DNA of 53,445 nt from Acidimicrobiia bacterium. Lineage in GTDB: Bacteria; Actinomycetota; Acidimicrobiia; Spongiisociales; UBA5794. The stretch is taken from contig JABDJC010000220.1 in assembly GCA_013003395.1 (NCBI GenBank), forward strand, positions 1-53,445. The letters are read 5' to 3'. Within the stretch, counting starts at the first letter, position 1. Each line of letters begins with the position of its first letter. The position numbers and the translations under genes are program-made. This document shows, piece after piece, positions 1 to 53,445 of the stretch. The notes beneath the pieces are model-generated. The model searched no databases. It worked only from the letters and a program-made list of their open reading frames with translations, and had not been told where the DNA came from.

Positions 1-770
1 GTGACGATCGTCGGACCGTTTCCCGACATCTCCATGATCGAGCGTTTGATGCCCATCTGCGACAAGATCCGCTTGCCTGTCGCAGACGAGCCTGTGAAGC
101 CGATGGCGTCGACACCATCGTGTGTGACGAGTGCTTCTCCGATGGATGCGCCGCCTGGGATGACCGACACTGCTCCCGGCGGAGCTCCGGCTTCCGTGAT
201 CGCTTTCGCCAGCTCCAACAGCGCCCACGACGTGTGGATCGGCGGCTTGACGATGACCGCGTTGCCTGTTGCGAGACCGGGTCCGACGTATTCGAGTGGG
301 ATCGTCACGGGGAAATTCCACGGAGTGATCGCTGCCCAGACCCCCACCGGTCGCCTGAACGTGAACATTCGCTTGGAGCGGTCTGACGTCGGGATGACCT
401 CGCCAGTGAGTCGCTTGACGTCCTCGGCGGCGTTGGTGAAGTACTCGTTCGCCTCGGCGATGTCGTCGAGAGATTCCTGGTGATAGGGCTTGCCTTGCTC
501 GAGTGTTTGGATGCGTGCGATTTCGGCGACCATCGGTTCGATTGCCTTCGCAATGCGCGTACAGAGGTCGGCTCGTTCGAACGCCGACCAATGACGCATC
601 TCCTCGGTTGCATTGCGAGCAGCGAGCACGGCAGCGTCGATATCGGCTGCCGAGGCGACAGGGATGTCGGCGAGGTGCTCGCCTGTGACCGGCGAGATGA
701 GTTGGTGGTGCTCGGTGCCGGTGCCTTCCGTCCACACACCTCCGATCAGCAGTTCCAGCGTCTGCGCCAC
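1..770 (-). CDS. Aldehyde dehydrogenase family protein (C-terminus truncated by window edge)
   Basis: Reverse-strand translation from GTG at 770: MAQTLELLIGGVWTEGTGTEHHQLISPVTGEHLADIPVAS...; contains PWNFP, GFTGSSATGKRI and EMSGNGPTIV ALDH motifs. Frame is open to position 1; the track ORF 305..739 is in a different frame. Confidence 0.95.
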   Translation of the reverse strand, partial: MAQTLELLIGGVWTEGTGTEHHQLISPVTGEHLADIPVASAADIDAAVLAARNATEEMRHWSAFERADLCTRIAKAIEPMVAEIARIQTLEQGKPYHQESLDDIAEANEYFTNAAEDVKRLTGEVIPTSDRSKRMFTFRRPVGVWAAITPWNFPVTIPLEYVGPGLATGNAVIVKPPIHTSWALLELAKAITEAGAPPGAVSVIPGGASIGEALVTHDGVDAIGFTGSSATGKRILSQMGIKRSIMEMSGNGPTIV

Positions 771-952
771 GTGAGCCTCCCTCTCTGCGGCCAACCTAGT
801 CAATCACGCTCGTGTCGGCAGGCCCATAGCGAGCGAACCGACGGCTGATCGTTTGCTTGGCAATCAAATCGATGGTTGGGAGGACATTGTCATTGTGATT
901 CTGCTAAAACGGTCACTGCTTGCCCGCCGAGTGAGAGAGACCCACGTCCCCC

Positions 953-1585
953 GTGCCCGAATTGGACTACAGCAACCTCACCGCAGATCTCGCGGAGCAG
1001 TGTGCCGCACTCGAGAGCCGCTCATTCCCGCACGCCGATCCCTCTGACTTGCTCGACGCGGATGACCTCCTGGCATATGCCGAGACGTTCCCCGAGGGCT
1101 TTTTCGTTTGTCGAGACGGCGATCGAGTGGTCGGCCAGGCCGGCGGTATTTACCTGAACTTCGACTTCGCCCACCCTCAACACACCATCTCCGAGATCAC
1201 GGGCGAGCACCAATGCGGTAACCACGACCCGCTCGGCGAGTGGTACTACGGCACCGACATCGTGGTTGATCCCGCCTATCGAAGGCAAGGAATCGGTACC
1301 GAGCTGTATCGACTCCGCAAGGATCTGGTGCGCCGCGACAACAAGCGGGGGATCATCGCCGGCGGGCACATTCACGGCTTCGAGCATCACAAGACGGCGA
1401 TGTCTGCTGCCGACTACGTGAAGCGGGTTGCAGCCGGCGAGCTCTACGACTCGACGCTCACCTTCCAACTCGACAACGGTTTCGAGGTACGCGGAGTGTT
1501 GGAGAACTACATCGTTGACGAGTCGACTGACGGGTGGTCGGCGCTCATCGTGTGGGAGAACCCTGAATTCGAGGCGACCACATGA
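953..1585 (+). CDS. GNAT family N-acetyltransferase
   Basis: GTG start; DIVVDPAYRRQGIGTELYRLRKDLVRRDNKRGIIAGG matches the GNAT acetyl-CoA binding motif; ATGA overlap with the next gene. Confidence 0.88.
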   Translation: MPELDYSNLTADLAEQCAALESRSFPHADPSDLLDADDLLAYAETFPEGFFVCRDGDRVVGQAGGIYLNFDFAHPQHTISEITGEHQCGNHDPLGEWYYGTDIVVDPAYRRQGIGTELYRLRKDLVRRDNKRGIIAGGHIHGFEHHKTAMSAADYVKRVAAGELYDSTLTFQLDNGFEVRGVLENYIVDESTDGWSALIVWENPEFEATT

Positions 1586-3198
1586 CCCTTGTTTTTCACA
1601 ACGGTCCGGTGTTCGTCGCAGACGCCCAGCGGCGATGGGCTCGCGCGGTGGCAGTCAGCGATGGACGGATCGTCGCAGTTGGAACCGACGCCGACGTTCG
1701 CGCTGTCGTCGGTCGCGACGTCGAGCCAATCGACCTCGCCGGCCGCATGCTGGCCCCTGGCTTTCAGGATGCTCACGTTCATCCCGTGATGGGTGGACTG
1801 ACGAGGTTGCGATGCAATCTCGAAGATGCCACCGACTTGGCCGAGGCGCTGTCAACGATTCGCCGGTACGTACATGACCATCCCGACAGCGAGTGGATCG
1901 TCGGGGGAGGCTGGAATTATCCGTGGTTCGAAGGAGGAAACCCGAGCGCATCGCTGCTCGACGAGATCACCGACAAACCGGTCCATCTCGTCGGAGCCGA
2001 CGGTCATTCGTCCTGGGTGAACTCGACTGCGCTGCGTATGGCCCGCATCGACGCCGAGTCGCCCGACCCGTCAGACGGTCGGATCGAGCGCCTTCCCGAC
2101 GGTTCGCCCATGGGCACCCTTCACGAAGGCGCCATGCGGCTCGTCGAGGACATTGCACCGAGCGAGTCGATCGGTGACATCGTCGCCGGGCTGCTGGAGG
2201 GGCAGCGCTACCTCCACTCCGTTGGAGTCACGGCCTGGCAGGACGCATGGATTGAACCGGGTGTCCATCAGGCGTACAAACGCACCGCCAGCAGTGGCGA
2301 CCTCGTGTCGTTGGTTCGTGGGGCGTTGTGGTGGGACCGCGAGCGCGGCATCGAACAACTGGAGGAGCTACTCAAGGCGAGCACCGAGAGTATCGGCACG
2401 TACTTTCCGAGAACGATCAAGCTCATGCTCGATGGTGTCTGTGAGAACCACACCGCGGCCATGCTCAGTCCATACCTCGACGCCAAGGGCGCAGTCACCG
2501 ACAACGCAGGCATCGACTTCATAGGCCGCGGCTCGCTCGACGAGATCGTCGCAGCCATCGATGCGGCCGGCCTGCAAGTGCATTTCCATGCGCTCGGAGA
2601 CCGAGCTGTGCGGAACGCCCTCGACGCCATCGAGTTCGCTCGTCAGCGCAACGGCTGGACCGACCTGCGACCTCACCTCGCGCACCTCCAGGTCATCGAT
2701 CCGCACGACATCCCACGATTCCGTCATCTCGGAGCTGTGGCCAACATCCAGCCGCTGTGGGCGGTGGCGGATGCTGCGATGACAGACCTCACCATCCCGT
2801 TCCTGGGCGAGGAGCGCACACGGCACCAATACCCGTTCAAGTCGCTCATCGATGCCGGAGCGACCCTGGCAGCGGGTAGCGACTGGCCGGTATCGACACC
2901 CGACGTGATGCAGCAGATTCACGTGGCCGTCAACCGCCAATCGCCAGGTCACGAGTCAGCTGAAGTGTTCTTGCCCGATCAACGTATTGGTCTCGCTGAC
3001 GCCCTGGTCGCGTTCACGGCCGGAGCGGCGCATGTCAACCACTTCGATGCGGCAACGGGCACCATCCAACAGGGCGCCAGGGCAGACCTTGTACTGTTGT
3101 CGGGCAATCCGTTCGACGGTGAACACGTCGCCGGCATCGAGGTGGACATGACTGTGGTTGGCGGCGAGGTCGTTTATCAACGGGGGCACAAAGAATGA
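1582..3198 (+). CDS. Amidohydrolase family protein (YtcJ/amidohydrolase_3-like)
   Basis: GRMLAPGFQDAHVHPVMGG metal-binding motif, later HFHALGDRAVRNALDAIE, and AAGSDWPVSTPD. Confidence 0.93.
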   Translation: MTLVFHNGPVFVADAQRRWARAVAVSDGRIVAVGTDADVRAVVGRDVEPIDLAGRMLAPGFQDAHVHPVMGGLTRLRCNLEDATDLAEALSTIRRYVHDHPDSEWIVGGGWNYPWFEGGNPSASLLDEITDKPVHLVGADGHSSWVNSTALRMARIDAESPDPSDGRIERLPDGSPMGTLHEGAMRLVEDIAPSESIGDIVAGLLEGQRYLHSVGVTAWQDAWIEPGVHQAYKRTASSGDLVSLVRGALWWDRERGIEQLEELLKASTESIGTYFPRTIKLMLDGVCENHTAAMLSPYLDAKGAVTDNAGIDFIGRGSLDEIVAAIDAAGLQVHFHALGDRAVRNALDAIEFARQRNGWTDLRPHLAHLQVIDPHDIPRFRHLGAVANIQPLWAVADAAMTDLTIPFLGEERTRHQYPFKSLIDAGATLAAGSDWPVSTPDVMQQIHVAVNRQSPGHESAEVFLPDQRIGLADALVAFTAGAAHVNHFDAATGTIQQGARADLVLLSGNPFDGEHVAGIEVDMTVVGGEVVYQRGHKE

Positions 3199-4259
3199 CG
3201 TATGCGGTTGAACTGCGCGGGGTGTCGAAGCGTTTCGGCGAGGTTGTCGCCGTCGAGTCGCTCGATCTCGCCATCGACGACGGCGAGTTCTTTTCGCTGC
3301 TCGGGCCGTCTGGCTGTGGCAAGACGACAACGCTTCGCATGATCGCCGGATTCGAATACCCGACCGAGGGGAGCCTCGCCATTCATGGCACGGAGATGGC
3401 TCTCCAGCCTCCCAACCAGAGGCCGGTGAACACGGTGTTCCAGTCGTATGCACTCTTTCCGCACATGACCATCGCAGAGAACGTGGGCTTTGGTCTGCTG
3501 ATGCAGAAAGTCGCCAAGTCCGAGATCAGTACCCGAGTCGACCGAGCTCTCGACATGGTGCAACTCTCACAACGCAAGGGCGCAACCCCCGACAAGCTGT
3601 CTGGCGGACAACAACAACGAGTTGCTCTGGCTCGCGCTCTCGTCAACGAGCCAGAGGTGCTCCTGCTCGATGAACCGCTCGGCGCCCTCGACCTCAAACT
3701 GCGCCAGCAGATGCAGATCGAACTGAAGGAACTGCAGGAGCGTGTTGGCATCACGTTCGTGTACGTGACGCACGATCAAGAGGAAGCGCTCACGATGTCC
3801 GACAGGATCGGCGTGATGAGCGATGGTCGACTGCTGCAAGTAGGTGACGCAACTGAGATCTACGAGCGCCCGACGTCCCGTTTCGTAGCGGACTTCATCG
3901 GTGACATCAATCTGTTGCCCGCCGCGATAACCGGCCCCGGCGTCGTGACATTGGCCGGAACCACGCCGGTGTCTGCGCCTTCGGCCGTTGCCGGCAACGC
4001 TGCCAACTGGCTGGCACTGCGGCCTGAGCAGCTGCATCTGATCCGCCACGACGAAATCGTCCCTGACGACCGAAATTCGATTTCGGGAACGGTCAACAAC
4101 CGCGTGTACTTCGGTGATTCGTATTACTACGTCGTTGCGACCCCCGTAGGAGCTCTCGACGTCCGCCAGGAAAACCGTCCGGGTCTGGCGCTTCACGATC
4201 CGGGCACAAGTGTTCACGTGTGGTGGCACCCCGACGCAGCGGCGATGGTCCTGGAATGA
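3195..4259 (+). CDS. potA: ABC transporter ATP-binding protein, spermidine/putrescine (PotA) type
   Basis: Walker A GPSGCGKTT, signature LSGGQQQRVALARAL, Walker B VLLLDEP, C-terminal TOBE-like region; followed by two permeases and a binding protein. Confidence 0.93.
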   Translation: MTYAVELRGVSKRFGEVVAVESLDLAIDDGEFFSLLGPSGCGKTTTLRMIAGFEYPTEGSLAIHGTEMALQPPNQRPVNTVFQSYALFPHMTIAENVGFGLLMQKVAKSEISTRVDRALDMVQLSQRKGATPDKLSGGQQQRVALARALVNEPEVLLLDEPLGALDLKLRQQMQIELKELQERVGITFVYVTHDQEEALTMSDRIGVMSDGRLLQVGDATEIYERPTSRFVADFIGDINLLPAAITGPGVVTLAGTTPVSAPSAVAGNAANWLALRPEQLHLIRHDEIVPDDRNSISGTVNNRVYFGDSYYYVVATPVGALDVRQENRPGLALHDPGTSVHVWWHPDAAAMVLE

Positions 4260-5152
4260 CCTCTGAGCAACGTACCGCGGCGCTGATCGCCGAACCCGGC
4301 CTGGAGGCAGCGGCAACTGCGGCGGACCGCAAGCGTGGTCTGCTGCTGGCGCTACCGGCCTATGTCTATCTGCTGCTCTTTTTCGTCTTGCCGTTCCTCA
4401 TCGTGTTCGTCTATTCGTTTGCCACGAGATCCGCCACCGGCGCCACTCGGCTCTCCGACTGGAACCTGCTGGCCTACCAGAAGCTCTTCGACTCGCTGGT
4501 GGTGCAGATCGTTTGGCGATCGTTCTGGATCGCGTCGCTGACCACCATCATCTGTCTGGTGATGGCGTACCCCTTCGCCTATTACATAGCGACCCGGCGG
4601 CCGGCAGTCCGCAACGTGTTGCTCGTGCTCGTCATGATTCCGTTCTGGTCCAATTTCCTCATTCGAACCTACGCGTGGCGATTCATTCTCGGAACCGATG
4701 GACCGATCGCCACGTTGACCGACGCGTTGGGCATGGAGCCGGTGCGGCTGCTGTTCACCAACGCTGCCGTGATGATCGGCCTGGTCTACGGGTTCCTTCC
4801 GTTCATGGTGTTGCCCTTGTATGCAGCCATCGAGAGACTCGACTGGAGCCTGGTGGAGGCAGCCCGGGACCTCTATGCGAGCGGCTGGTCGGCATTCCGA
4901 AAAGTGACGCTGCCGCTCACTCGCTCGGGGATCATCGCCGGTTCGTTGCTGGTATTCGTGCCGAGCTTCGGCGCCTACGTCACGCCGGCCATTCTCGGCG
5001 GATCGAAAGACCTCCTGCTGGGCTCGTACATCGTCACGCAGTTTCAACAAGCCCGCAACTGGCCGTTCGGGTCAGCGCTGTCGATTGTGGTCATGGTCTT
5101 CATGCTCGCTGCGCTCATGATTCGGGCTCGGACCGGAGCTGAGGAAGTATGA
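4256..5152 (+). CDS. potB: ABC transporter permease, PotB type
   Basis: ATG at 4256 overlaps the potA stop; multi-TM with EAARDLYASGWSAFRKVTLPLTRSGI EAA loop. Track start 4220 is inside potA. Confidence 0.9.
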   Translation: MTSEQRTAALIAEPGLEAAATAADRKRGLLLALPAYVYLLLFFVLPFLIVFVYSFATRSATGATRLSDWNLLAYQKLFDSLVVQIVWRSFWIASLTTIICLVMAYPFAYYIATRRPAVRNVLLVLVMIPFWSNFLIRTYAWRFILGTDGPIATLTDALGMEPVRLLFTNAAVMIGLVYGFLPFMVLPLYAAIERLDWSLVEAARDLYASGWSAFRKVTLPLTRSGIIAGSLLVFVPSFGAYVTPAILGGSKDLLLGSYIVTQFQQARNWPFGSALSIVVMVFMLAALMIRARTGAEEV

Positions 5153-5997
5153 CGACGAGAACGACTTCACTGGATCGGGCGCTGGCCGCGAACACGTGGT
5201 TCGTGTACGCGTTCTTCTACCTTCCGATCCTCGTCCTGGTCGTGTTCTCGTTCAATGCGTCGACCAGGGTCGGCATCTGGCGAGGTTTTTCGACCCGCTG
5301 GTACGGAGAGGTGCTGCGAAACCCTGAAGTGCTCGACGCGCTGAAGAACTCGCTCATCGTCGCTGCGCTCTCGACGGTTGCTGCGACGGTGATCGGAACG
5401 GCGGCAGCACTCGCCATCGATCGCTACCGATTCAGGGGACGCCGCGGACTCGACGGGATCCTCTACCTACCGATCATCATCCCCGACGTGACAATGGCAG
5501 TGATGATGCTGTTGTTCTTCGCCCGAGCGTTCGCGTTGATTGATGCGGCCGGACCACGGTTCCAACTTGGCATCGGATCCATCACCTTGAGCCACATCGC
5601 CTTCAACATCTCGTTTGTGGCGGTTGTGGTGCGAGCCCGCCTCGGGCAGCTCGACGGGTCGCTGGAGGAGGCGGCGCGAGACCTCTACGCAAACTCGTGG
5701 CAGACCTTCAGGCGAGTGACCCTGCCACTCATTCTTCCTGGTGTCCTGGGAGGCGCTCTGTTGGCGTTGACGTTGTCGCTCGACGACGTCGTCGTGACAG
5801 CCTTCGTCTCGGGACCTGGGTCGACGACGCTGCCGGTGTACGTGTTCGGGCTTGTACGACGTGGGGTGTCACCCGCAATAAATGCAATCTCGACCATCAT
5901 GTTGGTGGCCTCGATAGGACTTGTGGCACTCTCCTTGGTGTTCCAACGTGGGCCGAAGGCGAGTCGCAACACCGAGATGATCAAAGAAACGACATAG
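5149..5997 (+). CDS. potC: ABC transporter permease, PotC type
   Basis: EAARDLYANSWQTFRRVTLPLILPGVLGGALLALTLSLDDVV EAA loop; ATGA overlap with potB. Confidence 0.92.
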   Translation: MTTRTTSLDRALAANTWFVYAFFYLPILVLVVFSFNASTRVGIWRGFSTRWYGEVLRNPEVLDALKNSLIVAALSTVAATVIGTAAALAIDRYRFRGRRGLDGILYLPIIIPDVTMAVMMLLFFARAFALIDAAGPRFQLGIGSITLSHIAFNISFVAVVVRARLGQLDGSLEEAARDLYANSWQTFRRVTLPLILPGVLGGALLALTLSLDDVVVTAFVSGPGSTTLPVYVFGLVRRGVSPAINAISTIMLVASIGLVALSLVFQRGPKASRNTEMIKETT

Positions 5998-6011
5998 TGA
6001 GAGGAATTCCG

Positions 6012-7115
6012 ATGAAACGATGGCTAGGCGTTTTGGTGGCGTTGATGCTCGTCGCCGCGGCATGTGGCGGGAGCGAGGAAGCTGCAGTGTCAACTTCTGA
6101 CTGCGGGCCGGGAGACACCGACGGAGATCTCAGTTTCTACAACTGGGCCGAATACATCGATCCCGATCTGATCGACGCATTCGAGGCTGAATACGGCATC
6201 TCTGTGGAGTACACCGAATACGAGTCCAACGAAGAGATGCTCGCCCAGGTCGAGGCAGGCGCAGCCGTGTATGACCTGGTGGTCCCGTCCGACTACATGG
6301 TCGACACGATGATCCAGGAAGACCTCCTGGTGAAGCTCAACAAGGACGCCATTCCCAATCTCGGCAACCTCGATGACGCGTTCACGAACCTGCCGTTCGA
6401 CGAAGCGGGCGATTTCTCTGTTCCATATCAGTGGGGAACCACCGGTATCGGCGTGAATGTCGGGGCGATCGGTGAGGGCTTCGACCCCTCATGGGCGCTG
6501 CTGTTCGATGCTGACGTCGCGGACCAATACCAGGGGCGGATCTCGCTTCTCGATGATCCTCTCGAAGCGATGGTTGCTGCCTTGCACTACGCCGGGTACA
6601 CACTCGAAGAGGTGATTGCGGACAACAATCTCGACGCGATCGCTGAAGCCGAAGCCATCCTTGCCGAAGCCAATGCCAGGGTCGCCAAGTACGACTCGGT
6701 CAACTTCGGTGACGACCTGGTGACAGGCGAGGTCGACATCGCCCACGGATGGAGCGGTGGCTTCTTCGCGTCGTTTGCTGAAGCCGACAATGCCGACGAA
6801 CTCGTCTACATCATTCCGAAAGAGGGTGGAGTGCGCTGGGTCGACAACATGGCCATCCCGGTCACCGCGGAGCATCCGTGCTCTGCGTCGACCATGATCA
6901 ACTTCATCTTGGACGCCGAGAATGGTGCCACCCTCACCAACTGGAACTACTACGGAAGTCCCAATGAGGCGTCCGAGGCGTTCATCCTTCCCGAGATCCT
7001 CGAGGACGAAGCGATCTACCCAAGTGGTGACGCTCTGGAGAATCTCGAGTTCATTCCTCAGGTAGGGGAGTTGGGGCTGGAATTGCAGGACGCCTTCACC
7101 AGGTCGAAGAGCTGA
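6012..7115 (+). CDS. potD: Spermidine/putrescine-type substrate-binding lipoprotein, PotD type
   Basis: MKRWLGVLVALMLVAAACGG lipobox, then LSFYNWAEYIDPDLIDAFEAEYGISVEYTEYESNEEMLAQ; start 6012 preferred over the extended track start 5697. Confidence 0.92.
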   Translation: MKRWLGVLVALMLVAAACGGSEEAAVSTSDCGPGDTDGDLSFYNWAEYIDPDLIDAFEAEYGISVEYTEYESNEEMLAQVEAGAAVYDLVVPSDYMVDTMIQEDLLVKLNKDAIPNLGNLDDAFTNLPFDEAGDFSVPYQWGTTGIGVNVGAIGEGFDPSWALLFDADVADQYQGRISLLDDPLEAMVAALHYAGYTLEEVIADNNLDAIAEAEAILAEANARVAKYDSVNFGDDLVTGEVDIAHGWSGGFFASFAEADNADELVYIIPKEGGVRWVDNMAIPVTAEHPCSASTMINFILDAENGATLTNWNYYGSPNEASEAFILPEILEDEAIYPSGDALENLEFIPQVGELGLELQDAFTRSKS

Positions 7116-7141
7116 TTGACCGCAGCCGACGTGATCGACGA

Positions 7142-7170
7142 GGGGGGCGCCGGTAGGCGCCCCCCTTTCG
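7142..7170. terminator. Strong hairpin terminator between convergent genes (probably bidirectional)
   Basis: GGGGGGCGCC-GGTA-GGCGCCCCCC perfect 10-bp stem followed by TTTCGTT, between potD (ends 7115) and the reverse CDS ending at 7174. Confidence 0.9.
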
Positions 7171-7173
7171 TTG

Positions 7174-9126
7174 TCACGTGCCGGCGTCCCGCAGAGATCG
7201 TCGCATGATCTTGTTCGAGGCGGTCCTCGGCAACTTGTCGCTGCGCACGAGTCGCGACACCTTGAACAACGGATTGAGCTCGCTACGGATTCGCTCCTGC
7301 ATTTCGGCGAGGAGGGCAGATGGCTCGGTGTTGGCATCGAAGACAGCATGAATGACGAGTTGTTCTGGTCCGCCGTCGATTCGTTCGGCGACAGCGGCCG
7401 CTTCGACCAAACCAGCGATGCCGCTCAGGCAGCGTTCGATTTCAGCTGAGCTCACCTTGATGCCGCCGAGATTCATCGTGTCGTCCGAGCGACCCTCAGC
7501 CCTGTAGTACCCACCGGGGAGTCGTTCCATCTGATCGCCGTGACGGCGAAGAATTCTTCCGTCCGGCGACGAGGGGGCCCCCTCGTAGTACTCGGCGTGA
7601 TGGTTGCGGTTCAACAACTCGGTCGACATGCCAACCGATGGAGGCACCAACCAGACCTCACCTCGTTCGGCCGGTTCGCCGTTCTCGTCGAGCAGCAGCA
7701 TGTCCCAGCCGAACGACACCCTCGAGAACGTAGCCGGCGTCAGCGCGTCCAGCACTGTCGAAGCGATGTATCCGCCGCCGATCTCGGTGCCGCCGCAGTA
7801 CTCGATTATCGGACGGTGACCGATCATGGCCGACAGATACAGCATGTCGTCTGCGCTCGACGGTTCTCCTGTGGAACTCGCAACGCGAATGCTCGACCAG
7901 TCGAATCGATTGAGCCAGCCTTGCGCTCGCCAGGCCCTCACGATGCTCGGAACCACCCCGAGCATCGTGACTCCAGCTTCTGCGACGAAGTCGCCGAAGC
8001 TCTCTGCGGTGGGGGCATCGTCGAACAGCGCCAGCGCCGCCCCATTCACGAGCGAGGCGTAGATCGCCCACGGACCCATCATCCAGCCGAGGTTTGTCGG
8101 CCAACACACGACGTCGCCGTGCTGAATGTCCTGGTGGAGGTATCCGTCAGCGGCAGCTTTGATCGGTGTCGTGTGCGACCACGGAATCGCCTTGGGCTCT
8201 CCAGTGGTGCCTGAAGAGAACAGAATGTTGGTGTGGTCGCCTGGATCGGCGATGTGCAAGGGGGAGCCGGATGCCCTGCTCATCAAGTCGTCCCATGCGA
8301 CGTCGTCCGGACGCAGCACGGCCTCTCCAACGACGATGGCACGCGGAGCTTCAGCCGAGCAGACCTTGGCGTACATCGGCAGGGTCTTGCCGAGCCGATC
8401 GACGGTGGCCTCCGTCACCACCGCGGCGGTGTCTGCGATCACGAGCCGTTTGGATATCTGATCCGGCGCGAAACTGTCGGCGATCGACACGACGACCCCA
8501 CCCATGTGGATGATGCCGAGATAGGCGACCACGGCTTCGACGTTCATCGACATCGCAATGGCAACGCGGTCGCCGGGACGGACACCCCAACCCACGAGCC
8601 CAGATGCGAACTTGTCGACGAGGTCGGCCAACTCGGTCACAGTCAGGCGGTGGACGGCGCCATTTCGGCGATGGATGATCGCCGTCCGCTGTTGATCGCC
8701 CGCGAGGCACGAAGCAACGGCGTTGAGCTTGGCACCTGCGAACCAATCCGGAGCCCTGGGATCGAAACCTGGTCCGAGCACGTGCACAGCCGGCTCGGCG
8801 AACACAATGCCGAGGTCGTCGGCGATCGCTCCCCAGAAGGCACCGGGTTGGTGACTCGACCACTCGGCCAGGCCGGTGAGCCCGTCGTGTCCCGTGTTCG
8901 CGAGGAATCGGTGCAGATTCGACGTCCGGTCGCTCCACTCTGGCAGCCAGGTCGGCCATGGTTCCGGGTGATCTCGATACGCCCTGCGGTAGGCAGCGTG
9001 ATGGGTTTCGAACGGAGCGCTGCTGAGGTACAGCTGCACCGCAGTCCACGCCGCCTGAGCGTTTGGAGCCGCTTCGATAGCGGCCTGCGCGGCGTCGGGA
9101 ATCCCGTTCAGCGGGTCGTTGCCCAT
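7174..9126 (-). CDS. AMP-dependent acyl-CoA synthetase/ligase
   Basis: ILFSSGTTGEPKAIPWSH AMP-binding motif, EYCGGTEIGGGY, YRAEGRSDDTMNLGGIKVSSAEIE, LPRTASNKIMRR. Start inferred at MGNDPLNG. Confidence 0.92.
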   Translation of the reverse strand: MGNDPLNGIPDAAQAAIEAAPNAQAAWTAVQLYLSSAPFETHHAAYRRAYRDHPEPWPTWLPEWSDRTSNLHRFLANTGHDGLTGLAEWSSHQPGAFWGAIADDLGIVFAEPAVHVLGPGFDPRAPDWFAGAKLNAVASCLAGDQQRTAIIHRRNGAVHRLTVTELADLVDKFASGLVGWGVRPGDRVAIAMSMNVEAVVAYLGIIHMGGVVVSIADSFAPDQISKRLVIADTAAVVTEATVDRLGKTLPMYAKVCSAEAPRAIVVGEAVLRPDDVAWDDLMSRASGSPLHIADPGDHTNILFSSGTTGEPKAIPWSHTTPIKAAADGYLHQDIQHGDVVCWPTNLGWMMGPWAIYASLVNGAALALFDDAPTAESFGDFVAEAGVTMLGVVPSIVRAWRAQGWLNRFDWSSIRVASSTGEPSSADDMLYLSAMIGHRPIIEYCGGTEIGGGYIASTVLDALTPATFSRVSFGWDMLLLDENGEPAERGEVWLVPPSVGMSTELLNRNHHAEYYEGAPSSPDGRILRRHGDQMERLPGGYYRAEGRSDDTMNLGGIKVSSAEIERCLSGIAGLVEAAAVAERIDGGPEQLVIHAVFDANTEPSALLAEMQERIRSELNPLFKVSRLVRSDKLPRTASNKIMRRSLRDAGT

Positions 9127-9234
9127 TCGAGAAATCACTCGGCCAGCGTACCGCGGAGAGCTAACGCACACCTGAGGTCGCCTTGACGTCGGATGGCTGA
9201 TGATCGACTCGACCTCAACGAAAGGATTCGGTCC

Positions 9235-10104
9235 ATGAAGCGCATAATGCTCCTCGCAAGCGTCGCAGTTGGTCTCATTGTCACGGCCGGGATCGCTATT
9301 GCATCGACTGGTCCAGCAGCGCCTGCGACCCTTGCCCAAGTGGCCTCGACAACTTCTGCCGACGTCACTACCTATCAAGTGGCGGATGCAGGCACGGTCG
9401 ACGTGGCGTTTGATGGCGTCACGGTTGGGGTGGTCGCCGTCGAGGCGGCGATCGGCTGGACCGTCGAGACCGAGATCGCAGCCGGAATCGAAGTCGAAGT
9501 TCAGTTCACAGACGGGATCACTCGCATCGACTTCAAAGCAGAAGTCGAGGACGGCACCGTGAAGACCACAGCTCGTAGTCGACAGGCGTCTGCCGGCGGC
9601 TCTACGAGCACAACCAGCGTTACGTCAACCACCATGGGCGATACCAGTACCACGAGTACCAGCACCACCAGTCCGACGAGTACGACGAGTACGACGAGCA
9701 CCACCACGGCTCCGCCGTCGACCGGAACGCTCGCGATCGATGCATCTCCGGCAGGATCAGTCACCGTCGTCCTCAACCAAGGGACTGTCGATGTGGTCTC
9801 CGTCGCAAGCAATCCTGGCTGGACGTGGACTTCTGAGTCCAGGCTCGACGGCGGCGTCGAGGTCAAGTTCCGCAACGGATCCGTGGAGGTCGAAGTCGAA
9901 GTGGAGATGGAGCACGGACAGATGGTGCCCAAGGTGGAGGTCGAAACCGACGACTCCGACGACGATTCCGACGACGACAACCGCGGCCACGGCAATGGCG
10001 ACGCCGACTTTGACGACGATAACCGCGGCCACGGCAATGGCCACGACGATGACGATTCTGACGACGCCGACCACGACGATGACGACTCTGACGACGACGA
10101 CTGA
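9235..10104 (+). CDS. Secreted protein with duplicated beta-rich domain, Ser/Thr linker and Asp-rich C-terminal tail
   Basis: Signal peptide MKRIMLLASVAVGLIVTAGIAIAS; TSTTS-rich linker; two related segments; C-terminus DDSDDDSDDDNRGHGNG... Confidence 0.8.
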   Translation: MKRIMLLASVAVGLIVTAGIAIASTGPAAPATLAQVASTTSADVTTYQVADAGTVDVAFDGVTVGVVAVEAAIGWTVETEIAAGIEVEVQFTDGITRIDFKAEVEDGTVKTTARSRQASAGGSTSTTSVTSTTMGDTSTTSTSTTSPTSTTSTTSTTTAPPSTGTLAIDASPAGSVTVVLNQGTVDVVSVASNPGWTWTSESRLDGGVEVKFRNGSVEVEVEVEMEHGQMVPKVEVETDDSDDDSDDDNRGHGNGDADFDDDNRGHGNGHDDDDSDDADHDDDDSDDDD

Positions 10105-10123
10105 CGATCCAGTTCCCCCAACG

Positions 10124-10158
10124 GATGAGAGGGGTGGTTCCCTGCCACCCCTCTCATC
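10124..10158. terminator. Hairpin (putative terminator)
   Basis: GATGAGAGGGGTGG / CCACCCCTCTCATC perfect 14-bp stem, 7-nt loop, directly after the stop at 10104; no clear T-tract. Confidence 0.7.
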
Positions 10159-10218
10159 GCGTTAGCGTTGCGGTGTGATCCTGCCACCCATCCATCGCGC
10201 CAAGGTCGTCAAGACACC

Positions 10219-11337
10219 GTGATACTCGAAGTGCTCGCGGTCGTCGTTGGTGTCGTCGCCATCGGCGCCGTAGTGGCGTCTGCAATCCGGACCGTCATTC
10301 TGCCGAGGTCGGCGCAGAGTCTGCTGACGGCAATCGTGTTCCGGGTCATCGGAGCCGTCTTCTTCACCGTTGCGAGCGCCCGACTCGAGTACGGGCGACG
10401 AGATTCGATCATGGCGCTCTACGGTCCTACGAGCCTCCTGGCACTCGTAGCCGCGTGGCTCGGGGCGACGATGTTCGGCTTCACCTTGCTGTTCTGGGCG
10501 GCAGGCGTCGGATCGCTGGGTGATGCATTCCATCTGTCCGGGTCGTCGATCACCACCCTCGGATTTGCACCGGCGACGACGCTGCTGACGCGAGCGTTGG
10601 CGTTCATCGAGGCAGGACTCGGGTTGGTGCTCGTCGCCTTGCTCATCACGTACCTGCCTTCGATGTATTCAGCGTTCAGTACCAGGGAGACCCGCTTGAC
10701 GCTCCTCGAGGTGCGGGCCGGGTCCCCTCCATCTGCCGTCGAGTTGCTCAGCCGTCATGCTCGCATTGGTTGGCTCGATCGCCTCGATCAGGAATGGCTT
10801 CTCTGGGAGGAGTGGTTTGCGGTGATCGAAGAGACGCACACCACCTACGCGATCCTCCCGTTCTTTCGTTCGCCCCAGCCCGACAGGTCTTGGGTGACCG
10901 GAGCCGGGACGGTTCTCGACGCTGCCGCCCTTCACCATTCCACGATCGACGTGGATCCAAGTCCACAGGCGGCTGTTCTGATCCGAGGCGGGTTCATCGC
11001 ACTACGGCGGATCGCCGACTTCTTCGGAATCCACCACGATCCTGAACCCTCCGTCGATGATCCGATCTCGATCACCCGGTCAGAATTCGATGCGGCCTGC
11101 GAGGCGATGGCGGAAGCCGGAGTGCCGATTCGAGCCGATCGAGATCAAGCGTGGCGCGACTACGCCGGCTGGCGAGTCAATTACGACACGGTGTTGCTCA
11201 AGCTGGCGGCGTTGACGTTGGCGCCGTACTCGCCCTGGTCGTCTGACCGTTCTCCGCCAGATCATGAACCGACTCGGGTGAGAATGCTCGGGCGACGGCG
11301 CTCCCAGACCGACGAGAAGTCAGGTCAACCCGGGTAG
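10219..11337 (+). CDS. Membrane protein with K+-channel-like pore segment
   Basis: GTG start VILEVLAVVVGVV; several TM segments; SGSSITTLGFAPATTLLTRALAFIEAGLGLVLVALLITYLP resembles an Ion_trans_2 pore plus inner helix. Confidence 0.7.
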   Translation: MILEVLAVVVGVVAIGAVVASAIRTVILPRSAQSLLTAIVFRVIGAVFFTVASARLEYGRRDSIMALYGPTSLLALVAAWLGATMFGFTLLFWAAGVGSLGDAFHLSGSSITTLGFAPATTLLTRALAFIEAGLGLVLVALLITYLPSMYSAFSTRETRLTLLEVRAGSPPSAVELLSRHARIGWLDRLDQEWLLWEEWFAVIEETHTTYAILPFFRSPQPDRSWVTGAGTVLDAAALHHSTIDVDPSPQAAVLIRGGFIALRRIADFFGIHHDPEPSVDDPISITRSEFDAACEAMAEAGVPIRADRDQAWRDYAGWRVNYDTVLLKLAALTLAPYSPWSSDRSPPDHEPTRVRMLGRRRSQTDEKSGQPG

Positions 11338-12227
11338 TCGCCTGCGATCGGCAACATTGATCGCAGTGGGCTTCCCAACTCGTCTGACAGCCACTGGGCG
11401 GTCTCGATCAGCAGAGCGACATCGAGGCCAGGATCGACGCCCAACCCTCGCTGCAGATAGACGAGGTCTTCGGTGGCGACATTGCCGCCGGCGCCCTTGG
11501 CGAAAGGGCTTCCGCCATATCCGCCGACGCTCGAATCGAGTGCCCCGACTCCGATGCGCATCGCGGCCACGGCATTGGCATACGCGGTGTTTCTCGTGTT
11601 GTGGAAATGGCAGCGTGTTTGTGGAGCGTCGTCGAACGCGAGGACCGGTTCGAGCAGTCGTTCGACGTCGAGCGGCGTAGCGACGCCAATTGTGTCGCCG
11701 AACGCGATCTCGTCCACCCCTACAGCCGAGAATCGCTTCACGAGTTCGAGGACGCGCTCCACGTCGACAGGGCCGTCGTACGGATCGCCGAACGCCACGC
11801 TGATGGTGACGCTCGTCTTGCGACCCGAGCCAGCGGCTTCTGGCACCATCAACTCGATCTCGTTGGCCGATTCGGAGACGCTGGCACCCTGATTTCGTTG
11901 GTTGTATCCGTCAGCTGCGGCAAGCGTGAAGTTGATCTCATCGAGGGTCGTGGTGAGCGCACGCTCGAGTCCTCTGCGGTTCATGACCAAGCCGATGTAG
12001 CTGGCTGCACCTCGCGGGAGCGCAGCGCAGATCCGTTCGGCGTCGGCCATCTGTGGAACACGTTTCGGATTCACGAAGCTCGCAACTTCGATACGGTCGA
12101 TGCCGGCGTCGACCAGTCGGCCGATCAGCTCGAGGCGGGTTTCCACCGGCAGCACTTTTGATTCCGCCTGGAGTCCATCTCGAGGCCCAACCTCGACGAT
12201 CCGTGACGGGGTGACCGACTCAGCCAG
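11325..12227 (-). CDS. Hydroxymethylglutaryl-CoA lyase-like (HMGL family)
   Basis: SRIVEVGPRDGLQAESKVLPVETRLELIGRLVDAGIDRIEVASFVNPKRVPQMAD; VGGYGGSPFAKGAGGNVATEDLVY. The conserved N-terminus lies upstream of the first GTG (12155); the only plausible upstream codon after the in-frame stop is CTG at 12227. Confidence 0.85.
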   Translation of the reverse strand: MAESVTPSRIVEVGPRDGLQAESKVLPVETRLELIGRLVDAGIDRIEVASFVNPKRVPQMADAERICAALPRGAASYIGLVMNRRGLERALTTTLDEINFTLAAADGYNQRNQGASVSESANEIELMVPEAAGSGRKTSVTISVAFGDPYDGPVDVERVLELVKRFSAVGVDEIAFGDTIGVATPLDVERLLEPVLAFDDAPQTRCHFHNTRNTAYANAVAAMRIGVGALDSSVGGYGGSPFAKGAGGNVATEDLVYLQRGLGVDPGLDVALLIETAQWLSDELGSPLRSMLPIAGDYPG

Positions 12228-14934
12228 TTACGGAGCCCAGATCAAGGGTGTCCGGAACTGGATGGTCCATGGCCGTGGCGTCTGGACCCGTCTCTGGATC
12301 CAGGTCGACAGGATCAGGTGAGACTTCGACCACCATCGTGAGTTCGTCTTCTTCAGTGGCGGCAGGCGTCTCTTCGACAACCACAACGTCGCCGGTCGCC
12401 GGGTCCTCGGTCCCCGGGTCCTCGTCTGTGACGGGGTCTTCGTCTGTGACGGGGTCTTCCGTCGTGGTGGTTTCCACGTTGTCGGTGTCGGCAGCCGGGT
12501 CGGCGTCCGAGGCGCAGGTGTATATCCAGACTTCACCGCCGCCCAGAAGGCCGTCGAGGTTGAGGTCTCCCGTGACAAATCCGTCTCCGTTGAGGTCTTC
12601 GGGAACCAACACGGTGCACGAACCGAGGAGAAGGTCCGCAGTTGCTGAGCCGTCAGTCGACAGCGCGACCACGGCGTAGGCATATCCCAACTGCGAGCCA
12701 TCGTCGCCGATCCACTGGAAAGCACCAACCAAGAACGGCAGCTCGGTGAGCGACTCAACCGTCGAAGCAGTTTCGGCGGCGACAGCTTCGATCGTGGCAG
12801 CATCGACAGCCTCGCCTTCCGCAGTGTCTGCGGAGGCGCTTGCCGCACCATCGGTGAGACACGTCAGGTACCAGAGTTCGTTGTTGTCGAGGATGTTGTT
12901 GCTGTTCCAGTCGCCGTCGAAGTACCCATCGCCGTCGAAGTCCCACATCTCGAGCGGACGGCAGTCAGCAACCGGCTCTATCACGGCTGGAGGTTCAGGA
13001 TCCACTGGCGGTTCCGGATCGACCGGAGGTTCCGGATCCGGATCAGGATCGACTGGCGGTTCTGGGTCTGGATCTGGATCGACTGGCGGATCCGGCTCGG
13101 GGTCCGGATCTGGATCGACTGGCGGATCCGGCTCGGGGTCCGGATCTGGATCGACTGGCGGATCCGGCTCGGGGTCCGGGTCAGGATCGACTGGCGGAAC
13201 CGGGTCTGGATCGGGATCAACCGGGGGTTCCGGGTCTGGATCGGGATCAACCGGCGGATCTGGGTCTGGATCAGGCGCCGGGTCTGGATCTGGGTCTGGA
13301 TCTGGGTCTGGATCTGGCGCGGGGTCGGGATCTGGGTCCGGGTCTGGCGCGGGATCGGGATCTGGGTCTGGATCTGGCGCAGGATCCTTGTCCGGGTCGC
13401 CACGAGGATCAGGAACCGGATTTGGGTCCGGATCGGGCGCCGGGTCCGGATCAGGTGCGGGGTCCGGATCAGGGTCCGGTGCGGGGTCGCCAGGGACGTC
13501 AGCCGTGACGGCATCGCCGATCGTTCCAGTCGGCTGCTCGATCACCGGATTACCCGCCGGCGTGACCGGGGCAACCGTGGTGGTCGGCGTCGCATCGACC
13601 TGAGGTCCGGTCGGAGCGTCGCCGTTGGAGATCGATGTACCGAGAACTGCGGTCTCTGGGGCAATCTCGATCAACGCAGGCGCTGCGGCGAGAACGGCAG
13701 CACCGCGCTGGTCTGAGCCACGTTGGCCACTGGCTGCCACAGCTTCTCCGCCCCACTGACCTTTGTCGTTGTTGCAGGTGTAGTTGTCCGGGTCTGCCTC
13801 TGTCCGGCTCAAGACCTGGACCGTTCCTGAGTACGTGTCTGCTACGAAGCCCGAGGGAACGTTGGCCGTCAGGTCCAGCCGCCCGATCTCGCCGCTGCAC
13901 AGCGGATCATTGAACCACGCCACTGCGGTCGCCTTGAGTTGGTTCACATGCTGGAGCGCATCGTCGGAGCGACCGAACGCGGAGCCGAAGCTGGTGATGT
14001 CGCGTGCCGCCGAGGACCCGCCTTGCACGTCCTTGCCGACGAACGGGGTGAACGAGACGCCGATCTGACCACCGGCGCTTGCGGTGTTGAGCGCGGTTGG
14101 TGATGCCGTGTCCACGGCAAGGTTGCCGGCAAGGACAGCTGATTGACCTGGCAGCAGGTTGGTCCAGCCGATCGACGACACGTCCACGGCGATGTGTTGA
14201 ACGCAAAGCACGTCGAAACTGCTGACCCGAACATCCGAACCGCGCCGCGTTGCGAGGCGAGACTCAACTCGATACGTCCCACATGGTTCGTGGGCGCCGA
14301 TCGTGACGCTCGTGCTGTAGAACGCTCCCGCTTCTGCAAAACACTGTGCGATGAGAGCTCGTGCCGCGTCGAGTTCGACGTCGGAGTTGGATACCGCAGC
14401 CTCGATCATTCCGTCTGCGGTCAGCGCATCTTGCTCGAGGTCGAAGCCGAGATCGCTACACGCGGCGGCTTCACCTTCAACTCTCGTCTTGAATCCGCCG
14501 TCCGGATAGAACACGTCCCAATAGGCTGCGCCGACCGTGTCGATGCCGGTGTCGAACGTTGCAGCAGTCCACAACTCGATGCGGCGAGCATTGGGCAAGT
14601 CGGCAGGGTTGGCGGCCACCTGCAGCGGACGGCCTACCGCGCTGCGAGTCTGCGGTACCGCTCCGGCGCATCGGGACCGAGACCCGAAGCTGTACGGATC
14701 GTCGTCGTAGTTGCCGTTCTCGTCGCTGTATTGCATCCCGGGCGTCGCGGAATCCATGTCGAGCAGCTGCCAAGTACAGCTAACGGTCGCAGAAGAACCC
14801 GCCGCGGTTTCAGCCTCGGTCGCGTCGATTGGATTCGGCGCGACGAGGAGGTATACGAAAAGCGGCAGCACGGCGAGAAGCTTTCGCCGCCTGGACGCCA
14901 GTGATATGGCCCACCGTCCCTGGGTGCCCTGCAT
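12220..14934 (-). CDS. Secreted surface protein with long Pro-Asp repeat and two dockerin/EF-hand-like motifs
   Basis: N-terminal hydrophobic segment LLAVLPLFVYLLVAPNPIDA; DPDPDPAPDPDP/PPVDPDPDPEP repeat; DFDGDGYFDGDWNSNNILDNNELWYLTC and DLNGDGFVTGDLNLDGLLGGGEVWIYTC. Confidence 0.8.
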   Translation of the reverse strand: MQGTQGRWAISLASRRRKLLAVLPLFVYLLVAPNPIDATEAETAAGSSATVSCTWQLLDMDSATPGMQYSDENGNYDDDPYSFGSRSRCAGAVPQTRSAVGRPLQVAANPADLPNARRIELWTAATFDTGIDTVGAAYWDVFYPDGGFKTRVEGEAAACSDLGFDLEQDALTADGMIEAAVSNSDVELDAARALIAQCFAEAGAFYSTSVTIGAHEPCGTYRVESRLATRRGSDVRVSSFDVLCVQHIAVDVSSIGWTNLLPGQSAVLAGNLAVDTASPTALNTASAGGQIGVSFTPFVGKDVQGGSSAARDITSFGSAFGRSDDALQHVNQLKATAVAWFNDPLCSGEIGRLDLTANVPSGFVADTYSGTVQVLSRTEADPDNYTCNNDKGQWGGEAVAASGQRGSDQRGAAVLAAAPALIEIAPETAVLGTSISNGDAPTGPQVDATPTTTVAPVTPAGNPVIEQPTGTIGDAVTADVPGDPAPDPDPDPAPDPDPAPDPDPNPVPDPRGDPDKDPAPDPDPDPDPAPDPDPDPDPAPDPDPDPDPDPDPAPDPDPDPPVDPDPDPEPPVDPDPDPVPPVDPDPDPEPDPPVDPDPDPEPDPPVDPDPDPEPDPPVDPDPDPEPPVDPDPDPEPPVDPEPPVDPEPPAVIEPVADCRPLEMWDFDGDGYFDGDWNSNNILDNNELWYLTCLTDGAASASADTAEGEAVDAATIEAVAAETASTVESLTELPFLVGAFQWIGDDGSQLGYAYAVVALSTDGSATADLLLGSCTVLVPEDLNGDGFVTGDLNLDGLLGGGEVWIYTCASDADPAADTDNVETTTTEDPVTDEDPVTDEDPGTEDPATGDVVVVEETPAATEEDELTMVVEVSPDPVDLDPETGPDATAMDHPVPDTLDLGSVTG
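12990..13495 (-). repeat. Low-complexity Pro-Asp coding repeat, including three perfect 36-bp-period copies
   Basis: GACTGGCGGATCCGGCTCGGGGTCCGGATCTGGATC at 13081-13116, 13117-13152 and (near-perfect) 13153-13188, within GGATC(T/C)GG(A/G)TC arrays. Confidence 0.9.
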
Positions 14935-14990
14935 GGATTCCCCCTACGTGGTCGCTGGTGCTCCCACTCGGTCATTGAACACTACCAGCC

Positions 14991-16196
14991 TCATGACGTC
15001 GCGCGTCGGCGCCAAACGATCAACCCGACGAGCACGAGAGCGCCGGCGGCGAGCGAGAAATACAACAAAACGGGCCGGCCCTCTGCAGCTCCGACGCTGA
15101 AAGCAAACGTGGTCGGTCGCGAAAGGATCCCGTCGACGTCTGCGCTGCCAGAAAGTTGGTACTCGCCGGGCCTGGCAACCTCCATGAAGACCTGAACGAT
15201 CGTGGTCTCGTCGGGACCGACACGTCGCGCCAGGCTTCCGACGTCTCCGATACGTCCTCCTGCGTAGATCAGTTCTCCGTTGAACCGGATGCCGGCGGTC
15301 ACTTCACTCGAGTTGCGGAGCTCGGCGTTGACGATTGCGATTCCGCCCGCTTCCGGTCGGTTCGCCAGCTCGAGGCTCACGATCTCGCCCGAGCGCGTGA
15401 ACGACCCACCAGGCGCAAGTTCGAATCGAGCGATACGCGACGGAAGCACCACCGAGCCAATAGTGGCGTTCGCCGTGGCAACGTAGGCGCCGACGTCCGC
15501 CGACGTTGTCGACCATGCATCCACAACAACCGCTGACTCCCCTGGCCGAATACGGGTCTCGGCAAACGTGATGGATGCGACCTCTTCGTCAGTTGCGGTC
15601 AAGATCACTACGGTCACCTGCGGTGAGATTGCGACGTTTCCTTCATTTCGGATCTCGACGGACAGTGGGAGCGGCGTTCCCACCTCGGCGGTGCCCACGG
15701 TGAAGTCCTCCATGGCAGCGGCGATCACCTGCGTGCCGTTGACGGTGACGATCACGGGCAGCTCGACGCCGATTTCTACGGCGGCATCATCGGGTTCCGT
15801 AGAGCCCGACAGCACACGAAGGGCTCCTTCATACGTGCCGTTTGCGATGTCGTCGGGGACGATGACTGCCAGATCGAACGTGGCGTCGCCGCCTGCGCCT
15901 ATCGCGAACGTCTCGATGGCCTCGCCGTCTGAGACCTGACGGACTTCGATCCACGGTCCAACGTCGCCGATCGTCACGAACCGCAGCAATCGCGCCTCGC
16001 CGGCATCGTTGACGAGGCCGAGTGACTGAACGGCAGTGCCTCCCCGCAGAGGACCTTCGAACTCAAAACTGTTGGGAAACGCCGCAACGCCGGTCTGAGC
16101 CTGTGCGACAGCAACGCCGCACATGAGGATTGCGCTCGCCAGCACGGCCACGAGCGTCGCCTGCCGGGAGCTGGCCGGGTACTTGATGTTCACCAC
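14991..16196 (-). CDS. Secreted/anchored protein with Ig-like (CARDB/NPCBM-associated-like) repeats and C-terminal TM anchor
   Basis: GTG start; signal peptide SSRQATLVAVLASAILMCGVAVAQAQ; C-terminal PVLLYFSLAAGALVLVGLIVWRRRATS. Track start 16514 is antisense to the next gene and not supported. Confidence 0.75.
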   Translation of the reverse strand: MVNIKYPASSRQATLVAVLASAILMCGVAVAQAQTGVAAFPNSFEFEGPLRGGTAVQSLGLVNDAGEARLLRFVTIGDVGPWIEVRQVSDGEAIETFAIGAGGDATFDLAVIVPDDIANGTYEGALRVLSGSTEPDDAAVEIGVELPVIVTVNGTQVIAAAMEDFTVGTAEVGTPLPLSVEIRNEGNVAISPQVTVVILTATDEEVASITFAETRIRPGESAVVVDAWSTTSADVGAYVATANATIGSVVLPSRIARFELAPGGSFTRSGEIVSLELANRPEAGGIAIVNAELRNSSEVTAGIRFNGELIYAGGRIGDVGSLARRVGPDETTIVQVFMEVARPGEYQLSGSADVDGILSRPTTFAFSVGAAEGRPVLLYFSLAAGALVLVGLIVWRRRATS

Positions 16197-16292
16197 AGCG
16201 GCATCGTAATGGTGAAGGAGGATGATTCTGGTTGCACCCTTCCTATCCGCCCGGCGCCTTACACTCCGACGCGGAGTCGAGAGAGGTACGCG

Positions 16293-17159
16293 TTGGAACA
16301 ATCGATAACGCAGTTGTTGCAGACGCCCGGCGTGATCATGCTCATCGGCGCCGCAGACACCGGCAAGACGACCGTGGGTAAAGCGTTGCTGGAGGCGGTG
16401 GTTGTCGGCGGGTTCACTGCGGCGTATGTGGACGCCGACCTGGATCAATCGACGGTGGGTCCGCCCGCATGTGTCGGACTCAAGTGGGTCAACAGTCGAG
16501 AAGACATCGAGCATCTCGATAGTGCGGACGAGCTGAGATTTGTCGGGTCAACCACGCCAGAAGGAGTGGTGCTGCCACACGTCGTGGCGACCGCAGCGCT
16601 GGTCGACATGGCTCGGCGGGCCGACTATGTGATCCTCGACACGACAAGCGTTGTCGCCGGGGTAGTCGGCGAGACGCTCAAGTACCACACCACTGAGCTG
16701 TGTCAACCTCGTGTGGTTGTCGCGCTCCACCGCGGCGCCGAGATGGATCCGATCGTTTCGATGCTCGAACGATTCCTGGGTGTGGAGTCCGTCAAGGTCG
16801 AGTCGGACCCGCTCAGAGTCTCGTCGTCGCCGTCGGAGCGCAACGCTGTCCGCGTCGAGGGGTTCCGTCGCGAGATGGCTGAACCCATCTCGCAATGGAG
16901 GGTGCAACGTGGCGTGTTCGCTCCGAGCCTCCCGGAAGAGTTCGACTACGAGAAGCTCGATCAGATGCTGGTCGGAGTTCAGGGGTTCGGCGGCCGCTGT
17001 CTCGGACTCGGAGTATTGGAATACAAGGATCACCAGCTACGAGTGATCACTCGACACGGCGACTCCATGACCGGGTTGCGACTCGGATCACTGCGCGTGG
17101 ATCGAGCGACCTTCGCCACGGCCAGGGTTCGACTGCGCCAACTGATCTTCGGGGTCTGA
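16293..17159 (+). CDS. Clp1/Grc3-like P-loop NTPase (polynucleotide-kinase family)
   Basis: GVIMLIGAADTGKTTVGKAL Walker A; AAYVDADLDQSTVGPPACVGLKWV resembles the Grc3/Clp1 'DLDxGQ...PP' motif; DTTSVVAGVVGETLKYHTTELCQPRVVVALHR. TTG start preceded by GAGAGG. Confidence 0.7.
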   Translation: MEQSITQLLQTPGVIMLIGAADTGKTTVGKALLEAVVVGGFTAAYVDADLDQSTVGPPACVGLKWVNSREDIEHLDSADELRFVGSTTPEGVVLPHVVATAALVDMARRADYVILDTTSVVAGVVGETLKYHTTELCQPRVVVALHRGAEMDPIVSMLERFLGVESVKVESDPLRVSSSPSERNAVRVEGFRREMAEPISQWRVQRGVFAPSLPEEFDYEKLDQMLVGVQGFGGRCLGLGVLEYKDHQLRVITRHGDSMTGLRLGSLRVDRATFATARVRLRQLIFGV

Positions 17160-17160
17160 A

Positions 17161-17712
17161 GTGTGGCGACTCGTGGCGGTGAGACTGCCGATACCGTGGG
17201 ACGACTTTGGGTTTCCATCACCCGTAGACCTCGGCGGAACGATTCTTCTGGACGGAGAGGTCGCTTGGGAGTGGGAGTCAGACACCGAACCTGATGCCGC
17301 TGCACCTGCATTCGAGATCGATCGGTGCGGACCGGCTCGAGCGAAAGACGGTCCGGCAGGGTGGTCGGTCGATCACGTCGTCCTGATGGTGCCGAGCCTC
17401 GACGCTGCGATCGAGACGTTCGCGTCGAGCCACATGCGCCCACGGCTGCGTACATCCATCGACGGGCGAGCCATGGCGTTCTATCGAGCGCACACGGTCA
17501 TCGAAGTCATCGAGTCGCCGGTGCGGAGTGCTGCGCTGTACGGCATCGCCTTGACGACCGACGAGCCGCTCGAAGTAGTGGCGCTGCGGTGGAGGTCGCT
17601 CGGGCACGAAGTAACCGATCCGAAGCCAGCGATTCAGCAAGGACGCCGGATTCTGACGGTTCGGGGCCTTGGCTCCGGTTTGGCGATCATGTCGGCAGAT
17701 CGAGCACGCTAG
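17161..17712 (+). CDS. Glyoxalase/VOC-superfamily protein
   Basis: GWSVDHVVLMVPSLDAAIETFASSHMRPR... AFYRAHTVIEVIE; GTG start immediately after the previous stop. Confidence 0.7.
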   Translation: MWRLVAVRLPIPWDDFGFPSPVDLGGTILLDGEVAWEWESDTEPDAAAPAFEIDRCGPARAKDGPAGWSVDHVVLMVPSLDAAIETFASSHMRPRLRTSIDGRAMAFYRAHTVIEVIESPVRSAALYGIALTTDEPLEVVALRWRSLGHEVTDPKPAIQQGRRILTVRGLGSGLAIMSADRAR

Positions 17713-17740
17713 AGGAGCGAGTGGGCCTCGAGCGAGGCGC

Positions 17741-17870
17741 GCAAAAGCCCAAGGAACCTCGACTTCGAATCCCGCACTTCCCCGAACGAGTCTCGCTGAA
17801 TCGGCACCTTGGGCCTTGCTTCGCCAACTTACGAAACCGGTTCGGGGCGAGTCAATACGGCTGAATCGGG
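17741..17870. other. Structured non-coding segment (candidate RNA/regulatory element)
   Basis: GCAAAAGCCCAAGG (17741-17754) pairs with CCTTGGGCCTTGC (17807-17819); CCCCGAAC (17780-17787) pairs with GTTCGGGG (17840-17847); GCTGAATCGG directly repeated at 17795 and 17860. Confidence 0.4.
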
Positions 17871-18014
17871 CGATTTCTGTGCGGCAACTCTGTATAAATT
17901 CACGTAATTGGAGTCAAATGCTTGTTGGGACTCGTCCGAATTGGTGAGTAGTCCACAAATCCACAGCTGTCCACAGGAGGTTGTGCACAAGCGCTGAGGA
18001 CAAGTTTCTCCAGC

Positions 18015-18440
18015 CTATTTTTCGCGAGGAGCGAAACCGATTCTGATGATTTGGCGGAACGTGGTTTCGATCAGCTCGTAGATGCTGCCGATGACCTCGT
18101 CCAGAGCGTCATCGTCGAAGTCCTTCACTGGCACGCGCCCGACGAGGAAGATGTCTCGTCGTTGGTCCAACGCGAAGTGAGTGCGCCAGGCCGGCCAGCT
18201 GCGAGCGAGCAGCAGTGCGAATACCTCTTCCCTCGAGTGAGGCGGCATCGGCCCCACGTACGCCTCGCAGCCGACGGTCAGATCGCCGACATCGAACCAG
18301 ATCGTGGTGAAGTCGCGGACTTGCTGAGCCATCCTGATGCCCCAGCGGCCCTCGTACTCGCCGGCCCAGACAACGTCGGATGCCTCGTCTTCGACCATGC
18401 GCAACGTCACGGTCTCGAGTCGTTCGCGAACCGGGGGCAC
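18015..18440 (-). CDS. YbjN domain-containing protein
   Basis: VWAGEYEGRWGIRMAQQVRDFTTIWFDVGDLTVGCEAYVGPMPPHSREEVFALLLARS...; GTG start overlapping the mshA stop, in the common actinobacterial mshA neighbourhood. Confidence 0.75.
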   Translation of the reverse strand: MPPVRERLETVTLRMVEDEASDVVWAGEYEGRWGIRMAQQVRDFTTIWFDVGDLTVGCEAYVGPMPPHSREEVFALLLARSWPAWRTHFALDQRRDIFLVGRVPVKDFDDDALDEVIGSIYELIETTFRQIIRIGFAPREK

Positions 18441-19651
18441 TAGTCGTCCTCGCCGACGATTCCGGCGTACAGCTCCAACAGGCGGTTCGCGGTGGCGGTC
18501 CAGGAGAACTTCTCGGCGTTCTTCACAGCCCCAGCCGACAGTTGCTCGGCCAACGCAGGGTCGCTGAGAATGCGAGAAATGGTCGCAGCCCACACCTCGG
18601 GGTCCCAGCTGTCGAGCAGGTAGCCAGATTCGCCATCGTCGACGACGTATTCGAGGCCGCCGACGCGAGCAGCAACGACCGGAACGCCGCACGCTTGTCC
18701 TTCTGCTGCGACCAAGCCGAATGACTCAGAACGCGACGGCATCACGAGGACGTTGGCGGCGCGGTAGAACTCGGCAAGTTGATCGTGGGGTTGGGCAGGC
18801 ACGAAATGCGTGCGATCGACCATTCCGAGTTCGACGGCCATCTTCTCGACTCGGTCCAATTCTGATTGGCCCTCCGGACCGCTCGGTCCCCCCACCACGA
18901 CGAGATGGACGTCGTCGAGAGCGCTGACAGCCTCCAGCGCAACATCCAGTCCCTTGAGCGGTTGAATCCGGCCGACGAACAGCACGATGGGGGCGTCGAC
19001 CATGCCGATCCACGATCTTGCCTCGCTTCGGTCACCAGGGCGGAAGATGTGGTGGTTGATCCCAGGAGGGCTGACGCACAACCGCTCGGGCGAGGCACCG
19101 TAATGCTCCATGAGTTCGTCAGCTTCGAGCGGAGTCGAGGCCACGACGCAATCCGAACGGGAGATCACTTCTTGCTCGGTCGCCAGTCGGGCGCCGCTCG
19201 ACGGTTCCTCGTCCGCCCGGCGAGTCAGATCTTTGACACGTCCCAACGTGTGGAATGAATTCGCCAGTGGCACCTCGAGTGCCTCTTTCACGAGGATCCC
19301 GGCCCATCCCGACAGCCAATAGTGGCTGTGGATCAGGTCATAGCCGCCGTTGTCGTAGCTCGTCGCGATGATCCCTTCGGCGAATTCGTTGACGTACGGC
19401 CACAGGCTCCCGATCGGCAGAGGCTCTGGCGGTCCGGCCGTGAGGTGAAACACTCGATACCCATCGGCGACCTCGATGACGTCTTCGTCGGTCGTGTTCG
19501 TTCTTCTCGTGAAGACGTCCACCTCGATGCCCCGCTTCGCCATCGTTGCTGCGAGTTCGTGGATGTACACGTTCATGCCGCCTGCGTCTCCGGCTCCAGG
19601 TTGAACCAGCGGACAAGTGTGATACGACAGATACGCGACGCGCTTGATCAA
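18440..19651 (-). CDS. mshA: D-inositol-3-phosphate glycosyltransferase (mycothiol biosynthesis, MshA-type GT4)
   Basis: MIKRVAYLSYHTCPLVQPGAGDAGGMNVYIHELA; PPGINHHIFRPGD; LFVGRIQPLKGLDVALEAV; MPSRSESFGLVAAEGQACGVPVVAARVGGL. Confidence 0.9.
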   Translation of the reverse strand: MIKRVAYLSYHTCPLVQPGAGDAGGMNVYIHELAATMAKRGIEVDVFTRRTNTTDEDVIEVADGYRVFHLTAGPPEPLPIGSLWPYVNEFAEGIIATSYDNGGYDLIHSHYWLSGWAGILVKEALEVPLANSFHTLGRVKDLTRRADEEPSSGARLATEQEVISRSDCVVASTPLEADELMEHYGASPERLCVSPPGINHHIFRPGDRSEARSWIGMVDAPIVLFVGRIQPLKGLDVALEAVSALDDVHLVVVGGPSGPEGQSELDRVEKMAVELGMVDRTHFVPAQPHDQLAEFYRAANVLVMPSRSESFGLVAAEGQACGVPVVAARVGGLEYVVDDGESGYLLDSWDPEVWAATISRILSDPALAEQLSAGAVKNAEKFSWTATANRLLELYAGIVGEDD

Positions 19652-20556
19652 CGTTGGCCTTCTATCACGAACAGCTCGCGTTCCGAGGCGCCGAGTCGGA
19701 ACTTGTAGGTTTCGTCACCCTTGAGGAAGTCGAACCGTTCGTGTCCCAAGTCGATGGCTCGCTCGATCAGTGACGCAAGCATCACGACGCCAGGGGACAC
19801 GTCTTGGTACTCGGGATCGTAGGCAGAGTTGTACAGGTAGTAGCCCGATGGACCGTCCCAACCGAAGGCTCCAGCGACCGGAGCGTCGTGGCCTGAGCCG
19901 TAGAGCAGGTACAAGTCTGCGTCGCCATCTTCCAGCAGCGCCTTGAAGAAGCCGGCCATGTCTTCGTTCATGAACGACCCTTTGTCACCAGAGGCTCTGC
20001 GATGCATATCGATGAACACGTCGAGACCTTCCGGACGGTCTTGGACCGTCGGATCGCCAAGTGCAGCGGTGAAGCGACGTCGCTTGCGGCGAGTCTCGTG
20101 ACGTTCCTTCTTGCCGATCATCATGAGATACTCGTCGAAGCTCGAGGGCAGCGTCATCACGGCTGCAACGGTGTGTGATTCTTTCGTGTGGTCGATACCA
20201 GAGGCTGTCAACGCCTCCGAAATCGGCTCGCTGGCCTCGATCGGCAGTGAGTCCAAGGTGAACGCCGTTCCTGCATCGAGGCTCGAGAGATAGTCGGCAA
20301 CCACTCGGGGGCCGTGCTGGCCGAGCGGGGAGTGATAGTCGGTGAGGTCGCTCTCGCCCGCGAATTCGATACCCTTCGCCGAGCGTACGAAGACCGCAAG
20401 ACCGTCGTGATCTTCCGCAATGATCAGGTCGTCGACCTCGTGATTGCGATGGGTCCACCACGTCTGCAGGTAGCTGCGGAGTGGAAACGGGCCAACGGCG
20501 GGAGCCGATGGTTCCAGCTCGAAACCTGGCGTCGACCAATCGCGATGCAGTTTCAT
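19648..20556 (-). CDS. GNAT (CelD/BcsL or FemAB-like) acetyltransferase
   Basis: MKLHRDWSTPGFELEPS...; KKERHETRRKRRRF, YYLYNSAYDPEYQDVSPGVVMLASLIERAIDLGHERFDFLKGDETYKFRLG is typical of this family. Start moved from track 20799. Confidence 0.8.
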   Translation of the reverse strand: MKLHRDWSTPGFELEPSAPAVGPFPLRSYLQTWWTHRNHEVDDLIIAEDHDGLAVFVRSAKGIEFAGESDLTDYHSPLGQHGPRVVADYLSSLDAGTAFTLDSLPIEASEPISEALTASGIDHTKESHTVAAVMTLPSSFDEYLMMIGKKERHETRRKRRRFTAALGDPTVQDRPEGLDVFIDMHRRASGDKGSFMNEDMAGFFKALLEDGDADLYLLYGSGHDAPVAGAFGWDGPSGYYLYNSAYDPEYQDVSPGVVMLASLIERAIDLGHERFDFLKGDETYKFRLGASERELFVIEGQR

Positions 20557-20558
20557 GG

Positions 20559-21488
20559 TCACCTCAAGTCCGGAACCATTGCGCCAACGGCGACGCCGCC
20601 TCCCAACACGGGAGGCCTGGCGACGTGGCCGAGATCTGATGTCCCAGCTTCCGACAGCATATTGCGTCGATTTGCCACTTCCATCAACCCGACCATTGCC
20701 ACGTCGAGCGAGCCCTCCCAGCTCTTCACGGCCACGCCGACGCCTCGATTGCCGGCGCCGACCAGTCCCATGGCCCCAATCTTCAGCGCGGCACTCCACC
20801 AGGCGCCGAACGCGCCATCAGGTCGCAGGGCGTCTCCTGAGAGGGAAGGGAAGCGACTGATCGCATCACGCACCCGCGCGAAACGATCGTCGGTCGAAAA
20901 CCGAGCAAACGCAATGGCCAAGCTCTCGGTGGTTCCCCGGAGTGTGGGAAAGCCGCAGCCGTCGACCCCAACCGGTGTGGGTTCTGCTCCGCTCACCTCA
21001 CGAATGAGGTCGACGACTCGTTGTTGTATTGGGTGCTCGGGTGATTCGTACGAGTCGAGGGGGAGACCTGCCGCACGTGCCGCCAAGAGCGACGCAGCAT
21101 GCTTGCCCGAACAGTTGTGGAACAGCCGTCGAGGCTGATCGCCGGCGCGCACGACTCGGTCGCGTGCGGCACGGCTCATAGGCCAGTCCCGAGGACATCG
21201 CAGCGCCTCATCGTCGAGATTGGCCTTGGCGAGTATCTGCGTCACGTATGCCAGATGGATCGGATGTCCCCCGTGGCTGGCGGACGCTACCGCTATCTCC
21301 TCCGGCTCGAGCTCAGCTCCGAGTTCGAGGGCGATGGTCGCCTGGAACGGTTTGATCGCAGAGCGATAGAAGATCGGGCGAGTCGTGTCGCCCCACGCTT
21401 GGAGAACTGCGCCTTCTGCATCCGCAACACACGCAGTTCCATCGTGAAATGCTTCGGTGAGTCCTGAACGAACGGTGCGCGCCAGCAC
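20559..21488 (-). CDS. Asparaginase (L-asparaginase II family)
   Basis: YRSAIKPFQA; ASASHGGHPIHLAYVTQIL; HNCSGKHAASLLAARAAGLPLDSY. Confidence 0.9.
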   Translation of the reverse strand: MLARTVRSGLTEAFHDGTACVADAEGAVLQAWGDTTRPIFYRSAIKPFQATIALELGAELEPEEIAVASASHGGHPIHLAYVTQILAKANLDDEALRCPRDWPMSRAARDRVVRAGDQPRRLFHNCSGKHAASLLAARAAGLPLDSYESPEHPIQQRVVDLIREVSGAEPTPVGVDGCGFPTLRGTTESLAIAFARFSTDDRFARVRDAISRFPSLSGDALRPDGAFGAWWSAALKIGAMGLVGAGNRGVGVAVKSWEGSLDVAMVGLMEVANRRNMLSEAGTSDLGHVARPPVLGGGVAVGAMVPDLR

Positions 21489-22028
21489 CTAAGAGCGGAG
21501 CAGCTCGTCGATGTCAGCGAGTCCGTCTCGGTAGCGGCGTGTCAGCTCACCCTGAAGGAGTTCGTACCTGTCGTAGACGATGCGCCGCTGGTCGGAGATC
21601 TCACTCTCCACGTCCGTGAGGAGCGTTTGGATGCGCTCCAACTCCTCGGAATCGAGGTCAGGGAGGTGAGCGAGGAAGTCGTCGCCCAGGACCCGATCGA
21701 TGGCGCGCTTGCCGTCGTCGGGGAGATCAGGAATCGAGACCGGGATGGCGCGGCCCGTCCAGCTCGCGGTGTCGCGGGACTCGCTGCCGGCGAGAATCTC
21801 CGGAAGCGCTTCGATCAGTGATCGAGTCTCCTCGCCGGCCCGACGGCGCAATTCAAAAGCGAGAAGGTCCATTCGGCCGTGCAGCAGTCTGCGGTAGTAC
21901 GACAGTTCTGTGTCGAGGCCGTCGCAAAGCAACCTACGTTCGCGGAGTTGGTCGAGCGGAAGGTCGGCGACTGCCTGAACGAAGTCGTCGTCGGCGATGA
22001 TGTCGATGCGTCTGCGGCGGTCTGTCAT
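21489..22028 (-). CDS. RsiG-like anti-sigma/c-di-GMP-binding coiled-coil protein
   Basis: MTDRRRRIDIIADDDFVQAVADLPLDQLRERRLLCDGLDTELSYYRRLLHGRMDLLAFELRRR... and DVESEISDQRRIVYDRYELLQGELTRRYRDG; two E/DxxxSxxRxxx(H/Y)xxx(D/E) motifs. Confidence 0.65.
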   Translation of the reverse strand: MTDRRRRIDIIADDDFVQAVADLPLDQLRERRLLCDGLDTELSYYRRLLHGRMDLLAFELRRRAGEETRSLIEALPEILAGSESRDTASWTGRAIPVSIPDLPDDGKRAIDRVLGDDFLAHLPDLDSEELERIQTLLTDVESEISDQRRIVYDRYELLQGELTRRYRDGLADIDELLRS

Positions 22029-22038
22029 TGGCGAGACT

Positions 22039-23130
22039 TTAGCAACGGGCAGCGAGGGTGGGATACGGGTTGACCGGCCCGCCGCCACCGGGGTGGACTT
22101 GGAAGTGCAAGTGCGGTGCTCCGCCTCGTGCGTTGCCGCTGTCGCCCACGAATCCGATCGTCTGACCGGCAGCAACGGTGGCACCAGTAGCCATGCCACT
22201 GGCATAGCTCTGGAGATGAGCGAAGTAGTAGCTGTTGCCGTCGGTGGCGTTCAACCAGACGGTTATCCCGCCGAGGCTGCTGTTGCTCAATCTGACGGTA
22301 CCGGCGGCAACAGCGCGAATTGGCGTGCCGAACGGAGCGAAGACGTCGGTGCCCTTGTGAGTGCGTCCGCCCGATCGCGGGAAACCCCAGTCGTTGATGA
22401 AGCTCGCCCCAGGCACCGGGCACACGAAACCAGGCGTAGCCGCCGCGCTGATGCCTGCTGCGGCTCCCTGCTTTCGAGCCTGCTCGAGGAGACGAAGGCG
22501 TCGCTGCTCTTCTTCGAACTTGAGTACCGCCGCTCGGTTTGCGTCTCTCGCCTCGTGGTACTCGGCATCTGCGGCCTCATATAGGGCTTCCACCTGGTCC
22601 ACCAGCACGGCTGCTTCCGCCTCGAGGACGGCGACACGTTCCTGATCGGCTTCGAGTTCGACCTTGAGGCGGTCCATCTCTCTCCTGACGGCCGCGAGCC
22701 GATCCAGAGCAATGAGATCACGGTCAGTAGCTCGACTGATCAGTTCCTGGCTTGTGAGCACATCCTGAATGGAACCCGCCTCGAGGGCCACCTGGATGAG
22801 ATCTTGACCACCGCTGGTGTAGGCCTCCAAGACGAGGTCGCGTGCCTGGTCGCGCAGGGAAATGACCTCTTGTTCGTACTCGTGGATGCGCTCGAACAGC
22901 GTTGCGACTCGCCAGTTGAGATCGGCAAGTTCGCCATTCACCTTCTGATACGCCGTCACGGCCTCGTTCAGTTCGGCGGCAACGGCTTCGAGTCGCTGCA
23001 CCGCGGCATCGACCTCTGCCTGAGTGCGTTCGACCTCATCCTGGGACTGCGCACCGGCAGGGACGGAGGAGAGAACGGTCAGTGCAGCGGCAAACGCCAC
23101 CAGGACAAAAAAGGGTTTGAGACGCCTCAT
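22039..23130 (-). CDS. M23 family (LytM-type) peptidoglycan hydrolase with N-terminal coiled coil
   Basis: Signal peptide MRRLKPFFVLVAFAAALTVLSSVPAGAQS; long coiled coil; GRTHKGTDVFAPFGTPIRAVAAGTV ... GAPHLHFQVHPGG. Confidence 0.92.
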   Translation of the reverse strand: MRRLKPFFVLVAFAAALTVLSSVPAGAQSQDEVERTQAEVDAAVQRLEAVAAELNEAVTAYQKVNGELADLNWRVATLFERIHEYEQEVISLRDQARDLVLEAYTSGGQDLIQVALEAGSIQDVLTSQELISRATDRDLIALDRLAAVRREMDRLKVELEADQERVAVLEAEAAVLVDQVEALYEAADAEYHEARDANRAAVLKFEEEQRRLRLLEQARKQGAAAGISAAATPGFVCPVPGASFINDWGFPRSGGRTHKGTDVFAPFGTPIRAVAAGTVRLSNSSLGGITVWLNATDGNSYYFAHLQSYASGMATGATVAAGQTIGFVGDSGNARGGAPHLHFQVHPGGGGPVNPYPTLAARC

Positions 23131-23226
23131 AGAGAACCTCACGTTAGTGACGGCGGCAGAATTGAGCACTTCGAGTATCGGTCGCATGACTCGGAGACCT
23201 GAGATGATCGCTTAACCTCCGCCTCG

Positions 23227-23598
23227 ATGAGAGAGCTGCTGTGGATTGCGGTCGGTGGTGCTGTGGGCTCCGTTGCCCGTTACGGCGTCTTCAAGGCGTT
23301 CTCCGGAACGGTCGGAACCATGGTTGCGAACATCACGGGGGCCTTCGTTCTTGGATTCGTTGTGGGGGCCTTCTCGCAGAAACTGGATCCAGTGATCGGG
23401 CTGGGAGTGACCGTCGGCCTCCTCGGCGGCTACACGACGTTCAGCACTTGGATGTTCGATTCGGTCCAGTTGTGGCGTGATGGTCAGTTCGCCGCAGCAT
23501 CGATCAATGTGGGGGTTGCGGTTCTGCTCGGCTTGGCTGCGGCCGGTGCAGGTCTGGCCCTCGGACTGGCGGTCGACAAGGGGCGTTCTGCGGTCTGA
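23227..23598 (+). CDS. crcB: Fluoride efflux channel CrcB/FluC
   Basis: GGAVGSVARYGVF; ANITGAFVLGF; GLLGGYTTFSTWMFDS. Confidence 0.93.
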   Translation: MRELLWIAVGGAVGSVARYGVFKAFSGTVGTMVANITGAFVLGFVVGAFSQKLDPVIGLGVTVGLLGGYTTFSTWMFDSVQLWRDGQFAAASINVGVAVLLGLAAAGAGLALGLAVDKGRSAV

Positions 23599-23605
23599 GT
23601 CTTGT

Positions 23606-24598
23606 TCAGCCGAACAGCAAGAACACGACCCAGAAGAGGCCGGCGGCGAGGTACACACCGTCGAAAGACGAAAGCAGGCCGGGAGCCTGCTCGGTGTGCA
23701 ACACGGAACCCGCCCTCACCAAGCCACCAAATGCGGACCCGGCGAGTAAGCCGGCAGTGACCGCGGCGGCGCCGAGGAGTGTCAACGGGAAGCCCAGCGT
23801 GTCGGTGGTGAGAGCAGCCACGATGCCGACGACCACTGCAACGGCGAGAGCGGCAAGATTCGGATCGACCGGTATGGCCTCACCGAGCCGCAGCGTGATC
23901 CAGACTGCCGCCGCGACTGCGGTTCCCATGGCCAGAAATGCCGTCGTGGCGGTCGTCGATTCCAACCGTATGAGCGCAAGGCCTCCTGCACCGAGGCCGG
24001 CGATCAACGCAGTGAGCGCGGTGATCGCAATCGAGTCAACGCCCCGCCCCGACTGTCCGATGATCGCCCACACGAACGTCATCATGAGTGCGATGGCCAA
24101 CGCAATGGCGAAGCCCGCCCACCCCCACACGTAAGCGCCATTGGCCGCTGCGGCCACCGCGATCAGCGGCGGAAAGATGTTGATCGGCACGTTCCGAGCC
24201 TGACCAGCTTCGACGAGATCCCATACCCAGGCGAGGCCAATCGCGACGAGCACGAATACGAACACCCGGAGCGAACTCAGGTTGGCAGCGAACAGGGCGA
24301 CGAGGAGGGCCCCGATGATCGCTTCGCCGTACCAACTCGGCGTAGAGGTTGCCATGGCTTCGGCACCGCCGCTCACCGGTGGGATGACGGCCACTTCGTC
24401 GCTCGCAGTTACCGCCGTCGTCAACTCTGCCATGTCCCCGTTGACCCACACCTGGGCAGACGGCAGGCCGGCAGCAAACCGGTCGCCGAACTGAGCTGCC
24501 GCAGCTTCGAGGACTTCCGAAACATTGTTGCCGTCTACTTCCGTCGACCCGACGCCAGCGGCTTCCCTCAGATTCGCAAAGAGGCGAAGTTTGGCCAT
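23606..24598 (-). CDS. MoaD/ThiS-like ubiquitin fold fused to a CdsA-like polytopic membrane domain
   Basis: MAKLRLFANLREAAGVGSTEVDG...EVAVIPPVSGG (MoaD-like) continues without stop into AEAMATSTPSWYGEAIIGALLVALF... with about 8 TM segments. Start moved from track 25057. Confidence 0.75.
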   Translation of the reverse strand: MAKLRLFANLREAAGVGSTEVDGNNVSEVLEAAAAQFGDRFAAGLPSAQVWVNGDMAELTTAVTASDEVAVIPPVSGGAEAMATSTPSWYGEAIIGALLVALFAANLSSLRVFVFVLVAIGLAWVWDLVEAGQARNVPINIFPPLIAVAAAANGAYVWGWAGFAIALAIALMMTFVWAIIGQSGRGVDSIAITALTALIAGLGAGGLALIRLESTTATTAFLAMGTAVAAAVWITLRLGEAIPVDPNLAALAVAVVVGIVAALTTDTLGFPLTLLGAAAVTAGLLAGSAFGGLVRAGSVLHTEQAPGLLSSFDGVYLAAGLFWVVFLLFG

Positions 24599-24799
24599 CA
24601 GTACGTCCGCCCGTGAGCAGGTGCGGTCGGAGAGGCGTTGGGTTGGATGTCGAGTCTCGCGAACGTCATCGGCAAGGGGTCTCCTCAGTTCCTCAGCTTC
24701 GTGCGCATCGGTTGGCCAGGGTACTCGAAGCCAGCTGTGGAACGAGCGTTGCAGCGCCGACTCGGCGCACAAGATGCCCGATTGGGCAACAATGGCGAA

Positions 24800-26557
24800 A
24801 TGGATTCCCCACCCGAATCGACTACCCCGTCGGCAGTGTCGGTGGTGTCTGGTCGACTCGGAGCAGCGGAACCCGAACCCGGCCCTCGGCCTCCCCGGCC
24901 GAGGCTCGGATGGGCCATCGTTGGCGTCGTCGCCGCGGGAGCGTTGCTGTTCTTGGCCGGTCCGCAGCAGCCTCGAGTGCCCGAAGAAGAGCAACCGAAC
25001 GGGATTCTGCTGGTGGTGCCAGACGTCGTTGGCCTTGACGTGGCTGCCGCCGAGCAACTGCTTGGCTCTGCCGGCTTCACTCGCAGAACGGTGCGGACAT
25101 GGGTATCCAACGAGCTCACCCCGGCTGGAACGGTGATCTCGCAGTCTCCGGAACAGGGTCTTTCTGTTGATGCGCCAGTTGAGCTCCTCATCAGCACCGG
25201 AGGTCCGACCGTGTCGTTTCAGTCTCTACCGACCGAAGCGCAAGACGCGGCGACCGGTGCCAACATCGCACCAGACGATACGGTGCTCGTGCTGGAGACT
25301 GCCGTTGGACACGCCTACCTGTCGGCTGGAGTGCTGTTCGGGCAGTGCGCCGCAACCGAACTGGTGTCGTCAGAGGTTGCTCGCCGTGAGGAACGGTGCA
25401 TCACGACCGACACGTCGACGGTCGCAGGTTGGTTGCCTGACGGCACGAATTTTTCGGTGACCGGTCTACCCGCCGGTGAGTACCTTCCGCGAGCGGTCGC
25501 GGGTGTGATCATGGTCGATCTCCCGGATGGCACGAGTCGCCCGCTCGGTGCACACAGCCATCGACGTCTCCGCTCCGATTCCGTGGCGGCGTTCGAGAGC
25601 GGGACCGGCGTCAGCTGGCCTGTGAATGGACAGCTCGAGATCGTCGGTGGCGCCTTCGCCATCGACATCGATGTCGACGGGAGAGTGATGGAGATGCTGG
25701 GCGACGACGCCAACCTCACGATTCTCGACAGCATCGATCCGGTCGCTGTCGACGAGTTCCTGATCGTGAGGCTCTCACCCCCGCTCCGTTGGCAGCGAGA
25801 TGGAGAAGTCCCAGGCGCGATCTCGGTCGGCCTTGGTGACATCGTCGTCGAGCGCGTTGACGTCTTGAGGGTCCGCTCAGATGTCTCGACCGTCAACGTT
25901 GATGACGCGATCGTCGAGACGCTCGTCGACCCGGCTGGGTTTGCCGCAAATCCCTGGGTGCTTGCATTCGAGTTGACGTTCCCGGACGGTGGCCGCTGGC
26001 TCCTCCGGCTGGAAACGCGCCTCAGCATGGATGTTGTCGATGTCGGCATGACCGGACGACTACTGGTCGACGGTGACTGGGTCGCCGACACCTACCTCGA
26101 CGCCTCCCCGCTGTGGCTCGAATCCGTGTGGAATCCGGACGGAACGCTGCCGCAAAGAATCGAGACCCACGACCGCCTCGATGGCGCATTGGCCGAGACT
26201 TGGTGGCTGACCCCTGACAGCTGCTGTGCGTACGTCACGTTCGTAGCCGCTCCCGACGGGCGAGTCATGCAATGGGCGAGTAGTGCGTTGATCGAGGAGA
26301 GAGAGGAACTGGTCGAGGCTGTGTCTTGGGCTCCCGATCGAGTCTCTTTCGACTCGACACGTTTCGTCGTGAGCGAGTTGACCTTCTCGGTTCGCCTCGA
26401 GACCCGGGAGACTGGTCATCACGCCACGGTCTTGGTCTCGACCCCATGCTCGAGAGGCCTGGTGGGCCAAGCAACCTGCGATCGTGTTGAAGAGGTCACC
26501 TTCGACGCGAATGGTCTCCCGTTTTCGGAGGTGCGGATCCGCCCGCTCGATCGATGA
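24800..26557 (+). CDS. Membrane-anchored PASTA-domain protein with large uncharacterised C-terminal domain
   Basis: TM GWAIVGVVAAGALLFLAGP; VPDVVGLDVAAAEQLLGSAGFTRRTVRTWVSNELTPAGTVISQSPEQGLSVDAPVELLISTGGP is a PASTA domain. No kinase domain seen. Confidence 0.75.
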   Translation: MDSPPESTTPSAVSVVSGRLGAAEPEPGPRPPRPRLGWAIVGVVAAGALLFLAGPQQPRVPEEEQPNGILLVVPDVVGLDVAAAEQLLGSAGFTRRTVRTWVSNELTPAGTVISQSPEQGLSVDAPVELLISTGGPTVSFQSLPTEAQDAATGANIAPDDTVLVLETAVGHAYLSAGVLFGQCAATELVSSEVARREERCITTDTSTVAGWLPDGTNFSVTGLPAGEYLPRAVAGVIMVDLPDGTSRPLGAHSHRRLRSDSVAAFESGTGVSWPVNGQLEIVGGAFAIDIDVDGRVMEMLGDDANLTILDSIDPVAVDEFLIVRLSPPLRWQRDGEVPGAISVGLGDIVVERVDVLRVRSDVSTVNVDDAIVETLVDPAGFAANPWVLAFELTFPDGGRWLLRLETRLSMDVVDVGMTGRLLVDGDWVADTYLDASPLWLESVWNPDGTLPQRIETHDRLDGALAETWWLTPDSCCAYVTFVAAPDGRVMQWASSALIEEREELVEAVSWAPDRVSFDSTRFVVSELTFSVRLETRETGHHATVLVSTPCSRGLVGQATCDRVEEVTFDANGLPFSEVRIRPLDR

Positions 26558-26590
26558 ATCGGGTCACTGGAGAGGAAGTAGCCTCGTCGG

Positions 26591-27427
26591 ATGCACATTT
26601 CTTTTCTCTCCGACTTCGGTCTTGACGACGAGTTCGTCGGCGTCGTACATGGCGTGGTTGCGCGCATCGCCCCAGAGGTGAACGTCATCGACGTGACGCA
26701 CGGCATCGGGCAGGGCGACGTTCGAGGTGGGGCGCTAGCGCTGCTGCGAGCGGTTCAGTATCTGCCAGAAGGCGTGGTGTTGGCGGTAGTGGACCCCGGC
26801 GTCGGGACGGATCGGCGAGCCATCGCGTGTCGTACGTCGCGCGGTTACTTCGTCGGTCCGGACAACGGGTTGCTCGCACCGGCTGTGGCCATGGTTGGGG
26901 GTGCCGACAAGTTCGTGGCGCTGGAGAATCCCGAGTTCATGCTGCCGAGCGCAGGTTCGACCTTCCACGGAAGAGACATCTTCGGACCGGCGGCGGCCGT
27001 GCTGGCCTCGGGAGAGGCGACGCTCGATGAACTTGGACCGGAGATACCACCGGGACAGGTGACGCCGTTGCTGCTGCCTTTGGTGGAGCACGAAGCGGGA
27101 GTGGCTTCGGGTGAGATCTGGTGGGTTGACACGTTCGGCAACGCACAGACCAACGTGTCACGCGAAGACTTCGAGCAGATGGGTCTGAGCGAAGGCGACG
27201 ACGTCATTCTCGAAGTTGGCGGATCTGCGTTTCATCTCACTTGGGCGGCCGCCTATGGGAACGTCGAGCCAGGCGAGGCCTTGCTAGTCGTCGATTCGCA
27301 CGGGCAAGTCGCCATTTCGGTGCGAGGCGGGAGTGCGGTCGACGACCTGCCCATCGATTCAGGAGTGGCCGTTCAGTTCCGTAGGTCGACGCGTCGTCCC
27401 GGCCCGTCGATCACGGCGACTGGGTGA
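26591..27427 (+). CDS. SAM hydrolase (SAM hydroxide adenosyltransferase, DUF62/fluorinase-like family)
   Basis: ISFLSDFGLDDEFVGVVHGVVARIAPEVNVIDVTHGI; VVDPGVGTDRRAIA; FVGPDNGLLAP; WVDTFGNAQTNV. Confidence 0.93.
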   Translation: MHISFLSDFGLDDEFVGVVHGVVARIAPEVNVIDVTHGIGQGDVRGGALALLRAVQYLPEGVVLAVVDPGVGTDRRAIACRTSRGYFVGPDNGLLAPAVAMVGGADKFVALENPEFMLPSAGSTFHGRDIFGPAAAVLASGEATLDELGPEIPPGQVTPLLLPLVEHEAGVASGEIWWVDTFGNAQTNVSREDFEQMGLSEGDDVILEVGGSAFHLTWAAAYGNVEPGEALLVVDSHGQVAISVRGGSAVDDLPIDSGVAVQFRRSTRRPGPSITATG

Positions 27428-27500
27428 CGATCTGGATGATGAACGCGGCGAGGATGAGACCGAGCAGGCCGATGACCACAAGTGCTGTAACGGGACGCAT
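27411..27500 (-). CDS. Small single-pass membrane protein (29 aa, putative)
   Basis: ATG...TGA on the minus strand: MRPVTALVVIGLLGLILAAFIIQIVTQSP; too short for the ORF track; overlaps the 3' end of the SAM hydrolase gene. Confidence 0.4.
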   Translation of the reverse strand: MRPVTALVVIGLLGLILAAFIIQIVTQSP

Positions 27501-27524
27501 CGCATGGACAGTACCCGGTCTGTC

Positions 27525-27785
27525 ATGATCGAATTCCTCACGCGGCCGGACTGCTCAGTGTGTGACGACGGATGGAGCACGGTGAGCAGGTGGTCGAGAA
27601 TCCTGCGTCTCGATGTCGACCAACGAGACATCACCGACGACCCCTCGGCGGCAGGGTATGTCGAACGGATTCCGGTCGTTCTCGTAGACGGTCGTCCGGT
27701 GCTGGAGGGTCGGTGGACCTCGTGGGACGCCGCTCGAGCGTTGTGGCGAGCACGTCGAAGAACGAAGCGCGACATCGAGGCATGA
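27525..27785 (+). CDS. Glutaredoxin-like (DUF836-type) protein
   Basis: MIEFLTRPDCSVCDDGWSTVSRWSRILRLDVDQRDITDDPSAAGYVERIPVVLVDGRPVLEGRWT; CxxC; directly upstream of rex. Confidence 0.8.
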   Translation: MIEFLTRPDCSVCDDGWSTVSRWSRILRLDVDQRDITDDPSAAGYVERIPVVLVDGRPVLEGRWTSWDAARALWRARRRTKRDIEA

Positions 27786-27850
27786 CTCGCCCGAACGTCG
27801 ATTGAGTCCAATCGGATTTTGGGTTCGAGCCTGCCACTATTGTCAAGTTC

Positions 27851-28492
27851 GTGAGAGAGTCCATCCCCCCGGCCACCGTTTCTCGGCTGCCCTTGTACCT
27901 CCGGGTCCTCGGCGAAATGCCGAAGGCGCACGCGATGATTTCGTCCGAGCAACTGGCGAACGTGGCAGGAGCAAATTCGGCTCAGGTACGTAAGGATCTC
28001 TCCTATCTCGGCTCGTACGGCGTTCGCGGTGTCGGTTACGACACTGTGCAGCTGCGGACTCAGATCGAGATGGCTCTCGGGCTGAGTGCTGACCTCGTGG
28101 TGGCGATCATCGGCGCAGGAAACCTCGGATCCGCGCTGGCGAACTACAAGGGCTTCAACGATTGGGGCTTCTCGGTTGGTGCGTTGTTCGATGTAGATGC
28201 CGCCAAGGTCGGATCACAGATCGACGGACTTGCCGTGCAGCCGATGTCTCGCCTGGAAGATCTCGTTGCGAGCGCAGGGGTGATGATCGGCGTCATTGCT
28301 ACACCAGCGGGTGCTGCTCAAGAGGTAGCCGATCGACTGGTGTCGGCTGGGGTCACGTCAATTCTCAACTTCGCCCCAACGGTGCTGCGAGTCCCTGAAG
28401 AGGTGCAGGTCCGACGAGTCGATTTGTCCACTGAGCTACAGATCCTCAGCTTCCACCTTCACTCAGGACGTCGCTCCGCCTCCGCCGGCTGA
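27851..28492 (+). CDS. rex: Redox-sensing transcriptional repressor Rex
   Basis: IPPATVSRLPLYLRVL...ANSAQVRKDLSYLGSYGVRGVGYD; VAIIGAGNLGSALANY; LNFAPTVLRVPEEVQVRRVDLSTELQILSF. Confidence 0.96.
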   Translation: MRESIPPATVSRLPLYLRVLGEMPKAHAMISSEQLANVAGANSAQVRKDLSYLGSYGVRGVGYDTVQLRTQIEMALGLSADLVVAIIGAGNLGSALANYKGFNDWGFSVGALFDVDAAKVGSQIDGLAVQPMSRLEDLVASAGVMIGVIATPAGAAQEVADRLVSAGVTSILNFAPTVLRVPEEVQVRRVDLSTELQILSFHLHSGRRSASAG

Positions 28493-28499
28493 AACAGCC

Positions 28500-28548
28500 G
28501 TCGAGCGTGCTTAAACGAACCGATGGGGTGGAATCAAGCACGCTCGAC
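28500..28548. terminator. Hairpin between convergent genes (putative bidirectional terminator)
   Basis: GTCGAGCGTGCTT (28500-28512) and AAGCACGCTCGAC (28536-28548), a perfect 13-bp stem between rex and the reverse CDS ending at 28558. Confidence 0.75.
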
Positions 28549-28557
28549 AGTGCCGCG

Positions 28558-29061
28558 TCAGGCGGTTTCTGCAGCCTCTGCTTCTTCAAGGCGGTTCATC
28601 GCCGCCAAGAACATGACGAACAGGATGAACGATCCGATCATCACCGCAGCCGCCGGTACTCGAATCTGGAATGCGTTCAAACCTTCGATTCGAGCGGGCC
28701 GAAGACCCCGGGGGGCATAGACCACGAAGAGCAGGGAACCAATGGCCAGCCATCCGAAGGAGGCTGCACCTCCGACGAGGAAGGCGAGCCGCTTGCCGAG
28801 GTTCGTGTACAGCAGCAGGAACCCGGTGCCGTTGAAGGCGATCAGTGCCGTCACCGTGACGAGGACACCGCGTGCAGCGATCGAGGCCTGAGTGATCTGT
28901 CCACTCTCGTCGGTGTTTTTGAAGATTGCGTCGTACGCGTCGCCGATGGCGCCTCGGATGGCCGGAACAAAGACAAGAGCGGTGAGGATGACGAGCGCGA
29001 TACCAAGCTTCTCGAGCATCGTGAACCCGGATTCTTCACGGTGAAGCCGCTCGATCATCAC
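28558..29061 (-). CDS. Membrane protein of the cytochrome bc-like operon
   Basis: MIERLHREESGFTMLEKLGIALVILTALVFVPAIRGAIGDAYDAIF; about 4 TM segments; overlaps the next gene start. Confidence 0.65.
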   Translation of the reverse strand: MMIERLHREESGFTMLEKLGIALVILTALVFVPAIRGAIGDAYDAIFKNTDESGQITQASIAARGVLVTVTALIAFNGTGFLLLYTNLGKRLAFLVGGAASFGWLAIGSLLFVVYAPRGLRPARIEGLNAFQIRVPAAAVMIGSFILFVMFLAAMNRLEEAEAAETA

Positions 29062-30644
29062 ATGGCCCTTTCGTACTGAACAATCAACAAGATGTCATCA
29101 CGCGACAAGATCTGTCCGAAGCCGGGCATCCAGCCGCGACCGATTCCGTTGACCCCATAGTTTTCGGCGAGATTCGAACCATTGATGATGAAGTCGACAT
29201 GCTCGTCAGCGGAGGGGAACTGCAGCACGGACCGACCGTCGAGCAATGACGGTCCCCATGCACCAGAGCCCTCTTCTTGCTGGAAGGCGACCCCGGCTGA
29301 ATATCCGGCCGTGTGGCAACGGGCGCAGTAGCTGTTGAACAGGCCAACGGCACGTGTCGCTGCTTCGACGTCTCCATCAAACGCCTCGGCAGCGAGGGCG
29401 TCGAAATCGACCTCCCAAGCAGCCTCGGCAAGTGCCTCTTCGAGGTACTCCTTGCCGGCTTCTGCCGCTTCCAGGAAGACGTCTTGGCGACTCTGGACCA
29501 CGTTGAGCTGGAGCCGGATCGTGTCGAGCTCGCGGAGCAGACTTTCGGCTTCCTCGAGGTCAGGGATCATGTTGCCCGCAGCATCCTCCATCGAGAAGGC
29601 GTTGTCGGTTCGCAACTCGATGGCAAAGTCAGGGCGGTCGAGGCTCTGGGCCACGTGTGCGAACAATTCGTTGATCGCGCGTTCAGCGTCGTCGGCGAGG
29701 CCGTCCCTGTCGGTGTCCAGATTCCTCATCGAGCAGCTCGTGTTGACGAGTGCGGCAGACGCCGGCGTGCAGGTCTCCCGTGCGATGAATACCGCACGGA
29801 TGTCGGCCGGTGTCGTATCGATCGAAGCGAACAACTCGGGTGCTGCGAGGATGTCTTCTATCGCCTGCACTTGACCGTCCGCTGTTGCGGTGCCGTTGAT
29901 GAGGTCTGTGACGGTCAGCGCCCCGTTGTCGATACGACTGAGTGCCTGGTTGACGGCGCCTTCGACCTCGGCAACCACTTCTGCCTGCGGAATCTGCAAG
30001 GAGCGGATGTATGCCATGACCTGGTCGACTTCTTGACTCGTCATACCGCCACCGCCCTCGAGACCGCTCGCAGGCATCGGGGTACCGTCCCGTCCGTAGA
30101 CGATCCAGAAACGGACCTCGTCATCGGAGTAGCGATAGAAGACGTCATTGAGCGATGGCGCCGACCATGCCGTCGTGAGCTTGCTCCGTGGCTCAATGAA
30201 TTCGGCTGCACCGCCGCCGGCAACTGGACCGTGACAGTTCACGCAAGAGAAGTTGGTGTACCAGCGCTCACCTTCGTGGATGTCGCGCTCGTTTTGTTTC
30301 TCGGCGGCTTCAGCCTGACGGTTGGCCTCTGAGAAGTAGTACACCGGCATGGCGATGGCCAGAACCGCGGCTGATATCACCGCAGCGCCAAGGACCCGAT
30401 TCAGACGGGTGGACTCCATCTCGTCGTCAGATATGAAGGGCTGCTGGTTCGGCGGCGTCTCCTCAGGAGACGGTTCTGCGGTTCGTCCTGTGCGCAGCAA
30501 GTAAGCCACCCAGATGAGCGCCGACACCACAGCAATGGCGATGACAACGGCACCGAGGTCGATCGTGGTGTCGGGTACGACCTCGTCTTCAGTCGCCTCG
30601 ACGGCGAGGATCATCGCGTCGAAGAGTTTCGTTCCAGCGCGCAT
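29058..30644 (-). CDS. Membrane-anchored diheme cytochrome c
   Basis: Two TM segments near the N-terminus; FSCVNCHGP and YCARCHTAG heme c motifs; MPASG and MPGFG as candidate axial Met regions. Confidence 0.85.
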   Translation of the reverse strand: MRAGTKLFDAMILAVEATEDEVVPDTTIDLGAVVIAIAVVSALIWVAYLLRTGRTAEPSPEETPPNQQPFISDDEMESTRLNRVLGAAVISAAVLAIAMPVYYFSEANRQAEAAEKQNERDIHEGERWYTNFSCVNCHGPVAGGGAAEFIEPRSKLTTAWSAPSLNDVFYRYSDDEVRFWIVYGRDGTPMPASGLEGGGGMTSQEVDQVMAYIRSLQIPQAEVVAEVEGAVNQALSRIDNGALTVTDLINGTATADGQVQAIEDILAAPELFASIDTTPADIRAVFIARETCTPASAALVNTSCSMRNLDTDRDGLADDAERAINELFAHVAQSLDRPDFAIELRTDNAFSMEDAAGNMIPDLEEAESLLRELDTIRLQLNVVQSRQDVFLEAAEAGKEYLEEALAEAAWEVDFDALAAEAFDGDVEAATRAVGLFNSYCARCHTAGYSAGVAFQQEEGSGAWGPSLLDGRSVLQFPSADEHVDFIINGSNLAENYGVNGIGRGWMPGFGQILSRDDILLIVQYERAM

Positions 30645-30661
30645 GCCCTACCTGGCTCCCG

Positions 30662-31513
30662 TCAGTTGCATGTCGGACCCTGGGGGTACGCGATGGTCTT
30701 GACCGAAGCACGAGGAGTCTGGATGACTTGGCCGGTGTCGATGATGAGATTGCCGTTCGCGTTGACCTCGATCACGAAGCGGTCGAGGTTACGTGGAGCC
30801 GGACCGTCGAAGTACTCGCCGTGGAAGTTGTACTTCGAGCCGTGACATGGGCACTCGAATCCTTGCGAGGGGATGCACTCAGGGACGCGGCAGCCGAGGT
30901 GGACGCATCGCTGCCACAGCGCCATCACGCCACCGGCCACAACGGGAAGTCCCTCGAACGACGATCCTTCGATGTCCGCATCGAACGTAGTCACCCACGA
31001 CTGGGCGGCAGGCAGGAACACTGGCACCAGCGTGCCGTCCGGTTGGTTGATGGCGTCGACGATGTCTTGCACGGAACCCACGTCGATCTTGGCGCCGAAT
31101 CCACCCTTCAGCTTCGGCCAGAAGAAGGCGAGGCCTGCAATGGCGAACTGGGCGAGAAAGATGCCGAAGATGCCGACGAGCGATCGGTTCAGAAACTGAC
31201 GCCGCGTGACATCGTATTCGTCTTTGGTGATGGTCGTCCGCTCGAGCAACGGATCCTTCACCGGCTCAGGATGTTCGGCTACCAGTACGTCTCCGGCCGC
31301 AACATCGGCAGCGTCGACGGACCCTACACGACGGGTGCGTGCCCGATCGCGTGCCCGTGCCTTGCGGCTGAGACGACCTGTGCTCTCGGGTTGCTTCTCC
31401 CGCCGTCCCGCGACAGCAAAGATGCTCACGAATGCGAGCACCGCAACGGCGGCGATAGCCACGATGAAGATCTGTGTCGTGTTCAAAAGTCGAAGAATAT
31501 CCCGTCTGCCCAA
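30662..31513 (-). CDS. qcrA: Rieske [2Fe-2S] protein of cytochrome bc complex (QcrA-like)
   Basis: CVHLGCRVPECIPSQGFECPCHGSKYNFHGEYFDGPAPRNLDRF Rieske motif; extended N-terminus with an additional TM segment. Confidence 0.92.
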   Translation of the reverse strand: MGRRDILRLLNTTQIFIVAIAAVAVLAFVSIFAVAGRREKQPESTGRLSRKARARDRARTRRVGSVDAADVAAGDVLVAEHPEPVKDPLLERTTITKDEYDVTRRQFLNRSLVGIFGIFLAQFAIAGLAFFWPKLKGGFGAKIDVGSVQDIVDAINQPDGTLVPVFLPAAQSWVTTFDADIEGSSFEGLPVVAGGVMALWQRCVHLGCRVPECIPSQGFECPCHGSKYNFHGEYFDGPAPRNLDRFVIEVNANGNLIIDTGQVIQTPRASVKTIAYPQGPTCN

Positions 31514-32397
31514 GGATACGTGAAGTTGAACCCTGGGCCTCTGAAGAACGAACCGAAGATGGTCAAGATTGCTGATGCCATGACAAAGAACGTGAAGATC
31601 ATTATGGCCAGTTTGCGGTCATTGGGCCGCACCGAAGGGTTCTTGTCGATGTAGGGGATGAAAGCGATGGCCGCGATGCCGAAGCCAGGAATGATCACGC
31701 CTGCGACTTGGGGATCGAAGTAGCTCAACAGTTCCTGCAAGCCGAGGAAGTACCACGGAGCCTTCGACGGGTTCGGCTGTTCGTTGAAGTTGGCCAACTC
31801 CAACAGGGGAGCATCGACGAAGACCGAAAAGACCAGCAGGAATGCCGTCATCACCATCAAGGCGACAAACTCGGCAGCGACGAGGTGGGGCCACGTGTTG
31901 ACCTTGTCGTGCGGTTCCTTCTTCACCTGCTGAATGGCGTTGGCCTTGACGACCGTAAGGAGACGTTGGGTCCGAACTCCGGCGGGTATTGCAGCTACTG
32001 GGGCAGCGGCAGGAGCCGCTGCTGCGCCGCCACCACCGCCTGCGGCCACGGGTGCCGCCGGCGCAGCGCCCGGAAGCGCGATGCCGTCGGCCTTGGCGCG
32101 TGCTCTCGTGCTGCGTTCGATGAGCGATTCGGGTACGCCAACGTCGGCCATTGCTGCGAAGCCCTCGAGGGCCGCTCCACCGGGGTCAGCGGCAGCGGGT
32201 GCTGCGGCGGCAGGTTCTGGCGCCACAGCCTCGGCGACTGGAGCCGCGGCGGGCTCGCCGGCTGGAGCCGCAGCAGGCGCTGAGCCGCCCTCGGGTGCGA
32301 GACCCATTTCGGCAAGGATCTCGTCGAGCGGTCGACCTTCCGCCTTGGCACGCGCCGCCGCGGAGCGTCTGAGGATGGATTCAGGTATCTCAGCCAA
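31483..32397 (-). CDS. Cytochrome b C-terminal (subunit IV-like) with long Ala/Pro N-terminal extension
   Basis: WPHLVAAEFVALMVMTAFLLVFS...NPSKAPWYFLGLQELLSYFDPQVAGVIIPG is the Cytochrom_B_C region; N-terminus carries two related helical motifs separated by APA linkers. Confidence 0.9.
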   Translation of the reverse strand: MAEIPESILRRSAAARAKAEGRPLDEILAEMGLAPEGGSAPAAAPAGEPAAAPVAEAVAPEPAAAAPAAADPGGAALEGFAAMADVGVPESLIERSTRARAKADGIALPGAAPAAPVAAGGGGGAAAAPAAAPVAAIPAGVRTQRLLTVVKANAIQQVKKEPHDKVNTWPHLVAAEFVALMVMTAFLLVFSVFVDAPLLELANFNEQPNPSKAPWYFLGLQELLSYFDPQVAGVIIPGFGIAAIAFIPYIDKNPSVRPNDRKLAIMIFTFFVMASAILTIFGSFFRGPGFNFTYPWADGIFFDF

Positions 32398-32406
32398 GCG
32401 CTTCTC

Positions 32407-33192
<786 letters not shown>

Positions 33193-33288
33193 CGTCGCTC
33201 CTCCCGCTCGTCATGTAGGTGTTCGAGTTGCCGATCGACAGTCTCCCCGCCCACGCCGTGCCATGCAAAACAATCGTGGAAGTCATGG

Positions 33289-33735
33289 TCACCACCGCAT
33301 CCCGTAGGAGTAACCGTTCTTGAAATCGCGGTCACCGGTGTCCACATCCCACGGAGCCAAACCGAGCTCTTCGCCCTGCTGAGCCAACGAGCCCTCGAAT
33401 TTGCCGAGGGTGATGACGTTGGTCGGACACCGGTCTACGCACAGCGCACACCGCGTACATTCGTCCTCGTCGACCACGAAGATTCCGAAGTTCGATTCGT
33501 CCATTCGCGGGTCGCTGACGTTCGTGGCCTCGGCGATTGCGTCGACTGAGAGGTAGTGGATGCACTTCCACGGACAGATGTCGACACAGCCCTCGCACAG
33601 GATGCACTCGGATTGGTTGATGTGCAGGAACTGTTTGGGCTTGACCGCAGCCTTCAAGTAGTCACCAGACACCTCGGTCAGTTGGTAGTCGTCACGCATC
33701 GGGGGCGTTTCGAACCAGACGTCATTCTTGGCCAT
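33289..33735 (-). CDS. Ferredoxin-type protein with two [4Fe-4S] motifs
   Basis: CILCEGCVDICPWKCI and CTRCALCVDRCPTNVI. Confidence 0.9.
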   Translation of the reverse strand: MAKNDVWFETPPMRDDYQLTEVSGDYLKAAVKPKQFLHINQSECILCEGCVDICPWKCIHYLSVDAIAEATNVSDPRMDESNFGIFVVDEDECTRCALCVDRCPTNVITLGKFEGSLAQQGEELGLAPWDVDTGDRDFKNGYSYGMRW

Positions 33736-34322
33736 CAGGCATCACCAATCATCGGTCGACCGTACGCCGAGATCTCGACAGGAGGTGGTGCGTCCCGCCT
33801 CGCCTTCTCGCGATTCTGCCACCAGACCATCACTGCGGGCCAGGCGAGGAGCGCCGTCGTCGAGTAACCGGCCGACACAACGTCCTTGATGACTGCGTAG
33901 GAGATCGTGACCTCATTGTTCAACGTGAGCGCTCGCGGGAGTGAGAACGCAATCTTCTGCGGTGTCCATTCGAGTTGGCTCTGCGTGAGCGTGAGCCACT
34001 GATTGGGAATCATGCCGAAGATGATCAGCGACTCGACCACGAACACTGCCGCACCGATGCTGGCTCGAGCCCAGGTCATGGGGCGCTCCCAGACAAACGC
34101 AACCACGATGCCGATCAAAGCGATCTGTCCGCCGGTGATGGCGATGAGTTGGCCGATCGAGGTCCAGACCCAACCACGCGGGATGAACTCGTAGATGGGC
34201 TCGTCGAACTGGTTGACCGGAGAGAGTTCCGTGAAGTGGGCCCACAACACGCCGATCGTGAGGATGACGGAACCACCGACCATGGCTGCAATGCCAAGGC
34301 GCAAGCGCTTCTGGTCTGTCAC
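33735..34322 (-). CDS. Polytopic membrane protein of the respiratory operon
   Basis: GTG start VTDQKRLRLGIAAMVGGSVILTIGVLWAHFTELSPVNQ; about 4 TM segments; ATGA-type overlap with the ferredoxin gene. Confidence 0.7.
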   Translation of the reverse strand: MTDQKRLRLGIAAMVGGSVILTIGVLWAHFTELSPVNQFDEPIYEFIPRGWVWTSIGQLIAITGGQIALIGIVVAFVWERPMTWARASIGAAVFVVESLIIFGMIPNQWLTLTQSQLEWTPQKIAFSLPRALTLNNEVTISYAVIKDVVSAGYSTTALLAWPAVMVWWQNREKARRDAPPPVEISAYGRPMIGDA

Positions 34323-34537
34323 GGTGCGTCCTCCTGGCAACTCATCGATCGCGCGGTGGTCATTGTACGCATGAGTGCGCATCCTAAAGGTCTGCAGGAG
34401 TCTGTTGGCAACATGCTCCGATGAGGACCTCGCGTCAGTCGACGACCGGCGATCCGCGACAGATTCCATAGAGATGATGGCGGGTCGCGAACACCGCTAG
34501 GCTTGCGGCCCGCAGGCCCGCATTCCACGGAGGAACG

Positions 34538-36475
34538 GTGAGCGCAGAGATCCAGGCAACCGAAGCGACCTCCCTGTCTGACGGGGATGTGGCCGCTGCC
34601 AACAGCACATCGTTGGCGCACCTCAGAGTTGCCGGCGCATTTCTCGTTGCAGCTGCGCTACTGGGAATGGTGGCCGCATTCCAGATCGTTGCCCCCGACT
34701 TGCTCAGCGGCGTCGAGATGTTCTCCTACGGCCGGATCGCTCCTGTCGCGCTCGACACCTTCATCTACGGGTGGCTGACGATCGGACTCATCGGGGCTGC
34801 CTATCACATTCTTCCAAAGGTCTCTGAAGCGCCCTTGTGGAATCCGATGCTTGCGAAGACGGGCCTTGGCCTGATCACGCTCGGTGTGGCCATCGGCGGC
34901 CTGGCGGTGCTCTCTGGCTTCAACGAGGGCCGACTGCTGCTCGAGTATCCACTCTGGGCAGACGCGCTCATCGTGTTGGGCGTCGCAATCGCCGCATTCG
35001 TTTGCACGAAGACCGTGTCAGGCGGACAAAAGGACCTGATGCCTGCCCAGTGGTTCCTCGTTGCAGCACCGTGGTGGTTCGTGTTCAGTTTCGTCAGCGG
35101 AAACCTTCCTGGAATCCCGGGTGTCAATTCGCAGCTGCTGACCTCGTTCTTCCAATCCAGCTTCACCGGGCTGTGGCTCGCTGCGGCCGGCGTTGGCGTT
35201 GTCTATCACATCGTTCCTGCACTGACCGGTCACGGCCAGCGGCGGTCCTCGCGGATCTCGCTCATCGTGTTCTGGTCGCTCGCATTCGCCTGGGCCTGGA
35301 CCGGTCCACGATTCAATGTGTACGGACCGGTGCCTGACTGGCTCGAGACCATCGGTGCGTTCTTTGCGATCGGGCTGTTGGTGCCGGCAATCGCAGTCAT
35401 CGCGGACGTCGCATTCACCGTGCGCGACCGTTGGGATCACGTGACCAACCAGGCGGCGATCCGCTACCTCGCTGCCGGCTTCGTCTTCTTCACGATTGCG
35501 GCGGTCCAGAACATGGTGCAGTCGCTTCGGTCGCCTAGTGCGGTCTTGCAGTTCACTGCATGGCAATCGGCTTTCGACCTCGTCTTGTTCTATGGCGCCA
35601 TCTCGTTCTGGCTGTTCGCATTCGTCTCGGTCTCGCTGCCTGCGCTCGCGGGACGCCGTCCCACCGACGTATCGGCGCAGGTGCACTTCGGTGTGTCCGT
35701 CTCTGGTTTGCTGCTCGCCGTCGGAGCATCCTGGTTTGGTGGCCTGCAGCAAGGGCTGACATGGATCGGCACCGCGAACACCGAGGACGTGCTGCCCTAC
35801 GGCGAACAGTTCATCAATTCGGTTGGTCCACTCGAGGGTCCGTGGCTGCTGCGTGCCTTTGGACTGGCACTGTTTGCGCTGGCACAGTTCCTGTTCCTTC
35901 GTTCCCTGTTCGGCGCCGGCGCCGAGGCCACCGATGTAGACCGGGTTGTCGTAGACGATGACGGGGACGATCCAGCGGTCCTCGATCCGGCTCCGCCTGT
36001 GTTGCTGGGCGGGCTGTTGAAAGGCGCCGTCGGCTTGTTTGCCGTTGCGGCTCTCTCAGTTTGGATCCTGCCCAGCTTTGAAGCCGAAAACGTCGAAGGC
36101 ACCATCCTCGGCGACTTCAGCCGCTTCTATGAAGAGGGATCGGATGAGGCTGCCGGTCGACAGATCTACCTCCAGGAAGGCTGCTGGTACTGCCACACAC
36201 AACAAGTCCGACCGATCGTCACCGATGTCGGACTCGGACCCGTGAGCCAGGCAGGAGACTACGTGCACGAGACCCCGGCGATGTTCGGGGTGCAACGGAT
36301 CGGGCCCGACTTGATGCACTCCGGCTCCAGAGAGCCGACGGACTCGGTCGCCTGGCTGACTGCGTATCTCAACGACCCCCGCGCGGTGCGGCCTTGGTCG
36401 ACGATGCCCGCGTATGGCAGTCTGAGTGACACAGAAATCTCGCAACTGGCCGCCTATCTCGTGAGTCTCGACTGA
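34538..36475 (+). CDS. CcoN-like (heme-copper oxidase subunit I homologue) fused to CcoO-like cytochrome c
   Basis: Polytopic YHIVPALTGHGQRRSSRISLIVFWSLAFAWAWTGPRFNVYGPVPDWLETIGAFFAIGLLVP aligns by eye with CcoN; C-terminus EGCWYCHTQQVRPIVTDVGLGPVSQAGDYVHETPAMFGVQRIGPDLMHSG matches CcoO (CxxCH at 36182-36196). Confidence 0.88.
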   Translation: MSAEIQATEATSLSDGDVAAANSTSLAHLRVAGAFLVAAALLGMVAAFQIVAPDLLSGVEMFSYGRIAPVALDTFIYGWLTIGLIGAAYHILPKVSEAPLWNPMLAKTGLGLITLGVAIGGLAVLSGFNEGRLLLEYPLWADALIVLGVAIAAFVCTKTVSGGQKDLMPAQWFLVAAPWWFVFSFVSGNLPGIPGVNSQLLTSFFQSSFTGLWLAAAGVGVVYHIVPALTGHGQRRSSRISLIVFWSLAFAWAWTGPRFNVYGPVPDWLETIGAFFAIGLLVPAIAVIADVAFTVRDRWDHVTNQAAIRYLAAGFVFFTIAAVQNMVQSLRSPSAVLQFTAWQSAFDLVLFYGAISFWLFAFVSVSLPALAGRRPTDVSAQVHFGVSVSGLLLAVGASWFGGLQQGLTWIGTANTEDVLPYGEQFINSVGPLEGPWLLRAFGLALFALAQFLFLRSLFGAGAEATDVDRVVVDDDGDDPAVLDPAPPVLLGGLLKGAVGLFAVAALSVWILPSFEAENVEGTILGDFSRFYEEGSDEAAGRQIYLQEGCWYCHTQQVRPIVTDVGLGPVSQAGDYVHETPAMFGVQRIGPDLMHSGSREPTDSVAWLTAYLNDPRAVRPWSTMPAYGSLSDTEISQLAAYLVSLD

Positions 36476-36477
36476 TC

Positions 36478-37338
36478 ATGCAAGAACAGCTCGCTTCCAT
36501 CTCCGCTGAACTGGGAGTTCCAACCGACCTGGTGGAACGTGCGGCACGTGCTCGCGCCACCGCTACCGGGACGACGGTGGAGCAGATCGTTGCTGCCTGG
36601 AGCGGCGGAGAGGCGGCGCCGGCAGCGGCAGCTCCTCCCGCAGCGTCTGCAGCCGCTCCTGCAGCTGCCCCGGCGGCGGCGGCTCCTGCAGCGCCGGCTG
36701 GGCCGATCGTCGAAATCTTCGAGCCAACGGCCGCTCCGCCTGAAGTTGAAGTAGAGGTTGAACCTGAGGTGCCCGAGCCCGTGAAGCGTCGGGCCGTGCC
36801 CGTTTGGATGATGGCCACGTTCGTCGCGATTCCCGCAGTGGCCCTCATGTACGCATTGTTGATTCCGAACGGGCCAGACTGCGGAGGTGGCGGCCAACTC
36901 GCCATCGATCCCGTCACTGGAGTTGCGCAGTCTTGCGATGGTTCTGAATACGGTGTCAGCGCGGTCGATTTCTTCGCGATGGGCAGCGACCTGTACGCCA
37001 CCCAATGTGCGGCTTGCCACGGTGCGGAAGGCGGCGGCGGCGCCGGCCCCGCATTCACCGGAGGAGCAGTCCTCGCCAGTTTTCCCACTGATCAGTGTGC
37101 GACCCACGTCGAGTGGGTGGCTCTGGGGAGCAGCGCCTGGCCGGAAGCCACCTATGGAGCGTTGGACACACCAGTCGGCAGCAGTGGTGGCGTGATGCCA
37201 GGCTTCGGGTCACGCCTGTCACCGGAAGAGCTAGCAGCCGTCGTGCTCTATGAGCGTGTGGCGTTCGGTGGAGAGGGCATCGGAGTTGCAGAGGCCGATT
37301 GCGGACTCGGCGACGAAGCGGTTGCTGCCGGCGAATAG
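36478..37338 (+). CDS. Membrane-anchored cytochrome c with N-terminal helical motif and Ala/Pro linker
   Basis: LGVPTDLVERAARARATATGTTVEQIVAAW; APA linker; TM VPVWMMATFVAIPAVALMYALLIP; CAACHGAEGGGGAGPAFTGG; MPGFGSRLSPEELAAVVLYER. Confidence 0.88.
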   Translation: MQEQLASISAELGVPTDLVERAARARATATGTTVEQIVAAWSGGEAAPAAAAPPAASAAAPAAAPAAAAPAAPAGPIVEIFEPTAAPPEVEVEVEPEVPEPVKRRAVPVWMMATFVAIPAVALMYALLIPNGPDCGGGGQLAIDPVTGVAQSCDGSEYGVSAVDFFAMGSDLYATQCAACHGAEGGGGAGPAFTGGAVLASFPTDQCATHVEWVALGSSAWPEATYGALDTPVGSSGGVMPGFGSRLSPEELAAVVLYERVAFGGEGIGVAEADCGLGDEAVAAGE

Positions 37339-37384
37339 CGGTTGTCGCTCAGTCCGAGGTCCGAATTCTCGTTGATAACCAGCA

Positions 37385-38641
37385 GTGGGTAACGTCCTCA
37401 TCGTGAATCCAGAAGTAGTGATCGTTGGCGGTGGGCCGGGCGGAGCGGCGGCGGCCTATTGGCTTGCTCGCTCAGGTCACTCGGTAGTCCTCGCCGAAAA
37501 GAAGCGATTCCCGCGAGACAAGACCTGCGGTGACGGGCTCACACCCCGAGCAATACATCAACTGACCGAGATGGGATTCGACTTCGCGGTGCCGGAGCTG
37601 CACAAGATCGTGGGATTGCGAGCGTACGCCGGCGGAGTGAAGCTCGAGATGCCTTGGCCCGATCACAGCATCTACCCCAACTGGGGAGCAGTGATTCGTC
37701 GGACCGACCTGGACATGCAGGTTGCTGCCCTCGCCGAAAAGCAAGGGGCGCTCATTCTGCAGGGCACCACGGCTGAACCGGTCGTCGAGGGAGGCCGACT
37801 CACTGGCGTGCGATTGAAAGACGGCGATGGCGACGAGCGCTTGGTCCACCCCAAGGTCACCGTCATCGCGGACGGATCCCTCTCCAGGTTTGGGCGCAAA
37901 CTCGGCACCGAGCGCAACAAGGCGTATCCGTACGGATTGGCCGTGAGGGGGTACTACAACTCACCGCGGTCCGACGACCAATATCTCGAGTCACACCTCG
38001 ACATCCGAGACAGCAATGGCAGCCCACTTCCTGGCTACGGCTGGATCTTCCCGCTCGGTGATGGCCAACTGAACATCGGGGCAGGAGCCGTGTCAACCTT
38101 CAAGGGTTGGAAGGAATTCAATTCGAACAAGCTCATGGACGCACTGATCGAAGCCCTTCCTGAGTACTGGGGGGTCACGCCGGAATCGGTGGTTGTGGCG
38201 CCAAAAGGCGGCAAGCTCCCGATGACGTTCTCGGTTTCGCCGAAGGCCGGCCCGAATTGGGTGCTGGTTGGAGATGCAGCAGGAGCAGTGAACGCGTTCA
38301 ACGGTGAAGGCATCGATTACGGGTACGAAACCGGTCGCCTCGCCGCCCACTACATCTCGCAAGCAATCGGAAGCGATGATCTCGGCTTGCTGCAGAACTA
38401 TCCCGCTGCGCTCGAAGACCAATACGGCTTGTACAACAAGGTCGCTCGCCTGTTCTTGACGGCGATTGGAAGGCCCCAAGTGATGGGTGCTCTGGTCCGG
38501 ACGGGAATGCGGTCACGGCCGCTGATGGAATGGGTGTTGAAGGTGATGGCCAACCTGATGGAGCCGGAGGACCGGGGCTTCGGAGAACAGGTCTACGGCG
38601 CGATCGAACGAATCGTACGCGTCACTCCTGACGTGCGCTGA
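37385..38641 (+). CDS. Geranylgeranyl-reductase-family FAD-dependent oxidoreductase
   Basis: VVIVGGGPGGAAAAYWLARSGHSVVLAEKKRFPRDKTCGDGLTPRAIHQL; VGDAAGAVNAFNGEGIDYGYETGRLAA. Confidence 0.93.
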   Translation: MGNVLIVNPEVVIVGGGPGGAAAAYWLARSGHSVVLAEKKRFPRDKTCGDGLTPRAIHQLTEMGFDFAVPELHKIVGLRAYAGGVKLEMPWPDHSIYPNWGAVIRRTDLDMQVAALAEKQGALILQGTTAEPVVEGGRLTGVRLKDGDGDERLVHPKVTVIADGSLSRFGRKLGTERNKAYPYGLAVRGYYNSPRSDDQYLESHLDIRDSNGSPLPGYGWIFPLGDGQLNIGAGAVSTFKGWKEFNSNKLMDALIEALPEYWGVTPESVVVAPKGGKLPMTFSVSPKAGPNWVLVGDAAGAVNAFNGEGIDYGYETGRLAAHYISQAIGSDDLGLLQNYPAALEDQYGLYNKVARLFLTAIGRPQVMGALVRTGMRSRPLMEWVLKVMANLMEPEDRGFGEQVYGAIERIVRVTPDVR

Positions 38642-38673
38642 ACCGGTCCCTCCTGACGTGCGCTGAAACGGTC
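38625..38673 (+). repeat. 24-bp tandem direct duplication spanning the stop codon of the upstream gene
   Basis: CTCCTGACGTGCGCTGAACCGGTC (38625-38648) and CTCCTGACGTGCGCTGAAACGGTC (38650-38673), one mismatch. Confidence 0.9.
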
Positions 38674-38743
38674 TAGTCCGACGGCGTGTCGAAATACCGT
38701 GCTTGAGTCGCGAATGATCGGGGCCGATAGGCAGTAGTGACAG

Positions 38744-41700
38744 TTGCCAATCGAGCCGTTCGTGAACACACAAACCACTTCTAAATCCGTAGACACCGCG
38801 CGTCGATGGGAGGGCCGTCCGGTCCTCTCATTCGCCGTGCGTTCTGCAGTCTTTCTGCTTCCGATCCTGGCGTCGATCGGAGTATCCGTGGGATTGTCCA
38901 AGGCGGCCCCATCGCCTGACAACGTGATCCAGCTCGGGCTGATCTGGTTGGTGATCATCGTGGCGTCGACGGCAACTCTCATGAGCGTGGAGAAAGTGGC
39001 TCGCAAGGCGCTCCCGCTGGCAGCGATGCTGAGCCTCACGATGGTGTTTCCGGATCAATCGCCGTCGCGTTTCCGAACTGCCCTTCGATCTGGCTCATCA
39101 GTGAAGAATCTTCGCGCCATCCTGGCCGAGGCCGAGTCGGTGGACGACAACTCGCCGGCTAAATCAGCTGAGTTGGTGTTGCAGCTGGCCACGGCACTCA
39201 ACACTCACGACCCTCGCACCCGTGGTCATGCCGAGCGCGTTCGGGCTTACACGGAGATGTTGGCCGAAGAAATGAACATCGGCGACGAGGACCGGGCAAA
39301 ACTGCGTTGGGCGTCATTGCTTCACGACATCGGCAAGTTGAAGGTCTCCACCGACATCTTGAACAAGCCAGGCAAACTCGACGACGACGAGTGGGAGCAG
39401 ATCAAGCTACACCCGGTCTTCGGTGAGGAGATTTGCGGACCTCTCCTCGACTGGCTCGGACCATGGGCCGGAGCGGTTGTCGATCACCACGAGCGCTTTG
39501 ACGGAAACGGGTACCCACACGGCAAGGCCGGTAGCGAGATCTCGCAAGCCGGCCGGATCGTCTGTGTCGCAGATGCGTACGACGTGATGACGACGGTGCG
39601 TTCCTACAAGGAACCGATGTCGACGGCCGAGGCTCGCCAAGAGCTGGCGCGTCACGCCGGAGCCCAGTTCGATCCAAAGGTCGTGCGGACGTTCCTGAAT
39701 CTCTCGATGGGCCGCCTGCGATGGATCGCTGGTCCGTTGTCGTGGCTGGCGCAGCTGCCGTTCCTCCAAGGTCTGGCCGGTGTGGCGCAGAGCGTCGGGT
39801 CGACGGTTGGTGTTGCCGCAGTCGCGACGGGCGGGGCTGCCGCCGCCCTCACGACCGGAGTCGTGACCTTGCCAGGCAGCGGACCGCTCGAGCTTCCGGA
39901 ACCACCTCCCGCATTGGTGCAATTCGTCGACACGCAATACGCACCCGTCGCCAGAGACGATTTCGCAACTGCAACGCAAGACGCGCGGCGAGTCATCGAC
40001 GTGTTGAACAACGATGCGCTGTCGAGCATTGACACCCTGGCGATCGTCGTCGACCCGTCGTTCGGAACCGTCATCGTCAACGCCGACGGCACCGTCACCT
40101 ACATTCCGTCCGGCGAGTACGTCGGTGAGGACGAATTCGTCTACGAAGTTATCGACAGCGGCGGGCAATCGACGACGGCAACGGTCGTGATCACGGTGGT
40201 TGGGGTCAATGATGCGCCGATCGTCCGAGGCGACTCTGCGACCGTCGACGAAGACGACGCAGTCGATATCGATGTGCTTGCAAACGACAGCGACGCAGAT
40301 GGGGCCATCGCCGCCATCGAGCTCGTCGGCCAACCTTCGAACGGCGTCGCAACCCTCAACAGCAACTTGACGGTCAACTACCGGCCAGATGCCGACTTCT
40401 TCGGATCTGATCTGATCACCTACGTCGCCATCGATGAGGATGGCGCACGGTCGGAGGGCACCGTCGCAGTGGTGGTCCGGCCGGTCAACGACCCTGTCGT
40501 CGATCCGGGGCCGGGGACGCTCGTGGCGGCTGGGGGCAAGACTGTTCGTTTCGACCCGCTGGCGCTGGCCGTCGACAAAGACGGGGACACAGTGTTCCTC
40601 GCATGGTTCGACTCGATCTCGATCGCTGGAGGCACTGTCGTCGAGGGAAGTCTCATCTACACACCGCCATATGCGTACTCGGGTTCCGACTCCTTCCGTT
40701 ATGCGCTGTCGGACGGAATCGTCGAGACCGTCGTAACCGTACGGCTCGATGTACGGGGCACCCCGGACACAGCTGGACCCACGATCACGCTGCTCGGCCC
40801 GAACCCGCTGGTCCTGAACATCGGTGACGAGTTCACCGATCCAGGGGCGCAGGTCGCAGACGCCGACCCATCCTTCAAACCATCGTTCATAGTCGACGCT
40901 ACCGCCGTCGATACGAGCAAGGCCGGTTCGTATCTCGTCGTCTACACGTCGACCGACCCGACGGGGAACACGTCGACCCGCACAAGGACCGTCGTCGTGG
41001 AAGACCCGAACGGCCCTCAACTGTTGGTCAAGGGTTCGAATCCGCTCACGATGGAGGCCGGACAGCTGTACGTCGAGGCCGGCGCCACCGCCTCCGACGC
41101 GAAAGACGGTGACCTCACCGCGTCGGTCATCGTCGACGCTTCGCTGCTCAATGCCGGTCGACCAGGAACCTATACGGTCTCATATCGAGTCACCGACTCG
41201 GATGGAAAGCAGGCCACAGCGCAACGCACGGTCAAAGTGATCGACACCACGAAGCCCAAGATCGTGCTGAAGGGCGCCGATCCGCAGACCATCGAAGCCG
41301 GTGGGGCCTATGTGGAACTCGGTGCCACGGCGGCAGACAACGACACCAGCTTCGCCGCGAGCGCTGTCCCTGATGCCAGCGGCGTGGACGCCTCTCGTCC
41401 CGGTACCTACACCGTCACGTACTCAGTCAGCGACTCTTCGGGCAACAGCGCAAACCCGGCAGTCCGAACGGTGAACGTCGTGGACACGACGAAGCCTGTC
41501 ATCACACTGCAAGGAGCGAACCCTCAGAACATCGAGACCGGCAATCCCTATGTGGAATTGGGAGCAACGGCTACCGACAACGACGCGACGTTCACAGCAT
41601 CGCCAACCGCGGACACCTCGGGGGTCAACACGTCTGTCTCTGGCACCTATACCGTCGTCTATACAGTCGCCGACGCATCGGGTAACACCACAACCAAGAA

Positions 41701-44700
41701 CCGAACCGTTGTTGTGGGCGACATCACGCCGCCAGTCGTCACCCCTACCGGTGCGAATCCGCAGGTCATCGAAGCCGGGAGTGCGTATGTGGAGTTGGGT
41801 GCGACGGCCACGGACAACGACCCGACATTTGCGGCTGTGCCGAGCGCCGACTCGTCGAGTGTCAACACGTCGGTTCCTGGCTCGTACTCGGTGGTGTATT
41901 CGGTGACTGATCCGTCCGGCAACACGGGGACTGCAAACCGGACCGTGGCGGTGGTGGACACGACCGCCCCGGTCATCACGGTGATTGGCAGCAATCCGCA
42001 GGTGATCGAGGCCGGGAGTGCGTATGTGGAGTTGGGTGCGACGGCGACGGACAATGATGCGACGTTCTCGGCGACGCCTACAGCGAATTCGTCGGGAGTG
42101 AATACGTCGGTTCCTGGGTCGTACTCGGTGAGCTATTCGGTGACGGATCCGTCTGGCAACACGGGGACTGCAAACCGGAGCGTGACGGTGGTGGACACGA
42201 CGGCCCCGGTCATCACGGTGATTGGCAGCAATCCGCAGGTGATCGAAGCCGGCGCGGCGTATGTGGAGTTGGGTGCAACGGCGACGGACAATGATGCGAC
42301 GTTCTCAACGACGCCTACGGCGAATTCGTCGGGAGTGAACACGTCGATTCCTGGGTCGTACTCGGTGAGCTATTCGGTGACCGATCCGTCGGGGAACATC
42401 GGGACTGCCAATCGGACGGTGGCGGTGGTGGATACGACTGCTCCGGTCATCAGCCCAACTGGCGCCAATCCGCAAGTCATCGAGGCTGGAGCGCCCTACG
42501 TCGAACTCGGAGCAACGGCGACCGACAACGACGCCACTTTCGGTGGGGTGCCGGCTGCGGACGCGTCTGGAGTGGATACCTCAACACCTGGTTCATATCT
42601 CGTGGCGTATTCGGTCACTGATCCGTCCGGCAACATCGGGACGGCGAATCGAACCGTTGCCGTGGTAGATACGACCGACCCCGTAATCACGGTGACCGGT
42701 GCCGATCCCCAGACCATCGAGGCCGGCTCTTCCTATTCAGAACTCGGAGCATCAGCCACGGACAACGACGCGTCGTTCTCAGCTTCGCCAGTCCCAGACG
42801 CGTCAGGCGTAGACACCGCAACGCCGGGTTCGTACATCGTGGTTTATTCCGTGACCGATCCGTCCGGGAACACCGGCACCGCGAGCCGCGGCGTTGACGT
42901 GGTCGACACCACGCCGCCCGTCGTGACCGCGAGCCAGACGGGTGCGGTCCTCGAGACAGCCACTGTCGGCACGACGGTGATGACCGTCGCCGCAACCGAC
43001 ACCGTGGGAGTCACCGGATTCACCATCGTCGGGGGATCGCCCACGTTCTCGATCGACGCGGCCGGAGTGATCCGCACGTTGGTCCTGCTCGATCACGAAA
43101 CGACGTCGTCATACGGCCTGTCGATCACCGCGACCGATGATGCCGGCAACACATCTGCTGCGGAAACCGTCACCGTCGATGTCGACGACGTCAATGAGCC
43201 GCCGATCGCGGTCAACGATGGAGGTTTCTCAACAACCACTGATGTGACTATCTCTATCGACTCGGCCGACCTGCTCAGCAACGACAGCGATCCCGATGCA
43301 GAGAGCCCGATCTTCGATGACGTTGTCAGCACGACGACCACGCAGGGTGGAACCATCGAGGATCCGGAGAGCGACGGTGTCTACCTGTATACGCCGCCGG
43401 CCGGTGTCGACGGGATCACGGACACGTTCGACTATCGAATCCGCGATGCGCTCGGGCTCACGGACACTGCAACGGTGAGCATCTCGATCGGATCGGCGGT
43501 CTCCGACCCGGCGTTGACCAGCATCGACCCGGCAAGTAGCCCGGCGAGCCCGATCCAAGCGGTGGTCGGCCAGGAGACCCGGATCGACGTGTACGTGCAA
43601 AACCTCTCGGGCGACCCCGCACCGGGTGTCGAGATCACGGTGACGGTCGACAGCGCCGACTTCCTCCTCGTCAACTCGGGAGGATGCTCGCAGACGGCGA
43701 CGGAGGTCGTGTGTCTGCTCGGCAAGGTGAATTCGCTCCAGATCAAGAGCCACAAGGTGGAGTTGGTGCCCCAGAACGTCGGATCCGGCTGGGCGTTGCC
43801 GGTGGTCGTGACGATGAACGGCTCGGACACCGACGGCACCAACAACTCGGGAACGATCTATTTGGACGTCACGCCCACCCCGCTGCTCGTCAGCGAGTTC
43901 GCCACCGAGGGGCCGGGCGACTTCATTGAGCTGTACAACGCCGGGACCTCCGACATCGACATCGCCGGCCTCGAGGTGCGCCTAAACGGCGCTGGTGTGA
44001 GCGACATCACGCTGGCCGGTGCCGACACGGTGCTCGCACCAGGTGAGCATTTTCTCCTAGCCGACGATGCGGGCGACCTCGACGGGGCTGCCGACCAGAC
44101 GTTCGCCTTCGATTTGCCGGCGGATCTGGGTATTCGGATCCGGGATGCTTCGGGTGTCGTCGATGAAGTCGGGACAGGGACGTCGTCGTGGTTCGAGGGT
44201 GCTGCGCTCCCGGCGATGGTGGTGGACCCAACAACAGAGCAGAGCTACGAGCGCCTCGACAGCTCCACCTCCGGGAGCTGCGTCGACACCGGAGACAACG
44301 GCGCCGACTTCATCCGCCACTGGGACCATCGGGATCCGCAGGCGACCGACGACCTGGCGACGCCATGCGGTGCGCCCCTCTACGTGGTGTCTGCCGACGC
44401 CGGTGTCGTGGTGGTCAACGAACTGTTGTATTCCCAGACGGGGGCGAAGGACGAGTTCATTGAGCTCTACAACGCCGGGGGCTCGGACTACGACCTGACG
44501 GGCTTGCGGCTGACCGACTCGAGTCCGTTCACCGGTCACGTCGACCCCAACGATCCCCTCGACTTCACGATTCCCGCAACCGACCTGGCGTCCAACCCAT
44601 CGACGCTTCCCCCAGGTGGCATCGCCGTCATCTGGCTCCAAGAGGACGGTGGCGACACCGGCGCGGCGCTGCACTACAACGTCGATGAAGGGGACCCTGG

Positions 44701-46522
44701 AGTGCTTTCCAACGTGGCCGACGAAGTCTGGCTCGTGGACACTTCAGGCGCCATTGTCGATTATGTCGCCTATGGGGCCGCCAACACCGGAGAGAGGGAC
44801 ACGCCCATTCCAGATGCTCTCGGCATGTGGAACGCCGCCGGTGAAGCCGCGCTCGGCGGCGTCGCAGCCGGCACTTCCATCGCCCTCACCCCCTCAGGCC
44901 TCGATTCCGATGACAGCGCGTGTTGGGAGGTGACCGGTACCGGAACATCGTCCTGCGGTCCGGGCACTGTCGACCTCGACGCAGCCGCCGGTCGAGTGAC
45001 GTCCGTCGGCAGCAACAACAACAATCTGGTTGCCGACGTTGCGTTCCACAGTTCCGTGCCTGCGGGGAACTTGGCGAATCCCGTCCAAGTCACGACCGGC
45101 GTGCCGATGACCATCGACATCACCGCGGAGAACCGCGGCCCATCTCAAGCGCCGGCGTCGAAGGTGTTGCTGCCGCTCGCAACCGGCGAATTCGCGTTCA
45201 ACGGTGGACCCAGCTCGCCCGGATGCGCCTACGACGCGGTCGACCAGGAGGTCACGTGCTCCATCGGTGTTCTGGCGTCCGGAAACAGCGAAACGGTGAC
45301 GATAGGTATCACACCACTCCTTCCAGGCAGCTACACCTTGGCCCTCAGCGTGAATTCGGTCTCGGCGACGGATCCCGATCTGACCAACAACGCGGGCGCA
45401 ATCTCCGTCGACGTCGTACCCACGCCCACACACGTCGTGATCAGTGAGTTCTCGACGGATCGTGCCACGGACTTCGTCGAGCTGTACAACCCGACCAGCG
45501 CTCCGGTGCTGCTCGATGGCTATACGCTCAGGGTGTACCCGCCCGATGGCACGGCAGGCTTCACCGTGGAAGCAACCATCCCACTCGCCAGCTCGACGTT
45601 CATCCCCGCGAACGGCTACTTCCTCATCGGAAACACACCGGATTTGGCACCCGTGGCGGCGGATCATGCGGCGAGCTTCGACGTGGCGCAGTACGGCGGC
45701 GTGGAGATCGCCGACGCGCTCGGAGCCGCGATCGACGGTGCCGGCACGGCGCCTCGCCCTGGGGGCGGCCCGAACGAGCAAGGTGCCGCCTCGAGTGAGG
45801 GCAACGGCGTCGCCGCGATGAACCCCGGCCCGAACGAGCAGTCGATGCAGCGAAGGCACGGCGACGGCCTTGGCAGCTGCATCGACACAGACGACAACGC
45901 CTCAGACTTCGTCCACAACAACGGTGGCGTGAGCCCCAAGAACACCTCGACGGTTGAAGCCTGCGGAACTCCGCCGCTTCCGCCCCCGTCGTCGGCGGCC
46001 GGCGTGGTCATCTCGGAGATCCGGACCGATGGTCCCAATGGCGGTGGCGACGAGATGATCGAGATCTTCAACGCCGGACCGACCTCGGTCGACCTCTTGA
46101 ACTGGGAGCTGCAAGTCGGCGATGGCTTCACTTTGATCTTCAGGTTCAATTCTTTGATCCTCGAGCCAGGTCAGCACTTCCTGTTCGCCACTGCGTCGTC
46201 CGGACTGACGGCCGACACGATCTACGGGCCCGGTGGTACCTCGATCCACGGCACGCTGTTCACGACCGACACCGTCACCAACGGTGCCGCCGTGAGGATC
46301 GTCGACGGCGGCGGAACGCCCATCGACACGGTCGGGTTCGACGGTCCCCCGGCGGAGGGGAATTCCCTGCCGTCACTGTCTACACGAGGGCCGAGCTACG
46401 AGCGCCGGGGCGGAGGCGCCTACGGCAGCTGTGTCGACACCGGCGACAACCTCAGCGACTTCTACATCCGCTCGGTGCCCGATCCTCAAACGCTGGGTGA
46501 CCCGTTCGCCATCTGTTTGTGA
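38744..46522 (+). CDS. Giant transmembrane HD-GYP phosphodiesterase fused to extracellular cadherin-like/DUF5011-like/CARDB-like/lamin-tail-domain repeats
   Basis: N-terminal TMs; HD-GYP motifs LLHDIGKLKVSTDILNKPGKL and HHERFDGNGYP, DAYDVMTTVRSYK; TM near residues 330-370; VNDAPIVRGDSATVDEDDAVDIDVLANDSD; nine ~79-aa Ig-like repeats; four ISEF...FIELYN LTD-type segments. Confidence 0.92.
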   Translation: MPIEPFVNTQTTSKSVDTARRWEGRPVLSFAVRSAVFLLPILASIGVSVGLSKAAPSPDNVIQLGLIWLVIIVASTATLMSVEKVARKALPLAAMLSLTMVFPDQSPSRFRTALRSGSSVKNLRAILAEAESVDDNSPAKSAELVLQLATALNTHDPRTRGHAERVRAYTEMLAEEMNIGDEDRAKLRWASLLHDIGKLKVSTDILNKPGKLDDDEWEQIKLHPVFGEEICGPLLDWLGPWAGAVVDHHERFDGNGYPHGKAGSEISQAGRIVCVADAYDVMTTVRSYKEPMSTAEARQELARHAGAQFDPKVVRTFLNLSMGRLRWIAGPLSWLAQLPFLQGLAGVAQSVGSTVGVAAVATGGAAAALTTGVVTLPGSGPLELPEPPPALVQFVDTQYAPVARDDFATATQDARRVIDVLNNDALSSIDTLAIVVDPSFGTVIVNADGTVTYIPSGEYVGEDEFVYEVIDSGGQSTTATVVITVVGVNDAPIVRGDSATVDEDDAVDIDVLANDSDADGAIAAIELVGQPSNGVATLNSNLTVNYRPDADFFGSDLITYVAIDEDGARSEGTVAVVVRPVNDPVVDPGPGTLVAAGGKTVRFDPLALAVDKDGDTVFLAWFDSISIAGGTVVEGSLIYTPPYAYSGSDSFRYALSDGIVETVVTVRLDVRGTPDTAGPTITLLGPNPLVLNIGDEFTDPGAQVADADPSFKPSFIVDATAVDTSKAGSYLVVYTSTDPTGNTSTRTRTVVVEDPNGPQLLVKGSNPLTMEAGQLYVEAGATASDAKDGDLTASVIVDASLLNAGRPGTYTVSYRVTDSDGKQATAQRTVKVIDTTKPKIVLKGADPQTIEAGGAYVELGATAADNDTSFAASAVPDASGVDASRPGTYTVTYSVSDSSGNSANPAVRTVNVVDTTKPVITLQGANPQNIETGNPYVELGATATDNDATFTASPTADTSGVNTSVSGTYTVVYTVADASGNTTTKNRTVVVGDITPPVVTPTGANPQVIEAGSAYVELGATATDNDPTFAAVPSADSSSVNTSVPGSYSVVYSVTDPSGNTGTANRTVAVVDTTAPVITVIGSNPQVIEAGSAYVELGATATDNDATFSATPTANSSGVNTSVPGSYSVSYSVTDPSGNTGTANRSVTVVDTTAPVITVIGSNPQVIEAGAAYVELGATATDNDATFSTTPTANSSGVNTSIPGSYSVSYSVTDPSGNIGTANRTVAVVDTTAPVISPTGANPQVIEAGAPYVELGATATDNDATFGGVPAADASGVDTSTPGSYLVAYSVTDPSGNIGTANRTVAVVDTTDPVITVTGADPQTIEAGSSYSELGASATDNDASFSASPVPDASGVDTATPGSYIVVYSVTDPSGNTGTASRGVDVVDTTPPVVTASQTGAVLETATVGTTVMTVAATDTVGVTGFTIVGGSPTFSIDAAGVIRTLVLLDHETTSSYGLSITATDDAGNTSAAETVTVDVDDVNEPPIAVNDGGFSTTTDVTISIDSADLLSNDSDPDAESPIFDDVVSTTTTQGGTIEDPESDGVYLYTPPAGVDGITDTFDYRIRDALGLTDTATVSISIGSAVSDPALTSIDPASSPASPIQAVVGQETRIDVYVQNLSGDPAPGVEITVTVDSADFLLVNSGGCSQTATEVVCLLGKVNSLQIKSHKVELVPQNVGSGWALPVVVTMNGSDTDGTNNSGTIYLDVTPTPLLVSEFATEGPGDFIELYNAGTSDIDIAGLEVRLNGAGVSDITLAGADTVLAPGEHFLLADDAGDLDGAADQTFAFDLPADLGIRIRDASGVVDEVGTGTSSWFEGAALPAMVVDPTTEQSYERLDSSTSGSCVDTGDNGADFIRHWDHRDPQATDDLATPCGAPLYVVSADAGVVVVNELLYSQTGAKDEFIELYNAGGSDYDLTGLRLTDSSPFTGHVDPNDPLDFTIPATDLASNPSTLPPGGIAVIWLQEDGGDTGAALHYNVDEGDPGVLSNVADEVWLVDTSGAIVDYVAYGAANTGERDTPIPDALGMWNAAGEAALGGVAAGTSIALTPSGLDSDDSACWEVTGTGTSSCGPGTVDLDAAAGRVTSVGSNNNNLVADVAFHSSVPAGNLANPVQVTTGVPMTIDITAENRGPSQAPASKVLLPLATGEFAFNGGPSSPGCAYDAVDQEVTCSIGVLASGNSETVTIGITPLLPGSYTLALSVNSVSATDPDLTNNAGAISVDVVPTPTHVVISEFSTDRATDFVELYNPTSAPVLLDGYTLRVYPPDGTAGFTVEATIPLASSTFIPANGYFLIGNTPDLAPVAADHAASFDVAQYGGVEIADALGAAIDGAGTAPRPGGGPNEQGAASSEGNGVAAMNPGPNEQSMQRRHGDGLGSCIDTDDNASDFVHNNGGVSPKNTSTVEACGTPPLPPPSSAAGVVISEIRTDGPNGGGDEMIEIFNAGPTSVDLLNWELQVGDGFTLIFRFNSLILEPGQHFLFATASSGLTADTIYGPGGTSIHGTLFTTDTVTNGAAVRIVDGGGTPIDTVGFDGPPAEGNSLPSLSTRGPSYERRGGGAYGSCVDTGDNLSDFYIRSVPDPQTLGDPFAICL
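39170..39700 (+). other. HD-GYP domain within the giant CDS
   Basis: ALNTHDPRTRGHAERVRAYTEMLAEEM...LLHDIGK...HPVFGEEI...HHERFDGNGYP...DAYDVMTT, all metal/GYP motifs present. Confidence 0.9.
40775..42913 (+). repeat. Nine tandem ~237-bp units encoding DUF5011-like Ig repeats
   Basis: Units start near 40775, 41011, 41253, 41496, 41732, 41968, 42205, 42442, 42679; consensus G(A/S)NPQVIEAGxxYVELGATATDNDATF...SGVNTSVPGSYSVxYSVTDPSGNTGTANRxVxVVDTTAPVI. Confidence 0.92.
43888..46519 (+). other. Four lamin-tail-domain-like segments interspersed with CARDB/DUF11-like domains
   Basis: LVSEFATEGPGDFIELYNAG; VVNELLYSQTGAKDEFIELYNAG; VISEFSTDRATDFVELYNPT; VISEIRTDGPNGGGDEMIEIFNAG; each ends with SCVDTGDNxxDF-type motif. 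Confidence 0.85.
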
Positions 46523-46642
46523 CCTCGCCGAGCGTCGTGAACCAAACCGAGTAGCGACACTCTGACGCGCCGCTGAGCGTGGTGTTTTGGTCTGAGGCTC
46601 GTGGGTTCCTAATCTCCGCTCCGTAGAGGAGCACCAACCGAG

Positions 46643-47089
46643 ATGACGCTGACCGACTATCTCCCCATAGCCCTGATGTTCGTCGTGGGCCTCGGCTTCG
46701 CCGGAGTGTCTCTCGCGCTGTCGTGGTGGCTCGCACCCAACAAGCCGACACCAGAAAAGCTTGCTCCCTACGAGTGCGGGATCGTTCCGCTCCAAGACCC
46801 GGTCAATCGCTTTCCCGTCAAGTTCTATCTGGTCGCCATGTTGTTCGTCATCTTCGACGTCGAGATCATCTTCTTGTTCCTCTGGGCCGTTCGATTCCAG
46901 GAGCTCGGCTGGTTAGGTATCGCAGTCATCGCCGTGTTCGTCCTGTTGATCTTCGAAACTCTCGGTTACGTGTGGAAGCGTGGAGCTCTCGACTGGAACG
47001 TGGCGAGTCGCGAGCGTCATCGCAGAGTTGTGGCGCCTCTGACCAGCCAGACCGTTGGCGGCGTCGGCGCCGGGGAGGAAGCCGCCTGA
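46643..47089 (+). CDS. nuoA: NADH-quinone oxidoreductase subunit A
   Basis: [45 protein letters not shown]. Confidence 0.95.
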
Positions 47090-47559
47090 TGGCCATCGCC
47101 TCTTCGCCCCCGAACCTGCTGATGACCACGATGAACAAGGCCGTCAACTGGGCCAGGACGCGGTCGATGTGGCCCGCTTCTTTCGGCCTTGCCTGCTGTG
47201 CCATCGAGATGATGGCGACCGGTGCCGCCCATAACGACCTCGCTCGGTTCGGTATGGAGGTCTTCCGAGCGTCACCTCGACAGGCCGATCTGATGATCGT
47301 GGCCGGCCGGGTCTCACAGAAGATGGCGCCAGTCCTTCGACAGGTGTACGACCAGATGGCGGAGCCCAAGTGGGTCATCTCGATGGGTGCTTGCGCGTCC
47401 ACCGGTGGCATGTTCAACAACTACGCACTGGTACAAGGAGTCGACCAGGTAGTGCCTGTCGACATGTACGTACCCGGATGTCCGCCTGGTCCACAGTCGC
47501 TCATGCACGGCATCCTCGCTCTGCAGCAGGGCATCATGGACGGCGAGATGGTGAGATGA
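47089..47559 (+). CDS. nuoB: NADH-quinone oxidoreductase subunit B
   Basis: [59 protein letters not shown]. Confidence 0.97.
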
Positions 47560-48227
47560 GCGAAGACCTCGACCCCAAGGATGAAGTGGTGAGGCCGGAG
47601 GACGCCAAGGCCGGCGTTCACGCAAAAGCAGCAGCCCCTGTCGAGCAGGCGGCAGGTGAGCCTCCTGTCGCAAGCGATGGTCCGGACGGCGATGTCGTGA
47701 CCTCCGAAACCGCAACTCCTGACCTTCCCGAGGCAGCCGAACCGCTCGATCTGCCGGACAACCCGCTTCTGGCGGGCATCGCTGGGCAATTCCCGGCGGT
47801 CGTGGTCGAGGAGCGTCCCGGACAAGATGTGCTCCGAGTCCCGGTCGATCAGTGGCTCGAGGTCGCGACCGCCTGTAAAGCGGCCGGCTACGAGATGTTC
47901 ACCGATCTGACCGCAGTGGACTATCTGAGACGCAATCCTCGGTTCGAAGTTGTTGCCGTACTCGTCTCGGTGGAGCACGTGCACCGAGTGCGGCTGCTGA
48001 CGGGAGTGCCCGCATCGAATCCGGTAGTGGCTTCGATCTCGTCCGTGTACCCGGGTGCAAATTTCTACGAGCGTGAAGCATTCGACATGTTCGGCATCGT
48101 CTTCTCCGGCCACCCGGACCTCACGCGAATCCTCATGCCAGACGAGTGGGAGGGCTATCCCTTGCGCAAAGACTTCTCCGTCGGTTCCGTACCCGTCCAA
48201 TTCAAAGAATCTCACAAGGCCACATGA
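47556..48227 (+). CDS. nuoC: NADH-quinone oxidoreductase subunit C (with acidic N-terminal extension)
   Basis: [22 protein letters not shown]...[46 protein letters not shown]. Confidence 0.95.
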
Positions 48228-49660
48228 GCGACACTCCCGACCTTGTCACCGGCGACCTCGAAGCGCTGACCATCGAACGTCCCGAGCCGGTCGGCGTGCC
48301 GGATGCGCCCGACGCCGCCGAGCGCCTCCGCCTTCACGAGATCTGGGTTGCGGGCACAGAAGAACCCGAATGGGTCAAGGACTCGACCGACGAGGGAGCA
48401 CAAGAGCTTCTCCCCGCGGCTGACGAGGCCGGCTTCGACGCCCAAAGAGGGGTGCTCGTCGACGACGACTTCACGCTCGAAGACGATGTCTCCGACGACG
48501 AACGTCAGATCGTCAACATGGGCCCGCAGCATCCGTCGACTCACGGCGTCCTTCGGTTGCAGCTCGAGCTCGAAGGCGAAACCATTCGCCGCGTGAAGCC
48601 GATCATCGGATACCTCCACACCGGGATGGAGAAGACCGCTGAGACGCTGTCGTTCCTGCAAGGCCCAACGAATGTGACACGTATGGACTACCTGTCGCCG
48701 TTCTTCAACGAGCTGTGTTTCTCGCTCGCCACCGAAGAGCTACTCGGCATCGAAGTACCCCCACGAGCCGACGCCATCCGGGTGCTGATGACCGAACTCA
48801 ATCGGGTTTCCAGCCATCTGCTGTGGCTTGCCACACAAGGGATGGACATCGGGGCCGTGTCGATGATGATCTACGGCTGGCGCGAGCGTGAGATCTTCTT
48901 GGACTTCTTCGAGAAGACCACCGGGCTGCGGATGAACCACAACTACATTCGTCCCGGTGGTGTCGCCGCCGATCTGCCCGATGGGTGGGAAGACGACATC
49001 GAGAACATCCTGACCGTCATGCCCGGTGCCCTGGGTGAGTACGAGGAGATCCTCAACGAGAATCCAATCTTCTTGGACCGAACCCGTGGCGTCGGCGTCA
49101 TCACGCCCGCCGAATGTCTCGCCTTCGGGGTGACCGGGCCGATAGCCAGAGGCTCCGGTGTCAACTGGGACCTCCGCAAGGCGTTCCCGTATTCGGGAAT
49201 CGATCAGTACGAATTCGACGTGCCGCTCGGCGCCCACGGCGATGTCTTCGACAGGTACCTCGTGCGCATGGCGGAGATTCGCGAATCGCTGAAGATCGTG
49301 AGACAAGTCCTCGAGACCATTCCGCTCGGCGACTACCGCACAGAAGATCGAAAAGTCACCCCTCCGCCTCGTGCCCGTATCGATGAGTCGATGGAGGCGC
49401 TGATCCACCACTTCAAGATCTTCACGGAGGGCTTCAAAGTTCCTGCGGGCGAGGTGTACCGGGCCGTCGAGTCGCCTCGTGGCGAGCTCGGTATGTACAT
49501 GGTCTCCTCAGGGGAGGCCAAGCCGTGGCGGGTCCATGTCCGCGGCCCTTCGTTCGCCAACGTCCAGGCGGTGCCGGCGATGATGGCCGACTCGCTGGTT
49601 GCAGATATCGTGGCGGCACTCGCCTCAGTCGATCCTGTCATGGGGGACGTGGACCGATGA
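48224..49660 (+). CDS. nuoD: NADH-quinone oxidoreductase subunit D (with N-terminal extension)
   Basis: VNMGPQHPSTHGVLRLQLELEGETI; IGYLHTGMEKTAE; ARGSGVNWDLRKAFPY. Confidence 0.97.
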   Translation: MSDTPDLVTGDLEALTIERPEPVGVPDAPDAAERLRLHEIWVAGTEEPEWVKDSTDEGAQELLPAADEAGFDAQRGVLVDDDFTLEDDVSDDERQIVNMGPQHPSTHGVLRLQLELEGETIRRVKPIIGYLHTGMEKTAETLSFLQGPTNVTRMDYLSPFFNELCFSLATEELLGIEVPPRADAIRVLMTELNRVSSHLLWLATQGMDIGAVSMMIYGWREREIFLDFFEKTTGLRMNHNYIRPGGVAADLPDGWEDDIENILTVMPGALGEYEEILNENPIFLDRTRGVGVITPAECLAFGVTGPIARGSGVNWDLRKAFPYSGIDQYEFDVPLGAHGDVFDRYLVRMAEIRESLKIVRQVLETIPLGDYRTEDRKVTPPPRARIDESMEALIHHFKIFTEGFKVPAGEVYRAVESPRGELGMYMVSSGEAKPWRVHVRGPSFANVQAVPAMMADSLVADIVAALASVDPVMGDVDR

Positions 49661-50289
49661 CGACGTCACCAATCAGCAACTGGTCCGAAGCGAACCAACG
49701 CCGGGCCGGCGATCTGCTCGACCTCTATCCCGATCGTCGTTCGGCGGTGATGCCGCTGCTCTACATCGGGTCACTGGAAGATGGGTACTGCTCGGACAAC
49801 GTCATGCGTCAAGTGTCCGAGTTGACCGGACTGACCTCGGCACAGGTGCAGTCGGTGGCCAGTTTCTACACGATGTACAAGCGTCATGAGGTGGGTCGCT
49901 ACCTGATTTCGGTCTGTACGTCGATCTCCTGCATGTTGCTCGGCAGCGATGATGTGTTGGAAACCATCGAGCGCGAAACCGGCACCCCTGATGGTGAGAC
50001 CTCTGCAGACGGGCTGTTCTCGGTGGAGCACGCAGAATGCCTCGGAGCGTGTGGCGGTGCACCAGCGGTCCAAGTGAACTACGAGCTCGTCGAAGGACTC
50101 CGGCCAGAGAAATCGGTGGGTCTCTGCCGATGGCTCCGGGACGCCCAGCCCGAGGTCGTGCTCGGCGACGAAATGCAGCAACTCTTCGGCGGCCAACGTT
50201 CATTCCCGTGGGGTCCGGCAGAACAAGAAGGCGCCGTAGCTCCGGTCCCGGCGTTCGGGCCGTATGGGTCGGCGGAGGATGGTCGATGA
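49657..50289 (+). CDS. nuoE: NADH-quinone oxidoreductase subunit E
   Basis: VASFYTMYKRHEVGRYLISVCTSISCMLLG; VEHAECLGACGGAPAVQVN. Confidence 0.95.
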   Translation: MTTSPISNWSEANQRRAGDLLDLYPDRRSAVMPLLYIGSLEDGYCSDNVMRQVSELTGLTSAQVQSVASFYTMYKRHEVGRYLISVCTSISCMLLGSDDVLETIERETGTPDGETSADGLFSVEHAECLGACGGAPAVQVNYELVEGLRPEKSVGLCRWLRDAQPEVVLGDEMQQLFGGQRSFPWGPAEQEGAVAPVPAFGPYGSAEDGR

Positions 50290-51569
50290 AGATCCTCACG
50301 GAACGGATGGAGACGCATCCTCGCGACAGCCACACCATCGCACGCTACGAAGCCACCGGCGGCTATTCGGCGCTCAAGGATGCGCTGAAGAGCAAGACGC
50401 AAGAACAAATCCTCGAAGAGATCAAGGCCTCAGAGATCCGCGGACGTGGTGGGGCGTTCTTTCCGACCGGCATGAAGTGGGGTTTCCTCGCAAGCTCGGC
50501 ACCGCGCTATCTGGTCGTCAACGCCGACGAGTCGGAGCCGGGTACCTTCAAAGATCGTCAGCTTCTCGAGCGCGATCCCCACCAGATGGTCGAAGGAATC
50601 ATCATCTCCGCATACGCGCTTGGATGCGAGCAAGCGTTCGTTTACATCCGCGGCGAGTACCCACGGCCCGCCAGACGAGTTCAGGCTGCCATCGATGAGG
50701 CGTATGCGAAGGGCTACCTGGGCAAGAACATCTTGGGAAGCGGCGTCAACGTCGAACTCTCCGTGCACCTCGGTGCCGGTGCCTACATCTGTGGTGAAGA
50801 GACGGCCCTGTTGAATTCGCTGGAAGGCAGACGTGGCGAGCCGCGCATCAAGCCCCCCTTCCCGGCGGTTGAAGGGCTTTACGGGAAACCGACCATCGTC
50901 AACAACGTCGAGACGCTCTCCAATGTCCCGTGGATCATGAACAACGGTGGACACAAGTACGCGGCCATCGGCCCAGAGGGTTCGCGGGGCTCTCGGATGT
51001 TCTCGCTGTCGGGTCACATCAACAACCCCGGCAACATCGAAATCGTCATGGGCATCACGTGGCGAGAGATGATCTACGACATCGGCGGGGGAATCCCCGA
51101 CGATCGCGAACTCAAGATGTGGATTCCCGGCGGCGCTTCGGCACCGTGGTTCACCACGAAGCACCTCGACGACCGAGTGACCCACGATGACGTGTCTGCA
51201 GCCGGCTCGATGCTCGGTAGTGGTGCCATCGTGGTCATGGATGACACCACCTGCGTGGTCAAGGCTGCTCACCGAGTCGTGAAGTTCTTTGCCCACGAAT
51301 CCTGCGGTCAGTGCACGCCTTGTCGTGAAGGAACGAGCTGGCTCGAAAGGATGCTCTTCCGCCTCGAGCATGGCGCGGGCCGCATGATCGACATCGATCT
51401 GCTCCTCGACGTTTCCGACAACATCAGTCCCGGTTTGGCGTGGCCGCCGGCGATGACGACCATCTGTCCGCTTGGACCATCGGCGGTGTCGCCGATCACC
51501 TCGATCATGTCCCATTTCCGGGATGAGGTGGTCCAGCATGTGGACGAGGGAGGCTGCCCACTTGGCTGA
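50286..51569 (+). CDS. nuoF: NADH-quinone oxidoreductase subunit F
   Basis: IRGRGGAFFPTGMKWGF; VVNADESEPGTFKDR; GAGAYICGEETALLNSLEG; ESCGQCTPCREGT. Confidence 0.97.
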   Translation: MKILTERMETHPRDSHTIARYEATGGYSALKDALKSKTQEQILEEIKASEIRGRGGAFFPTGMKWGFLASSAPRYLVVNADESEPGTFKDRQLLERDPHQMVEGIIISAYALGCEQAFVYIRGEYPRPARRVQAAIDEAYAKGYLGKNILGSGVNVELSVHLGAGAYICGEETALLNSLEGRRGEPRIKPPFPAVEGLYGKPTIVNNVETLSNVPWIMNNGGHKYAAIGPEGSRGSRMFSLSGHINNPGNIEIVMGITWREMIYDIGGGIPDDRELKMWIPGGASAPWFTTKHLDDRVTHDDVSAAGSMLGSGAIVVMDDTTCVVKAAHRVVKFFAHESCGQCTPCREGTSWLERMLFRLEHGAGRMIDIDLLLDVSDNISPGLAWPPAMTTICPLGPSAVSPITSIMSHFRDEVVQHVDEGGCPLG

Positions 51570-53445
51570 AGAGCGCATCACCATCACTGTTGACGGACGA
51601 GACGTCGAAGTCTCGAATGGAGAGTTGCTGATCCAGGCGGCTCAGGACAACGGAACCTACATCCCTCGGTTCTGCTGGCACCCGCGGATGAAGCCCGTCG
51701 GCATGTGCCGGATGTGTCTCGTCGAGGTCGACTCGCCACGAGGCAAGCGAATGGTCACGTCGTGCACTACGCCGTGCAACGACGGCATGGTGGTCGACAC
51801 CGAGTCGGCTGTGGTCAAGAAGGCTCAAGAGGGCATTCTCGAATTCCTGCTCATCAATCACCCGCTCGATTGTCCTGTGTGTGACCGAGGCGGCGAATGC
51901 CCGCTCCAGGACCAGACGATGGCGTACGGACCAGGGGAGAGTCGCTTCGTCGAGGAGAAGCGACACTTCGAGAAGCCAATCGAGATCTCAGACCTCGTGT
52001 TGTTGGACCGGGAGCGCTGCATCCTCTGCGCGCGGTGCACCCGCTTCTCCGATGAGATTTCCGGCGACCCCTTGATCGAATTCAAAGAGCGGGGCAATTA
52101 CACGCAGGTTCTCACCTTCCCCGATGAACCGTTCGCCTCCTACTTCTCCGGCAATACCGTGCAGATCTGCCCTGTTGGTGCATTGACGGCCAAGCCCTAC
52201 CGGTTCCGGGCGCGACCGTGGGATCTCGAAGCCGTCGAGAGCACGTGCACGACGTGTTCCGTCGGATGCCGGATCTCGGTGCAGGCAAGCCAGAACCAAG
52301 TCCTCCGATTCCTCGGCGTCGACAACGACGCCACGAACCAGTCGTGGCTGTGTGACAAGGGCCGATTCGGTTTCGAGGCCATCAATTCAGCGGAACGCCT
52401 CACCGAACCGCTGGTTCGCGGCGAAGATGGGGAACTGCACCCCGCGACCTGGAGTGACGCGCTCGACGTGGTTGCCGACCGCCTCAGCGCAGTACGGGGA
52501 GACGAGGTTGCAGGACTCGGTGGTGCGAGAGGCACCAACGAAGAGGCCTTCGCCTTCGGCAAGTTCTTGCGCACCGTCGTCGTGACTCCGCACCTCGATT
52601 CGCAATTGGCGGACGGGCTGGATCCAGACCTGCTCGTCGGATTGACGCCGCGAGCTTCGATCGACGATCTCGAGCGAGCTCGGACCATCATTCTCTGGGG
52701 ACCAGACCTCAAAGAAGAACTCCCTGTGCTCTACCTCAGAGTCCGTCGAGCCGCCCAAGAACTCGGGGCGAATCTGATCATCGTGCACCCACGTCGCACT
52801 GGCCTCGACGATGTGGCCGCCCGCAAGGTGACCTATCGACCTGGCGATGGCGCGTCAGTGCTCGCCGACCTCATGGCCGATCCGGCGCTCGCCGAGATGA
52901 TCGCTGACGGACCAATCGTCGGCCTCATCGGACGGACGGGGCTCGCAGAGGATGACCGACTGCCGGAAGCCGTTGCCGCTTGGGTTCGTGATCTCGATGG
53001 AGCCTCGCTGGTGCCCCTCACGCGCCGAGGAAACGTCTACGGCGCGCTCGACATGGGTATAGCTCCTTCACTGCTCCCAGGCCGTGTCTCGATAGCCGAC
53101 GACGCGGGACGCGCCGCACTCGAGGAGCATTGGCACCTCGTTCCCGATGGCGCCGGTCTGGATGCCACGGGAATCCTCGATGGCCTGAACGCCAAGACGC
53201 TCAAAGCGCTCGTACTGCTCGGCTCGGATCCGGTCAGAGACCATCCCGATCCTGTGTTGGCTCGCAGCGCACTCGAGAACGCAGAGTTCGTGGTTGCCCT
53301 CGATGTCTTTCTCAACGACTCCTCGGCCCGTGCCGATGTGGTGCTTCCCGTGGAAGGGTTTGCGGAGTCCGAAGGGACCGTCACCAACCTCGAAGGGCGC
53401 GTCCAAAAAGTGAACCGCTTGATTCCTGGACCGGGTCAGTCCCGT
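51538..53445 (+). CDS. nuoG: NADH-quinone oxidoreductase subunit G (3' truncated by window edge)
   Basis: ITITVDGRDVEVSNGELLIQAAQDNGTYIPRFCWHPRMKPVGMCRMCLVEV; CPVCDRGGECPLQDQTM; open to the window end. Start ATG 51538 or TTG 51562. Confidence 0.95.
   Translation, partial: MWTREAAHLAEERITITVDGRDVEVSNGELLIQAAQDNGTYIPRFCWHPRMKPVGMCRMCLVEVDSPRGKRMVTSCTTPCNDGMVVDTESAVVKKAQEGILEFLLINHPLDCPVCDRGGECPLQDQTMAYGPGESRFVEEKRHFEKPIEISDLVLLDRERCILCARCTRFSDEISGDPLIEFKERGNYTQVLTFPDEPFASYFSGNTVQICPVGALTAKPYRFRARPWDLEAVESTCTTCSVGCRISVQASQNQVLRFLGVDNDATNQSWLCDKGRFGFEAINSAERLTEPLVRGEDGELHPATWSDALDVVADRLSAVRGDEVAGLGGARGTNEEAFAFGKFLRTVVVTPHLDSQLADGLDPDLLVGLTPRASIDDLERARTIILWGPDLKEELPVLYLRVRRAAQELGANLIIVHPRRTGLDDVAARKVTYRPGDGASVLADLMADPALAEMIADGPIVGLIGRTGLAEDDRLPEAVAAWVRDLDGASLVPLTRRGNVYGALDMGIAPSLLPGRVSIADDAGRAALEEHWHLVPDGAGLDATGILDGLNAKTLKALVLLGSDPVRDHPDPVLARSALENAEFVVALDVFLNDSSARADVVLPVEGFAESEGTVTNLEGRVQKVNRLIPGPGQSR

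Follow-up and report, generated by a model that had tools for sequence, protein, structure and literature searches.

The window analysed here is a single contig of 53,445 nucleotides from the 3.24-Mb, 82% complete genome assembly of an Acidimicrobiia bacterium. It carries an uninterrupted open reading frame of 2592 codons (38744-46522, +), counted from a TTG start, which lies between a FAD-dependent gene and nuoA (Table 1). The start of this giant gene is weakly marked (TTG1 or GTG7; a clear Shine-Dalgarno sequence is lacking), and the codon-position GC pattern is coding-like across the entire frame (GC3 0.66-0.85). An antisense open frame of 537 codons (39407-41020, -) is unsupported as a gene and was treated as a by-product of the high GC content, probably arising through codon bias. 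Further upstream, COX1 and FixO matches share one frame (34538-37338, +; a cbb3-type oxidase fusion), followed by a gene with a cytochrome-c domain; there is no evident reason for a giant phosphodiesterase gene to lie within a respiratory gene cluster.

Table 1. Features of the giant gene and of its two neighbours, in window coordinates (residue numbers refer to the 2592-aa protein).
Feature	Position	Strand	Basis or remark
FAD-dependent gene (geranylgeranyl-reductase-like), upstream, syntenic	37385..38641	+	FAD-binding Pfam matches; the reductase name is an interpretation
Whole giant gene, 2592 aa	38744..46522	+	TTG start (or GTG at 38762)
TM1 (residues 26-54) and TM2 (from residue 61; hydrophobic core 64-82)	38819..38989	+	Hydropathy; AF2 helices 26-54 and 61-97
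Conserved juxtamembrane motif LPLA..(L/M)..FPD.(A/S)PSR (residues 83-125), net positive, predicted cytoplasmic	38990..39118	+	
HD-GYP domain (residues 149-313): HDIGK, HHERFDGNGYP, DAYD	39188..39682	+	Pfam HD_5; PDB relatives; invariant residues
Conserved putative coupling segment from HD-GYP to TM3 (LRWIAGPLSWLAQLPF, within residues 320-350)	39701..39793	+	
TM3 (residues 356-374), Gly/Ala-rich, weak in this member	39809..39865	+	Hydropathy
First Ig/cadherin-like domains (Big_9, Cadherin_5, tandem-95), residues about 400-674	39941..40765	+	
Nine tandem PF16403 (DUF5011) domains of about 79 aa each, residues about 678-1397	40775..42934	+	
Cadherin (PF00028, 1400-1480) and a further Big_9 domain, to residue about 1587	42941..43504	+	
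Four LTD domains, starting near residues 1716, 1884, 2233 and 2423, with local Cys pairs	43889..46519	+	
nuoA, downstream, first gene of the complex I operon, syntenic	46643..47089	+	Pfam Oxidored_q4

An earlier note on this DNA had described an HD-GYP enzyme and a giant stalk in one open reading frame, and this observation is confirmed at the level of the sequence. The Pfam search finds HD_5 (residues 149-313, 6e-31) and, after the third hydrophobic segment, about 2,200 residues of Ig/cadherin-like, DUF5011 and lamin-tail (LTD) domains, with four Big_9/Cadherin_5 stretches, nine of PF16403 (formerly DUF5011), one Cadherin and four LTD (5.8e-51), in agreement with the domains then proposed; the exception is the "CARDB-like" domain, which has no match at E<=0.01 in the 2592-aa protein (DUF11 occurs in one relative). 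Structure prediction points the same way, since TM1, TM2, the HD-GYP domain and the Ig domains are confident in the AF2 model and only TM3 is uncertain: the helices 26-54 and 61-97 have pLDDT mostly about 90 or more up to residue 90, and the beta domains 406-486 and 497-579 are mostly above 90. Foldseek returns HD-GYP structures first (PmGH and PA4781 at the top), followed for the most part by folds of cadherins and adhesins. A large tandem Ig/cadherin-like array, predicted to be extracellular, is a feature of giant surface adhesins; its tip is formed by the LTD domains, which point to no specific ligand. Within the DUF5011 array, five copies are directly repeated as 237-nt units of 70-88% identity; because such repeats lie in a fragmented assembly, the exact copy number is likely but not certain.

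The gene occupies the same locus in other genomes. The FAD gene adjoins the giant gene also in L155, L144 and L145, and the nuoA neighbour is kept in L155 and L206. In L155, which belongs to the same family and encodes a 2452-aa form, the order is oxidase, cytochrome c, FAD reductase, giant gene and nuoA, with the oxidase fusion and cytochrome-c gene upstream as in the window. In G015, from another family, the first 513 aa follow the FAD reductase on one contig, while a second contig encodes 1738 aa and, after them, nuoA and nuoB; the contigs share an overlap of 127 identical bases, and joining them there gives a protein of about 2209 aa. Two bacterial families have the giant form flanked by the FAD reductase gene and nuoA, with lengths of 2592, 2452 and about 2209 aa; a further giant (G030, at least 2159 aa) is cut by a contig end. 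A frameshift or assembly error joining two genes, which the earlier note had raised as an objection to its own reading, is ruled out because the same join is present in dozens of genomes, single-contig ones included (G119, G217 and G099 are single-contig genomes with members). Nor did the internal start that the note had likewise named as a refutation turn up as a conserved feature of the members, and the frame is best read as encoding one polypeptide.

When the architecture was sought in related genomes, 51 of 395 sampled Acidimicrobiia genomes proved to encode the N-terminal module (TM, TM, HD-GYP, TM3), nearly always at full length, and it also occurs in other families of the phylum; members were separated by a gap in module score (about 340 vs 227 bits), the lower-scoring matches aligning over the HD-GYP part alone. 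The part that follows the module ranges from 112 to 2275 aa in 50 complete distinct members, most of which have tails of 112-340 residues and seven of which exceed 1000; the L146 protein, 635 aa in all, is one of the short members. The giant stalk is therefore one extreme of a class-wide family whose members mostly have modest ectodomains, which the single sequence available to the earlier note could not reveal. The tree places giants in three or more separate, supported positions (the window protein with L155, L144 and L145; L033 with L162; and the f49/f59 group). The outer domains also differ between members (LTD, FG-GAP, NHL, PKD, Thr-rich linkers or only low-complexity tails), none of them being common to all, and the short tails are rich in Pro, Ser, Gly and Thr. 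Outer parts change fast across the family, and the window protein and its L155 counterpart are 54% identical over residues 14-657 and match only patchily beyond. Some genomes carry two members: the genome under study encodes a 1047-aa paralogue of the same architecture (L143:5929-9069, -) with a Thr/Ser-rich linker and seven Big_9 stretches, and G377 likewise has two. One member (L172:4680-7379, -) ends in a run of near-identical GPVLGDDGLLGGG repeats in place of Ig domains. Another (L034:9989-11701, +), among the matches listed, comes from a genome labelled Candidatus Dormiibacterota, outside Actinomycetota, through either transfer or mis-binning.

Several computed features support a topology in which the enzyme would be cytoplasmic and the stalk extracellular on one chain, as the earlier note had proposed. 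Hydropathy gives three transmembrane candidates in the 2592-aa protein (27-45, 64-82 and 356-374), of which TM3 is weak (KD 1.55; AF2 pLDDT about 40); across the family, 52 of 59 members have a TM3 value of 1.5 KD or more. Positive charge prevails in the loop that follows TM2 (median net charge +6 across members), and the 40 residues after TM3 contain on average 0.8 basic vs 4.4 acidic residues, so that the positive-inside pattern is kept, with the positive loops predicted inside and the acidic flank outside. Additionally, the number of cysteines in the outer part is even in all 51 complete ORFs (one protein being present twice among them), including 38/38 of those with any Cys, although the relatedness of the members means that these are not 38 independent trials; in the cytoplasmic module the count is odd in 16 of the 51. 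Even counts fit disulfides outside the cell, and local pairs occur in the outer part of the window protein (1648/1657, 1846/1875, 2060/2071, 2379/2407 and 2563/2591). The segments on either side of the catalytic domain are also conserved: P91, F102, P103 and P107 of the juxtamembrane motif are invariant in 59 aligned rows, as are R326, G330, P331, P339 and F340 of the coupling segment in a 13-row alignment, the latter segment being modelled by AF2 as two helices (311-336 and 339-350).

The HD-GYP domain appears complete, as the earlier note had stated, save for one variable metal ligand. Residues D156, H162, H194, D195, K198, H223, H248, H249, D277 and R286 are invariant in 60/60 members and, mapped onto PmGH, whose catalytic and metal residues are defined in PMC4159591, the catalytic pair (D183/K225) and seven of the eight metal ligands are likewise invariant in 60/60. 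The eighth ligand, E185, is missing in all members; the window protein has R at residue 158 (39215-39217), and the family as a whole has R, L, K, I, M, V, A, Q or T, which is neither the E/D nor the Y/F of the two published HD-GYP groups. An E185-type ligand is absent in one of these groups, and the PmGH E185A variant retains reduced activity (PMC4159591). The replacement may mark a distinct type of metal site and, since R takes the place of this ligand, the metal content and rate are uncertain. The top phmmer matches among solved structures, V-cGAP3, PmGH and PA4781, are active enzymes. A cyclic dinucleotide is the expected class of substrate, with c-di-GMP the most likely one and 3'3'-cGAMP a further candidate, since the closest solved relative by sequence acts on the latter. 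Since the catalytic residues are invariant, unlike those of the inactive DvhD, the members look like working enzymes and a degenerate receptor is disfavoured. The choice of c-di-GMP draws on the genome itself, which has 9 GGDEF, 3 EAL, 8 HD_5 and 2 MshEN matches; no PilZ effectors were found in this 82% complete assembly.

Based on these observations, we propose, with a probability of about one half and on the strength of sequence comparisons, that the protein is a membrane-anchored phosphodiesterase for cyclic dinucleotides, c-di-GMP being the most likely substrate, and that its activity is tuned by an ectodomain reaching across the wall. In this mechanism, the C-terminus would run through TM3 into a disulfide-stabilised stalk (Ig-like, cadherin-like and LTD domains) that crosses the wall, and whose state would be set by a bound ligand, a neighbouring cell, matrix or a surface. 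TM3 and the conserved GPL-WLAQ-PF segment would relay this state to the enzyme and so determine its phosphodiesterase activity, resulting in a one-component outside-in regulator of c-di-GMP, with type IV pilus ATPases carrying MshEN domains, among others, as possible outputs. Outside-in regulation is favoured because the inner module and the TM3 link are conserved while the outer part varies, in a manner resembling that of ligand-binding or reach-setting parts. A single-polypeptide touch sensor, in which tension or binding on the stalk would switch the phosphodiesterase through TM3 without pilus, flagellum or Wsp-type array, is an unlikely special form of this idea.

The main rival is that the outer part is a passive tether which, as an anchor in the wall or a stalk on the surface, does no more than position a constitutively active phosphodiesterase, with free drift in stalk length. 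Tails ranging from short Pro/Ser/Gly/Thr-rich stretches to giants, with no universal outer domain, would be expected of it, but the strong conservation of the segment between HD-GYP and TM3, and the retention of the giant form at one locus in two bacterial families, weigh in the other direction, and we regard it as possible but rather improbable. Two further explanations are less likely. In one of them, control would run inside-out, the HD-GYP domain binding c-di-GMP and altering the display or cleavage of an adhesive stalk, as in a LapD/DvhD receptor fused to an adhesin. The outer domains are indeed similar to those of large adhesins, and DvhD, an HD-GYP protein, governs adhesins by binding c-di-GMP (PMC13090378); nevertheless, the HD and HH metal residues lost in DvhD are kept in 60/60 members here, and no LapG-type periplasmic protease (PF06035) was matched in the 82% complete genome, which leaves this explanation doubtful. 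Finally, an internal start or a cleavage near TM3 could yield two products, a cytoplasmic enzyme and a secreted adhesin. A GTG at codon 347, with a 4-nt AAGG upstream, does precede a hydrophobic, signal-peptide-like stretch, yet only 6/60 members combine a start codon around TM3 with at least 5 nt of Shine-Dalgarno match, and they do so at scattered positions, making this the most improbable of the explanations considered. As to the interpretation in the earlier note, a single chain with an apparently complete enzyme, predicted inside, and repeats predicted outside is supported; the adhesin role, the sensing of contact or force and a stalk exposure dependent on nucleotide binding are unsupported, the last being better suited to inactive receptors such as LapD and DvhD than to a family with invariant catalytic residues.

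Because the relatives share the inner part and differ greatly in outer length, they probably form a family of surface-sensing enzymes. If the stalk does control the enzyme, a whole little-studied actinobacterial class would couple the surface to second-messenger breakdown on one chain, and the conserved inner module with its swappable outer parts provides a natural length series (112 to 2275 residues) in which outside-in signalling could be probed. Three apparatuses that recognise surfaces and are linked to c-di-GMP are named in a 2022 review (PMC8846402), including the type IV pilus, the flagellum and Wsp.

Among known systems, PmGH, PA4781 and V-cGAP3 resemble the present proteins in the catalytic domain, the HHExxDGxGYP-type motif and the metal residues, E185 of PmGH being the ligand that is not kept; to our knowledge, all three have cytoplasmic regulatory domains and no ectodomain stalk. 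DvhD of Desulfovibrio is likewise a membrane HD-GYP protein tied to large adhesins, a c-di-GMP receptor acting on them through DvhG and catalytically dead, with SQ replacing HD and the HH residues lost (PMC13090378). It differs in having a periplasmic dCache domain and adhesins that are separate proteins, whereas here the catalytic residues are intact and the stalk is on the same chain. LapD/LapG/LapA also links c-di-GMP to a giant surface protein, but through separate proteins in Gram-negative bacteria and an inactive GGDEF-EAL receptor, and no PF06035 match was found in the present, 82% complete genome; the intact residues set the family apart from degenerate nucleotide-binding domains of the LapD/DvhD type. 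No literature precedent for an HD-GYP enzyme with such ectodomains was found in a search covering mainly openly available published papers. As a review notes thousands of architectures for these enzyme domains, the family is a new variation on the one-component HD-GYP theme. Surface proteins with tandem-95, LTD and Big_9 domains have similar outer domains, which here lie C-terminal to a cytoplasmic signalling enzyme, and the protein itself is a one-component HD-GYP enzyme whose ectodomain is exceptional, its novelty lying in the giant stalk and in being part of a family and not a singleton.
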